Part shown: positions 1-64,000 of the stretch, in pieces
Position numbering within the stretch: position 1 is the first letter of the stretch
How the letters are laid out: each line of letters begins with the position of its first letter
Assembly (NCBI GenBank): GCA_001972305.1
Contig: BDDD01000910.1
Location: 364,404-428,403, forward strand
DNA: 64,000 nucleotides
Origin: Cephalotus follicularis
Lineage: Eukaryota; Streptophyta; Magnoliopsida; Oxalidales; Cephalotaceae
Direction: 5' to 3'
Program-made: the position numbers and the translations under genes
Notes under the pieces: model-generated
The model's input: only the letters and a program-made list of their open reading frames with translations
The model's database searches: none
What the model was told of the DNA's origin: nothing

Positions 1-297
1 AGTTAGCCAGGTAAGAATGAACTTTTATGAGTGTATTGCATGATAATTAAATTACTGTCTTCTTCTGTGTGGAAATTTTAATGCTTGGTTTTTGTTATAA
101 ATTAACTTGCAACCGCCATTCTAAATGTGTTACCTAGAGTGTCAAAGAGAATGTAAATGCTTGTGTAACTATTTTTCATTTCACTGGCAAGAATACAGTA
201 ACGTGACTAGTATTCCACATGCCATCTGATTGAGCTGGTTGTCTTGTTTATCATGTGTTTGCAGGTGATGATGATGAAAGCTGTGATCTTATTTTAA
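1..297 (+). other. Possible 3' end of a gene running off the left edge
   Basis: The window opens with ten exon-like bases followed by a strong donor (CAG/GTAAGA at 8-16), and a pyrimidine-rich acceptor (GTTTGCAG) ends at 264. This defines a candidate intron of 254 bp at 11-264. In the frame that is open in the first exon piece, the next exon would end at a TAA at 295-297. Alternatively both pieces are 3' UTR. The protein piece is too short to identify. The call rests only on splice-site quality. Confidence 0.3.
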
Positions 298-1813
298 TTG
301 TATATGAAGATTGTGTTGTGGAGTGCCGTAAATCTAACTAGCACAGATCGATCCTACAGATGCTGAGTGTTTTGCTCCTTCAGTTGACAGTACAACTTGG
401 TTGTTTTCACAACTAAATAGATGAAATTTGAAGTCTCTGTTTTGTGAATTTTATACCCTCTCTAGAATACACAGATGGACAAGGTCAGACGGTAAATCGC
501 CCAACTGCATTAGTCACTGTCCTTTGAACTTGAAGAACGGTTGATAGTCAAAGCATTTTACCAAAATTATTACTTTTATTTTATGACCTTGGCCACTGGG
601 AAGGATGGGAATCCTTGTATAAATTTTGCCTATATGCTGAATATTAGGTGGGAAATTTTCTAAAAGAGCATTCAGTGCTTTTTCTTGGATCATGTTCAGG
701 AGCTTTAAGTAGATTTGGTGGGTGACATCTATAAGCGGTTTTTGTAATGAGTAATGAGATAGGTTTTCAATAGTGTTTTGTTTGTGTACCTGTTGATTAC
801 ATGTTATGATAATAGTTTGCTTTTGTTTCTCTCACAGTATAGGTTTATTTGTTGGTTATTAGAAGCTGACACTTCTGATTACGGGAGAGATGCACTTGTT
901 TCGAATCTGTACAGATTGCTGGTTTTTGTTTCGTTGGTTATTGTTGGTCGTGAATTAATGGTTAGTAAGTTGGTTCTACTCCCCAATTAGATGACTAGTT
1001 TTGATGAAACAGCTTAAAAGCAAAGAATTGTTGTTGGGCAATCAATTCACTATCATTCTTTTTTTCTTAATCAAGTATCATGGATTAGAACAGTCACATT
1101 CAAGAAGACCTTAAAGGGATACAAACTACAAATGTTAAATTAAATTTTATGACCGCAATGAGAAATGGAAGAACCAAACATTGATCAGGACATATTGTAC
1201 TCCCGACCATAATTGGTGCGTCACCAAGTTCACTATCAGTCCTAGTACCAAATCAAACTTTGATCAAGACATTGTAATCCCAATCAGAATTGCTGCGTCC
1301 CCAAGTTCACTGTCGTTCCTGATAGCAAAAGATTTTTTTAGGGTAAAGTCTATTAATAACCCTTATAGTTTATCTCAAGCTTAAAGTTATCTTCTGTAAT
1401 TCAATCAGTGACAAATGAACCCCCGTATTTATATTATAGAAGCAATTTCGTCCTTTTGTGTCAGATGGTCGTGTTCTAAACCAATTGAGGAAGAATTAAT
1501 AGATTCTTTTTTGGGAACGATTCATCCTTCCTGAACGCAGCATACAATTCTCTGTTGTACTGCGCTCTTCAAGTATGCTTGTTCTTTGTTTGTCCGATTT
1601 GAACGGGTAGGATGATTTGGCAAGCTGGCTAAAGTACTTCATAATTGACTAATTTTGTTTGTCATATCATGGCAAAGGGTAAAATTGGCATCGCACATGA
1701 CATGCTCGTGCTTGTCGACGGAGAAAGTACATGACCGTCTATAAAAAGGGCAATGTTGCTACGATATTATAAAGGAGAAAGTGAATATATATGTTAGATC
1801 GCTTTATATGTTA
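298..1813. other. Intergenic sequence, nothing recognised
   Basis: AT-rich sequence with short open frames only. If the left-edge gene is real, the first few hundred bases would be its 3' UTR and terminator region. A stretch near 1180-1290 repeats a phrase like TTGATCA(G/A)GACAT twice, but I see no coding pattern or element boundary. Confidence 0.4.
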
Positions 1814-2179
1814 GATCAAACTTAGGTGTTGAATCAGCTAAAAACGGTTTGTTTGGGAGTTGTATTTTACAAATCCGACTGTTCAATTTGATAATTTATA
1901 TGTGTAGATCATACATATCAATTTTGAAGAGAATTGAAATTCTCTAACTATTTCATTATCATATAATTAACAATTTTAACAGTTAAACTAATTTTTCTTC
2001 GTATCTAGTTATAACGATCCAGGTTGTTATATGAAAACGAAATGATTAAAAGTATTCAATCTACTTGAAAATTTGTAGATATGATCTACGTATATGGATT
2101 ATCAAATTTAACAGTCGGATTTGTGAAATATAAGTTGTAAGTATACCGTTTTTAGGTGATCAAACACTTAAGTTCGATC
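1814..2179. mobile_element. Fold-back MITE with very long terminal inverted repeats
   Basis: The left arm from GATCAAACTTAGGTGTT at 1814 is matched in inverse by the right arm ending GTTCGATC at 2179. The matching blocks include CTAAAAACGGT, ACAAATCCGACTGTT, TTTGATAAT and GTAGATCAT. The arms run about 150 bp each with a short AT-rich loop, so nearly the whole unit can fold into one imperfect hairpin. It has no coding capacity. I could not define a target duplication. It is a non-autonomous DNA element; the superfamily is undetermined. Confidence 0.75.
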
Positions 2180-3389
2180 CAGTATCTAAGGTGATCCAGG
2201 ATATTCATATGGGGGCTTCTCTGTGACTAACTGAATTATAGGGGGTAACATTGAATTCCAGGTAAACTAGAGGGGGGTATAAATGAACTTTTCCCTTTTT
2301 TTATTTGTATATTTTTCCTTCTGTATATGTTTATCGATCCTAATCCAGAAAGGGTGACTCAAAATAAAAAAAAGTACAATCTAGGTTTCATTCAAAAGGA
2401 AAAGTGAAAAAATTATTGTATGTATTCATTGTATAATTCATGTGGTACAATAAGCCAATAACATAAAATCATAGAAGCATAATTAAAGATTTTTGTCTTT
2501 AATTTACTTAACAGTTATCATTAACTATATTTACGTGTCTGAGTATTATTGATAAAGCGCATGATCACGTAATGTACTTACTGTATATAAGAATTTTTCC
2601 AAAAAATAAGCTGGAGAATGTATCTTATTGTTGATAACTGGTTGTGGATGACCGATTGAACCATTGCCCTTATTGAGTAGAGAAAATTGTGCAGATTGAG
2701 AGAGACTATAGTTCCTCTTTTAGGTGATCATCTCTTTCTTTCCCTTTTGTTTTATAATTCATCTTGGTAACCAGATACTATGATTTAGACACCCTGTTTT
2801 CAAAGAGAGCATTCTAAGAACACAACATATTTTTATTTCAGTATTGATGTCTAGATTTATTATTTATACTTGAATTTACTTTTTCCAATCTAAAATAAGT
2901 GTAGGACTAGATTGATAAGATGGTATTTCATCACGTTTGGAGAAACTTCTACAGAGCTTTTTACATATAGTTTTAACGAAAAGGTTGAAAAAAAAAGGGT
3001 GTTAAATTAACCTAAAAACTATAAAAATCAAAAAAATTTATCTCAAAGTTCATCTTAGAGCTTTTCAACTTGAACTTTAATCTTTACTAGAATCGCCGAT
3101 CGTGAAATGGAATTTCTTGTAGCATTCGGTACTACATTCTTGTAGCACCGAATGCTGCACCATTGGATCAACAAAAAAAAATTAATTTTTCGTTTGTTGA
3201 TCCAATGATTACTGCACTAATGCAGCCAATGCTCATGAAATATATTTTGTTTATAAACTATCACGTTAATATATATATGATGCTTGGTTTTTGATCTGTA
3301 TTGATAAATAAGTGTGTATGGCTTAAAACAATACACCATTTGTATCAAGTTTAGAATAATTTGCAGTGTTGTCTTCAGTTATCACACTT
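2180..3389. other. Intergenic sequence with two short hairpins
   Basis: No gene is recognised. The only structure is the pair of adjacent perfect inverted repeats at 3121-3207, listed separately. Most of the rest is AT-rich without coding signal. Confidence 0.4.
3121..3207. repeat. Two adjacent perfect hairpins
   Basis: The first hairpin pairs AGCATTCGGT (3121-3130) with ACCGAATGCT (3147-3156). The second pairs the 15-base CATTGGATCAACAAA (3161-3175) with its exact complement (3193-3207) across an 18-base A/T loop. Both sides of the second hairpin have a TGCAC word (just before 3161 and about 3212). This could be a small palindromic insertion or a transposon end. Confidence 0.7.
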
Positions 3390-3394
3390 ATATT

Positions 3395-3517
3395 TATACT
3401 AGGGTTTTACCTTATTATGAACTCTAGTCCAAACAGGCACAACTCTTAGTTCTTTACTTATTTGGCTTATATTAAAACATATTAGTTAGATACCTAAGTA
3501 TCCAACAATCTCCTCCT
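3395..3517 (-). repeat. copia-1 3' LTR end and polypurine tract
   Basis: The block 3395-3507 matches 9785-9898 with scattered substitutions and ends TATCCAACA. Immediately to its right (3508-3517) the minus strand reads AGGAGGAGAT, a typical copia polypurine tract that primes plus-strand synthesis at the LTR boundary. Confidence 0.75.
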
Positions 3518-4631
3518 ATATTTTACATATAGCATAATCCAATACAGTGGACAGTGTGATGTCAAAACAAAATATGGATCATTCACATTCAAAATTCTCA
3601 AATAATTCAATATAAGATAAAATTTATCTAAGATACATTTCATTATAAAAATGGACTAATCAAATATTTTAGACTTGTTCTAAACTCAATCCAACCGTCT
3701 CAAATAAAGAGCTTTAGAAACAGTCTAAAAACAAAATATACATAAAGTCTCAAGTATATGTGAACCAAGCAGAAAAACCAAAAACTGTAAAGGTAACTCG
3801 AAATAGACCATAGGTCTCACAAATACATGAGTTAAGCAACATAGTCTCATAAATAAAATGAACTATAAACAATAAAATGGACAACAGGTGGAATGTCTCT
3901 ACAACAGCAAAGAGATGACAAATCCCCCACAATCTCCACAACTCCGTATGATATTACTCATCAAGTAGATCATCCTGGTCAGTATCTCAATTCATAGTTA
4001 CTCCTCCATTTTCGCCATAATCTGTAAATCACCAAATATGAATTTCATGTAAAATGAATTCAATCATCTCTGTAATTTACAAGAATAATGTATAGTTCTA
4101 CTAAGAAGAACTTAGTATCATATCAACAGGCTGAAAATATAAATCAATGTCATTAAAGCATTAATATCAAACTCATAAGCATCAATATCAAGTTTCAATT
4201 AAGAACAAGATCAAAACAGTTTATTTTACAAAGAACCGATTACTGTCAAGTTTCAATTAAGAATAAGACCAAAACAGGTTTCTTTCGTAAATAACCATTT
4301 CCATGTTTCAATTTGGAATGTCACAATCATCTTATCCTTCTTGGCTAAATTGTCTTACATAAAGTTTGGAATGAGACAATTTAATCAAAAGAGGATTATC
4401 CAGATTTAGTTAAGTTATATCATCAAATTTGGAATGAGACAACCTACCTAAACAGGACATCTGAAGTGAGATATGCTATCTTCATCGAGTTTGAAATAAG
4501 ACAACCTATTCACTCATATTTTCTGACAACTGTAAGCATCGATAAAACATATAAACAAGTGCTTATCTTATTTGGCCAACAAAGAAAGATTTGATATTTC
4601 AAAACAATTAAGAATGTAGGTTAAGACATGT
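3518..4631 (-). other. copia-1 3' non-coding region with degenerate repeats
   Basis: This 1.1-kb stretch lies between the RNase H stop and the polypurine tract, which is long for a copia element. It contains a duplicated block of about 60 bp (AAGTTTCAATTAAGAA at about 4192 and 4247), followed by three loose repeats of a TTTGGAATGAGACAA phrase between about 4360 and 4510. No coding sequence is recognised. Confidence 0.5.
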
Positions 4632-5219
4632 CTACATAGTCTTTAACCCCATTTCCCCCATTGTTTTAAATATTCGATCTTTATTCAAACCCTTTGTGAG
4701 AGCATCGGCCGTATTATCCTTTGATCTCACATCGACCAAAGTGATAACCCCACGTTTTATAAGATAATTCAACAATGCATGTCTCAGTCTCACATGTCTC
4801 CTCTTACAATTAAAGAGTGAGTTTTTGAAGACTTGGATGACAACTCGATTATCACAGAACATGCTTAAAGAGTTAATCTTTAGCCGAGTCAATGGAATGT
4901 CCATAGTTAGATTCTTTATCCACTCTGCTTCTTCTCCTGCAGAAGCTAGGGCATAAAGTTCCGACTCCATAGATGACAATGCAATACAAGTCTGTCTCTT
5001 GAACTTTCATGTAACAGCACCCAAAGTGAACACATATCCACTGGTAGACTTACTATCTCTAATATCTGAACACCAAGAGGCATCAAAATATCCTTCCACA
5101 GTAGGAGGATAACCAGAGTAGCAGAGAGCATAATCTTTAATACCTTTAATGTATCTCATCAACCTCGTAAGGGCATCCCAATGCTCTTTGCTAGAATTAC
5201 TAGTGAAACGACTCAGCAT
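4632..5219 (-). pseudogene. copia-1 RNase H and RT thumb region
   Basis: Two overlapping frames (5219-5007 and 4979-4632) encode the end of a copia polyprotein. The first has the connection segment (HWDALTRLMRYIKG, YFDASWCSD, STSGYVFTLG). The second has RNase H signatures (SSMESELYALASAGEEAEWI, CDNRV, RHVRLRHALLNYLIKRG, DALTKGL). They are in different frames, so a frameshift near 4980-5010 separates the two halves of RNase H. In a live element this domain degrades the RNA of the RNA-DNA hybrid. Confidence 0.85.
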
Positions 5220-5989
5220 ATGTAAAGGCTATGCCTAGTCTAGTGCAACTCATAACGTACATGAGACTACCAATCAGTTTAGAGTATTCTAACTGATTCA
5301 CATTGGGGCCATCATTAGGGCTCAGTTTATTATTATAGTCACATGGTGTTTCAATGGGTCTGCACTTACTGTATCCCCAAATAGAAAGTAGTTGCTCAAT
5401 ATAATGAGTCTGATTAAGGGAGATGACTTGCCTTTTAAAACTTACTTTCATACCAAGAATGGTATTAACCATACCAAGATCTGTTATGACAAACCCCTCA
5501 GATTTGTTCATGTAGATTTTCTCAGTCAACTCTCCATTGAGAAAATTTGCCTTTATATCCATTTGATATACCACATAGTATTCAATAGATGCCATGCAAC
5601 AGAAAGCTCATTTCATCATTAATGGCTTCTGCCCACAACGAAGAGTCCCTAGATCTCATAGCTTCATTGTAGAAAGATGGATCATCCTTCAGATGGTAAG
5701 TGACGAATTTCTCACCAAAACTCTTGGGTACTCTATCTCTTATAGATACTCTCACAGGTACTGATACAGGAATCAATGTGGAACTAGTTTCAGAATGATC
5801 AGTTTCAGATTCAGAAACCTCCACTGTATAGCCAGGTACAGTCAAACCATGGTCTCTTAGGAACTTGTCCTCAAAGAAACCAACATCTCGAGATTCTATA
5901 ATCGCATTTGTAGATAGATCTAAAAACCTATTTGCATCACTATCTTCTGCGCAACCTAAGTACACACAAGTGTTGGTTCTAGGTCCCAC
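5200..5989 (-). pseudogene. copia-1 reverse transcriptase remnant with deletions
   Basis: The upper part (5989-5582) is the linker after integrase and ends at WAEAINDEMSFL, where copia RT normally begins. The next frame (5595-5200) picks up at YQMDIKANFLNGEL and runs to EKIYMNKSEGFV, then jumps directly to ITDLGMVNTILGMKV. Compared with the copia family, about 60 residues before DIKANFLNG and roughly 100 after EGFV are missing. The second gap includes the YVDD polymerase box, so no active polymerase can be made. Confidence 0.85.
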
Positions 5990-6073
5990 CTTAGGTCTCC
6001 TAGGGTCTTGTATTTTTACATGAGCAATACAGCCCTAAGTTTTGAGAGTGTCATATGTACAAAGATGTTTATG

Positions 6074-6538
6074 CTATAATTCATAAGGAATGAAGTTTAA
6101 CTTAGAGTGTTGTATTCTATTCAAGATGTGATTAGTAGTTAGAACTGCTCCCCCCCAGTAGGAAGTAGGCATGCCAGCTGTCAATAACATAGAGTTCAAC
6201 ATTTCTGTTAACATCATGTTCTTAAGTTCAGCTATGCCATTTGATTGGGGTGAGTAAGGAGCAGTAGTTTCAAGTATTATACCCTGAGAGGCACAAAATT
6301 CCTTGAACTTTGTCATTGTGTATTCTCCTCATCTATCACTCCTAAACCTTTTAATTTTCAGGTTTAATTGATTTTTAACATGATTTTTGAAAATTTTAAA
6401 CTTCTCAATAGCTTCGTCCTTCAATTTTAACAGATAAACATGACAATATCTTGAAAAATCGTCTATGAAAGTAATTAGATACTTCCGACCTCCACTAGTT
6501 GTGAAACTTTTGAAATCACATAAGTCAGAATGTATCAA
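6074..6538 (-). pseudogene. copia-1 integrase catalytic core, interrupted
   Basis: The frame 6538-6329 contains the first catalytic Asp (MIHSDLCD), the FIDDFSRY block and ends at RFRSDR. An in-frame TGA follows where a Gly codon is expected. The frame 6316-6074 then continues with FCASQGIILETTAPYSPQSN and GIAELKNMML, holding the expected third acidic residue. The domain order is normal and the damage is one nonsense change plus local decay. Confidence 0.85.
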
Positions 6539-6568
6539 TTCAAAACGTTGTGTACTTCTAGAAACCGA

Positions 6569-7312
6569 CTAAAAAGGTTTTCTAGTGATCTTAATCTGAG
6601 CACATACTTCACATCTATTAAATCGAATGGAAGTATTTAATGGTATATTATGAGTTTTAATTAATTGAAGTATTTTTTTATAATTCACATGTCCAAGTCT
6701 ATTGTGTAATAACTTAGGATCAATTAATGTTGAATTCACATGGCAAATAGTCTCATTAGCTAAATTCAACCTATACATACCATCAATCAGAAATGAACAT
6801 CCAAAATAAGCAGAATTAACAGATAAAGTTACTCTACAGTTCATAAAAGAAGTGCACATGCCAGCTTTGTCTAACAGATTAATAAAAATTAAATTCTTAT
6901 TAAGCAAAGGTACAAATTTAATATCTTTTAAAGTAAGTATGTTACCTGAAGAAAGGACCATGTTTGCAGTATCGGTATGGATTACGAATGCCTCGGCCCC
7001 ACCAGCTACTGTAATAGTCTCTTTCGTAGTATTGACCTCTGTTAGTAGACTCTTATTATTGGTTGCATGACATGTAGCTCCAGTATCTAACCACCACTCT
7101 GAAGAAGTGCTGACCCTGTCATCCGTCATCATTGCGATAAAGTTGCGAGGCTCGGGCTTTCCCACTAGCATATGAGCTTCCTTTTGTGGTGTGTCAACAC
7201 TAGGCTTCTTAGGTAGGCTACGGTCTGCTGCCCAGTAACCCCATTTTCCACAGTTGTAGCACTTAGTTTTCTTTTTATTTTTCTTTTTATCGATAGTTTT
7301 CTTGGCCTCCAA
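6569..7312 (-). pseudogene. copia-1 zinc knuckle, protease and pre-integrase
   Basis: A 247-residue open frame begins with a Lys-rich stretch and a degenerate CCHC knuckle (CYNCGKWGYWAADR): the His is Tyr and the last Cys is Arg, so zinc binding is probably lost. The aspartic protease site DTGAT follows (WWLDTGATCHAT). The GAG-pre-integrase region (LLHNRLGHVNYKKILQL) and the CxxC of the integrase zinc finger (RCEVCAQIK) come last. The frame is intact but flanked by broken ones. Confidence 0.85.
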
Positions 7313-7368
7313 CTTCGGGGGTTCACTCTTAGGTGACTTGGTCCGCTTAGGAAATTTCTTGGACTGTG

Positions 7369-7992
7369 TTACAGCATTGGCAGCAGACTATTGCTGCTAA
7401 CTAGCTCCAAGTTATTCCTAGTAAGATTCTCATCTTCGATACGGATGTATCGTTTGAGCTCATCCAGTCCCATATATTCCTTTTTCCTATACATTTCAGT
7501 TTTGAAAGAATGCCATGCAGTATGTAGCTTATAGATAATAACACCAACCAAGAAAATATCAGTTACACCAATATTCTCATTGTTCATCTTTGACCTCAAG
7601 TTCTCGATATCAATAACTTGAGGAGTGATTTTCATGTCCTCATGGAACTTGAAATATAAGAACTTATCCACCAGGTGAGATTTGGATAGGTCCTCCTCTT
7701 TTCGGAATTGAGCATCTAAGTTATCCCAGATTTCTTTAGCAGTCTTAAACTTAATATAGGTTTCTGCAAGACGGTCTGATAAATAATTCAATAAGTATTC
7801 TCTACAATAGTCCTCATCACTAAACCATTAAGATTCAGAAACATCTTCAGTGGTGTTAGAAAAATTACTCAAAACAGTATAGAAAATCTGATGGGATTTC
7901 AACCCGAATTAAGTCTTACGCCTCCAAGCGTTGTACTCTGACCCACCAAACGATTGTAGTTTAACCATCTCATAGGGAATATATTTATCCAT
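7369..7992 (-). pseudogene. copia-1 gag remnant
   Basis: A start at 7992 reads MDKYIPYEMVKLQSFGGSEY, the usual copia Gag opening (fold, then W..R). A stop follows shortly after. The main UBN2-type Gag body resumes at 7791-7369 (DRLAETYIKFKTAKEIWDNL, LDELKRYIRIEDENL). Gag would form the virus-like particle. The early stop makes the reading frame non-functional. Confidence 0.75.
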
Positions 7993-9784
<1,792 letters not shown>

Positions 9785-9898
9785 TTATACAAAGGTTTTA
9801 TCTTATTATGGGTTCTAGTCAAATTAAGCTCAACTCTTTGGTCTTTACTTATTTGGTTTATATTAAAACATCTTAGTTAGATACCTAAGTATCCAACA
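9785..9898 (-). repeat. copia-1 5' LTR start
   Basis: This block shares with 3395-3507 the phrase TATTTGG(T/C)TTATATTAAAAC, the phrase TTAGTTAGATACCTAAGT and the terminal ATCCAACA. On the minus strand it begins TGTTGGATACTTAGG. The two copies differ at many positions, so the element is old. Confidence 0.75.
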
Positions 9899-9910
9899 GA
9901 TGATTGAGAG

Positions 9911-10046
9911 ATGTGAGCAATTGTTCACGTCCCTTATGTGAGCAATAGACATAAAATAAATGTAATTTTCATATCCTGTAATTATACTTGTACCCTCATA
10001 GATACAATATTTTATGAATATTGCTCACATAAATTATGTGAGCAAC
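9911..10046. repeat. Small fold-back repeat with palindromic ends
   Basis: The word TGAGCAA or its complement occurs four times. The left end carries two near-palindromes (GTGAGCAATTGTTCAC at 9913-9928 and one ending TTATGTGAGC). The right end has a perfect 21-base palindrome around a central A (GCTCACATAA at 10023-10032 and its complement at 10034-10043). The two ends are inverted copies of each other, so the whole looks like a MITE of about 130 bp. Confidence 0.6.
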
Positions 10047-10120
10047 TTATCCATTTTTCAATATATATATAATCAAATTTATCGTCCACCATCTGATGAT
10101 GGTAATAACTAATAAGTTAT

Positions 10121-10473
10121 AGGGATAAGTCCATTTTTGCCTCCTGAACTTTACACGTTGTGTCTCGTTGGCCCCCAAACTTTTTTTCGTGTCAAAGTTG
10201 CCCCCGAACTCTTCTCCGTTGATCACTGTCAAATTTTCCATCTAAAATCACCGTTAAGTGACACGTGACAGGTAAAAATCACCGTTAAGTGACACATGGC
10301 CCTCGCCATTGCCTGCCACGTGTCACTTAACGGTAATTTTGGACGGAAAATTTGACGGAAGACAACTGTGACGAACGGAGAAGAGTTTGGGGGCAATTTT
10401 GACACGAAAAAAAGTTCGGGGGGCAACGAGACACAACGTGTAAAGTTCAGGGGGCAAAAATGGATTTAACCCT
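10121..10473. mobile_element. Long-TIR fold-back transposon, 353 bp
   Basis: The left end AGGGATAAGTCCATTTTTGC is mirrored by the right end. The arms are inverted copies through more than 100 bp, including the phrases GAACTTTACACGTTGTGTCT, CAAACTTTTTTTCGTGTCAA and CCGTTAAGTGACACGTG. The unit is flanked by the 7-bp direct repeat AAGTTAT at 10114-10120 and 10474-10480. It has no coding capacity and every open frame here is an arm artefact. The superfamily is uncertain because 7 bp fits neither the hAT nor the usual MULE length exactly. Confidence 0.88.
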
Positions 10474-10480
10474 AAGTTAT

Positions 10481-12500
10481 ATTTACAGTTTTGATATATG
10501 AGCCAAAGAAAAGGAACTCATATCCTCTGCTGCATAAAGTGCAAAGTAGTTTGATCCAAGTTTTTTAAATTTTTTTTTTTTTTTGAAAAACAACGATCTA
10601 ATAACTCTGCATTTTGTGCAACAAAAAATCTGGATAAAAAAAAAAGAGCTTATATGATCAACAACCATATGACCCATAAGGAATTCTTCAAGCTCTAGCA
10701 GATGGGACAGAATTACTATTTTAAGTAATAATAATAATAATTTATCTAATTTAAACATTATGATTTTTTAAACATTATGACTTTTTTAATTGATTGTCAT
10801 TTGAAGTATTACTCTCACTGGTCAACTATTATAGGTGCGTTTAACTCCCATAATGCTTTCAAAAATATTATGATTCAAAATTTTGAATATGTTTAGGAAG
10901 AGCATCTTGATTGTTGATTTATAACTATAAATGTGTGATTATTTTATCTTATAACTTCATACTATGTTTTAATTTTGCCCAAATTTTTGATTCTGTGTCA
11001 CATCTGCATATAGGTGTGTTACTGTACTTAAACAGTACTTTGTGAGCTTTTTGTCTCCTTAAAAGATATCACTGCCAGCCCTTTAAACAAGGGTGGTTAA
11101 GATAAGCATTAGGATATTAATTCATGCCTGCCTTCATGATCCTGTTAAAAAGTGGCATCAACCCATGATATATCATATATATAACTACTACAATAAATGA
11201 GAATGGCATAGTTGCAACCATATGTGACATCCAAAATGTACCCATTTAAAAACTTCACTCCCCAATTGGGGTGTCGCATTCATTGCCACATATTTTTAAT
11301 GTTACTGGTATTTTAGTACTTACAAAAATATCTAAATGAGGCCCCACCAAACGACATCCCTCTCCTAACCCTATCACCAAAACCTAACCCAAACCAACAA
11401 ATTGTAGTGGGACCAGACCATTATAAATTTGAAAAGCAAAGAGTCATAAGAATCCAACTGGGGTTTTGGCCCACCACGTGTTAGAAACCCAATTGAGATT
11501 CGCAATTATAGTGCTTCTTCTCTCTACACCCCATTCATTCATTACTCATGAGTGGGAAATATGGAAAGTATCAAGGTTGGTGGGGTTGCTCTCATTTGAG
11601 GAGGAATATAAGACAAGTTAACCTTTGAGACCCCCTTGTTGGGACACGAAAAAGTAATGAGTAAGTTATTACTGATTGATGAAACAAGTGATCTTTATTT
11701 TGGACAAATCATGAAAAAGTACAAAGCATATTTATTTCTTTTTCTAAAAAATATCCTTTTGCTTTTTCTTTCTTTCATGTTTAGTCTACGTGGATATAGT
11801 GTTTATTCCCATGTGTTATCCTAAAATTTCTTCAAACGGAGGAAATTAAGTACTTTTTTTATTTAGTATGTTATTAATTAAAGAAAGAACAAAAGAATTT
11901 ATACACGACTCAATTATATGTTAATTATATGTATTATAAGAGTATAAATATTAAATCAAATTTAATAATCACCGGTAAAAAAAAAGAAAAAAAATCAAAT
12001 TTTGATCTTGACCAAAACATACTGTAATCTAATCATCAAACAGAAATTCACGTCACCGGATGAAAAAGTGTACATCCCTGGATGAAAAATCAATTGTTAA
12101 ATACTGCTATAATAAGGATTTGATATAAACAATATCTTCATTTAAATACACAGATGTTGATACAAGGAGTTCCTCGAGTGATTTAAAATTAAATGATTTA
12201 AAATTAAATGTGTATGTGATTGGTAAGTGTTAGAATAAGATTAGAAGTTCCAAACCACTATTAAAACTTAGTTATAAGTGTAATGACAGTGCTTTGGAGA
12301 AAGCTGCACATATCAAAAGACCAACAAAAGTTATATGGGCCATCTAGATCTAGAATAATGGTGATTTGTTGACCAAAGCCACTCGCTAGCATTATTAGCT
12401 TTGTAAATTACATATGAATACTTTTTTTTATGGAATAATACATGTGAATACTTAACATAACAAAAGTAAGGATTTTCTCTTTTGGAAGCCCCACTCAGGC
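10481..12500. other. Intergenic sequence, nothing recognised
   Basis: AT-rich DNA with poly-A/T runs and only short open frames. I find no domain, element terminus or RNA gene that I can support. Confidence 0.4.
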
Positions 12501-13064
12501 AACTCAGGTTGACTCTGTTCGACTAAGGTGAGTCAGTCTGAATCGATTCAAATGAATCCCATAATAACACGGGGAGTGAAAGAAAAACATCCCAAGATAG
12601 TTAAACCTGAAGTTGCTTATGAAACAAAATAGATCGGGCAAAAGGATATTAGTTTTTCAATGTATATGTCAACTGGGAAGGATGATTGAAAAGTTGTACA
12701 GACTTGTGGGATTGTTCAAACAGGTGGAGGTTCTGTTAGATCCCAGGCGAGTGCTATAGTTAAGGGACGAGGATATGAGATAGTTCATCCATAGGTCAAA
12801 TGTAGATGGAAGAAGAAATGAATGACGTTTACTTCTAATCTTGAGTGTGGCATTGTTCTCTCTGAACGGTAGAAAGAGATGGAGCCACATCGCATGTCAC
12901 GACATTGAGCTGGGATGCCCCATGCGATGGCTTGTACACCCCAGGTGGGGGTGTGGGGTCATGACGGTTTCGGCATGACAAACATACAGAAACATAAAGA
13001 CATTGAAGACAACCAGTGATACTTCAGGATGGCCGATCAGAAGAATTCAAGCAAATGTGGAGAT
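12501..13064 (+). other. Probable 3' internal remnant of a copia element
   Basis: This stretch precedes an LTR-like block and ends in GTGGAGAT (13057-13064), a copia-type polypurine tract directly before TGTTGAG. No protein domain is recognisable upstream, and open frames on either strand do not resemble RNase H. The call depends on the adjacent LTR. Confidence 0.4.
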
Positions 13065-13453
13065 TGTTGAGTTTGTGTCTTGTATTCTATTTGTCAAGTA
13101 GTTTTGGATTAGGGTTTATGTTACCTTATATATATGTCTCTGTGTGTGATTGTAAACCGATAGAAGGCTGATCAGTTAAGAGAGATAGGTGTTAAGGTAT
13201 CTGTGAAATAGTCAGTGCCTATAAACAAGAATCTCTAAGATCTGAAAGTTGAAAGAATTATTGTGAGGATCTAATTCTTGACCGATAAAGAATAGAAGAT
13301 CTCCCTGTGTGGATTCTTCGTGAACGTAGATCAATTTGGACTGAACCACGTATATTTGTGTGTTCTTATTTGTGATTTTTTTTTAATTATTGTTCCTGTG
13401 TGTTTTCCACGGGTCAATTCATGCAACATCGGGGAATACCGTTATTCCCAACA
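13065..13453 (+). repeat. Probable copia 3' LTR remnant
   Basis: The block starts TGTTGAGTTTGTG directly after a polypurine tract and ends CCCAACA. It contains a TATATATATG box near 13127-13136, followed by text typical of copia R/U5 regions (GTGAGGATCTAATTCTTG, GAACCACGTATATTTGTG). Flanking 5-bp duplications were not found. An alternative is a chance resemblance around a host promoter. Confidence 0.5.
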
Positions 13454-13836
13454 CTTTGATCTAAGTCAAGGGAAACCTACACCCTAACCATCAAGAAGAA
13501 GATGTTTTCGCAAGAAACTACTAATTAAATTAGACTAATATCAAAATTTCTTTCTATAAATAAGACAATTTTCTCTTCCAAAAGACCTCTATTCTCCTAA
13601 CCATGTAATGTGCATGCGTATGTTAGTACTAATCGTTTGTCTGGTTGGCACCCTTACGTCGAATCTAGTCTTTTTGAGTCGTCGTATATTCTATTGCTAG
13701 TTTTCCCCCCTTCTTGTTTAGTCTTATCAATAGTGTTTTGATACACGATCTACTATAGCAAGCATTGGATCTATGAGCGATGCCTTATTGCTCGTTGGTG
13801 TTGTTCATTAATTGGAAGATTTTGTGATATCTTTTT

Positions 13837-14103
13837 GTGTGGTCATTTATGGAAAAGTATTTAGGTTGTGTAAGGAGTATTTCCCTATCGATTGTCAATT
13901 GGTCCTTCGATCAGATGCAAGAGATAGGAGAAACTTATACAATTGAGTATGTTGATGGGGTGATGATATATTTGGCAAAGGTGTATTCAACTAGTGATGC
14001 TTCATGGACCAATATGAATGCAATGTTTATGATTGTTCCACTTAATTGTGAGTGTCTTATTATCTTCGCGATTATTGTCTCGTTACCTTTTTATAATTTA
14101 TAG
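13837..14103 (+). pseudogene. Possible Ulp1-type (C48) peptidase fragment
   Basis: An 88-residue frame contains EYVDGVMIYLAKVYSTSDAS, then WTNMN and MIVPLN. The spacing resembles the (D/E)YV(N/D)G...SW..VD..Y.P.N block that precedes the catalytic HW in Ulp1-like peptidases found in plant MULE and CACTA elements. The HW motif and the rest of the domain are absent. The family assignment is tentative; otherwise it is an unrecognised open frame. Confidence 0.35.
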
Positions 14104-16330
14104 TTTTTATTCGATTAAAATTAATGACATGCCATCTCTTTTATTAAAAAAAGAAGAAGTTAGTCATCTATTTATTTAATTATGAAATCATGTGTTTTTA
14201 TATATGATTGACTTTAACTGCATGTTATTTATGAGATACCAGTAAATAGGAACACTTCAATTGGTATAGAGATAGGGTAATGACCTACTAGTCTGATGAT
14301 ATTACTAATATTATTTGTAAAAAGTCTCGAAATTGAATATCTCTGTAAACGGATTAGTCTCATTTTTCATTCCTCTAATAATATCAAACTGTTAAGTCAA
14401 TTATTGATTCATCTACGTAATTGAAACTGAAAATAAAATTAATAATAATAATGAAAAAGATTGATGAATAGTTTGACACACGTTAATACTACTAGCATAG
14501 TTGTAAAAACTTTTGACATTTGAACAAATTTTGCTTCTTTAATATTTGGAGGCCCATTAAAAAGGAAAATGAATGAAAAAGAAGCAAAAAAATGGAAGAC
14601 ATGCTACCATGGGAACCGGCAAGTGGGCAGGTGTTGCTGGCGATTAGAGGTGGTGTTGTTGTGACTGATTTGACGAAACAATGTGAATGATGGCTCTTCA
14701 ACAAAAACATCACATTCATCTTCATATTTACCTGAAATGACTTCATATATCATTTGTTACGGCTAGGTGGCAGTTCTTATATAGGTACGATATATTACGT
14801 GGTATGCAGATACATCTAATAAAGTAAATATATTTTATTAATTTTAAAAATTTTAAAAATAATAAATCAAATAAATAAGTAATATATTATTTTATGATTA
14901 GATATATTCATACGTGTGGGTTGTGCTTACATAAAAATTTCCTTTTCTATCAATCGAGGATGAAAGAGAAAAAAATGGCATGATGCAATTTAATCAATTT
15001 GCCAAAGTAACCATTCTAAGGCTTTCTAGCTCACCCCACTGACCACTTGGCAACAACCATTTTGCCAAAATATTCTGGAATAGGAAAAAAAAGATTAAAA
15101 AAAACCAAAATTTTATTCTTCTTGTTTCAGAAAGATATAATATGAAATGAAAGAAAAAACATTGAAACTCCATGATTAGATTATTGAAGCTCATTTATTT
15201 GATCATTTTCCTCATTATTGTTTTTTTATTATTTAAAGAGCTAAAACCAAATATATTAATTTCTCTTATGAAAATATTGAAAGATTGGTTTCATACATAC
15301 GATCTCAATCAATTCATTTTTTTATAATACAAAAAAATGTAAATAAATTAATTATTAATGATAAGAAAAAATTAATAAATATAGAAAAGTGTTACGAACA
15401 GTCGCGATCAGATTAGTAAATAAAACAATCATCAAACCAAAGATTATTAAGAGTTTGTTGAAATAAATAAGGAGAAATTACATTCTCATAGGCAAGAGAT
15501 TTGTGACAAAGATGGTGACAAATGAGGTCACCATCAAGCATGTAGGTAACTCACCCATATTTCAATCAACTCTTGATAACAAGTCTCAATCAACTCTTTT
15601 TGATGTCTAATGCAATGGTTGCAAATACAAGAATTCCGAGACTTTGCATCTTTAGCGCTGACAGCCTAATACCACTTGTCTGGTCCCTTGTAAAATGAAA
15701 CTTTTCCAATAATTAACCATTTTGACAAAAGTTGGATTCTGTCCCATCATGTTTGCTTGCCAAGCTCTAGATAGCTTTGGTGCCTTGCAAGTATAGATAC
15801 CATATCTCTTTAAATTGAACAGGCCTCTTTAGCCCAAATCTTATATATGCTAAAAGTGGCCAATAACTCTGTCCATTTCTTAACCAGTCTTTTCCTAAAA
15901 AAGATCGTGTTGAATTTATATTACATCTTTCAACTTCAAGAAAGACAAAGACTAATAGTTCTAATTTTGAAGAGGCTTAATATATTACCCCCATAAAGGA
16001 TCATTGTCATTCAAAACAACTGGGAATAAAAAGGGCTTTTGTCAGGTAGGTTATGCTCCTACTAGTAAAGAGCATGATGTCAAAAACAGATACTGTTTAC
16101 TTACCAGAGAGCAAAGTAAGTTTGATATTGCCCATCACAAACACATCACTTTACATAGAAGAAAAACCTATTCAACCCAATCAATAGAGCTATAAAACAT
16201 TTGCAGTAGGATTAGCATTTTCTTGATACAAATATATCCAATGGAGTATAGTATCTTGGTTTATCAAAGAAGTCAGAAACTGAGCCTTTGTGTAAGTTCA
16301 TGAATATTTGAATCACAAAGAATTTGAACT
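14104..16330. other. Intergenic region downstream of the AP2 gene
   Basis: AT-rich sequence. A short imperfect inverted repeat at about 14795-14925 could be a MITE: GATACATCTAATAAAGTAAA on the left and ATTATTTTATGATTAGATAT on the right. Nothing else is recognised. The right part should include the AP2 gene's 3' UTR and poly(A) region. Confidence 0.4.
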
Positions 16331-16378
16331 GCTGCTTCTGCTACTGCCTATCCACATCCCACAGAGAGGGTAGAGAGG

Positions 16379-19300
16379 TTATGGTGGTGCCTGTGGTGGC
16401 CCCATCTCATAGTACAATTGAGAGTGATTTGTTGCAGTGCTAGCCAATGACGTAAAACGGAAATTGTGGGTTGCCGGGTTGAGAGGTTTTGACGGAAGAA
16501 TCGAGGTGGAGGAAGAGGTAGCCGAAAATGAGAATCCTGATGATGCTGCATTAGAGAACAGAGGAATTGGAGTAGCACCGACCTGACCATGCATTTGCCA
16601 CGCCCAGTTGGGAAAACCTTTAGCGGAACCTAACTCCATTCCCTTATCTGTTGCTCCTTCCTGCCAAACAGTTCAGATGAATTATTATAGATCGAATGTT
16701 GAAATTAAAGTCTTCCTTGGACTAGCATTTTTAACAGTCCGGAAATCCATCTGTTAGATATATAACCTTCAGAAGAAAGTTTTCCTCAGTGTGCAGCATT
16801 GAATCAAGTTAATTTTTTGTTTCCTCAGCGTGCAGCATTGGATACAGAGGCCGATTTCCAGTTAATTTTTCGTTTACAGACTAAAAATCAACCAGAAATA
16901 CAGGCATTGAAATGACCATTCTAACCGTCATAAGTACGGAAATTGTAAAGCTAACAAATTCGTTTTCCTTCAACTTCATGATTCATAATAGAAAAGATGA
17001 GACCGACACTAGTTCCGTCTTTGATTTCAAGATAGCTAGTTTGTAACAATAATGCTGGTACAACAATTGAAGGCAAGGACTAAAGCCCGTCATTAAGGAT
17101 GAAAGATAAATTCTCAATTCAAGTTTAGATAATATTATGATGCTTACCTCACTGGGCAAGAATCTAGGATATACTCCTTTCCAGAAAGTAGGGTGATCTG
17201 ATGTCCTTTCTATCACTTTTAACTGTGAATCAGCCATTGCTGCAGTAAGGTTCTCCATCTACAAAAGCACATAACAGGATCGTAAGCTACTGATAACTAT
17301 AAAATGAAAACAGGGATGGGCATTCACCGTTTACAATTAGCTTCAAAAGAAAGGAGTGATACAAGCTGTATCCATATTCAACAGCTAGCTAAAGGTGAGT
17401 GGATCAATTCCAACAAAACTTCTCTTAAAATATTAGTTCACTCCAGCAGTGCACAAATAACCAAAACATTCTCAAACTGAGGCCTTTAAATTTACATGAA
17501 CAGAAACGCAAAAAACAGATCAATCAAAATGAGGTCAAGTATTACCCTCAAAAACCTTCCACCATGCACATCATAAGGGCCAGAGTGGAACTGGGTCTGC
17601 ACCTCGTTTTCCTTAGGACTGTTGCCCAGTGAAGGGGGAGATATCCCCAAGTTCAGATCAAGATTCTGGACACTGCCTGCACCTATAATCATATCCAAAC
17701 AAAATATTACAAGGAAATCCATGGAAGGCAGACGATACCATCAGCATCAAATACTACCTTCATTGCTCGCCTCGGAGACCATTTCCCCTTCATATGTGCT
17801 TGGCTCAAAGTTGGTGACTGCCTCCCTTCCATTAAATTTGATAGCCGCCTTGTCATAAGCCCTGGTTTCCAGAAAAATCAAAAGAAAGACATGTGTTGGA
17901 TGGAGAACTGTATTAAGGTTGAGAATTCAGGAGTAATAAATTCAGTATCAGGTAGAATGTTATTCATGATCACATGGACCTTGCAGCTTGTACTTCACTG
18001 TCGAATAGCCCAAGATATATATACCTGCATGAAACCATCGTAATCTCAAGGATGAAAAGACCATTGCTATCATTTCTTTGAAACAGGTATGTATCTTAGC
18101 ATTTGTTTTTCCAAGCAAGGAAAAAACAAATAAAAAAAAAACAACTCGATTGCAATTAAATTGGTGGCAATTCTCAGTCATAGCAACTGGCATATCTACT
18201 CTTTAAGAATACAACAGACACCAAAATTTAAATCCCATAGGTGGTTTCCTCACTTTTTCCCAAGGAATTGCCCCATTCTTGCTTCCCAGCGGCCACATTT
18301 GTGCAGTGTTACCCCTCGATATTTTGAGCTCCCCCTTGAGAAACCGGTGCTTTGGCGACGGAGTATGTGCACAAACTCCTCCTTGGTCAGATTCTTCATC
18401 TGCTCGTATGGGGAGGTAAGATAAATATCAAAATATAATGAAAATTTGAACAGAACAGATCTTATATCTTTACTTTCAACGACATGTACAGTTTTACAAC
18501 CTGCTTCAGATCATCCTCATAATCACTGAGATTAAAATTGATGTCCGCATCAACACCCCTGAACTTGATAGCAGCTTGATCATAGGCTCTAAAAAAAATT
18601 AAGATTACAAAGAGCCTTTTTCTTAACAAAACAAACATATTAACTCAAAATAGATTTGGGATTTAGACTTAAATACGACCCCAACAGTACATAAACAAAT
18701 TTATAGACTGAGGCAATTATTTTTTCTATTTTATTATTCGGACTTACCTAGCAGCAGCATGAGCAGTGTCAAACCCACCTATATACATTGCATAAGAAAC
18801 ATCAAAGTTAACTAAGATAAACTAAAAATAGAAAGATAACAATAAACCCTTACAAGTAATGTTCAAATTCAATGGAATTAGATGATCGCATCCATACCCA
18901 AATACACTTGTTTCCCACAATCCCTGCACCCAAACAAAAGCCACAAAAATAAATTAAAATTAGAATTAGAATTCAAAAAATATCCAAAACTAGGAGTGTT
19001 TGACAATTTGCAATACAAGGAAAGGAACTTTAAATTCAAACATTAACTACATTAACTACCGCAGTCAACCATAACAAAATTCAACTAAGAAAACCAATTG
19101 CAACTCCAAAAAAGGAAAAAAAATAAAACAATGAAAATTGAATTAAAAGGGATAAGAAGACCAAAAAACACCCACCATCAAATTTTCAAAAAATCGAACA
19201 TCACCCGTCAAATATCCCCCATAAAAGGAAATCCATATAGATGATTAAAAACAATACCAAATATGAGACTCCCATCTTCCAGTTCTCCTATAAAACGTGA

Positions 19301-19697
19301 CACCCCTATACTGCGAGCTCCTCGACCTGGGTCCCCTCCTGCTTTTCTTCACCGGCTGTGACACTTGCTGTGCCACCCGCACCCCGTCTTTCGATTGACT
19401 CTCAAACGAAACCTCCATCAACGAGCTCTGCCCCTTCTTCACTCCAAACCACTCCTCCGTCTCCACGCCATCGTTTTCATCGCCGCCGCCACCGACCTTC
19501 AGTATGTCGAAGTTGAAGGTCTTGTAAACGAAATCGCCGCCTGTGCGAGTGGAGCATGACTCGTTGCTGGACGCCGCGTCAGCATTGATAATCGATGAGG
19601 TGGACGTACCTGACTCGTTCATGAAGATGACCGAGTCGTCGTCGTCGTTGTGAGTCGACTCAGTTGATGCCACATTCAGGTTAAGATCCAACATCAT
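16379..19697 (-). CDS. RAP2-7: euAP2 transcription factor, RAP2.7/TOE type
   Basis: Ten exons with GT-AG borders and consistent phase give a 469-residue protein: 19697-19258, 18923-18898, 18778-18748, 18588-18501, 18399-18254, 18024-17980, 17861-17758, 17682-17546, 17258-17148, 16660-16379. It opens MMLDLNLNV, an EAR-like repressor motif; a later ATG (19694) is equally possible, and an upstream in-frame ATG at 19736 is less likely because family members start at MLDLN. After a Ser/Asp-rich stretch and a nuclear-targeting [12 protein letters not shown]2 domain 1 (about 127-185: [20 protein letters not shown]) and AP2 domain 2 (about 221-283: [20 protein letters not shown]) follow. A second LDLNLGIS motif sits near residue 302. 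Exon 10 carries a miR172 site. Known family members repress flowering and control floral organ identity. The subgroup (RAP2.7/TOE1/TOE3) is by recollection of family sequences, so the exact orthologue is uncertain. Confidence 0.93.
16531..16551 (-). promoter_or_regulatory. miR172 target site in the AP2 mRNA
   Basis: On the coding strand the 21 bases beginning ATGCAGCATCATCAGGA pair with the conserved plant miR172 over their full length, with one G:U wobble. The site lies in exon 10 and encodes NAASSGF, the same position as in other euAP2 genes. It predicts cleavage or translational repression as miR172 rises with plant age. Confidence 0.93.
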
Positions 19698-20340
19698 CAC
19701 TCTAAATAATAAACCTCTCCCTATAATATTATTCAAAACTCAAGCTACTAATAATAAACCACTGAGTTTATCTTTTTTCTTTCTTTTTTTAACTATTTCC
19801 TTTTTCTTTTAGCTTAAGTAACATATAGTATTAAACTACTTTGCTTCATTTATGCATCGATTAAAAACAAAATCAACGGCGGAGATCGACCAATGAAACA
19901 ACAAACTGAAATTAACGAAGGAGAAATTAGAAGCTCAGTTTCACTTCTATGTCTCACTTGAACGGGTTGTAATTCCGGCGTTTGTTTTTGAGGAGGAGGT
20001 GGTGGCATTACTGAATTAATCGGCGAGGAAATGGTTTTGACGGAGATTTGAAATCATCGCCGACTATCTGCTTCCATGGATTTCGAGAGAGAGAGAGAGA
20101 GAGAGATGGGACGTGTGAGAGAACACATCAAACCCCATTTGCAGAGGATGGAATATATAAACATTTTATTTCTTTGGTTTCCTCGCTCTCTCTCTCTTGT
20201 TGCCACTGGCTTGGCCGGTTACCGGTTTCTCTCTTCTTCTTCTTCTTCTTCTTTTTTTTTTTTTGCTGTTTTCGGTTTTGGAGCTTTTGGTGTCTTTGGT
20301 GGTGGGTGCATTACTTGTGTCAGTGTCGTTTTGTAAAAAG
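19698..20340 (-). promoter_or_regulatory. AP2 gene 5' UTR and proximal promoter
   Basis: This is the region upstream of the AP2 start codon. It contains a GA microsatellite at 20085-20105, CT-rich and (CTT)n tracts at 20187-20260, and a TATATA box on both strands near 20152-20158. CT/GA-rich 5' UTRs are common in plant regulatory genes. The transcription start cannot be placed from sequence alone. Open frames here are by-products of the simple repeats. Confidence 0.45.
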
Positions 20341-22451
20341 CAACGGCCGTAGATAACTAACTGATAGTGAGTTTGGTATTTTTTTATTATTTAAAACCAA
20401 AATTATAATAATTTGATTTTTTCGTTCTTTAATTTATATAATATTTATACAAAACTGAACACAAAGATAAACACACTTTGATATTTATTCTGTTTTGTTA
20501 AATAGTACTTTGGCATCCCATGAATATGATGAAACGAAAGGCAATTAAACTTGACTTTAATTATGAGATCAAATATTCATGTCTTCCAGGAATGATTTCA
20601 GAGAACGAAAATCTGGGGGCAAAAGTATAAAAGATAATTTTGAGAGAGATAACATATATATCTAAAAAAAATTATTTATATAAATATTTATAATTTTTTT
20701 TTTTGCCAGGGGTTTTTGCCATAAACTCAAATATTTTTGATACACAACGTAAATAAAAAAGTTTCAAAGTCGAGTTACACTCTTACTATCATGAAATATT
20801 TGTGATATGCTCATGTATAAAGATGATTAATCTAATCAAATAACTAAGATATGAGTTAACACGTATTAATTAAATTATCAAATTTACTCATCCCACTCAT
20901 TAAGAATGCTTAAGTATAAATACTATGTTTCCTAATCAATTCAAAATAAGACTTTCCTAAATTAATAGAAAAATAACACAATTAAGGACTAAAGTTTCCA
21001 ATAAACTACAAAATATACGAACAGAAGTCGTTGTTGAAAAAAATAGTTGGAACAAATTAAAGAGTTTGTTTTATTAAAGTTTGTGAACTAATTTATATAA
21101 CATTAATATTAGTGTTTTAACTTCTGTTTTTTTTTTTTTATAAAAAGGGAATGAAAATGTAAAAGCGCAACACTAGTTCTCAAGACGCATATGGGTTGTA
21201 AAGTTTGGGAACCCATAATAGTTTTGTAGATAATAAGATTGCAAAAATATTTAATGTGACCATATATATGACTTATAATTAATTAATTATTATTTATGGT
21301 TAATTAAAGAAACAGTTGGACCTTAATCACCACAAAGTTCCTTATATATATAATTCTTATATGACTGTGAAGAAGTCTTTTCTTTTACTATGTTACCAAA
21401 AAGATCTTTCAATAACTTTTATTGGGACTTAAAAGAACCTAACATATTTTAATCAAATCATATGTTATTTATAAACCACAATTTCACGAAGAAAAAGCAT
21501 TGAAAGTATTGTATTAGTAACGTGAAGTCTGTGACTAACACAATCTAAAAAAATATGAAGAGATTATTAATTCTATGAGCCTAACAAAACAAAAAAACCT
21601 TTATTGTGTTGATGGTCTATATATATCGCTTGGTCCCCTATCTACATCTGAACATGATTTTCTACAACGGTTAGTTTAATACAACTATAATCTTCATCGT
21701 TTGGCCATTACAAGGGTATTTTATTCTTTCTTCCTATTGTTAGGGAAAAGAAAAACGATACTATAAACGAATAAGGGATACTCAGCCGGACGAGTGAAGA
21801 TTCCATTCCATGAAATGCTCATGAGTTTACTATGATGGATATTAATCTCGATTATGCACTAACATGAGTTTACTAAATACGGGTAGAATATTGATCCATA
21901 TTAAGACAAGTTTGTGACCCAATATTGTTAAGATATATATTGTGTATGGACTAACACACTTCTTTGTGTAGATATGGGATGGTGGTAAGTATATGTTATA
22001 AGAAAGTATTGGCCTATTATGGGAAAGCCTTTAGGATTTTCATATAAAACTATATATTGGCTAGGTCTCTGTTCTTGTCGAAATATTATTATTGTGTTAT
22101 CTTACCCATATGAGAGCCATCTATTTTAGTCAAGAAAAGGAGGAGAAGAACTAACCCGATTCCGCTGCTAATCTTTTCTATGGTTCAGTTAACGTTGAAT
22201 CGTGACGATTTGTTAAATATTGAGACTAGTCTGCTTGACTTAAGATCGTATCGATTTCATTATTCTATTGCATAATTCAAATACGGCTCAATTGGACACA
22301 ATTTTCATTTATTGATTTTATGTGTTTTAATATCCATTATAATTTTAACATACAAATGAACATATTAATATATTACTATGTTATCAACTGATTTTTCAAT
22401 CAAGCACGCTGTATTCTCCAAAAAAAAAAAACCCCTTTAAGGCCCTAGGTT
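20341..22451. other. Intergenic sequence, nothing recognised
   Basis: About 2 kb of AT-rich DNA with stop codons in all frames and no recognisable element ends. Confidence 0.4.
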
Positions 22452-23192
22452 CGACCAATAAGCCTCTGCACCATCTCCATGAAGATTGTCTCCAAAGTTC
22501 TGGCGGCTTGCATTCGGCCTTTCCTAAATGATATCATATCTCCTTATCAAATCAGATTTCCGGGAAGGAGGAGCACTCACGATAATATCATTATTACCAA
22601 AGAAGTTCTTCATACAATGAGGAAGATGACGGGCTTGAAAGGTGCTATGGCTCTGAAGATTTGTATCGTTTTTCTTTGTGGTCTATGTGTTTATTATTAG
22701 ATACTTTAGATAATTAATAGATATTTGTGATTCAACGATTATTGTGTACTAAAATCTTATTAGTCAATAGAGAGATATACTTGATGAAATGTATAAATTG
22801 ATAACTATTAATTAGAAACTGGTCATCTCTTTACTCAACACTACTGACTATTTTTTCTTTATAAAAAAATGTCTGATCTATTATAAGAAACTTAGTTTTC
22901 TCGTATATCACAAAATCATTATGAATCAATGTAAATATCAATTATTTATGATGATTATGAAAAACATCTAATTTTAAGATTCATGTATAAAAAAATAAAA
23001 ATCATATTATGTTTAATTGATTGATCTCGAAAAAGTTTATGATCGAATCTGTTGAGAATTTTTGCAATAAACGCTCATTGAATTTAACTTCCCAACAAAG
23101 AGGAGTGTGTGCTCCGTTTCTATGTCCATTATTTGAAACGGAGAGACCACTGATTAATTTTCTCTGAGAGAGGACTTCCTCAGGGTGATTGA
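22452..23192 (+). pseudogene. LINE (non-LTR) reverse transcriptase, split
   Basis: From 22452 the frame reads RPISLCTISMKIVSKVLAAC, then RPFLNDIISPYQIRF and TKEVLHTMRK, ending MALKI at about 22661. These are the first RT motifs of plant L1-type LINEs. The next expected residues (DLEKVYDRI) appear only at 23033, after about 370 bp of unrelated AT-rich DNA. RGLPQGD, an RT signature just before the catalytic region, follows at 23169-23189. Stops and frameshifts are present, and the 5' and 3' parts of the element are gone. Confidence 0.82.
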
Positions 23193-26100
23193 ATCACCAG
23201 CGTTACCACTTATGACAAATCATGTGCATATATATATATATTAAAGTATGGTTATAAAAACTTGGGTGGTAGTATTAGGGCAGGTTTGTAGTTTATAAAA
23301 ATATATGGGTGCGTTAACTAGTTTAGTATTGGTAGAAGAGCGTGGCAGGTAGTTTAGGATGTGTTAATAGGGTGTATTGGTTGGTTTATAAGGCTTACAC
23401 ATATGTGCGCGTCAAAATCAATCAAACCCAAACTGATGCATAATTAAATGATTTAAGTAAAAAATTATTCAACTCATAAAAAAATTATATATCAATTAAA
23501 AGATAAGAGAAAAGAGACCTTAAAGATATAAATAAATTAACATTCAAATATAAAATATTACAATGACACTTTGTCACCATATCAATTTGTCCTATGCATG
23601 GAAAGGCTTTTTCATGTTATCTCTAAACAAGTGGCCCGGAAGAAATGGAAACCACTGAAGCTATCTCATGAAGGCTGTCCCATATCACACATTTCCTTCC
23701 CAAATAATATAATATTACTTTTGGTACTATGGCTAATATGGAGGTAGGTGGGTCATGGAAAACTTTGGAAATTTTTGTTTTTTATTTTATTCTCTCATGT
23801 ATCAAGTGTAAAATTTGTTTATTGTTAAGTTAAGTGACACGTCAGCATAGTTAACAATTCTGTTAACTATTGAGTTGTTTTGCCTTTCTTTTCTTTTTAC
23901 AACGGGCCAGGGGCCTTTATCGTGTAGTACGTAAATCATGTCGTAACAGCCAATATTAGTGGGCCAACCCCTAGTTGTGGTGGGTCCAAGATCCAACGGT
24001 TAGGGTTAACTCCAAACCTAAGAAATCTTTTGGTGTATTGCATATTTAAAATACTAATTATTGCCATACCAATGTTGAAAAAGTTTGTCAAGCTTAGGTG
24101 ATAATTAAAACAAAAAAAGAGTGCAACACATTTTTATGTGTCATACATAATGTGAACGAGATTGAGAGATTGAGAGATTTAGAGAATTTTATTTTTTTTA
24201 AAAGAAAAAACAAGGTGAATCCTTCATTCTAGTAGTATATAGATTATAGAAAATATTAAAAATGTATAGTGAGTGGGTGCTTTCCAATTAAATTGGATGT
24301 CCCACCTCTCATTACTGAAATAAAAAATAAAAATAAAAGAGAAAGTGGCATGACCATATGTTTCAATATACAAAAAATCTTGAGACTGCTAACAATCAAT
24401 ATGTAATTTGGATTTTTGTGAGAAAACATGTGATCTTTTATACCTCAGTATGGACTAAAAATAACACGTGAAAAATAAGGAGCAATAAATCTATCACGAC
24501 AAACCAAGCAAATACTGATAAAATCTTGTTGATAGAGATTCACTAGATTGGGTCTTCGATATGAACAAGATGAAGTTTAAAGTTCTATACATTAGACAAA
24601 TAATTGGACAGTTGAGACAGATACCCTTTTGGATACAATTTACCTGTAAGTGAATGTTGAGGCAAGATATACTGGAATTTAAATCCTCTGTATTACAGTT
24701 TCAGTTACTGTATTAAAATTCAATGGCTACAAATGTATCAGTTCAGAAAATGTATTTTCTGATATGGTGCATTTATAGTCGTTAACAATAATTATACCTA
24801 CAATTATTGTAAAGGAAATGGATTCGATATGTTGTCATCCTATCTTATATTATTTAATAAAGTGTATTACTTTTAAGATCATATTTAAAGCATTATATTA
24901 AATGATATTAAGTGATATAAGATAATGTGATAAACTAAAAGAGTAATGTCATTAACTTGTGGTATCACAAGGACATCACAAACGAGTTGTTAAAATATCA
25001 TTGATGATTTTTTAAATGCCATTATTGATATTTTGATTTTTAATAAAATAATCACTAATAATATTTTAACAACTTACTTATGATCCTTTGTGATGTCAAA
25101 TCATTTATGTTTCATTATATTATTGAAATTAAAAAGTTCATCACCATGTTCACTCGTGAATCTTATATTCATCACCATTTCCTTGCTCTTTCTTTCTAAA
25201 TCAACCAAAACCCAACAAAGATTTTAGCCAAATCATATAATATAATGATTCTCAAAATTAAAATTTATGATTATGAATCATTTACACTTTTAAAATTATA
25301 ATTATTAAGGTTATGTTAAAAGCTTTAGACTAATCACATCCATAGTAAGAAGACTCAATGTTAACATCAAAAGCATGTTTGCAACCAAGAGCGAAGCTCG
25401 AAGATAAATTGAGGGTGTGCAAGATATGTATGTATGTATAAATTCTTTTTAGGGTACCTACAAAAAAAAAAAAAAAATTTGAGGGCATACAATTACATAC
25501 ACTCAAATCATTAAGGTTTCGCCACTGCTTGTATACAATTTGAAATCAATTATTAACATTTTCGTAACAGGTCAAACATCGCGTCAACGTGAGATGACTC
25601 TAATATCTATTTTGTCTTCACATACGGGAAAATCATGTTTGTAACCAACGAGAAATTAAGCATTAGCGTATCCGTAGTAACTCAAATATCATGTATAATG
25701 TCAAATGACGTGTCTTAATATTTACCTTCGCTAATAATCGTATATTGGGCTAACGATAAAAATGATTTGGGTTTGTCTAACTCTAATATTACGTAAAAAC
25801 TCAATATTTAACCTTAAAAATATGTTTATAAGAAGAACCCCCTAAAATATTTAAAATAAATAAATCCTTTATCTATACCTAACCAATGTAAGATAAGTTA
25901 TCTAAAAAAATTTGACCCAAAAAATAGGGAGCTAAATGCAAATATACTTGAAATAGTAATGTTATGTTGCATAACCATTGTTAACCCGAATAAATACCGT
26001 CTAAGCATGCCAATTTAAAATTTTCAAAACAGAATATATTCAAGATCTCAAATTTGATACTTGTAATAACCCTGAACATAAACTAATACATTTACTAATA

Positions 26101-28889
26101 ATATATCATAATTATTTTCCTTAGATATATAGTTTTTCTTTAAAACGATAATTTTATGGATTAAAACTGGATTAACTTATATATATTGAATCGGACATAT
26201 CAATAATACAAAGTCGGATAATCTGAAAGCAAATAATCAGATAAAATGGATGAATGGCAAAAGCATAACTAAGCACCAATAAAGACAGTGAATCCCAAAA
26301 ATACCGAATAGACATTCCAGCTTAAACCCACCAAATTTATTCCTTCGACAGTTGGTTACCTCAAAAGTATGCATCAACTAGTCTATTTTTTTATATTTGT
26401 TTCCTAGGATGAGAAGTTACCACGTTGCCAGTCTCAAAAACCTTTATTTTAGTTTTTAATTTTGACAACTTTAGAAGCAAACTTTGACAATGAATAATAT
26501 ATTAAAGATGCAATTCATTTTATGAAGATCATAATTAAAGATGGTTTGTACACGCGTATCACTATACCTTTAGATAACTATTTATTTTATGAATAATATT
26601 TTTTATTGTTAGTTATATTATAGACCATATAAGAAAAGACGGAGCCTTGCACATAAAATTTTAGGGTGAATATATTTTGTTTTTGTTAATTTTTTTAAAA
26701 AAAATTTATTTCTACATACATTAATATTATATACACCTAATTGAAACTCAAATTGTATAATATTGATAAGGGAAATAATAAATTAAAATCTAACATTTGT
26801 AGATCCAAAATATTTTATCTTTTTTCTCTCTCGTAAGTTACAATGGATAATCAGTATTACGTTTTATTTCTCATAATTTATCACCAGACAACACATAGAA
26901 GTATAGATCCATAAAATATTTTATTGATCAGCCCACTTAAATGTAATTCAAAAATTGTTAAAAAAATGCTTATTTGTCAATATCCCAAGCCCAATTGCCA
27001 ACCTATAAAAATGCAATCCATTAAAACTTCCAACGACCTTTGCAATCCATGTACTGCTGCAAATTCCAACTGTAGAAGAAACCAAATTTAAGGTTAAACA
27101 AAACAAATTTCCTAATAATTTCTTTATCAATTTCTCAATGTTTAACATCATTTTTTTCTGTTTTGTTAGTGGTGTAATGAATATTAATTTTATTTTTTTC
27201 TTGTTGATTTTAATTAAGTTACATATTAAGCTTTATTATTTTTAATTAATGTGTCACATGATATACATTTATTTATTAATTAATGGATTTATTAACTCTT
27301 AAAATATGATTGAGATCCGATACTATTTAAAAAAAAGAGAGATAGTTATTAGACTTAAAAAAAAAAAAAACGCGCCTAAATGTGGCATTTGAAGGATGTG
27401 AATAGTGGCCAATAAATAAAGAACACAAAAACAGACAACAGACTTAAAGAGAGAGAATACACAGTACACTGATTTTCTTAGTCACACCCTATCAGTAGTA
27501 CCTTCCTCTTTAGGTAATACTTCTACCTTAAAATATTTTTTGGTGAACTTATTTTTCCAATTTTGGTAGCTTTAATAACCAACCATCTATCACCATTAAA
27601 ATGTCAAGTGACTTATCTTACCGGTTATAGCCGGTTGCCAAATCAGCAATCATTTCGTAAGTAGATCTTCCAATCCTTGACTGCCACGTCATCACCCTCG
27701 GTCTATGTTGCTTCATGTTAGTGATTAAATCTGACGGCTCACGTTTCTTCTGATTTCCTGTAGGCCAGGAAGCTGCAGGGTTATTTATTAGTTGTTGCCC
27801 AGTGGGCAATGAGTACTTAGAAGCATTAAATTATTTTATCATATTAAAGTATGGAAATTTGTGAAATCAAGTATATTCTTTTTAGATAAATGATAAATTA
27901 GTTTATAATATTTTATATTAATAATATTTTAATTCTTAAATATAAGTATTAATCAGAATATTAGTTTTATTGTTATTTGATTTTTTAAATTTTTTTATTA
28001 ATAAAAACTAACATATGATAAAAATACTAAAATATCTTACGTTAAATTGTATTTTACTCTATAATATTATATGATGTATCTATGTGTATTTCACTATTTC
28101 TTCCGTGGGATGAAAATTTATAATATTATTTTGACTAAATTATGCACATTATTACGTTGTGGTCCAAAAATTGAAAACGTTACTACTTTATATATGTCGT
28201 GAAATATACGTTATAATAATTTAGTTGATAAAGTAATCTAATATGCATAATAAAGAGTTTTGGATCAAAATGGTTTTTTTTAAGAGAATTTAGGGAGGGT
28301 TTTATGAATTAGAAATTCTTGAATTGGACAAGTGAGAAACAAATTATTGGCAACGAAAAAATCAAATTTATACTGTTAGAAATTAACTTAGTGAATTTGC
28401 ACTTAAAATGTACAATAGACCATACAATTGAGTCGGGTTACCTAAAGGGGATCTTAATATGGGTTTTACAATCTACGCAATAAAATTAGAAAACAAAGTG
28501 TTCACTAATTAGTAATGACTCACGATATTCTACTATATATTATAGAAATTTTTAATTTGATACACAATATTTTTTCAATTAAACGTACCATATTTAGATT
28601 TGTCACAATTTTTCATACTCCGACACTTATCGTTATTTTTTTAATGGAAATAAGCAAATCGATATCGTTTTGTTTATTTCTTTGTCAAATTACTATAATT
28701 ATAGGCGAGTTCATGATTGATCTTAGATTTTAAATTTTAAATTAAAAAACAAATAAAACAGAAAAATCTTTTTTTCAATTAAAAAAACAAAAAAAAATAT
28801 AATTTCATATACTATATATTTATTATATCACTCATATACATGCTATTAATACTATTTTTGCTCTCCCTCTGTATCAAAATTACCGATAT
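23193..28889. other. Long gene-free AT-rich region
   Basis: About 5.7 kb with frequent stops, poly-A/T runs and only short frames. The one structure I can support is the fold-back element at 24945-25115. No tRNA, rRNA or protein domain was found. Confidence 0.4.
24945..25115. repeat. Fold-back MITE of about 170 bp
   Basis: The left arm (TATCACAAGGACATCACAAA, then GAGTTGTTAAAATATCATTG) is mirrored by the right arm (CAATAATATTTTAACAACTT is approximated there, then GATCCTTTGTGATGTC). The arms are about 65 bp each. There is no coding sequence. End points are approximate because the terminal bases have diverged. Confidence 0.6.
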
Positions 28890-29100
28890 TCACCAATAAT
28901 TCACGTAATCCATTGATCTGTTATGATGCTCGGGTTAATACCCTTTTTGTCCATTTGATACAACAAACAAAAAAGCACCATGTAAGTCTCCTCTCCTACA
29001 TAACCCATCAATCAAAACTGCATACATGAGTTCATCCACTTCAATCCCCACATCTTCAACTGTGCGTTGTGAGGCTTTGTTGGTTGCAGGTTGAGGCTGT
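28890..29100 (-). pseudogene. PPR protein gene fragment
   Basis: From about 29063 downward the minus strand encodes TVEDVGIEVDELMYAVLIDG, then LCRRGDLHGAF. A shifted frame continues LYQMDKKGINPSIIT. This is the helix-turn-helix pattern of P-class pentatricopeptide repeats (YxxLIDGLCRxGDxxxAxxLxxxMxxxGxxPx). Only about one and a half repeats remain, with at least one frameshift. Intact relatives bind organellar RNA. Confidence 0.65.
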
Positions 29101-30965
29101 TAACATCATAGTAAACTATATATAGTAGAATTATGATCGACATAATTCCAGTTATAATTGTCTAAGTACTTACATACTTAAACATTGAATTTTTAGTGAG
29201 GGATAGATAGAGTTCTCTAAACCTGAATTTTATCTACAATAGTCTGTAAATGATGGAATCACAGCTATTTATAGACTAGGCTAGAGACCCTTATCTAAAA
29301 TCTGATGATATCTTAAATTGTTCTTTCCATCAAGAAAATAAATAATCAAATTATGATTTATCTTTATCATGACACACTATAATTAGGTAAATTTAAGGGA
29401 TTAAATAAATCAGATTATGATTCTTACAATAACTAGAGAGATTCATAATTCCGTAATTTAACAAATATATAATTAATTGTTGGATCATCACTTAATTAGC
29501 AAATAAAATTAAATGGATAGTGTGTATGAGCCACAATTAAAGTGATATGCTTATAGAGGCAACCAACAAATAATCCATAAATCTCCCAAGAAATAAAGGG
29601 TGAAGTTACGTGCCAAAATCAATCTCTCATCGAAGAAAAACTTGGGTGTTCCAGCATTATTATGTGACCGTGAGGCCTAGGAACACCCAAATTTTTTTAT
29701 TATTATCTGATAGTAAATCGTACATACACAGATATATATCGATCAATAATAAAACTGTAAAGAACAAAAGATCTTACGTGGAAAAACCCAATACAAAAAA
29801 AAATCCCAAAAGAGATCAGAAATATATTATGAATGTAACTTAACCTTCAGCCATGTATATAAGTATATATATATTGGTAAAACTTAATACTGAAAAATAC
29901 TAATATATCCCACGCATAAATAAAAAATTCGTATCGGAATCCCCCAAACCCCCCACATTCAAGTGGGGGGATCCAACAACGAACAGAACTATCAAATACT
30001 GAGTTTTTGAATACGAAATATAGACCATGTGACGAGACCAGAACACTTGATATTTTTCTCCTCACACTGAGGGGTATTAGATGACAATCCCCACTCTCTC
30101 ATGCCACACATACACTCAACGCATCAATTACAAAAGTGGGTAAAAAATTAATGTCCTCTTCTGCTTGACGATGGTTTCAACACGAATTATGATTGTAAAA
30201 AAATATAGATTATATTTTAATAACTCACTTACGTACCGACTCAATTATTATCGATAAAATAACCTTTAAAAACATCTCAAGCGCGCTTTAGACGGAACAA
30301 AGCCAACCGTATTGTAGAAGCACCATCAATGCAAAGTAAAATAAAAGTACAATTAGGTTTCCTCTTTGGGGGTTCTTTGTCGGTAAGCATGTACGAGGTT
30401 TAGGCCTTGGGAGACGTGGATGCTTAGCAGCCATTCATGGAATGTATTTTGTCTAAATAAAATTCACGTTGTAGTTGTAGTACGTATATATTAAAATATA
30501 ATTTAATAATAATTTATTTTTCTCACTTTAAATTCAATTATGGGGAGTGCCGACACACATTTTGTTAGTTTCTCCAATATGGAGATACTCCGGATTTCGC
30601 GCTCTGATTTACTTCACCAAGAACACGAGATAAACAACCACAATCATAATGCATGAGAGCTCCAACAATCCTTAATAATACTACTGAGAGGGTGTGTCTT
30701 TGAAGAAAATATTAAGTATTTTGGTTTTATCACGTGATCGTAAGATTTCAAAACATTTTATATTTTTTAATAAAAAAATCAATAGTAATTTTATAAAATT
30801 CATTATTGATAATAACATGAAACATTTGAACGTTTTTAAACTGCACAGTCACGTGATGAGACCGAAATAACTATTTTTTTTTGGTGCACCAACATTAGTT
30901 TTAGACTGGTTTGACATTTGTAACTAAATAACTACTATGATCCTTCCATTTTTTGCATTGTCGTA
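29101..30965. other. Intergenic; possible LTR remnant and MITE
   Basis: Text at 29770-29820 (TTACGTGGAAAAACCCAA) resembles copia LTR R regions. Two hairpins lie nearby: TTGGGTGTTCC at 29642-29652 with its complement at 29680-29690, and CCCCCCAC at 29949-29956 with its complement at 29963-29970. No LTR pair was defined. The fold-back at 30720-30873 is listed separately. No gene is recognised. Confidence 0.35.
30720..30873. repeat. Fold-back MITE with CACGTG-containing ends
   Basis: The left end (GGTTTTATCACGTGATCGTA) and the right end read inward (GGTCTCATCACGTGACTGTG) are similar. The inner parts pair AT-rich sequence around CAATAGTAATTTTATAAAAT and the ATTCATTATTG phrase. There is no coding content. 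The CACGTG words are G-box cores, but a role is not shown. Confidence 0.6.
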
Positions 30966-31239
30966 TGTGACATCCGTGTCCTAATACGGTCTGTGTCTGT
31001 GAGCCTATATTGTTTTATGTCTGTCTGTCTAGCGATTGGTCCGTTATCTGGTTCTCATGACATGCATCACGACATTAATAAAATTTTTACTAATGTGATT
31101 TCATTTTGATGGTTTTTCTACGTAACATAAGTTTTATCTGCTATAAAATTAAACGATATTTTACTGAAACTGCTGTTGAATTCAGAAAATAAGCCAAGTG
31201 GTATGTTCTAAACATCCAATTTCTGTTCGTATCGGTTTA

Positions 31240-31771
31240 ATTCTGGACGAAACCCAGTCCGTTTTGAGTTGAATATATATGAGAAATGCCAAAAAATTTT
31301 CATTTTTGGCCATTTCTTTCTCTCTCCCAGAATTTCTCTCTCCTCTCTCCCGTCTCTCACTGCCTTCTGCCGCAGGCGTCAGTGACGATCTAACACCGGC
31401 GAAGGTACCGGTCGAACCGCCTCTGTCTCCCGAGCATGCTGAGCCCCACCACCGTGCCAGCAACCGCACCGTTCCCGCGTACGGAGCTCTTCTCTCTCCG
31501 CCTCTGTTTTGCGCCATATCTTCGTCTCCGGCGATCGTCACGGCAAGACGAGCCCAGATTCGGACTCCTGGCGTCAAGGCCGTTCGAACTGTACCAGCCT
31601 CGACGCCTGCAACGCAGATCGGCGGCGAAGGCAGCCGTGGTCAACGCGCCCGTTTCGGCCAGATGCGGCGGCGCCGTGACCAACGGGCTCAGATTCGTGC
31701 TCCCCGACCTCTGACGCACCAGATGCGACCTCTGCAGCTGACCGGCGACCGCGTCTGGCTGTCACGCGTCG
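31240..31771 (+). other. GC-rich block with open frame conserved among family-A LTRs
   Basis: A TATATATATG box (about 31272) is followed by a CT-rich leader and a 165-residue frame (31279-31776). It contains SAAGVSDDLTPAKVPVEPP and PAIVTARRAQIRTPG. Recognisably related peptides are encoded at the same place in copies 2, 3 and 4. GC-rich DNA opens frames on both strands, so conservation may be of DNA, not protein. It probably represents the LTR transcript leader. Confidence 0.4.
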
Positions 31772-34700
31772 TGTAATACCCGGAATTTTTCAAATAATTA
31801 AAGAATGAAAATTGGGCCCAAAATGTATTGGGGTAGAAATTAGATTAATAAAGAAAATGACATTTTGGACCCTAAATGGATAAATAATATTTTGGACTGG
31901 GAATTGGGCCTTATGGTATTTGGGCCAAATTATGACAAATGAATGAGGAAATGGATGAATGGTATTTGGGTTTGAAATATGTTAATATATTAATATCTTT
32001 TGGGCTGAAATTGAGTTTAAAAGAGGAAAAAGAGAATTGGGCCACTCCTTGGTCCTAAGCCCATTTTATAAAGGAATTGCTGGAATTTTGTGGGTGGTTC
32101 CAGAGCCTTCCACGGATTGGCTATAAAAAGGGGAAGTGAGAGTGTGTTGGGGACTGTTGCTAATTTTGGAAGGAAAAGAGACAAAGTGAGCTATCGGTGG
32201 AGGAGGAAGGAAGGAGCAATAGAGGAATTGTGCTGAGCAAAGGACGGTGCTGCAATCTTATCTAATCCAGGTAGGATCTACTCCCTACTCAGCATTTATT
32301 ATCTGTATGAATTGTTATAAATGTTGTGATGCTTGCTTGAGTTCGACAATTGATATAAAGGGGTAGCATGGTTGGCTGATTTATAATCCTAGAGCTAGTG
32401 GATACTTCTTGTTCTTGGGCGTTTGAGCGTGTAAGTATATATACACAGCAATTATGAATAGGAACAGTGTATACACTCTTAGGCTTGCTATGTGCCGAGC
32501 TCATCCTTATCATGCGTCCTTAACATGCTGAGCTCGTGCCAGAAAAACAACTAAGATCTACAACGTGGACGTGTGCCCTGTAAAAGCAGAGATGGCTTAA
32601 AGGGAGTGAAAGCGTGCATCCGAGGATGCGTTAGTGCTAAGTTATCGTCTAACTGTTATAGCCAAACACCCGAGGAACCAACCCTGGCCTCCACTGGTAT
32701 GCGGCCGAGGAGCCAGCCTTGGCCTCCCTTTCCATGCGCCCAGGTGCCGAGGAACCAGGCGCCGAGATGATTGTACACACAGAGATGGCCAAGTTCAGAG
32801 GATCCCTGCGCCAGGGTGCCATGCGAAATGAGGAACCACTGTCAAGCTCTCCATCCTCTGCCATGCACGCATTCAAGCATGTAACGACGATGAGAGCTCT
32901 CCTCAGCATACACCCCAGCTTGTAACGTGCTGAAGCTCTGTTCTCTGCCATTTGGACTGCGCACACGAGCGTTCCTCGGCTACGCACTCAGAGCTGGCGT
33001 CATGATCCAGCATGCATCCCAAGCATGCGTCGACCTCTGCTGTGCATACGGCATCCTCTTCCATGCATGTGCCAAGCTCCCCTCTGCTAGGTATCTGAGG
33101 TGCGGCATCCATGGCCCTCCTCTGTTATGCACTAGGGGAGCAGAGCATCACATTAATGGCGCTAATTCTACTGCCAGCCTGAGCAAGCTGTCGAGCACCA
33201 ACTGCCGAGAGGCCGAGGTGCGGAATAGCCATGGCAGAGGAGCTAAGCTCTCCTCTGCAATGGCACCAGCAATGGCATTCCACTGTGCCATGTGCCGGAG
33301 TGCATTGCTCGAGGCACCATCCACATGCTGTGACAATGCTCGCCATGCGCCGAGGAGTATCAATCATGGCCTCCACTGGTAACCGTCCGAGGTGCCACAC
33401 GCCTAAGGTGCCTGCTTCCCGAGCTTGCCAACCATCAGCACTGAGCTCCTTACTGTGAGGGTGTCCGAGGTACAACGACACTGAGCAGTGACTGTCCGAG
33501 GAGACTACAATGGCTTCCTCTGCCATGAGAGTCTCCCTGCCTGACGCCTGAGGAACCAACAATGGCCTCCTCTGCCACTGTTGAGATCACTACCATGGAT
33601 ACCAGAGGAAGCCCACCATGCGCCGTACATGCTAAGGAGCCATTGCCAATGCATCCGTGGAACATGCAGTGGACACCGAGCTCTCCCCTTCGTGTGTGAG
33701 CAGTGTAGAGCTCCCTAAGAGCATGTATCCATGCATGTGGCGTCATGATGATTGAGCTCTCCCCCTGCCATGGCATCCGAACTTGCCAGGATTGCGTGCC
33801 GAGCATGCGACCATGCAATGCCATGCCTCCTATGGCGCCAGAGTAATAATGAATGGCCACCTTTTATGTTAATAAAAGAAGATTAAATATAGTGTAAAGG
33901 GAGTGATAGAAATGATGGTTACAGATAAAGGATTATAATATGTGATAAGTGCAGATTTTAAATGATAAGTGTAGTAATAGAATATTAATAAATGAATAAA
34001 GGATAAGTATAAGTAATGAAAGGAAGATGTTAGTGTTATTATTGGAAGAGATTGATAAATGTAACGAATGTTGTATAGTATAAAAGGCAAACCTTACGGT
34101 GAATGGAAATGTAGTGTAATATAGAGTATTAAAGGCAGGCCCACCGTGAATAGTAGTGTAATGTTACTGTACTGTAGTGTCAATGTAATGTTAATGTACT
34201 GTAACGGATCACCGACCTAGATGAGCCTACGGGATCACCGACTGAGATGAGCCGGTAAGGCTATCTTCGAGATGAGCCTGGTGGATCACCGAGATAGCCC
34301 ATTGGATCACCGACCGAGATGAGCCGATGGATCACCAACTGAGATGAGCCGACGGATCACCGACCGAGATGAGCCACACTGACTGTTACTGTTAATGTTA
34401 TTGTATAGTGTGCTGAATGGCTGTCACTGATACTGTATAATGTTTGTGTTCCTCTCCTCTGCCTTTAACGCCTAGAACGCGTATATTGCTCTTCCTACGG
34501 CCGAGGAACCCGAGGAACCGGCCTGCCTAAAATGTAATGATTATTCATGTCCCGACTCCTCTGCTTTAATGTCTGGAGTGCGTTATCGCTCCTCCTTTAG
34601 TAGGGGATGCCGGGGTAGGATTTATTGTGACTGTTAATGATTGCGAATGATTGTAGTGACTGATTGGACTGTACTGTTGACTACTGCATCTCTTATTTGC

Positions 34701-35112
34701 ATCACATATGCTTGCTGCATCTGCATCTCCATGCATGAGTGGGTTGTAGTTCCTACACGACCAGTGGTCGCTGACCCATTGCATTTTAATGTAATGGGTC
34801 AGGTACAGGTGGAGCTTCGCAGCTAGCCAAGGATTGAAGCCCCGGGTGAGTCTTCTCCACAGCAGATTGACGACCAACCTATTTATATTTTTGAATGTTG
34901 TATTTCTTGACCTGCCGACATGTGGCAGAGTTTTTATGAACAGTATTGTATAACACTGGGTTTATCCACGCAATGATATTTTTTGGATTTATTTCGCATG
35001 CATTATTATATTGTTAAAAGTTTTTAATTTTCGCTGAATATTAGTAAATGAATGATACTGTTAGTAGCGTGTCAAACCTTGGGGGTTGACCCTTGGGGTT
35101 TGGGGCGTTACA
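31772..35112 (+). mobile_element. LTR-like unit B (probable solo LTR), 3341 bp
   Basis: It begins TGTAATACCCGG and ends GGGGCGTTACA, with a perfect 5-bp target duplication CGTCG at 31767-31771 and 35113-35117. A TATA box (CTATAAAAAGGGG, 32121-32133) marks a plus-strand LTR promoter. No gag or pol domain is present, so I read it as a very large solo LTR left by unequal recombination; a coding-free element such as a LARD is possible. The centre (32,580-33,860) is unusually GC-rich and full of CCGAGGA and CATGC words. Confidence 0.85.
34206..34376. repeat. 24-bp tandem repeat in LTR unit B
   Basis: About seven imperfect copies of a unit GGATCACCGACCGAGATGAG plus four more bases run head to tail. 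Some copies have lost the middle part. It is a minisatellite inside the LTR and is not a CRISPR array: there are no unique spacers and the host is a plant. Confidence 0.8.
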
Positions 35113-36224
35113 CGTCGGCCAGGGGCTGCCCGTGGGCCCACGCGTCGGCAGCCTCCGGCGACCAGTTTTTGACAGTTTTCCGACTTCGTTCTCCGTGTTG
35201 ACGTGATCCGTTCCGATTCGGCTCCGAGATTCTGACTCTGTGCTCCGTTTCGTCCGATTTCGGTAAACTTTGAACTTTTCTCCGTTAGTTCTGTTTTCCA
35301 TTGAATTCTATATTTCTGTATCTGTATCTGTTTTTGTTATACATATGAGTTAGAATTGTATAATCGATTCGAATTGGATAACTTGGACAATCACTTGGAC
35401 TAGTTTAAAATGATTTCGAAAGGGTGTTTAAATTGAACGTTTAAAAGATGTTTTTAATAATCTGACTTCTGTCCTGTCAACCGTACTGATCTGGTTTTTC
35501 TGCTGATTTTTGGAAATACCGGTTTATAAATCGGTTTTGATTTTATATTACGTTTAAGTAGTTTTATATCTGTTTTATAAATCAGATTTTGGCTTTTGAT
35601 TCTGTTTCTTGAATTCTGTTTCAGTTGTTTTACTTTTTTGTTTTATCTTTTCTGCAGAGATATTATTTTACTGTCACGCCCCGAACCGTGGGATGGGCCC
35701 CACGATTCGACACGTGGCAATCCGTACATTCAACATTAATAAATTCTATAAAAATTTAAAACATAAATGATCATACACATAATCCATTAATTTAACGTGT
35801 GGATATACAGACCCAAAAATACAATAAGAATACGCTGCTACATCTAACAGGTAACAAATAATTACATAATTATTTCTTGAAAATTCTTCCATAAAAGCGT
35901 ACTGTCGAGGAGGAACTTACACAATAATCCTTGTCTTTAACGCTGCTGCGACGTGCCTCCACTACCTGTACCTGTACATGGCCCATTCAAAGGAATGAGT
36001 CAGCAACCCTGAGGGTTGTGTAGGTTACAACATGCACGGACACATACCAGAGGAACAAACAATAAAGCAGAGGAGAAAATAATAATAAATATGCATGCCT
36101 ACATGAATGCAGCTCACAATCCATAACATAGTCATTAACATCCTTTATTATCGGACTGCTCTACTCAACCCATACATATCATATACCGAGGAGTCTAGTC
36201 CGGTCATCCTATGGTCTGGTCAGT

Positions 36225-36470
36225 GTACGTGGTTCACCTTTAGGCTCACCAACCCGCGGAATTCTCCTCCATGTTCACCTGCTGAGCGGAATTCGCCCTT
36301 TGCTCACCTGCTCTGCGGTTCACCCTTCGGATCACCAGTTTTGACGGAATTCACCTTTAGGTTCACAATTAGCGGATTCGCCCGAGGATCACCTGCATCG
36401 CGGTATTCACCCGTTAGGTTCACCTGCTTGGCAGAATTCTCCCCTGTTGGGCTCACCGGCCTGGGTCCAT
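36225..36470. repeat. Degenerate tandem repeat in LTR unit C
   Basis: About nine loose copies of a phrase like GTTCACCTGCTGAGCGGAAT followed by TCnCC. The spacing varies between about 24 and 36 bp. The core G(G/T)(A/T)TCACC is shared with the minisatellite of unit B, which suggests a common origin of the two LTR families. Confidence 0.6.
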
Positions 36471-37192
36471 CTATCTAAGTCTTTTTCTTTTACCTTCCAT
36501 TTCCTAATTCCATTTCCTTCCCTGGCTTTATATTGCTAGCCTAATGAGAAAACTTCATTGTTTTATAATAGAGTAAAATATAAAAAACCCCTCGAGATTT
36601 AAACGAGTTAACACTTAACCCCCTATACTTTCAAATATTACATATGCCCCCTTAAATTACAATTTATCTTATCGCCGTTATAATATTCTGTTAATTTTTT
36701 TAAATTACCCAAAATACCCTCATAAAAAAACAAACACTCCACTTACCCAAAGTGTTCGTCTTTCTCAGTAACTTACCACCCCCTCATTTTTTTTTCCTTT
36801 GGCTTCCTTAAGCCAGTTCATAAGTCAGACAAGGGCTCACCATTTTGCATGGCACTTCCCACACACCAGGCTCGTCACAATTGGCATTCCTCATACAAAC
36901 ACATGCCATGGACGCATGCATGCACATAAACCATTCCATCTTCAATAACGCATGCTAGAAGTGCATACCAGGAGACAATGCGTGCCAGGATGCTCACACG
37001 GCTCAGGGCAGAGGACAACACATGCAAGGACGCATGGTTGCATTACCTTCTCATCTCGGGCGCACGCAAAGATGCATGGCAGAGGGAAGCTCGGCTCATA
37101 CAAGTCCAGGACGCTTCTCCTCTGGCCAATGGCACCCCCGGTGCGTCACTCCAGTATCCATGGAAAGTCACCACGGCACCACTTGCAGTTCA

Positions 37193-37308
37193 TCCCTGGC
37201 ATGCCTGGCGGTCATCCCTGGCATGCCTGGCGTTCTCCCCTGGCATGCTGGGCGTTCTCCCCTGGCATGCCTGGCGCTCGCCCCTGGCATGCTTGGCGCT
37301 TGTCCCTC
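37193..37308. repeat. 24-bp minisatellite in LTR unit C
   Basis: Five head-to-tail copies of CCTGGCATGCCTGGCGTTCT plus CCCC, with few substitutions. They lie in the GC-rich part of the LTR and create overlapping long open frames in three plus-strand frames, none of which looks like a gene. Confidence 0.85.
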
Positions 37309-39073
37309 TTCATCACATGGTTTCTTGGCACTGGCAGAGGAGCTCACTCAGGCCTGGCATGGATGTGCAAACGTTGTTCAGTACGCCTGGAAGCAGGCAC
37401 GGTCACGCCAGCGTCGAGGGGGAGGTTCGACGCTTACCAGCGAGAAGCTCAGGCATCTCACCATGCATGGATACATGGCCAGGGGAGCTCCTCTCCACCA
37501 CGGTAACGTTGATCAAGGCGTCTTCGTGCGAACTTAGTGTCTGGTATAACCAGAATGCGAGGATGGGAGGAGACGCCCATGTGCAAGGCGCGTGACTTTG
37601 CCAAAATGCACTTAGCCGGGGTATTCTTATGTAATTATGTGTATATGTATATATATATAATCTACTTAGTATATAATCCAGTAGTAAACAATAAAACATC
37701 ATCACACAACAAGCAAGCAGGGAACGCATTCAGCAGCACACAACAAAACACACACACACACATGCTGGTAGGCACTCGGACATGGAGTAACCTACCTGGG
37801 CTAAGGTTGAAAACGGAGACGCTTCTTCTCCTCACAATACTGACTTCCTTCCTTGGCAGAGGTCTGCTATACACTTTGCTAATTCCTTCCTTCCTTGCAC
37901 ATCCTTGCTCTCTGGGAATGGGTCTTTATACAAGAGAAGGTGCAGGGGACATGGGGCTTCATGGAAAGCACTCACTTTGTCCCCATCTCCTACCCTCTCT
38001 TTCTCTCCCGAATCATCTAGAGAAATTGTGCAAGAAATAGTCAAAAAGTGTGTCTGAAGGGTCCTTATCTTCTTATATATGCCATTGGAAGAGTCTAGAA
38101 CTCTTGAGAGGATTCTCTACGGTTGCAGGCTTTTGCCGGCCTTGGGCCAGCTTCCCCGCCATTTTAGGCCTATTTACACTTTCTACATAAAAGCCCTATA
38201 CCAATTTAAATCCGATCCAGGGGGAATAAAACAATTCCTTAAGCCCAAAAATCATAATTTATTTTTCATTAAGGCCCAATTAAATACATTATAAAATTCG
38301 GGTCCAGCCCAATGGGCAGATAAATAATTACAAAGCCCATTAATAATATTTTATAATATTTAGGGCTCTTACATTTACTGCGAGCAAAACTCTGCGGGGT
38401 CTTTTTGTTCCATCTCACTAATCCTGTGGACTAACCCCCCTCTGTTTTCTGTTTTTAGTTCTGACATGTTAGTTTGTTGTGCTTTGTCAACTAGAGTCTG
38501 TCTGTCTGCTGAGGTGAGACCACAAGGGCATGCCTACTAGAGTCAACACATGCATATCATCATTACATTAGTATTTAAATTTCTGCATTACTTATGTTTT
38601 TATATAACTGTTTTGGTTTTGTTTAAAAAGGGCTGAGCCCTATTCAGGTTTTAAGTTTTGTTAATATGGTTGAGGCAGAGTCCAACACATTACTTGTTTT
38701 CTGCTTTTAAATTGTGATCTGCTGAGGACTGAGCCCATTTTATAAACTGTTTCCTCCTTCGGGAGTGTGGTCTGCTGAGAGCTAAGCCCATTTTATAATT
38801 GTTTCCTCCTTCTGGAGTGTAATTTTATAAAACTGTGTTTTTCTTTACAGGGGGTATAGTCCGATAAATGAATACTACATACCCGATTTTCGTAAAATTT
38901 TAAGAGTTATAATTATTTTCAAGTTTTTCAAGAAACTTTTCTGTTTTTGTTTATGTTTTGAAATGCTTTTCTGAATCTCTGATCTGTTGAAACTACGAGA
39001 TGAGTCTCTCATGGGAGGTTTGGCCTCGTAGTGGGCACGACGGATTCCAGCCGGGCTGGGTCCGGGTGTGTCA

Positions 39074-40101
39074 GTTAAGTTTACATTAATTAGTATAGTT
39101 GTTAGTCGATTGTTGACCATAATAGAAAAACTAATCTATACAAGAAGTTATGTTTATTTTTGGGTAGATAAAAAAAACAAGTCATACCCATTTAGACTTA
39201 ATCATTCTAGTAGAAATTCTTTAGGATAGAACATCCGAGAGACTCGAACATAAAATCTCAAAAATAACATTCGGATGCCTATAAATAGTTAAGTTAAAAG
39301 TAGAATACACAAAAATTCTCGTAATTTAAGCGTGTGAATATTTTGACACTTCAAGTTTAAAAAATAAGAATTTAACGCTCAAGTTTTTAATAATGAAATA
39401 AATACACTCCTACCGTTAATCATTCTTCAAGAATTCGGTGATTGTCAATATGTTTGGGTTGGTAGTAGCTATGAGAGTTTGTTTGGTAATATTTTAAAGT
39501 TTTAAGGGTGTACATATAATTTTAAATTTCTATTAACAGGATTAATCTAAATGTGTTAAATTATCATTTTAAAAATCTGAGGTGCCAAATCATTCACCCC
39601 TTCGAATTAAAATAATGTCCAATTTCACTATCACAATAAAATTTTGACTAGTTTTATGGGATCTTATATTTTTGTTTAATTTGTGATGATTTATTCATAT
39701 CATCCACGTTGAATTCATTCATATATTTTACTATCCACCTAACATCCATTGTGAACTCTTGTAAAATTTTATAAGGACATAACTTGAATAGGACATAAAA
39801 CCGTAAATTCCTTATTGTCATTTTAGAGAATCTCTATCTTGTTTTTTATGTTTTCATTTTATTTTCTTCATTGTGTTTTTTTTTTTTTGTAACGTAGTAT
39901 TACTCTAATTTTGTTTAATTTATGATTACATGGTCTAGGACTTAGAAGATCTCCTTATTAACAGTAATTTCAATGCGAAGAGAGTGGAATGAAAATATGC
40001 AGCATATCAATCACAAAATTGAATTATTGAGTAGCATAGTGATTTATTGTTGTTTTTCACTATTATTTCTATGACGTTGATGTTGCAGCAACCTAAAAAT
40101 T
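39074..40101. other. Intergenic, with a probable fold-back element
   Basis: No gene is recognised. At about 39322-39612 two arms of about 65 bp pair imperfectly: GTGAATATTTTGACACTTCA on the left, and TGAGGTGCCAAATCATTCAC on the right. This is probably an old MITE. Its exact ends and duplication were not resolved. Confidence 0.45.
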
Positions 40102-40257
40102 AGGGACAATTACAAATACCTCCTGAGGTATTACCTTACAACTTTTTCCTCCCTCTATTTTAAGATACTGCAAAAACCTCCATGAGGTATTAATCCATCC
40201 AACAAAAACCTCCTCGAGATATTAAGATACTCAAAATACCCTTCACTTCACAATAAT

Positions 40258-40279
40258 AATAATAATAATAATAATAATA
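40258..40279. repeat. (AAT)n microsatellite at inner end of left TIR
   Basis: About seven AAT units lie at the inner border of the left TIR, mirrored by the (ATT)n tract at 42810-42857 at the inner border of the right TIR. Their symmetry suggests they are part of the original inverted repeats. Confidence 0.85.
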
Positions 40280-42808
40280 CTAACAAAAAACCTGCAATAT
40301 AACCTTACAAATTGCAATCAGTATAGGAGAAATTTGTCGTGCCAATTTGAAGCCCAGAACACACAAACTACGAGCTTTCATATTTCCTTGACAAGAATAT
40401 TCTACAGTACTGCTGGGTTCAGTCCCAAATTGTGAACCAAAACCAATAACCAGAGGTTGAAGTGTTAAGAGGATAGAAAGATGATTCACCAAAGCATTGT
40501 GATTTACATAATTTAGCATTTCAAAGGTCCTTAAGATGTACTCGCTTTCTATGATCCTCGTAAACCACCATGCAAAAGGGGCCCATCTTATCAATGGCCC
40601 CAAACAAACAATCACGAGAGAAAGCAAGTCCAAATTGTACAGGAATTTACTCCAGTACTTTTTTTGTATAGATGAATTAAACAGGGAGCTTGCAAAAATG
40701 TAACTCACTCCCCAAGTTTAAAAGGAACCATCCTTCATTAGCTTCATGCTTAGACTGTTGAATCTCTGTCACGCCCAGACCCAGCCCCGCTGGAATCCGT
40801 CGCGCCCGCTACGAGGCCAAGTCTCCTATCAGAGACTCACCTCGTAGGTTCAGAAGAACAGAGATTCAGAAAATACATTTATAACAGAAAATTTCTTCAA
40901 AACATAAAGAAAACATAAAAGTTTCTTGAAAAACTTGAAAATAATTCTAACTCTTAAAATTTTACGAAAATCGGGCATGTAGTATTCGTTTATAGGACTA
41001 TGCCCCCTGTAAAGAAAAAAAACACAATTTATAAAAACACACTCCCGAAGGAGGAAACAGTTTGTAACGGGCTCAGCCCTCAACAGACCACACTCCCGAA
41101 GGAGGAAACAGTTTATAAAATGGGCTCAGCCCTCAGCAGATCACAATTTAAACAGAAAATAAGTAATGGGTTGGGCTCTGCCTCAACCGTATTAACAAAA
41201 CTTAAAACTTGAATAGGGCTCAACCCTTTTTTAAACAAAACCAAAACATTTATATAAACATATAAGTAATGCAGAATTTAAATACTGATGTAATTATGAT
41301 ATGCATGTTTTGACTCTGGTAGCATGCCCTTTGGTCTCACCTCAGCAGACTGACTGACTCCAGCTGACAAAAAGCAGCAGACTAACATGTCAGAACTAAA
41401 AACAGAAAACAGAGGAGCGGGTTAGTCCACAGGACTAGTGAGATGAAACAAAAAGACTCAGTAGAGTATTTGCATCGCAATATAAAAAATTCCATACAAA
41501 AACGATATAAAAGTATAAAACAATTGAAACAGAACAAAAATCCAGAATCTGTTTTATAAACAGATTTAAAACCACTTAAACAGAATTATACATCCAAAAA
41601 CCGATAAATAAACAGATTATAAAACAAAAGTTAACAGAATCAGCAAAAAGTCAGATTCTTTTCTCAAAACAGATTTTACTTCCTCAAAATCTCGGTCTGG
41701 CCGGAACGGTCGCGTTGACCGCGACTGCCTTCGCCGGCGATCGACGTTGCCGACATCGTCACGGGTCGGGGCCGGTACCGTTCGAACGGCCACAACGCCA
41801 GGAGTCCGAATCTGGGCTCGCCTTGCCGTGACGACCACCGGAGACGCCGGGACGATGAAGAACAGTGGCCGGGAAAGAGAAGTGCTCGTCGGGCGCAAAC
41901 GGCGCCGTTGCCGGCGTCGAGGCTGGGGCCGGTGTACTCTGGAGGTCGCTGTGGTTCGACCGATACCCTCGCCGGCGTCAGATCGGCACTGACGCCGGTG
42001 GCAGGAGCCAGATGACAGAGAGAGACGGGAGAGAAGAGAGAGAAATCGGGGGGGGAGAGAGAGAAAGGCATAAAATGAGAGGGATTTGGCATTTTCCCTT
42101 TATATTTAACCAGAACAGATCGATTTTGTCCAGAATTTAACCGATACGGACAGAAATTGGATATTTAGGACATACCACTTGGGCTATTTTTTCGAATCAA
42201 CAGTCATTTCAGAAAAATATCATTTAATTTACGGAAAGACAAATTCATTTCTTATGCAGAAAAAAATCAGAATAAAATCATAAAAATTTAAAATAATGCC
42301 ATGATGCATATCATGAATGCCAGAAAACAGATTAACAGACCGACAGACAGATTGAAGCCACGTAGGCTCACAGACACAGGCCGTACAAGGACACGGATGT
42401 CACAAACTCCCTCTAGAGTAATGACGTGAAGCCTTTCTACAATCTGTTCCAGTTTTCATCATGGCTACAAATTCATCGTAGCTGATTCGTACATCCTGCA
42501 TTCATAAGATGTCAAATTTAACTATGCTAAATTAAACTTGTATCTTATGGCAAAATATGGTTTTTGACCTTGTCAGTGTCCACTTCTTGAAAGATGTCAT
42601 TTTCTACATCTGTACAATCTTCTGGTCCGTCTTCCATTAACGCGTTTCGGAGCTCATCTGGTTCAATGTAACCATTGCCATCCTTGTCAAAGTAGGAGAA
42701 GGCCTTGCGAAGACGCTCATCATGAGCCATCCTTTGTAGATGAAGGGAAACCGCAAGAAATTCTCCATAGTCCAATGTTCCTTTCCCATTAGTATTACTT
42801 AGTAACAT
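40280..42808 (-). pseudogene. Captured calcium-dependent protein kinase 3' end
   Basis: Exon 42808-42569 encodes an EF-hand segment (NTNGKGTLDYGEFLAVSLHL), a complete EF loop (DKDGNGYIEPDE) and DIFQEVDTDK. An intron of 73 bp (42568-42496, GT-AG) follows. The next exon starts [18 protein letters not shown] and reads [10 protein letters not shown] at 42411, where a family-A LTR interrupts it. It resumes at 40766 with RFNSLSMKLMKDGS. Two extra T residues then create an early stop where family members read LNLG. DNA down to about 40285 is probably the old 3' UTR. In the last EF loop a conserved Gly is Val. The kinase, autoinhibitory and first EF regions were never captured. The closest resemblance is to the CPK10/CPK30 clade, from memory. 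Confidence 0.88.
40767..42404 (-). mobile_element. Family-A solo LTR, copy 2, 1638 bp
   Basis: The minus strand begins TGTGACATCCGTGTCCTTGT (42404) and ends CTGGGTCTGGGCGTGACA (40767). Flanks are ATCTC (40762-40766) and AACTC (42405-42409), a 5-bp duplication with one mismatch. When the LTR is removed the host frame reads SRGRFNSLS without a gap, which confirms the insertion point. It contains the GC-rich open block and a duplicated segment of about 56 bp with GGGCTGAGCCC and CTTCGGGAGTGTG, as in copies 1 and 3. Confidence 0.9.
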
Positions 42809-42809
42809 C

Positions 42810-42857
<48 letters not shown>
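42810..42857. repeat. (ATT)n microsatellite at inner end of right TIR
   Basis: About sixteen ATT units directly abut the truncated CDPK exon. The junction between exon and microsatellite marks one end of the captured host fragment. Confidence 0.95.
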
Positions 42858-42858
<1 letters not shown>

Positions 42859-43013
42859 AAGTGAGGGGTATTTGAGGTATTTTAATAATTCATGGAGGTT
42901 TTTGTTAGATGTATTAATATCTCAGAGAAGTTTTTGTAATATCTTAAAATAGATGGAGGAAAAAATTATAAAGTAATACCTTAGGGAGGTATTTATAATT
43001 GTCCCTAAAAATT

Positions 43014-44140
43014 ATCATTGCATAATATGTTCTTATTTGGCTATGGTCCACTCGAAATGGCATTTTTTAGAGTTAAATCAGACAAAATGATTATTCTTTT
43101 ATGACACACAATACTGATAGATTTTTAATATAATGCATTTAAGACTAACAAAATGATCATTAAGATAGCTATAATAGTTAAAGTAATATTATACATACTC
43201 CTTTCTTTTCATTTAAAGTTCACGTAATCACTTAGATTAAAAAAAAAAAATCACATAATCACACCAATGACGTAAAATCAAAACAACTCTAAGGTCACAG
43301 TTTATTAATTTTTAACTCCCACCTAGTCCCAAAAAGGAAAACGAAGATGTCAATATCTTTATAATTGAATTTGCATCATTCCATTCAAATGAGTGTAAGG
43401 TAATTGGTTCAACTAACCTATGAATTAAATATTTTTCTCTCAACTATATCACAAAAAAGAAAAAGAAAAGGAAAACGGAGACTCATAAAATAGGTGTATC
43501 TTTTTTTTATACAAAAAAATGATATCATTAATCGACAAATCAGACAAATTGATATACATAAAAATGAATAAATTGGTACACAAACAATTTGTACGAAGTG
43601 AGACCCAATAATAATAGACATAACACCATCTTATGAGCTGTAATTGAAGATGACTCGACCGTATCACCTCCTAAAAAATGTCGCTATAGTCTAAAATGAC
43701 ATCCTCTCTGACTGATTTTGATTCCAAGTGATGCTATATTGCAAAAGCATCCGTACTAGTTCGCATTTTTCCAAGAAATCCAGACAAGACTGATAAGTAA
43801 AGACAAATTGAGCTACAAACTTCACTTGAAGTAACAACTATCATGTGATACCAAAACAAAACAATCGGTTTTGGTTCCAAAACCGACTAGTAAACCCCCA
43901 TATCAACTAAATCAAACTACATAAATTAGGATAACAAGAGAAAAACCCCAAAACAAAACTAAAAAGCATAGAAAAACATATCTAAGGAGAAGAAAAAGTT
44001 ATGTTTCACCCTACGAGACGTAGATATGCTTTTTCTCTAAAGGGGCGCAATAGCACCCCGTTATATATAGAGAACATATGTATGGAAAAAAAGGTAAAGG
44101 GGATTGAGAAGCTATTGCTCTTTGTCTAATTCGTGAGCCT
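43014..44140. other. Intergenic sequence, nothing recognised
   Basis: AT-rich DNA between the Pack-type element and the copia-2 left LTR. There are short frames only. No repeat boundaries were recognised. Confidence 0.4.
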
Positions 44141-44143
44141 TCT

Positions 44144-44458
44144 CAATTCATAATAATTTCACGCGTACAAACACAACAAATAATAAAGTAACGAAAATAA
44201 ACAACATAATAATTTTTTACGTACGGTCTCCACTAAAATACAACTTTTTATAAAGAGAAAAATTACAAAAAACTCATCACACTCACTACCTAAAAGCCTA
44301 GTTATACCCTTTGTAATAACCCAACTCAATTAACTATTTGATGTAATAGAAATCTAGGACTTAATAAAACCCATACATACAAGCCTTATTTATAGGGTAA
44401 TGCCAATCCCCAATTCCCTATAATTAACCGATGTGAGATTTGAGGTGTTTTCCTAACA
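44144..44458 (-). repeat. copia-2 3' LTR
   Basis: It matches 47288-47640 apart from a missing stretch of about 40 bp (GTTCAGCTAACTCACAAATG in the right copy is absent here) and scattered substitutions. It ends at TTCCTAACA on the plus strand, TGTTAGGAAAACACC in sense. No convincing polypurine tract precedes it, in keeping with the internal deletion. Confidence 0.75.
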
Positions 44459-44588
44459 AAATCGCTATCAACTTAAATCACTCAACTTAACAACATTCGA
44501 GAACCTCACACGTTTTGTTGATCTTCTTTTCCTTTTTGACAAGAGAAAGAAGGACATCTTCATCTCTTGGTTTCCAACCACTACAGTG

Positions 44589-44825
44589 TCATATAGCTAG
44601 CAAATACACGTGCTTCCAATTCTTCTTACCTCGCAAAATCAATTTCTCTTGCTTGTACACCTTGCACCACTCTTCTTGGCCTACATATGTGTACCCACGA
44701 GATGCTAACTCTCCAAAAGAAATAATGTTAACGCTACACTTAGGTACATACCTTACATGACGAAGAGTTTTTACATCACCAATATGAAGCTTGGGACGAA
44801 CACTCCCTACACCTTCAATCTTCAC
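44589..44825 (-). pseudogene. copia-2 protease end and pre-integrase
   Basis: The frame reads KIEGVGSVRPKLHIGDVKTL, then HVRYVPKCSVNIISFGELAS and LILRGKK, the well-known copia stretch after the protease site. It breaks off with VYLLA just before the expected HRRLGH box. The upstream part of the protease is separated by the family-A LTR at 44864-46229. Confidence 0.85.
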
Positions 44826-44863
44826 TCTCTCCTTATTGCCAACAGTGATGCAGCCAAATTATC

Positions 44864-46229
44864 TGTGACATCCGTGTCCTTGTACGGTCTGTGTCTGTGA
44901 GCCTACGTGGCTTCTGTCTGTCTGTCGGTCTGTTAATCTGTTTTCTAGCATTCATGATATGCATCATGAATTTATTTAAATTTTTACGATTTTATTCTGA
45001 TAGTTTTCTGCATAAGAAATTAATTTTCTTTTCTGTAAATTGAAAGATATTTTCTGAAATGACTGCTGATTCGGAAAAATAGCCCAAGTGGTATGTCCTA
45101 AATATCCAATTTCTGTCCGTAACGGTTAAATTCTGGGCAAAAACCCAGTCCGTTTTGAGTTATATATATGGAAAATGCAAAATTTAAAAAAAAAATTGCC
45201 ATTTTTTATCTCTCTCTCTCTCTCCCTTTCTCTCTCCCGGCCATCTCTCTCTCTCTCGTTCTATCTCCCCGTTCTGCTGTTGTCACCGGCGTTGGTGGCG
45301 ATATGGCGCTGGCGAAGGTACCGGCCGAACCGCCTCAACCTCCGGAGTGCACCGACCCCAGCCTCGACACCGGCAACGGCGCCGTTTGCGCCCGGCGACC
45401 ACTTCTCCCTTCGCCCCTGTTTTCCTTCGTTCTGGCGTCTCCGGTGGTCGTCACGGCAAGGGGAGCCCAGATTCGATTTTATACTTTTATTATATCTTTT
45501 CTACAAAGATATTTATATGCGAGCAAAAAACTCTATGGAGTCTTTTTGTTCCATCTCACTAGTCCTGTGGACTAACCATCTCTTCTGTTTTCTGTTTTTA
45601 GTTCTGACAGGTTAGTCTGCTGAGCTCTGTCAGCTGGAGTCGGTCTGTCTGCTGAGGTGAGACCATAAAGGGCATGCTACCAGAGTCAACATATGCATAG
45701 CATACTGCATCAATGTTTTAAATTCTGCATTATTTATATGTTTATATAAATGTTCTGTTTTCATTTAAAAAGGGCTGAGCCCTATTTAGATTTCTATTTT
45801 GATAATATGGTTGAGGCTGAGCCCAACCCGTTTCTTGTTTTCTGCTTTTAAATTATGATCTGCTGAGGGCTGAGCCCATTTTATAAACTGTTTCCTCCTT
45901 CGGGAGTGTGATCTGTTGAGGGCTGAGCCCATTACAAACTGTTTCCACCTTCGGGAGTGTGATTTTATAAAACTGTGTTTTTCTTTACAGGGGGCATAGT
46001 CCTATAAACGAATACTACATGCCCGATTTTCGTAAAATTTTAAGAGTTAGAATTATTTTCAAGTTTTTCAAGAAACTTTTCTGTTTTCTTTCTGTTTTGA
46101 AGAACTTTCTGTTTTAAAATGCTTTTCTGAAACTCTGTTCTGCTGAACCTACGAGGTGAGTCTCTGATGGGAGACTTGGCCTCGTAGCGGGCACGACGGA
46201 TTCCAGCAGGGCTGGGTCCGGGCGTGACA
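44864..46229 (+). mobile_element. Family-A solo LTR, copy 3, 1366 bp
   Basis: It starts TGTGACATCCGTGTCCTTGT and ends GGGTCCGGGCGTGACA with a perfect 5-bp duplication TTATC at 44859-44863 and 46230-46234. A TATATATATGG box at about 45160 precedes a CT-rich leader. About 270 bp present in copy 2 (downstream of GCCCAGATTCG) is deleted. It has the same 56-bp internal duplication as copy 2. No coding domain is present. Confidence 0.92.
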
Positions 46230-46583
46230 TTATCCATCAGCATTCAATGTTGTAAAGAAATCTTTATCTTTGCAAATATGCATGAAAGCAACGGAATCCA
46301 AACACCATCCATTCTCATCAACACATGCAAGAGAATCATCCATACCTTTAAACATTATAAACTCTTCATCGCTATCCCAATCAGTTGCCATATCACAATA
46401 GTCACTTTCCCTTCCTTAAGATTGACTTGCTCTTTAAACTTCTTGAAACTTGTCAAATCCTCTTTGAACTTCCTACAACGACCATTTCTCTCCACAATAG
46501 TAGCATCCAATCTCACTATCATCTCGAGTCTTTGATTTAGATCTCCAATTTGTGCCACTATTTCTCTTCTCCCGAGTCCTCCC

Positions 46584-46913
46584 TCAATTAGAAGTCTCTA
46601 CAGCTAGTGCATTGCCCTCGTCTGATGAGTTCACACTCCCCATTAGTCTTTCAGTCTCACGTAACAAGGCAGTCATATCATCCAACTTCAAAGTTGATTT
46701 GCCCGCTAACATTGTCTGAACTAATGGTCTGTATGATTTGGGTAAGGAAGACAACAACAAAAACGTCTTTTCTTCTTCCTTTAACTCATCCTCAAAAATA
46801 TTTAATAATTGAGACATTAGCTTATTAAACTCATTATGATGACTATTCAGACTCATAGCTTCATCCATCTTCAATGAATATAAATCCATCTTTACACACA
46901 ATCCATTAGTCAA
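46584..46913 (-). pseudogene. copia-2 gag fragment
   Basis: The 109-residue frame holds LYSLKMDEAMSLNSHHNEFN, then FNKLMSQLLNIFEDELKEEE and LLSSLPKSYRPLVQTML, which are signatures of UBN2-type copia Gag. Further Gag-like sequence continues in other frames towards 46240 and 47150, so the gene is broken. Confidence 0.85.
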
Positions 46914-47273
46914 CGACTTCGACGCATAGATGTTCGAGTTTGCTTCATAAACCTTTCGACGTGGTCTCCTTCAACACACTATACTTGATTTCAGGAGCGG
47001 GGGCAAGAGCTAACCTAATTGTGCTAACCTTTTTTTTTTCTAAATTCTCTACTAGTCTCTATCATGTACCCTATTCGGCTTTTCGTCTTCTAATGCCGAA
47101 TCAATGTCTTATTGTATCAAAACATCTTGAATGGTACACTGTCACAAAATAAAATTGTTCTTTCTATCAATAAAAGAATCTCAAATTCAGACATACGTTC
47201 CATCGTAATCTTCTCAGTAGTGAAACCCAAAATTTAATAGAAGAATCTTCCGTAACAGAAACCCAAACCTTTG

Positions 47274-47285
47274 GCTCTGATACCA
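47274..47285 (-). other. copia-2 primer-binding site
   Basis: The minus strand reads TGGTATCAGAGC, the standard plant copia primer-binding site complementary to the 3' end of initiator tRNA-Met. It lies directly beside the right LTR, which fixes that LTR as the 5' LTR and the element as minus-strand. Confidence 0.93.
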
Positions 47286-47287
47286 CT

Positions 47288-47640
47288 TATTAGGAATTGA
47301 AGAGTAATTTTACCCGTACAAACACAACAAATAATAATACAATGAAAATAAACAACACAATAATTTTTTACGTGGTTCAGCTAACTCACAAATGCCTACA
47401 TCCACTGTCTCTACTAAAACTTTAACTCTAATACAACTTTTTATAAAGAGAAAAGTTACAAAAAGCTCACCACTATCACTATCCAAAAACTCAGTTACAC
47501 CATTCATAATAGCCTAACTCAATTAGCTATTTAATGTACTAGAAATTTAAGAATTAATAAAACCTATATATACAAGCCTTATTTATAACCTTCAATTCCT
47601 TGTAATTAACTGATGTGAAATTTGAGGTATTTCCTTATTA
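47288..47640 (-). repeat. copia-2 5' LTR
   Basis: It lies next to the primer-binding site. Its sense start is decayed (TAATAAGGAAATACC against TGTTAGGAAAACACC in the other LTR). It is longer than the left LTR by a stretch of about 40 bp near 47378-47415. Confidence 0.78.
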
Positions 47641-50600
47641 ATATATTTGGTTATATCTACGTCATAGATGCGAATATGCTAAAGAAGAGATGGCTTTAAA
47701 GTTTTTAAAGAGAGTTGAAAATTAAAATTCAAACAATCTAATTTAAAAGTTAATAAAAAAGCATGTGTTTAAATCAAAGGGAATCCCAGAAATTGAATAA
47801 TCACTTAGAATAAGAATCTTAGAAGGAATTTTTTTTTTTCCTTTAAAAAAGAACAAAAGAAAAAAACCCTTTTGGTTGCCAATAATAAAACACCATAACT
47901 TTTGGTAACTTTAGTGTCATTTACTTTCAATATAAGGTTGAAAGTAATTGTAATAATATTGAACATCCCATCCACGTAAAGAAAACATGATTTACTTCTA
48001 CTTTATCTTTATTGAATCTAGGTTTGTAAAGAGATCATTCGAACGAAATCATTTTGTATCTGAGGAATAAAAAAAAGATTATTCACTTAAAAACAACTAA
48101 TCATGTCACCTTTAATAAAATTATAATGTTGAAGATGAGGTCTTATTATGATAGTTGATGATCTTAATTACTATGATATTTATTCAAAGTTTAAATCTCG
48201 ATGTCCATACAAAAGTTATTTATAATAATTTATTGCATCAAGCTCTTTTTATTCTTTTGTATGATTACCACTCTTACGAATTGTATCGTGACGATGATCC
48301 TCTCTTTTCTTCTTTAATTTTTTGTCTTTCGTTTAAATTAACCTACAAACACATCTTTTATATATATTGTCTGGTTGGCAGTTGCTATCACATCTAAAGC
48401 TACATATAAAATGATTATAAGCAATCAATCGCTTTATGTTTTTTTCATAATGCTCACAAGATTCGATGTCACTAATTAAGCAAATATAAGTATCGTATAT
48501 TATGTATTATAAAACACAGAATTTCCAGGAGATTAAGATGCCAAAATAATCAATAAACGAGAGCTAGTAAACCAAAGTTCATTAGTGCTAAACAAAAACA
48601 TAATGGAGATTGATTTATGTAAGCACCCTATAGTATACCAAGTGACCCACCGGGTGATTGGCATTTTTTAAACAAGACAAATTAACTCTAGCATTTATAC
48701 TAGAGGGAGATCGAAAGTTTATCCAATGTGTTCAAACTAAGAATCAAATTATATAAATAAGTAGAGAGAAACGGAGTAAACCTTAAAAACCCATGCATGT
48801 CCAATCTTTGCCTTGTCCTCCCAGTATTGCTCTTGTTTTTAAGAATCCAATACAAGCTAAGAACAACGACAGTATTTTATGTGGATTAATAATTTAATAT
48901 ACAACAAAAAATAATAGTGATGGTTATGATAGTCAACAAACTAGTTGTCGTGACTCTTGATGGAGTACATGTTAGGGTACTGTTATGAAAGATTAGACTA
49001 CATATTATTAAATAAGATAACGATGCCATGAATGTTTGGGCATTACAAGTAACAACACCATGTAGGTAGAGATCCAAGTTTTTGGGATAAGGTAGGAGTT
49101 CGATCATCATGCTATTTAGAGTTTAAATCCTTATATTTACGACACGATCATTTATAATGATTTATTATAATAATTTAATATAAATTTTTGCGTGATAATT
49201 ATTTTTTTTATAAATTATATGAATCTTTTTAGCTCAAATAAATCTTATATAAAAATTTATATTTATTATGTGTCATGATCACGACGTTCTCTTAATTCAC
49301 TCTCAATTTTTATCAATTGAAGTACTATCATATCTTGTATGATAAAAAAATAATAATCCCTTATAAAATATCACTAATATTATTATTTTGATACCTTGTC
49401 GTCAATATTACTTCATGCATGCCAAATATAGATTTGCATTTATGACCAGAAGGTCAACTTGCTGGTATTTGGTCTCTGAGATTTTTATTCCAATATATCT
49501 CTGTACTTACCTAGTTACCTGTTATTGTGGGAAATTGTTTTCTTTTTATCACTCGTCTCATCATGAAGAATCCTTTAGTATTACCATCAGTCCATAACTA
49601 TACTTTAATACTTTGGACAGCAAGAAGCGACAGAATATTGCAAAACATGTCCAACTTCTACTGTCAAAAAAAAGTAGCTTGCTGTCTCATCATTTTCTTG
49701 TCAGTTAAACTTAATGTGGCATTAATCCCTTCTGCACCAAATAGGATAAGATAAGATACTAACCCAATCAATCCAAAACATAGACATGGAACTAAACTTA
49801 TGTTCTTTTATGTCTCTCTAATATACCCTCCTCTGTTGCCATTTTTAACATTAAAATTATACAAGTAGGAGAATCAGTAGATGCCCATTCATCATTTGAT
49901 ACTAAAAATGACTTAACCTAACGTTTTTTCCAACATATATGCTATTGAATATTGATACCTTGACAACTGACAAACCGTAGTATACTACAGCTGGCCACTA
50001 CAGTTGAATATATAGGGCATGCAAGAGTACATTTTGTGACCATATGCCAGTGAGTATAGTTGACGTCACTATGTAATTTGAATTGAAGTTGTACATCTTC
50101 AATAATTCCCTACATAATCCTGGGACCTAGTCATTTAAAACAATTCAGACTGGCATAGCAGAATTCTACAGCAACTAACACATAATTATCCAAACTTGGT
50201 CCAACTTGTTTACCCATCCAAATGGATGGTCGTATTAGTTTTACTGTTGAACCGGTAAACATCATGATAATGCACTCTATTCAAAATAGATATTTTATTT
50301 TTTTAATTAATATATAATTAATTTAACAATTGATACATTGACCTAACGAAATTTATGCGAACAATAACCAATATGCTTCTAATACCCATAACTAATTAAT
50401 TCAATAGTCATTCAACAACCTTGCCATAATCAAATAAGTACTACAATTTGACTGCGCATTCTACAATGCTAAATATGGTATGTAGTCGATATGGTTAAAT
50501 CTTGAAATTAGTTAGATTTGGTTACAGATCAATACAATAGATTTCACAGTCCATACGAATCACAACATTTTTTTATCCGATTAACCTTATATATATTACT

Positions 50601-51230
50601 TATTTATAATTTATATTTCGTAAATTTAATCATTCTATTTACGTAGATCATCTATATCAAATTTTAAATTTATTAAAAACCTCTAACTACTAATTTAATA
50701 TATAAAATTTTAATTATTATATAAGTTTCTCGTAAAATTCATATCACGTATAACAATTAACTTTTTTATATATAGATAAAATATAAATAAATATCTGATT
50801 AATTTAAAAATTAACATAGATAATCTACGTATATAAAACATTTTAAATTTACGAAATACCAACTACCAATAAATGAAACCTTCAATACAAGACAGCCTAG
50901 AAATGGGTCTTTTAAGCATGTGGTGGCCAGAAGATCAGATACCTATTTTACAGATACAATGATATATAATCATGATACAAGCTACCCCACCACAAATTAT
51001 GGCATGATGCGTGTAACGTCTACCACCAATAAAGATGAATTAAACAAAACATGATCTTGGTTTTAATCAAAGCCAACTCAACGCAAGAACAACTTCAAAG
51101 GTAGAGATGAAACGCATAACTGGTCTTGATAAATGTTCAACTGTATGTAGCGGGTTGAAAACGAATCATCAATATCTCAGCGTTAGATTCTTGCAATATA
51201 TTTCCAAATTGACAAGTGAAACTTCCCTGA
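47641..51230. other. Intergenic region downstream of RAD51B
   Basis: About 3.6 kb of AT-rich DNA with no recognised gene or element. The right end should contain the RAD51B 3' UTR. Several open frames of 60-80 codons lack any recognisable motif. Confidence 0.4.
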
Positions 51231-54200
51231 TCAATTAATGCAACCCTTCCCATCAAAATTGATAATGTCGTTGTGCCCTGCATTTTTGTCAGTACTATTC
51301 AGTGGATAAATAATAGATGTAAATTAAACTCTCGGATAAGCTCAAAAGATTTAGACTCAAGCAATGTAAAAGAACCAACGCACAAACAATGCCGGGGATA
51401 GTTGTACTTGTGTGCTATTATCTTGCCAAGTCAATTACTGTTATTTGATGAATGCAAGATGACAAATGCAACAAACATTAAACTGTGTATGTTACCCATT
51501 GTAAATGCTCCATGGTTAAATCTATGACATTGGCAATTTTAATTTGGACTTAAAATGGTTTTGCAGATTTACCAGAGATAAGTGCAAGAGACAAACCTTG
51601 AAAGCGAATTGTATTTATCTCTGACCCTCTTTGTTCTATTCCATCGTCAGTTAGCAATGAAATCCCGGATGAAGTAATGTTAAAAGGAAAAGCCAGAGGT
51701 GGCGACATCGGAGATTTTGCCACCTTTAAAAACCTCTGACCTGCAAGAGAAAACAAAATGTTGAAAGTAATGAAGAAGAAACCTTTGGACTTCACATGCC
51801 ATCTTACTCTCTCTGAAAGGAGATTTTCTGCTTGGAAAAAATAACAAAACAACAATCATAAACAATGTTCTAACATTCGCATTTGATGGACATATTTAAT
51901 TTTAACATACAGAGGAAAAGTACATCCAGAGTAAGGCTTCAATAAAAGTATTTAACGGAAGCAGTTAATTTCAACATGCGTTAAAAAAAACAAATCTCTT
52001 TTAACATACTCAAGGCTTGTGTTCAGTTTATACTATGGGAACTGTTGTGGTGACCTGTTTTAACTTCAAGGATAAGACGAATTGTTACAGCATGAGCCCA
52101 ATGAATTCCCAAGGCAGCAATAAGATGAGAATCATATCTTCTGAGATCCTCAACAGTTTCACCCCTGTGCCCTGCACAGAATAAACAATATTGAGTTAAC
52201 AAAATAAGACAGAAACTTTCACAATAAGATTATGCCATTATACATTGGAAAGAATACTGGCAGGCTTCATCACGGCTTTGAGATCTCACTTGGTTTGTCA
52301 CTACAACGGGAATTCTCGAAAATTCAGCAAGTGACCTACATTTATTGGAAATAACAACATTGCTTATAGGGAAAAGCAACCACCTTAAGCAAAAACATCC
52401 CTAAGCACAGTAGTTAAGAGGATAAAGTTATCACTTGATGAAGGAAATATGCCAACCCAATGAATATTGTCTAGCAGTTCCCTGCTCACATTCCCTGTAC
52501 AGAATACATTGAACACTGCTTTAAAAAATCGGGTCAGATTTATCATACATGGTTGTATGATGATCCTGGCCTATTTCAAGTAATTGAGATTAGTCTTTTT
52601 TAACTAGGAAATGGCTAAATTAACAATTAGCTACTACAGGCACAGTCACTTTTACATGTCAATATGGCATGGCCTCAGTTATCTAAAAATTTGGCCTGTC
52701 AATCTCCAGCACCCTACCTTGCTCAGATGCTCTTCAAACACGGAAAACCGTAAGGCGGATTCGGAAGATTTAGATTTATAAGTTTTTCAACCAGGTCATC
52801 TCTGTTGTAAATATAAGGGCAATACGCAGGGTTATCGAGGCATATGGCCTATCAAATAGGACAACGGTATAAACGCAACGAAAGGTGTCTCTTAATATAA
52901 TAATATTTGTTGTCATTGAAATGTAGATTAAAGACATGCAGCCTCTAACTCAAACTATCCTATATCCAACAAGCTATATATATAAGAGTTGTGATAAGAC
53001 AAGAACAGACAGGCTATTTACAACAGAATCCTTGCCTGGTCCTGGATTGCCATATTTAAGGATGAATTGCTGGAACAGGTCATAATGTTAAGTAACTCAC
53101 CCTGAGAGAAGAGCAGCCATGCTATCAACCACTAGCAGCTTCACTTGGTTTTGAAGGATGGAGACCTTGATTTGTTGTAAACTGGTCACATCAGATAACA
53201 TTTAGTCCACTAAAAAATCTCCAGTCTTTTATTTAGGCATTAAGGAAGCAAATACATATTCTACAATTAACAGACAGATTAATAATTTCAAACTTCCACT
53301 TAATATAACAGAGTTGCATAACATGCAAAACTAAAGTTTCTTGCTAAGCTTACCAAGACAGAAATGACAGTCAATGAAATTCAGAGATGCCTAGCAAAGA
53401 TACCCCATGATGCAAGAGAAATTCCAAATCTTTCCAACAAAAACCACATTAGCCGCTCATGTTCCAATCAGCTCAGGCTTTTTTCAAAGAAAAAAATACC
53501 ATTGACGGCAGTCCCGTACGAGTTCTTCGAAAAAATTTATCACTCCTCAATTCCATTTTGAGCAACACAAGTATAACTGAAACCTTCCATATCTTTATAA
53601 GAGGCCTTACGCTGGGTGAAAGCTAGAAGATAAAGTTTCCTTTTTTCTGTCTTTCCATTCTTTTCCTTTTGAGTGAAGAAGTAATAAAATGTTGAACAAT
53701 GCCAAATGAAGGGGTGCAGCAAGTATATAGAAAGCAAGAGAGTAGACATGAAGTAGAGCTTTCTACAGTAAGCCCCCCATCTTTACATGTCTCATCCCAT
53801 GCCCATAATTGTACAATCTAATGTTAAGTCCTAGCTGAAATTCTTGAGTACACTGAAGGAGCTAAGTTTGTAGAATGACTGAAATATAATACTTTAAAGC
53901 AACGATCAACCCATCAATATTGTGGCTTAATGATGTATCATGTCTCAGCATACCATGCCTCTTCATCTACAATGACATGTTAAGCTGGACAAATTCTAGT
54001 TAAACAATATTCGACTTTAATATCCATTTATATCGATCCCTCGTTTTCCTTTTTCTTTTTTTGACTGCCTCAGCTTGTGTCCTAATTGACCAACCGCTTT
54101 CTAACAAAGTCTTCAGTTTGAACCCCTGTCACCTCTCTACTGGTCCAGTCCTGGTTTTCATTGTGCTTAAAACAAAAAAAAACCATCTGATTTCCTATCT

Positions 54201-57200
54201 TGTCACCTATTGATGAACCTCAATGTTCTTACTAAATGCTAATGAAATAGTTTTATTTTAATGCACACCTCTCAGTGAATTCAGAAAGTGACGTCGGGCG
54301 CAAAACAAGGATCCTACCAGCCATCTGCAATAGAAATTAGTAAATAACATCTTAATATCAAATGATATTACAAAATACCAAATGAAGGGAGAAAAAGAAC
54401 TACATAAAGATACAATTTTCACAAACCTCTTGTGCCATTCCTTTCATATGAAATAGTTCTGGGAAACTTGTGACTCCAATTTCTATCATCCTTACAAAAG
54501 CAACTCTTACAATTTCAAAATTTTGTGTTTCTTACAAAAGCAGTGTCACAAGCCTGAAAATAAGCGATTCTACATATTTGTGCTTCGAGTACCTTCTTGA
54601 ACTAAACTTGGATTCTACATCAATATATATCACACGTCCACCTAAACCTCCATAACTTGCTGGCAGTGAAGCCAATAATGACAGCTTAAGGCAAAACTGC
54701 ATTTCAATCAAACAAAGATTGGAAATTCACCCAATCAGACAGCAAGTATAAACTTTATATCTTATCAAACATCTCATAGGTCAATATAAGTTAAAGAAAA
54801 GTAGTATTACAAGTCTTGTAAAGCAACACAACCCTAGTGTTCCTACCACATCTGGGACTCAACTAGACACAACAAAGCCTCCACTTTTAACAACTAGGTT
54901 CAGATGTGGACAAGGACGGAGCCACAAATTTTATATTGTAAGTTCAATTTAAAACTCTATAAGTTATTGATGACTAGCATAAAATTTCTAATACGATAAA
55001 AATTTGAATATTAATATATGAGAATACAAAAGGTTAAAACTAATTTTGGTATGGTTTTCATAAAAGAACAAAAATAAAAGTAAACCATCAAGCTTATTTA
55101 TCCTTAAACTGAGCTTGTCACTTTCTCATTTCATTGTTTGCTTTGTGTGTGGGTCGTGTTTACTAGATAGATAAGTCAAAACTCTTTTAGTGACTAGTGT
55201 GGTGGGCATGGTGAGTGACGTGAGTAAGGAGAGAGTTCTCCTTGTAAAGATAGTAAGCTCATATGTGACTTTTGATCCTTTTACTCTATCTAACACGTTA
55301 TATTATTGGTTGAAGGGGTCAATTTTAAATGAAATATTAATCTGATAAATATTTTAGTACATATATTAATGGCACCTTAAAAATTTTGGGAACATATTAC
55401 TAATAGCATCCAAAGCAAAGTGTGTCCTCGCTTTGAGGGATACACCCTTCTTGTACTCGCAGAAGCTCGAACTTGGACAAATCTGTCCGTATTGTGTATT
55501 CGTAGGTCTTTATAAGCCAACAATCATTCACAGATAACTTCATTTTGTCCCTACTCAATGCTAACTCTATGTTCTCATGAATACACTCATTTCTAGATCC
55601 ATATTTTTCTATACAACCACTCATTTACCTCAAATATTCTAGATTGGCCAAGAACCCAAGTGACATAAATACTTCAACAAGCATGAAATGCCCATGCCAA
55701 AGGCTGTTATGCCTCCAACCCCTCCTACACTCAAAAGATATAGTATTCATAAACCCATTAAAAAACTTGTTCACTTAGGCGTCTACAAGCCAAAATACAT
55801 ACTTCCAAAGATAATGGCTTCAATATAAAACACGAATTCACAAGACCACAAAACACGTTAAAAAAAAGCATAAGGTTTTTAACAAAGCACCACCAAATTC
55901 AGCAAAATAATGCTCATCTCTGATAGCTTTACTGCTCTATGGAACCTGAGTTTTAGAAGATAACAAAAGATGCGAGCTCAAATAGTCCAGTAAGGTCATC
56001 AAGTAACACACAAGAAAAATAGTTATTTGAAACTTGCCACAAGAAATAGAAAATATATTGCATAACCAAAATAAGACAATTTTGATGAGTTAGAGAATGT
56101 ACACTGTGTACAATAGAAATATAATAAATAATTGAGGCATTTTCTCAATCCTATCCGAACCATTCTTCGTCAATAGCCAATATCCTGACTACTATCCTTA
56201 CATCATATTCATGCGTGCGGGTTTGCTCAGGCCCAAAGATATATGCCAAAAAAACACATGTTAAAGAGCTAACAAGGCATAATCGTCAACAAGATATGAA
56301 TCCCAAACATGGATTTCAAGAAATAATAAACATAGAAAGAAAGTTCATTCGTTCAAGAATAGGCTCATAATAATCAACAAGATACGAATCACAAGCATGA
56401 ACTTCACGAAATAATGACATAACAAGAAAGTTCAAACATTCCAAGATAAGCTCATAATAAATTACTTTAATGTTCAAAGAGTATACCATGCAAAACTAGA
56501 TATCGACAAAATCACAACGAAGAAAATCAATACTGAACAATGAACAAAAATGGATTGTTATTACTCAATGAAGACAACACTAAAAGAATCAAGGGATTGG
56601 ATCCTACCTTAAGCACACAAACACTCTTTCGCAAGCCTAGCCCAAACCTTGGCTTTAGCTCAGCCTAAACCATCGCATAAATTCGGTTAAGTACTAAGCG
56701 GCTTATCTTAAAGGTGCACGATGTATGAGGCAGGAATTCTGATTTGCTAAAGTTACGACCAAGATGTGGAGTACTAGACTCCACCTGAATGAATGTAAAT
56801 CACATATTTCTCAGAGATGTAAGTTAGCAGTCATACTATGATGCATGAATTCTGATTTGATAAAGTTACGACCAAGATGTGGAGTACTAGACTCCACCTG
56901 AATGAATGTACACAATATTTCTCAGAGATGTAAGTTAGCAGTCATACTTGTGTTTTGCCAATTCCAGATGGACCAACCAACTCTGTCAAAACACCAAACG
57001 GCACCCCCCCGCATAAGGCTGCATCCAATCCTTTCAAACGGGTAGGCAGATGGCCAGCCATGTGCTCGCCTTGAAACCGTTGCTCCAACAGCAACCGTGC
57101 CTATGCACACAACTTAAAGTCTTAAACCAATAATCACAAAAAGAACAAAAACATTCTTCTTTTTCTTTTTCCAATACGACGATTAACAATAACTGACTAC

Positions 57201-57773
57201 TACCTCCATGATTTCAACATTTAGGTGGGTCATACCAACGAGATATCCCAATCGACGATGATTTTAGTACGTCCATGGACGCACAAAAAATGCTAAAACT
57301 ATAAAGTCGATATAGTTGGTACTACAGTAATACTAAAATTAAGATTTCCTTTAGCAACCAAATAACCAAAAACAAAAAATATATACAGAGAGAGAAGTGC
57401 TCACAGTTTGATGAGGAGGACATGTAATTTGACTGATATGTGCAATAGCAGTTCTCACCTCAGCCAAACCCACCCCTAGCAATTCCATCAACTCGAATTC
57501 GGTTACAGATAACGCTTCCTGATAAACCAAAAACAACATATTTCAAAAAACCCCCAATTTTTTATTTTGACCTTATTAAATTTCTACATATATGAAGATG
57601 ATTTATTTTAATATAGTCACATTAACAACCTTAATAGACCTGAATATATATACATGTATTGAAAAATTAATGGAAGGATTGTACATAACCTTGGCAGTGG
57701 TGATGTTACGAGCTGCGAAGATATTTGCCATTGATTTGGGCAGCCCCATTTCTTTTATTAGCTTGTTTGCCAT
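51231..57773 (-). CDS. RAD51B: DNA repair protein RAD51B, frame broken in exon 8
   Basis: Twelve GT-AG exons: 57773-57690, 57518-57405, 57100-56948, 54696-54593, 54490-54427, 54324-54269, 53181-53102, 52494-52435, 52335-52244, 52171-52055, 51740-51597, 51277-51231. The protein would be about 371 residues, the usual plant length. It starts MANKLIKEMG. Residues 109-116 are the Walker A GPSGIGKT and about 207-211 the Walker B LLVVD. Other family text includes GGRVIYIDVESKFSSRR, SRIPVVVTNQVRSQSRDEA and KVAKSPMSPPLAFPFN. RAD51B acts with RAD51C, RAD51D and XRCC2 to load RAD51 on single-stranded DNA during recombination repair. The exons sum to 1115 bases, one short of a whole frame: exon 8 should read on into EQGTARQYSLGWHISFIK, but its first bases (CAG/GGAATG) lack one G. 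All other phases fit, so this is a recent single-base loss or a sequence error. Confidence 0.92.
56725..56947. repeat. 111-113 bp tandem duplication at RAD51B intron 3 donor
   Basis: Two near-identical copies begin GAATTCTGATTTG at 56734 and 56847 and end GTCATAC at 56836 and 56947. The second copy ends exactly at the exon 3 donor, so the duplication carries a second GTATGACTGC donor sequence into the intron. Confidence 0.9.
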
Positions 57774-57841
57774 TTCTACTTTTCTTCTCTCTCTGGTCTC
57801 TAATTCTAGGGTTTTAAAGCATTATTTTGTAGCTCAATGGA

Positions 57842-57850
57842 TTTCCCGCC
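57842..57850 (-). promoter_or_regulatory. E2F-type site upstream of RAD51B
   Basis: TTTCCCGCC on the plus strand (GGCGGGAAA on the coding strand, within TTGGCGGGAAATCC) matches the E2F consensus. It lies about 70 bp upstream of the ATG. E2F control of S-phase and repair genes is well known in plants, so RAD51B is plausibly induced at G1/S. No binding evidence exists here. Confidence 0.65.
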
Positions 57851-57867
57851 AATTTCACTGGTTTTAC

Positions 57868-57876
57868 TATTTATAG
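57868..57876 (-). promoter_or_regulatory. RAD51B TATA box
   Basis: The coding strand reads TATAAATAG, about 95-103 bp upstream of the start codon and just upstream of the E2F-type site. Transcription would start near 57840, giving a short 5' UTR. Confidence 0.6.
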
Positions 57877-58374
57877 GTGGTGGCAACGTGTATCATCACA
57901 GGAATAATAACTTAAATAAATTTAATTTATAAATTGTCACTTATCCAATGTTTTTGTTTAAGTTATATTTGAGAAAATGTACAAGGATTCATGATTTATA
58001 TTATTTTAATTTCATTTTTGAGATTTGACATTATTATATTTATTAATTTACTTAAATCATGCACTCAGTACATGAATAATATAAATACAATAAATATATG
58101 TGACATAACATATAATATAATTTACGTTATATAACAGTTTTTTAGAATGAAAAAAAAAAAAAACCTTTTGTAACTTAAAAATTAACAAACAAATACAAGG
58201 GATTGTAAATCAACCTGAAAGAACAAATTGTACTTTTACAAATGTGAGGACAAAATGTTGACATGGTTTTGGGTTTTCCTTTAGATGTTGTTTTAGTTTT
58301 TTTTTTTTTTTTTCTTCAATGGGATAGATATGAAAATTGAGAAAAGGAAATGCAAGTTTTATTAACGGAGATAG
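57877..58374. other. RAD51B upstream region
   Basis: AT-rich intergenic DNA with poly-A and poly-T tracts (58148-58162, 58297-58313). No further regulatory motif is claimed. The gypsy fragment begins at its right end. Confidence 0.35.
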
Positions 58375-59206
58375 GTACACTTTGGAGTCATGCAAGCTCC
58401 TAAGAATGACATTTTTAGACCATGGGTGAGACAATTTGTCATTGTTTTCTTGGATGACATTTTAGTCTATAGCAAAAGTCTAAAGGAACATGAAAGACAT
58501 CTCAAGCAAGTTTTAGATAATGTCCAACCAACTTTATGCTAAAACAAGCAAGTGCTAGTTCTGTCAGAATCAAGTAGAGTATCTGGGCCACATTGTGTCT
58601 TTCAAAGGTGTAGAGCCTTATGAGAAGAAAATTCAAACAATGTTAGAGTAGCCAGAACCTGTAAATTTGAAACAAATAAGGGGTTTTCTATGGCTAACTG
58701 AGTATTATAGAAAGTTCATCCATCATTATACTAGTTTGGCAGGCCCCACTCATTGATTTATTAAAGAAAGATGTCTTTCAATGGACTGAAAAAACTGCCA
58801 AGGCATTTCATACTTCCAAAATAGCAATGACAACCAACCCAATTCTTGCATTACCTGATTTTACTAAAACTTTTGTGGTGGAGACGGATGCTTCAAGAAT
58901 AGGGATTGGGGCAGTCTTGAGCCATGAAGAACATCCTATAGCTTATTTTTAGCAAGAAGCTTTCTACAAGGATGCAGACAGCCTCCACTTATGTTAGAGA
59001 GTTGTATGTTGTTACTCAAGCCATTCTTAAATGGAGGTATTATTTGTTGGGAACGTATTTCTTGATTAATAGAGACGGTAGAAGTTTTAAGCATTTAATG
59101 AGCCAGACAATTCAGACCTCTGAATAGCACCAATTTTTGAGCAAATTGTTGGGTTATTCCTATACTACAATCTACAAACCTAAAAGGGATAGTAATGCAG
59201 TCGATG
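58375..59206 (+). pseudogene. Ty3/gypsy RT-RNase H fragment
   Basis: The first part reads FGVMQAPKNDIFRPWVRQFV, then VFLDDILVYSKSLKEHERHL, the gypsy RT core with its FLDD box; five or six residues (TFQxLM) before NDIF are missing. After several stops the RNase H part appears: NPILALPDFTKTFVVETDAS, IGAVLSHEEHPIAYF, TYVRELYVVTQAILKWRYYL and SKLLGYSYTTIYKPKRDSNA. It stops at VD where the LTR begins, so integrase is absent. Frameshifts and stops are numerous. Confidence 0.88.
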
Positions 59207-59765
59207 TGTAACGCCCGAGATTTTTACTTGATATATAATTGTAATCCTCGTTGTGAAATGTCACGGATTAATGAGAAATGGCGAGTTACCCATTTGATGA
59301 TGTTGTCTTTGACGTAAGCAACATCGAAAGGTTACTTTGAATTTAAATGTTGGAAAATTTGGGCTTAATGAGCAAAGCGTCGACGCCTTGTCAAACTGAA
59401 ACGCGCGTTCTATTTGAACGCTTAGACGTCGACGCAATGGATAAGCGTCGACGCCAATAAAATAAAGCACTAAAGCGCTGACGCTTAAAGATAAGCGTCA
59501 AAGCTTTGAGTCGTATACCAGACATGTTACAATGCTGATGGAAACGTGGTGCAAGGGGGCAAGATGAGGTCACTTTTCAGGCGCCTTATCATGAAATTTA
59601 AGACGTGTTGGGCATGCATTAGGCGGCCCTGACTTACCAGGATTGATGGGGAAGGAAAGAAAGGACATGTGTGTGCATGCAATAGCCATTTAAGAAAGAG
59701 GATGACAACTGGTGCGTCATGCAACCAGGTGTGATGAAGGGATGGAATCTGCCTTACATGCAAGG
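59207..59765 (+). repeat. gypsy-type LTR fragment with AAGCGTCGACGC repeats
   Basis: It begins TGTAACGCCCGAGATTTTTA, a common gypsy LTR start, directly after the gypsy pol fragment. Between 59376 and 59510 the phrase AAGCGTCGACGCC and variants recur about five times in both orientations. The right end is cut where the family-A copy 4 begins, so the LTR end is not seen. Confidence 0.6.
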
Positions 59766-60483
59766 CGCCACCGCATCTGACCGAAACGGCTGCGTTGACC
59801 GTGGCTGCCTTCACCGCCGATCTGCGTTGCCGGAGTAGTCACGGGTCAGGGCTGGTCGCGTTCGAACCGTCGTAACACCAGGATGCCGAAACTGGGTTCG
59901 CCTTACCGTGACGATCACCGGAGATGGCGGATCGACGCAAAACAGAGGCGGAGAGAGAAGGGCTTCGTGCGCCCCAACGGCGCGGTGGTGAGGCTCAGTG
60001 TGCTCAGGAGGTGATGGCGGTTCGACCGGTAGCTTCGCCGGCATCAGATCGGCAGTGACGCCGGCTGCAGAGGCAGAAATAGTGAGAGAACGGGAGAGAA
60101 TAGAGAGAAAACGGTAGAGAGGAGAGAGAAAAGACAAAAAATGAATAAAAAATTTGGTATTTCCCTTATATATATATGTTCAACCATAACATATTGGGTT
60201 TTGCCCAGAAATTTAACCGATACGAATAGAAATTGGATCTTTAGGACATACCACTTGGCTTATTTTTTGAATTCAGTAGCAGTTTCAGTAAAACATCATT
60301 AAATTTTATAGCAGAGGAAACTTATTTGTTACGCAGAAAAACCATCAGAATAAATCATAAAAAATTTATAAATGTCGTGATGCATATGTCATGAATGCCA
60401 GAAAACAGACCAACAGTTAGACAGACAGACAGAAAGCCTCGTAGGCTCACAGACATAGACCGTACTAGGACACTGATATCACA
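59766..60483 (-). mobile_element. Family-A LTR, copy 4, truncated
   Basis: The minus strand starts TGTGATATCAGTGTCCTAGT at 60483 and matches the 5' half of the other family-A copies through the TATA box, CT-rich leader and GC-rich block, as far as GATGCGGTGGCGCC at 59766. The 3' half is missing. It abuts a CACTA end on the right and a gypsy LTR on the left. Confidence 0.82.
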
Positions 60484-60744
60484 GCCGTGACACTCGCTCA
60501 TAAGTATTTGCACTCGCTAATCATCTTCGCCGAAAAGTGCTTGCGTCAGCCTCCTTGATATTAGTGAGTGCAATTGTTTATTAGCGAATGCACAGTGACA
60601 CTCGCTAATAAGCTTATCAGTGAGTGTTTGACGTAGCACTCGCTGAAATATCAGCAAGTAAGGTTTAGGCAAGTGTCGTGGCACTCACTAATACCTTATC
60701 AGTGAGTGTCAGAGCACTCGCTGAAAGCCTGTTTTCTTGTACTG
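60484..60744. mobile_element. CACTA (En/Spm) transposon terminus
   Basis: The right end, read inward from 60744, is CAGTACAAGAAAACAGG, close to the CACTACAAGAAAA terminus of plant CACTA elements. Subterminal repeats of CACTCGCT or AGTGAGTG occur about nine times in both orientations within 260 bp, as CACTA ends usually show. The other terminus and the transposase are absent; the left side is replaced by the family-A fragment. Confidence 0.78.
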
Positions 60745-63700
60745 GTGGTGAGTCTCCAGTGACAACTATTTTGGAGGAGCGTTAACTCGCTGTGGGTGGG
60801 TGAGTGTGTCTGTGTGTAAGAAGGGGGGGAGGGGGGGTGTCTCGTTTTATTTCCTATATTATAGTCATTCTATTAACCGTTAAGGTTTTATAAGTGTGAT
60901 TGACGTAGTGTTAAGGCTTGTAACCATGGTTTTATGTAGTGTTAATGTTTTTTGTTAAGGGTAAACTAGTATTATAAAAAAATTGTTACCTCCGTCCATT
61001 CTCATAGTGCCTTGAACTTTATAATGAAAATTAAAAAATCCTATGTGATATTAGAACACAATAATTAATGAGTAAAGATCATACCTGGTTGAGCCATGTT
61101 CAACTGTGCAGCGGGATATCAAATCAGTGCGATCCCAGATCAAATAGACAGGTCTTCCCCTCCTTTTCACCAAACAAAATGTGGTTCTTAGATGGGAATC
61201 GAAAACAACTTATGGTGACAGGAGAGGGGACATAGCCCAATATATATAGTAAACTCTAATGAGCTTTCCCATCATGCTCATAGGTCACTGAAGCCTACAC
61301 TAACCATAATCCACATATACAACCTGAAGTGCGACAGTCCATACAAAGTAGATCACTAAAGGGCTATGAGCCATAAGCCGGTCTCACGGATCATTATCCT
61401 ACCAGTTTTATAAAACAAAAATAACAATTAAGGGAAACCCAATATTTTATAAATATTTCTAACACTTTAAACCTCGGAAATTTTTTTATATTGCTCTTTT
61501 ATTTATATTATTTTTTGATATATTATAATTTTCAAAATAAATATATATAAAGTCAATTATATTGATACTTAGATGTTTATGTTTAAAAAATATAATTTAG
61601 TGTATTGATTAATTATGGCTCAAAAAACACCTTATTGAATTTAAAAAAAAGTACAAGTGTACCTACAGATACACAAATACGTACAAATACATATCTTGCA
61701 TCCGTTGTGAACATGTTTATTTGTATCTATCATCAAGTATACAACTTTACGTGATCTTTTGTCACTGTACTATCTGCCATTGTGACAAATTTTTCATATC
61801 CTCACTAAAGGATCCTCCTTGGTGACTGCCAGTTTGCAGAGACTATAACTGATTTCTTCGTATGCATATTAAAAAAAAAAATTGTTGAATACTTTCACTT
61901 GAAAAGTTTAGGCTTATCATTATTGTCTATTGTTTAGAAAGAGTCTTGTTTCTAATTACGTTACTTCTTTCTTGTCTGATTTTTTGTTTGAAAGAAAAGT
62001 ATGTAATATGTATTGATTGATCAATGTTTGATTCATCCATCTTTTATATATGGTCATTAAATAGAAAATAGAGTTAATATATGTGCTCCAATGAGATTGT
62101 TATGGATGTGATTGTTCTAGTCCATAAATAAATTATTAGATATTTATACGTAATAGATGTCTTTGAAATTAAAAATATATAATCACATAAATAGAATATT
62201 AAACCTAACGATTAGATTTTTAGAATATAAATCATAAATTTGACTATTTGACATGAAATTGATCAAATAACTAAATAATTTATGTAGTTTGATCTCTTTT
62301 AACATTTTTATATGTTAGTTTTCTTCAAAGAAAAAACGTATAACTAGAGGCTCATTTGTCATTTACTAAATAGATCTAACATGTGTTGAAATTGAAATTT
62401 TATATCATTTAATTTTAGCATGTCAAATTGTCAACGTATTACACAATTTGAGTTTTATATCATTTAATTTTAGCATGTCAAATTGTCAACGTATTACACA
62501 ATATGAGTTTGAGAAAGAATAAGGTTTGATTTGGTAATACCTTGGTGTAGTGTGGTATGTTAAGCTGTGCTTTCTTGTGTTGTGTTGCACAATATCGTGA
62601 CTAAAATTATTTGGTAAATTGTTATCACATCAGTGGTGTAAATGAAAAATATATTGATTAATTGTTTAGTGAATATGTGTTTAAAATTGATGTGAGTGTG
62701 TATTACTGAATTGATTTTTTTCATATAGTTTTTGAAGACAATATTATAGTTGTATATTTTGTAACGCAAACTAATAAAACAATCAGTGATTTGATTTATT
62801 AATTTTAATATTTTTTTGTATTTATATTAATAAATTATTACCACCATTATTTATAAAAAGAAAACTTAAAATCATAGGTTTTATTTTATAATAAAAATGA
62901 TAGAAAGTATAGTAATTGATATATAGGGATTTTTTTTTTTAAATTACATAAGAAATGAAATTGTCAATTTTTTTATTAAAATGTCGTGAGTTTTGTTTTT
63001 CTCACAATTTTTTTTTAGTTTTTTTATCGTGAGAATTTGTTGTAGGAAAATTAAAAATCATCACGATAATTACTAATAATTATCAATAATTTAATTACTA
63101 AACACAAAATAAGTGTAATAAGATATCTAATATTAACAAGGTATATAAATTGAAACTCATTCCATAATCTCAAACATAACTTAAATCTAAAACATTATTG
63201 ACTCATTATATTTAAAAAATTTGCCTGTCACTGCAAGATATATAACTCAAAAGTATGTTTCTATAAAAGATAAGCCTTACAATTCATGATGTATAAGTGA
63301 CGGAATAAACGTGCAAATCCAAATTTAAATCCTTTTGCACTTTTCACCGTTTAATATTTATGTTTTCATTAATGTCGTTGGAATTGGGGTGTTTTAAATT
63401 AAAAGTTTATCCCGTGAACGGATTGGGTGCACCCATAAGCAGCCACTCTCCTTCATTCCATTAACTATCAGTGTTTAGATCGAAGGATTCTGAACGGCGG
63501 ATTTTGTATCCGGCGGGAAAAATTGCTCTTTTAAACGCCACACTGTGTATTGCACTGCTGTACAGTTCAATAGATTTAAAAATTAAAATTTTCAAAAAAT
63601 AAATATAAAATATTTAAATTAATAATTTAAATTTATAAAATACATATAGTATATATAGTTTATAATCCAGTCAATTAAAAAAATTAATTTATTTTTAAAA

Positions 63701-64000
63701 TTGACAATAAACTAAACTACATATTTACTAATTTTAATAAAATGTATAAATTTCATTAATTTTTATAGATTAATCAATTTTTAATTACATGTGTTAGATA
63801 AATATACCTTAAAGTTTAAACTATTAGTTTATATGTTAATATTTGTGGTTAGGCAAAATTAGTTTTCTAAACCTACAAAGTTAGGTGTGTGAGTTTTAAG
63901 AGAGGAATAATTATAAACAGTACAGTCTTAAGATTAGAAACAGGTTTAGCGAATTACAGAGAACCTTATTGTCATACTCTCGCTACTGCTACCTCTGGTT
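60745..64000. other. Intergenic region to the right edge
   Basis: No coding sequence is recognised. A G-rich tract lies at 60821-60838, and a 55-bp tandem duplication at 62396-62505 is listed separately. A GGCGGGAAAA word at 63512-63521 matches the E2F consensus and could belong to the promoter of a plus-strand gene beyond the window. The last 100 bases show no clear start codon context. Confidence 0.35.
62396..62505. repeat. 55-bp tandem duplication
   Basis: Two head-to-tail copies containing TATATCATTTAATTTTAGCA and TCAACGTATTACACAATTTG differ at one or two bases. The near-identity points to a recent duplication in otherwise diverged AT-rich DNA. Confidence 0.9.

Follow-up and report, generated by a model that had tools for sequence, protein, structure and literature searches.

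A likely Pack-MULE carrying the 3' end of a CDPK gene between AAT-bordered terminal inverted repeats in Cephalotus follicularis

How did the 3' end of a calcium-dependent protein kinase (CDPK) gene, with its last intron still in place, come to lie between two terminal inverted repeats (TIRs)? The question is raised by a locus on contig BDDD01000910.1 of Cephalotus follicularis. By the window we mean the whole stretch of DNA that was analysed, 64,000 nucleotides in length (C910:364404-428403), and the genome searched comprises 1.577 Gb in 9746 contigs. The same gene fragment lies beside the same TIRs at four further loci, on contigs C376, C2512, C3822 and C2271, here called the sister copies. 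The region is very likely one copy of a small Pack-MULE family which carries up to 955 bp of a CDPK gene from contig C4252, the gene piece having been captured from DNA, presumably by template switching, and then moved by transposition.

We place the element, a likely non-autonomous Mutator-like element (MULE), at positions 40103-43005 of the window. Its features are the following.

40094-40102, no strand: left target-site duplication, TAAAAATTA, 9 bp
40103-40289, plus strand: left TIR, downstream of the CDPK fragment in the sense of the gene, with an (AAT)n tract at its inner border (40252-40283)
40284-40717, minus strand: captured CDPK 3' UTR; compared with the C376 copy, 77 nt have secondarily gone here, which brings the UTR up against the AAT tract
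40718-40766, minus strand: rest of the last CDPK exon, as far as a TAA at 40718-40720; it opens with GAGAT, the 5-nt target duplication of the LTR
40767-42404, no strand: solo LTR that splits the last CDPK exon, 1638 bp, with TG...CA ends
42405-42495, minus strand: last CDPK exon from its start to the LTR
42496-42568, minus strand: retained CDPK intron, 73 bp, GT...AG (78 bp in the donor)
42569-42795, minus strand: captured part of the penultimate CDPK exon with EF hands, 227 nt, starting 4 nt inside the donor exon as counted from the splice site
42796-42810, minus strand: linker AGATGTTACTAAGTA, which separates the AAT tract from the captured sequence and has close versions in the sister copies
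42810-43005, minus strand: right TIR, upstream in the sense of the gene, with a 48-nt AAT/ATT tract (42810-42857)
43006-43014, no strand: right target-site duplication, TAAAAATTA, 9 bp

The two TIRs are about 187 nt long, and 40103-40289 aligned with 43005-42818 gives 84.6% identity over 188 aligned positions. A 21-nt motif taken from the ends, allowing up to three mismatches, matches twice in the window, at the two ends of the element, and not at all in 100 shuffles. The first-pass annotation had already described these TIRs, with AAT and ATT tracts at their inner borders, and both are present. Its element borders are corrected here to 40103-43005, where the element reads GGG...CCC, and its 7-bp direct repeat is replaced, after the comparison of 30 elements, by the 9-bp repeat found at fixed edges. 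Without the LTR and one copy of the LTR repeat the element measures 1260 bp, in agreement with the 1.26 kb estimated before.

The exon part, the intron and the start of the last exon occupy 42795-42405 on the minus strand, followed beyond the LTR by the end of the last exon and the 3' UTR. The cargo matches EF-hand families in Pfam (E 1.1e-19), and its best PDB chain is the CDPK isoform AK1 (2aao, E 1.9e-26), as expected from the initial description of a CDPK EF-hand exon, an intact GT-AG intron and a last exon. The TAA at 40718-40720 is an earlier stop, made by a 1-bp insertion which is absent from the donor and from the C376 and C2512 copies; the C3822 copy lacks the stretch that holds this insertion in the window.

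The solo LTR in the last exon is flanked by 5-bp repeats with one mismatch (GAGTT and GAGAT). The donor and three sister copies run through this site without a break, and the LTR arrived later than the capture. Four more partial copies of the same LTR family, 75-89% identical, are found in the window at 30963-31663, 38376-39070, 44864-46227 and 59776-60483. The window also contains Copia-type gag and pol pieces (PF14223, PF22936, PF13976, PF25597) at 5582-7827 on the minus strand.

To identify the source of the cargo, the genome was searched with the exon-intron-exon piece, which gave seven rows at six loci, and with the 3' UTR piece, which gave five rows at five of these six loci. Five of the six have the TIRs, and the sixth, on C4252 (L054), is a CDPK locus with kinase and EF-hand exons. 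An ORF of this locus contains the kinase N-lobe (read by eye), and there are two PF00069 matches, one of them below the family cut-off, in addition to the EF hands. This is likely the donor gene, for which the first-pass annotation had proposed to look. The donor stretch common to the elements, L054 4826-5780, is 955 bp long; it starts 4 nt into the penultimate exon, spans the last intron and last exon and takes in part of the 3' UTR. The TIRs are not the normal surroundings of this CDPK locus, as no TIR match was found across its 9.9 kb, and of the six loci found in this genome the donor is the one where the fragment occurs without them.

Compared with the donor, the cargo has a pS of 0.053 and a pN of 0.024 in the window, 0.055 and 0.024 in C376, 0.079 and 0.039 in C3822, and 0.054 and 0.054 in C2512, with stop codons in the C376 and C2512 copies. 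These changes are too few to argue for a function of the kinase fragment from selection. The fragment is a broken kinase tail, and nothing indicates that it has a function.

The sister copies bear on the number of captures. In C376, C2512 and C3822 the fragment lies between two TIRs, in C3822 with gaps and with a 2.87-kb insertion in the exon that has CCTTC on both sides (by eye). The C2271 copy consists of the upstream TIR and cargo positions 1-260, followed by an insertion that starts with TG (by eye); the other end of this element was looked for and not found. At the upstream junction the elements have in common the linker AGATGTTACTAAGTA, or a close version of it, followed by the donor sequence ATACTAATGG. 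The donor reads CAACAG/GTAG just before ATACTAATGG, and the linker was not found at the corresponding place in the donor. The downstream junction common to C376, C2512 and C3822 is CCAG(T/A)ACTT followed by AGTATTAATA(T/C)TAG, while the window copy, from which 77 nt are gone relative to C376, does not have it.

The cargo differs from the donor by 3.5%. In 13 alignment columns the three or four elements with data, C2271 not included, agree with each other against the donor, and the window and C3822 have two further changes in common that are absent from the other compared rows. An exact pattern for the upstream linker beside AAT gave seven rows at three places, all of them in CDPK elements, and none with the reversed control. 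The exact pattern for the downstream linker gave two places, both CDPK elements, which is weak since the reversed control also gave two. Neither of the two patterns found a CDPK-free relative with the exact linkers.

Exact 9-bp target duplications at fixed edges flank the window copy and the C3822 copy (TAAAAAGAA). In C376 the duplication matches after a 1-nt shift of the edge, and in C2512 at 7 of 9 positions, a weak match, as two mismatches or fewer are found in 63 of 870 re-paired flanks too. The flanks and the target duplications differ among the four copies with both ends, which argues that the composite moved by transposition. The shared junctions and the 13 columns that agree against the donor point to one capture. 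The first-pass annotation had held that the capture was from DNA and not from mRNA; the intron in the donor gene, and the sister copies with the same intron and the same junctions, speak for this.

The TIRs belong to a larger family. The window TIR has at least 81 matches in the genome among the best 40 of 468 candidates that were scored, and there are 152 exact copies of the 20-nt TIR end, against none for the reversed control. We fetched 35 loci, eight of them single-sided and 27 with both ends, and compared 30 elements, i.e. the 27 minus L036, which repeats the C376 copy, plus three sister copies and the window. Two further loci, L058 and L059, were looked at in addition to these 30. With the edges fixed, 17 of the 30, the window included, are flanked by an exact 9-bp repeat, compared with 2 of 870 re-paired flanks. 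Five more have one or two mismatches, three need a 1-nt shift of the edge to match, and the remaining five (L015, L018, L019, L024, L035) have no usable duplication, perhaps because one end was misplaced or lost. Of the 60 arms, 54 have an AAT tract at the inner border of the TIR; among control stretches the figure is 8 of 886. The AAT-bordered TIR is a family trait.

These relatives share ends, target-site duplication and AAT with the CDPK copies. The short ones (L027, L034, L039 and L042, 355-793 bp) are of MITE size, below about 800 bp, with the same TIRs, and would correspond to the empty MITE relatives that the first-pass annotation had suggested searching for; the window element is longer because of its cargo and its LTR. 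Two or more TIR units on an arm are found in 18 of the 29 relatives, while the CDPK copies are single-unit, and L044 is probably a composite. Several relatives have a palindromic loop; L027, L030 and L032 have loops that are short or palindromic, and the loops of L018, L034 and L042 match one another in either orientation. In six relatives that were measured, 434-538 nt of other sequence separate the two AAT tracts. The loop of L016 (C9112) contains at 598-2890 a 2293-bp TG...CA insertion, LTR-like by eye, with ATGGC on both sides. A further gene capture was suspected in L029 and rejected, as the one ORF scanned there had no Pfam match.

One relative is considerably longer. In L058 (57-6243, C160) the ends of the window family lie 6187 bp apart and are flanked by an exact 9-bp repeat, AAAATCTTA. 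The window TIR matches both of its ends, over 81-82 nt at one and over 107 nt plus further pieces at the other. An ORF of L058 has a SWIM zinc finger (E 1.1e-8), which we take to be of the kind found in MuDR-type transposases. The catalytic domain PF10551 was not found in the four scanned ORFs of L058; in the genome it has at least 150 matches, with the best 150 of 982 candidates scored. L058 is a candidate for a damaged autonomous relative with the remnant of a SWIM-domain transposase. A target duplication of about 9-11 bp is the usual length for MULEs, and the assignment of the family to the MULEs is likely.

With the donor, the sister copies with the same junctions and the CDPK-free relatives at hand, the earlier reading of a Pack-type element that took the 3' end of a CDPK gene from DNA is supported, and the following course of events can be proposed. 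The carrier is a non-autonomous element with TIRs of about 150 nt, followed inwards by (AAT)n. While a broken or stalled element was being repaired or replicated, template switching would have copied the CDPK stretch from genomic DNA, and this stretch would have replaced the loop between the two AAT-bordered TIRs. Transposase may have been supplied in trans by MuDR-type elements with the same ends, the element on C160 being a putative damaged example. The window copy afterwards lost 77 nt on the 3' side and received the solo LTR that splits the last exon. In the portions of PMC8277862 cited here, template switching is proposed for animal Pack-TIRs, whose breakpoints often have short microhomology and in one case extra sequence.

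A possible but rather unlikely alternative is that the AAT tracts offered a special acquisition route, in which breaks or fork stalls at the microsatellites of a hairpin element swap the loop for ectopic DNA, so that the breakpoints are fixed by the repeats. Both breakpoints of the three sister copies with both ends are close to AAT, their six linkers being 14-27 nt long, compared with the 434-538 nt between the tracts of the six relatives, and the linkers are AAT-like by eye. Two uniformly placed breakpoints would both fall within 20 nt with a chance of about 0.3-0.4%, a figure that is post hoc and uses a cut narrower than two of the six linkers (24 and 27 nt). However, these breakpoints represent a single capture event, the linkers are not pure AAT, and the true parent may have had a short loop like that of L027 or L030. 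The first-pass annotation had proposed that the fragment was taken up, at the repeat, by a MITE whose loop was a microsatellite. The closeness of the sister breakpoints to AAT agrees with this, but linkers lie in between, the loops of the relatives consist of other sequence, and the contact in the window is secondary: the left AAT tract touches the 3' UTR there because of the later 77-nt loss. The broader idea, that the inner-border (AAT)n are recurrent points of breakage or template switching, and that the family swaps its whole loop in one step as a microsatellite-bordered cassette instead of by random gap filling, we consider doubtful.

It is very unlikely that a second mobile element already carrying the CDPK fragment inserted into the AAT loop. 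Such events are seen in the family, where nested elements with other ends and with pieces of FSH1 (L045) and Ctr (L044) lie inside family members, the one in L045 within an ATT tract with TTATTATTA on both sides. At the CDPK junctions, however, neither a second TIR pair nor a nested target duplication was found by eye, and the linkers have only a short ACTAAGT(A) motif in common, in inverted orientation.

The nested element of L045 (1637-2951, C348) is 1315 bp long, has the ends GGGTAAATTACA...TGTAATTTACCC and contains pieces of an FSH1 serine hydrolase gene (PF03959). That of L044 (1233-2826, C1303) is about 1.6 kb long, with ends of the L045 type, a piece of a Ctr copper transporter (PF04145), and TAAATTATT on both sides when an offset of one base is allowed. 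Judged by these ends and contents, the two would constitute a second Pack-type family in the genome.

Under the preferred reading, one capture from DNA followed by transposition, the divergence of the arms has to be explained. The two TIR arms of the window differ by 15% from each other, compared with 3.5% between cargo and donor; therefore the TIRs either diverged before the capture or decayed faster. Relative to the family consensus, C-to-T and G-to-A changes together number 9 to 24 among the 15 to 39 differences of an upstream arm (five arms) and 4 to 11 among the 11 to 22 of a downstream arm (four arms), which fits a decay of the arms without proving it. The upstream TIR of C376 (L053 4544-4690) departs from the consensus at 39 of 149 positions, C-to-T or G-to-A accounting for 24, and the cargo of this copy is 3.1% from the donor, suggesting unequal decay of arm and cargo. 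In a TIR tree one branch separates the five upstream from the four downstream arms (support 56/90, 89% of 200 bootstrap trees); shuffles gave values as low in 6 and 10 of 500 cases, 41 of the 66 inner branches are open, and the arms are interspersed with 60 ungrouped rows. The tree hints that the arms already differed before the capture; as a means of naming the parent element it was given up for its poor resolution.

Arms more diverged than the cargo would also be expected from a segmental duplication of a block with two unrelated MITEs around a CDPK pseudogene, but with different target duplications in the four copies with both ends, where the flanks were compared at the duplications, this is extremely unlikely. 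We give next to no credence to a retrocopy or processed pseudogene that landed by chance between two MITEs: its captured 5' end does lie 4 nt from the donor splice acceptor, but all five TIR-flanked copies retain the last intron (C2271 no more than its first 33 nt, followed by another insertion), no poly(A) run was seen at the 3' junctions, and the TIRs are common to five loci.

Searches of titles and abstract starts found nothing on the TIR letters, on Pack-MULEs together with a calcium-dependent protein kinase, on microsatellite-bordered TIRs or on Pack-MULE breakpoints at microsatellites. A link to viral contigs was rejected, as the TIR end has two exact 18-nt matches there, attributed to chance, and the other matches, to the element, are of 19 nt, shorter or weaker. 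How MULEs acquire gene fragments is called unsettled in section 4.2 of PMC3310237 and in the cited portions of PMC8277862. Here the donor, the sister copies, the CDPK-free relatives and a putative damaged transposase-bearing relative are all found in one assembly, and the capture junctions can be read. If more independent captures in this TIR family broke at AAT borders, the microsatellite route would become testable.

Among plant foldback elements, SoFT, FARE and Hairpin presumably resemble the family, by description, in their long inverted arms built of repeats around a loop that is short or palindromic, the arrangement seen in L027, L030 and L032. Repeated arm subunits in 18 of 29 relatives, and inverted-repetitive loops in some, are foldback features. 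The element is an ordinary Pack-MULE made by a known process, and its CDPK cargo and AAT-bordered TIRs are details. According to the sections of PMC3310237 cited here, MULEs with multiple, mostly tandem TIRs occur in maize, tomato, rice and Arabidopsis, including a tomato Pack-MULE family. With the tomato PM-ZIBP elements, which have tandem TIRs (PMC3310237), and with those of rice, as cited in PMC8277862, our elements share long TIRs of about 100 bp or more, target-site duplications (9 bp here), a host gene fragment, several copies after the capture and non-autonomy, and the tandem TIR units in 18 of the 29 relatives examined add to the likeness to PM-ZIBP. They differ from the tomato and rice elements in that their TIRs end inwards in (AAT)n, the CDPK copies have single TIRs and the cargo is the 3' end of a CDPK gene. 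The Drosophila Ssk-FB4, a foldback or MULE-like Pack-TIR, is similar, as far as it is described in the cited parts of PMC8277862, in its foldback-type repeats, target-site duplications of 9-10 bp, multicopy gene capture and extra sequence at a breakpoint. However, Ssk-FB4 is an animal element with TIRs of about 700 bp and an expressed gene, whereas the element described here carries a broken plant kinase fragment.
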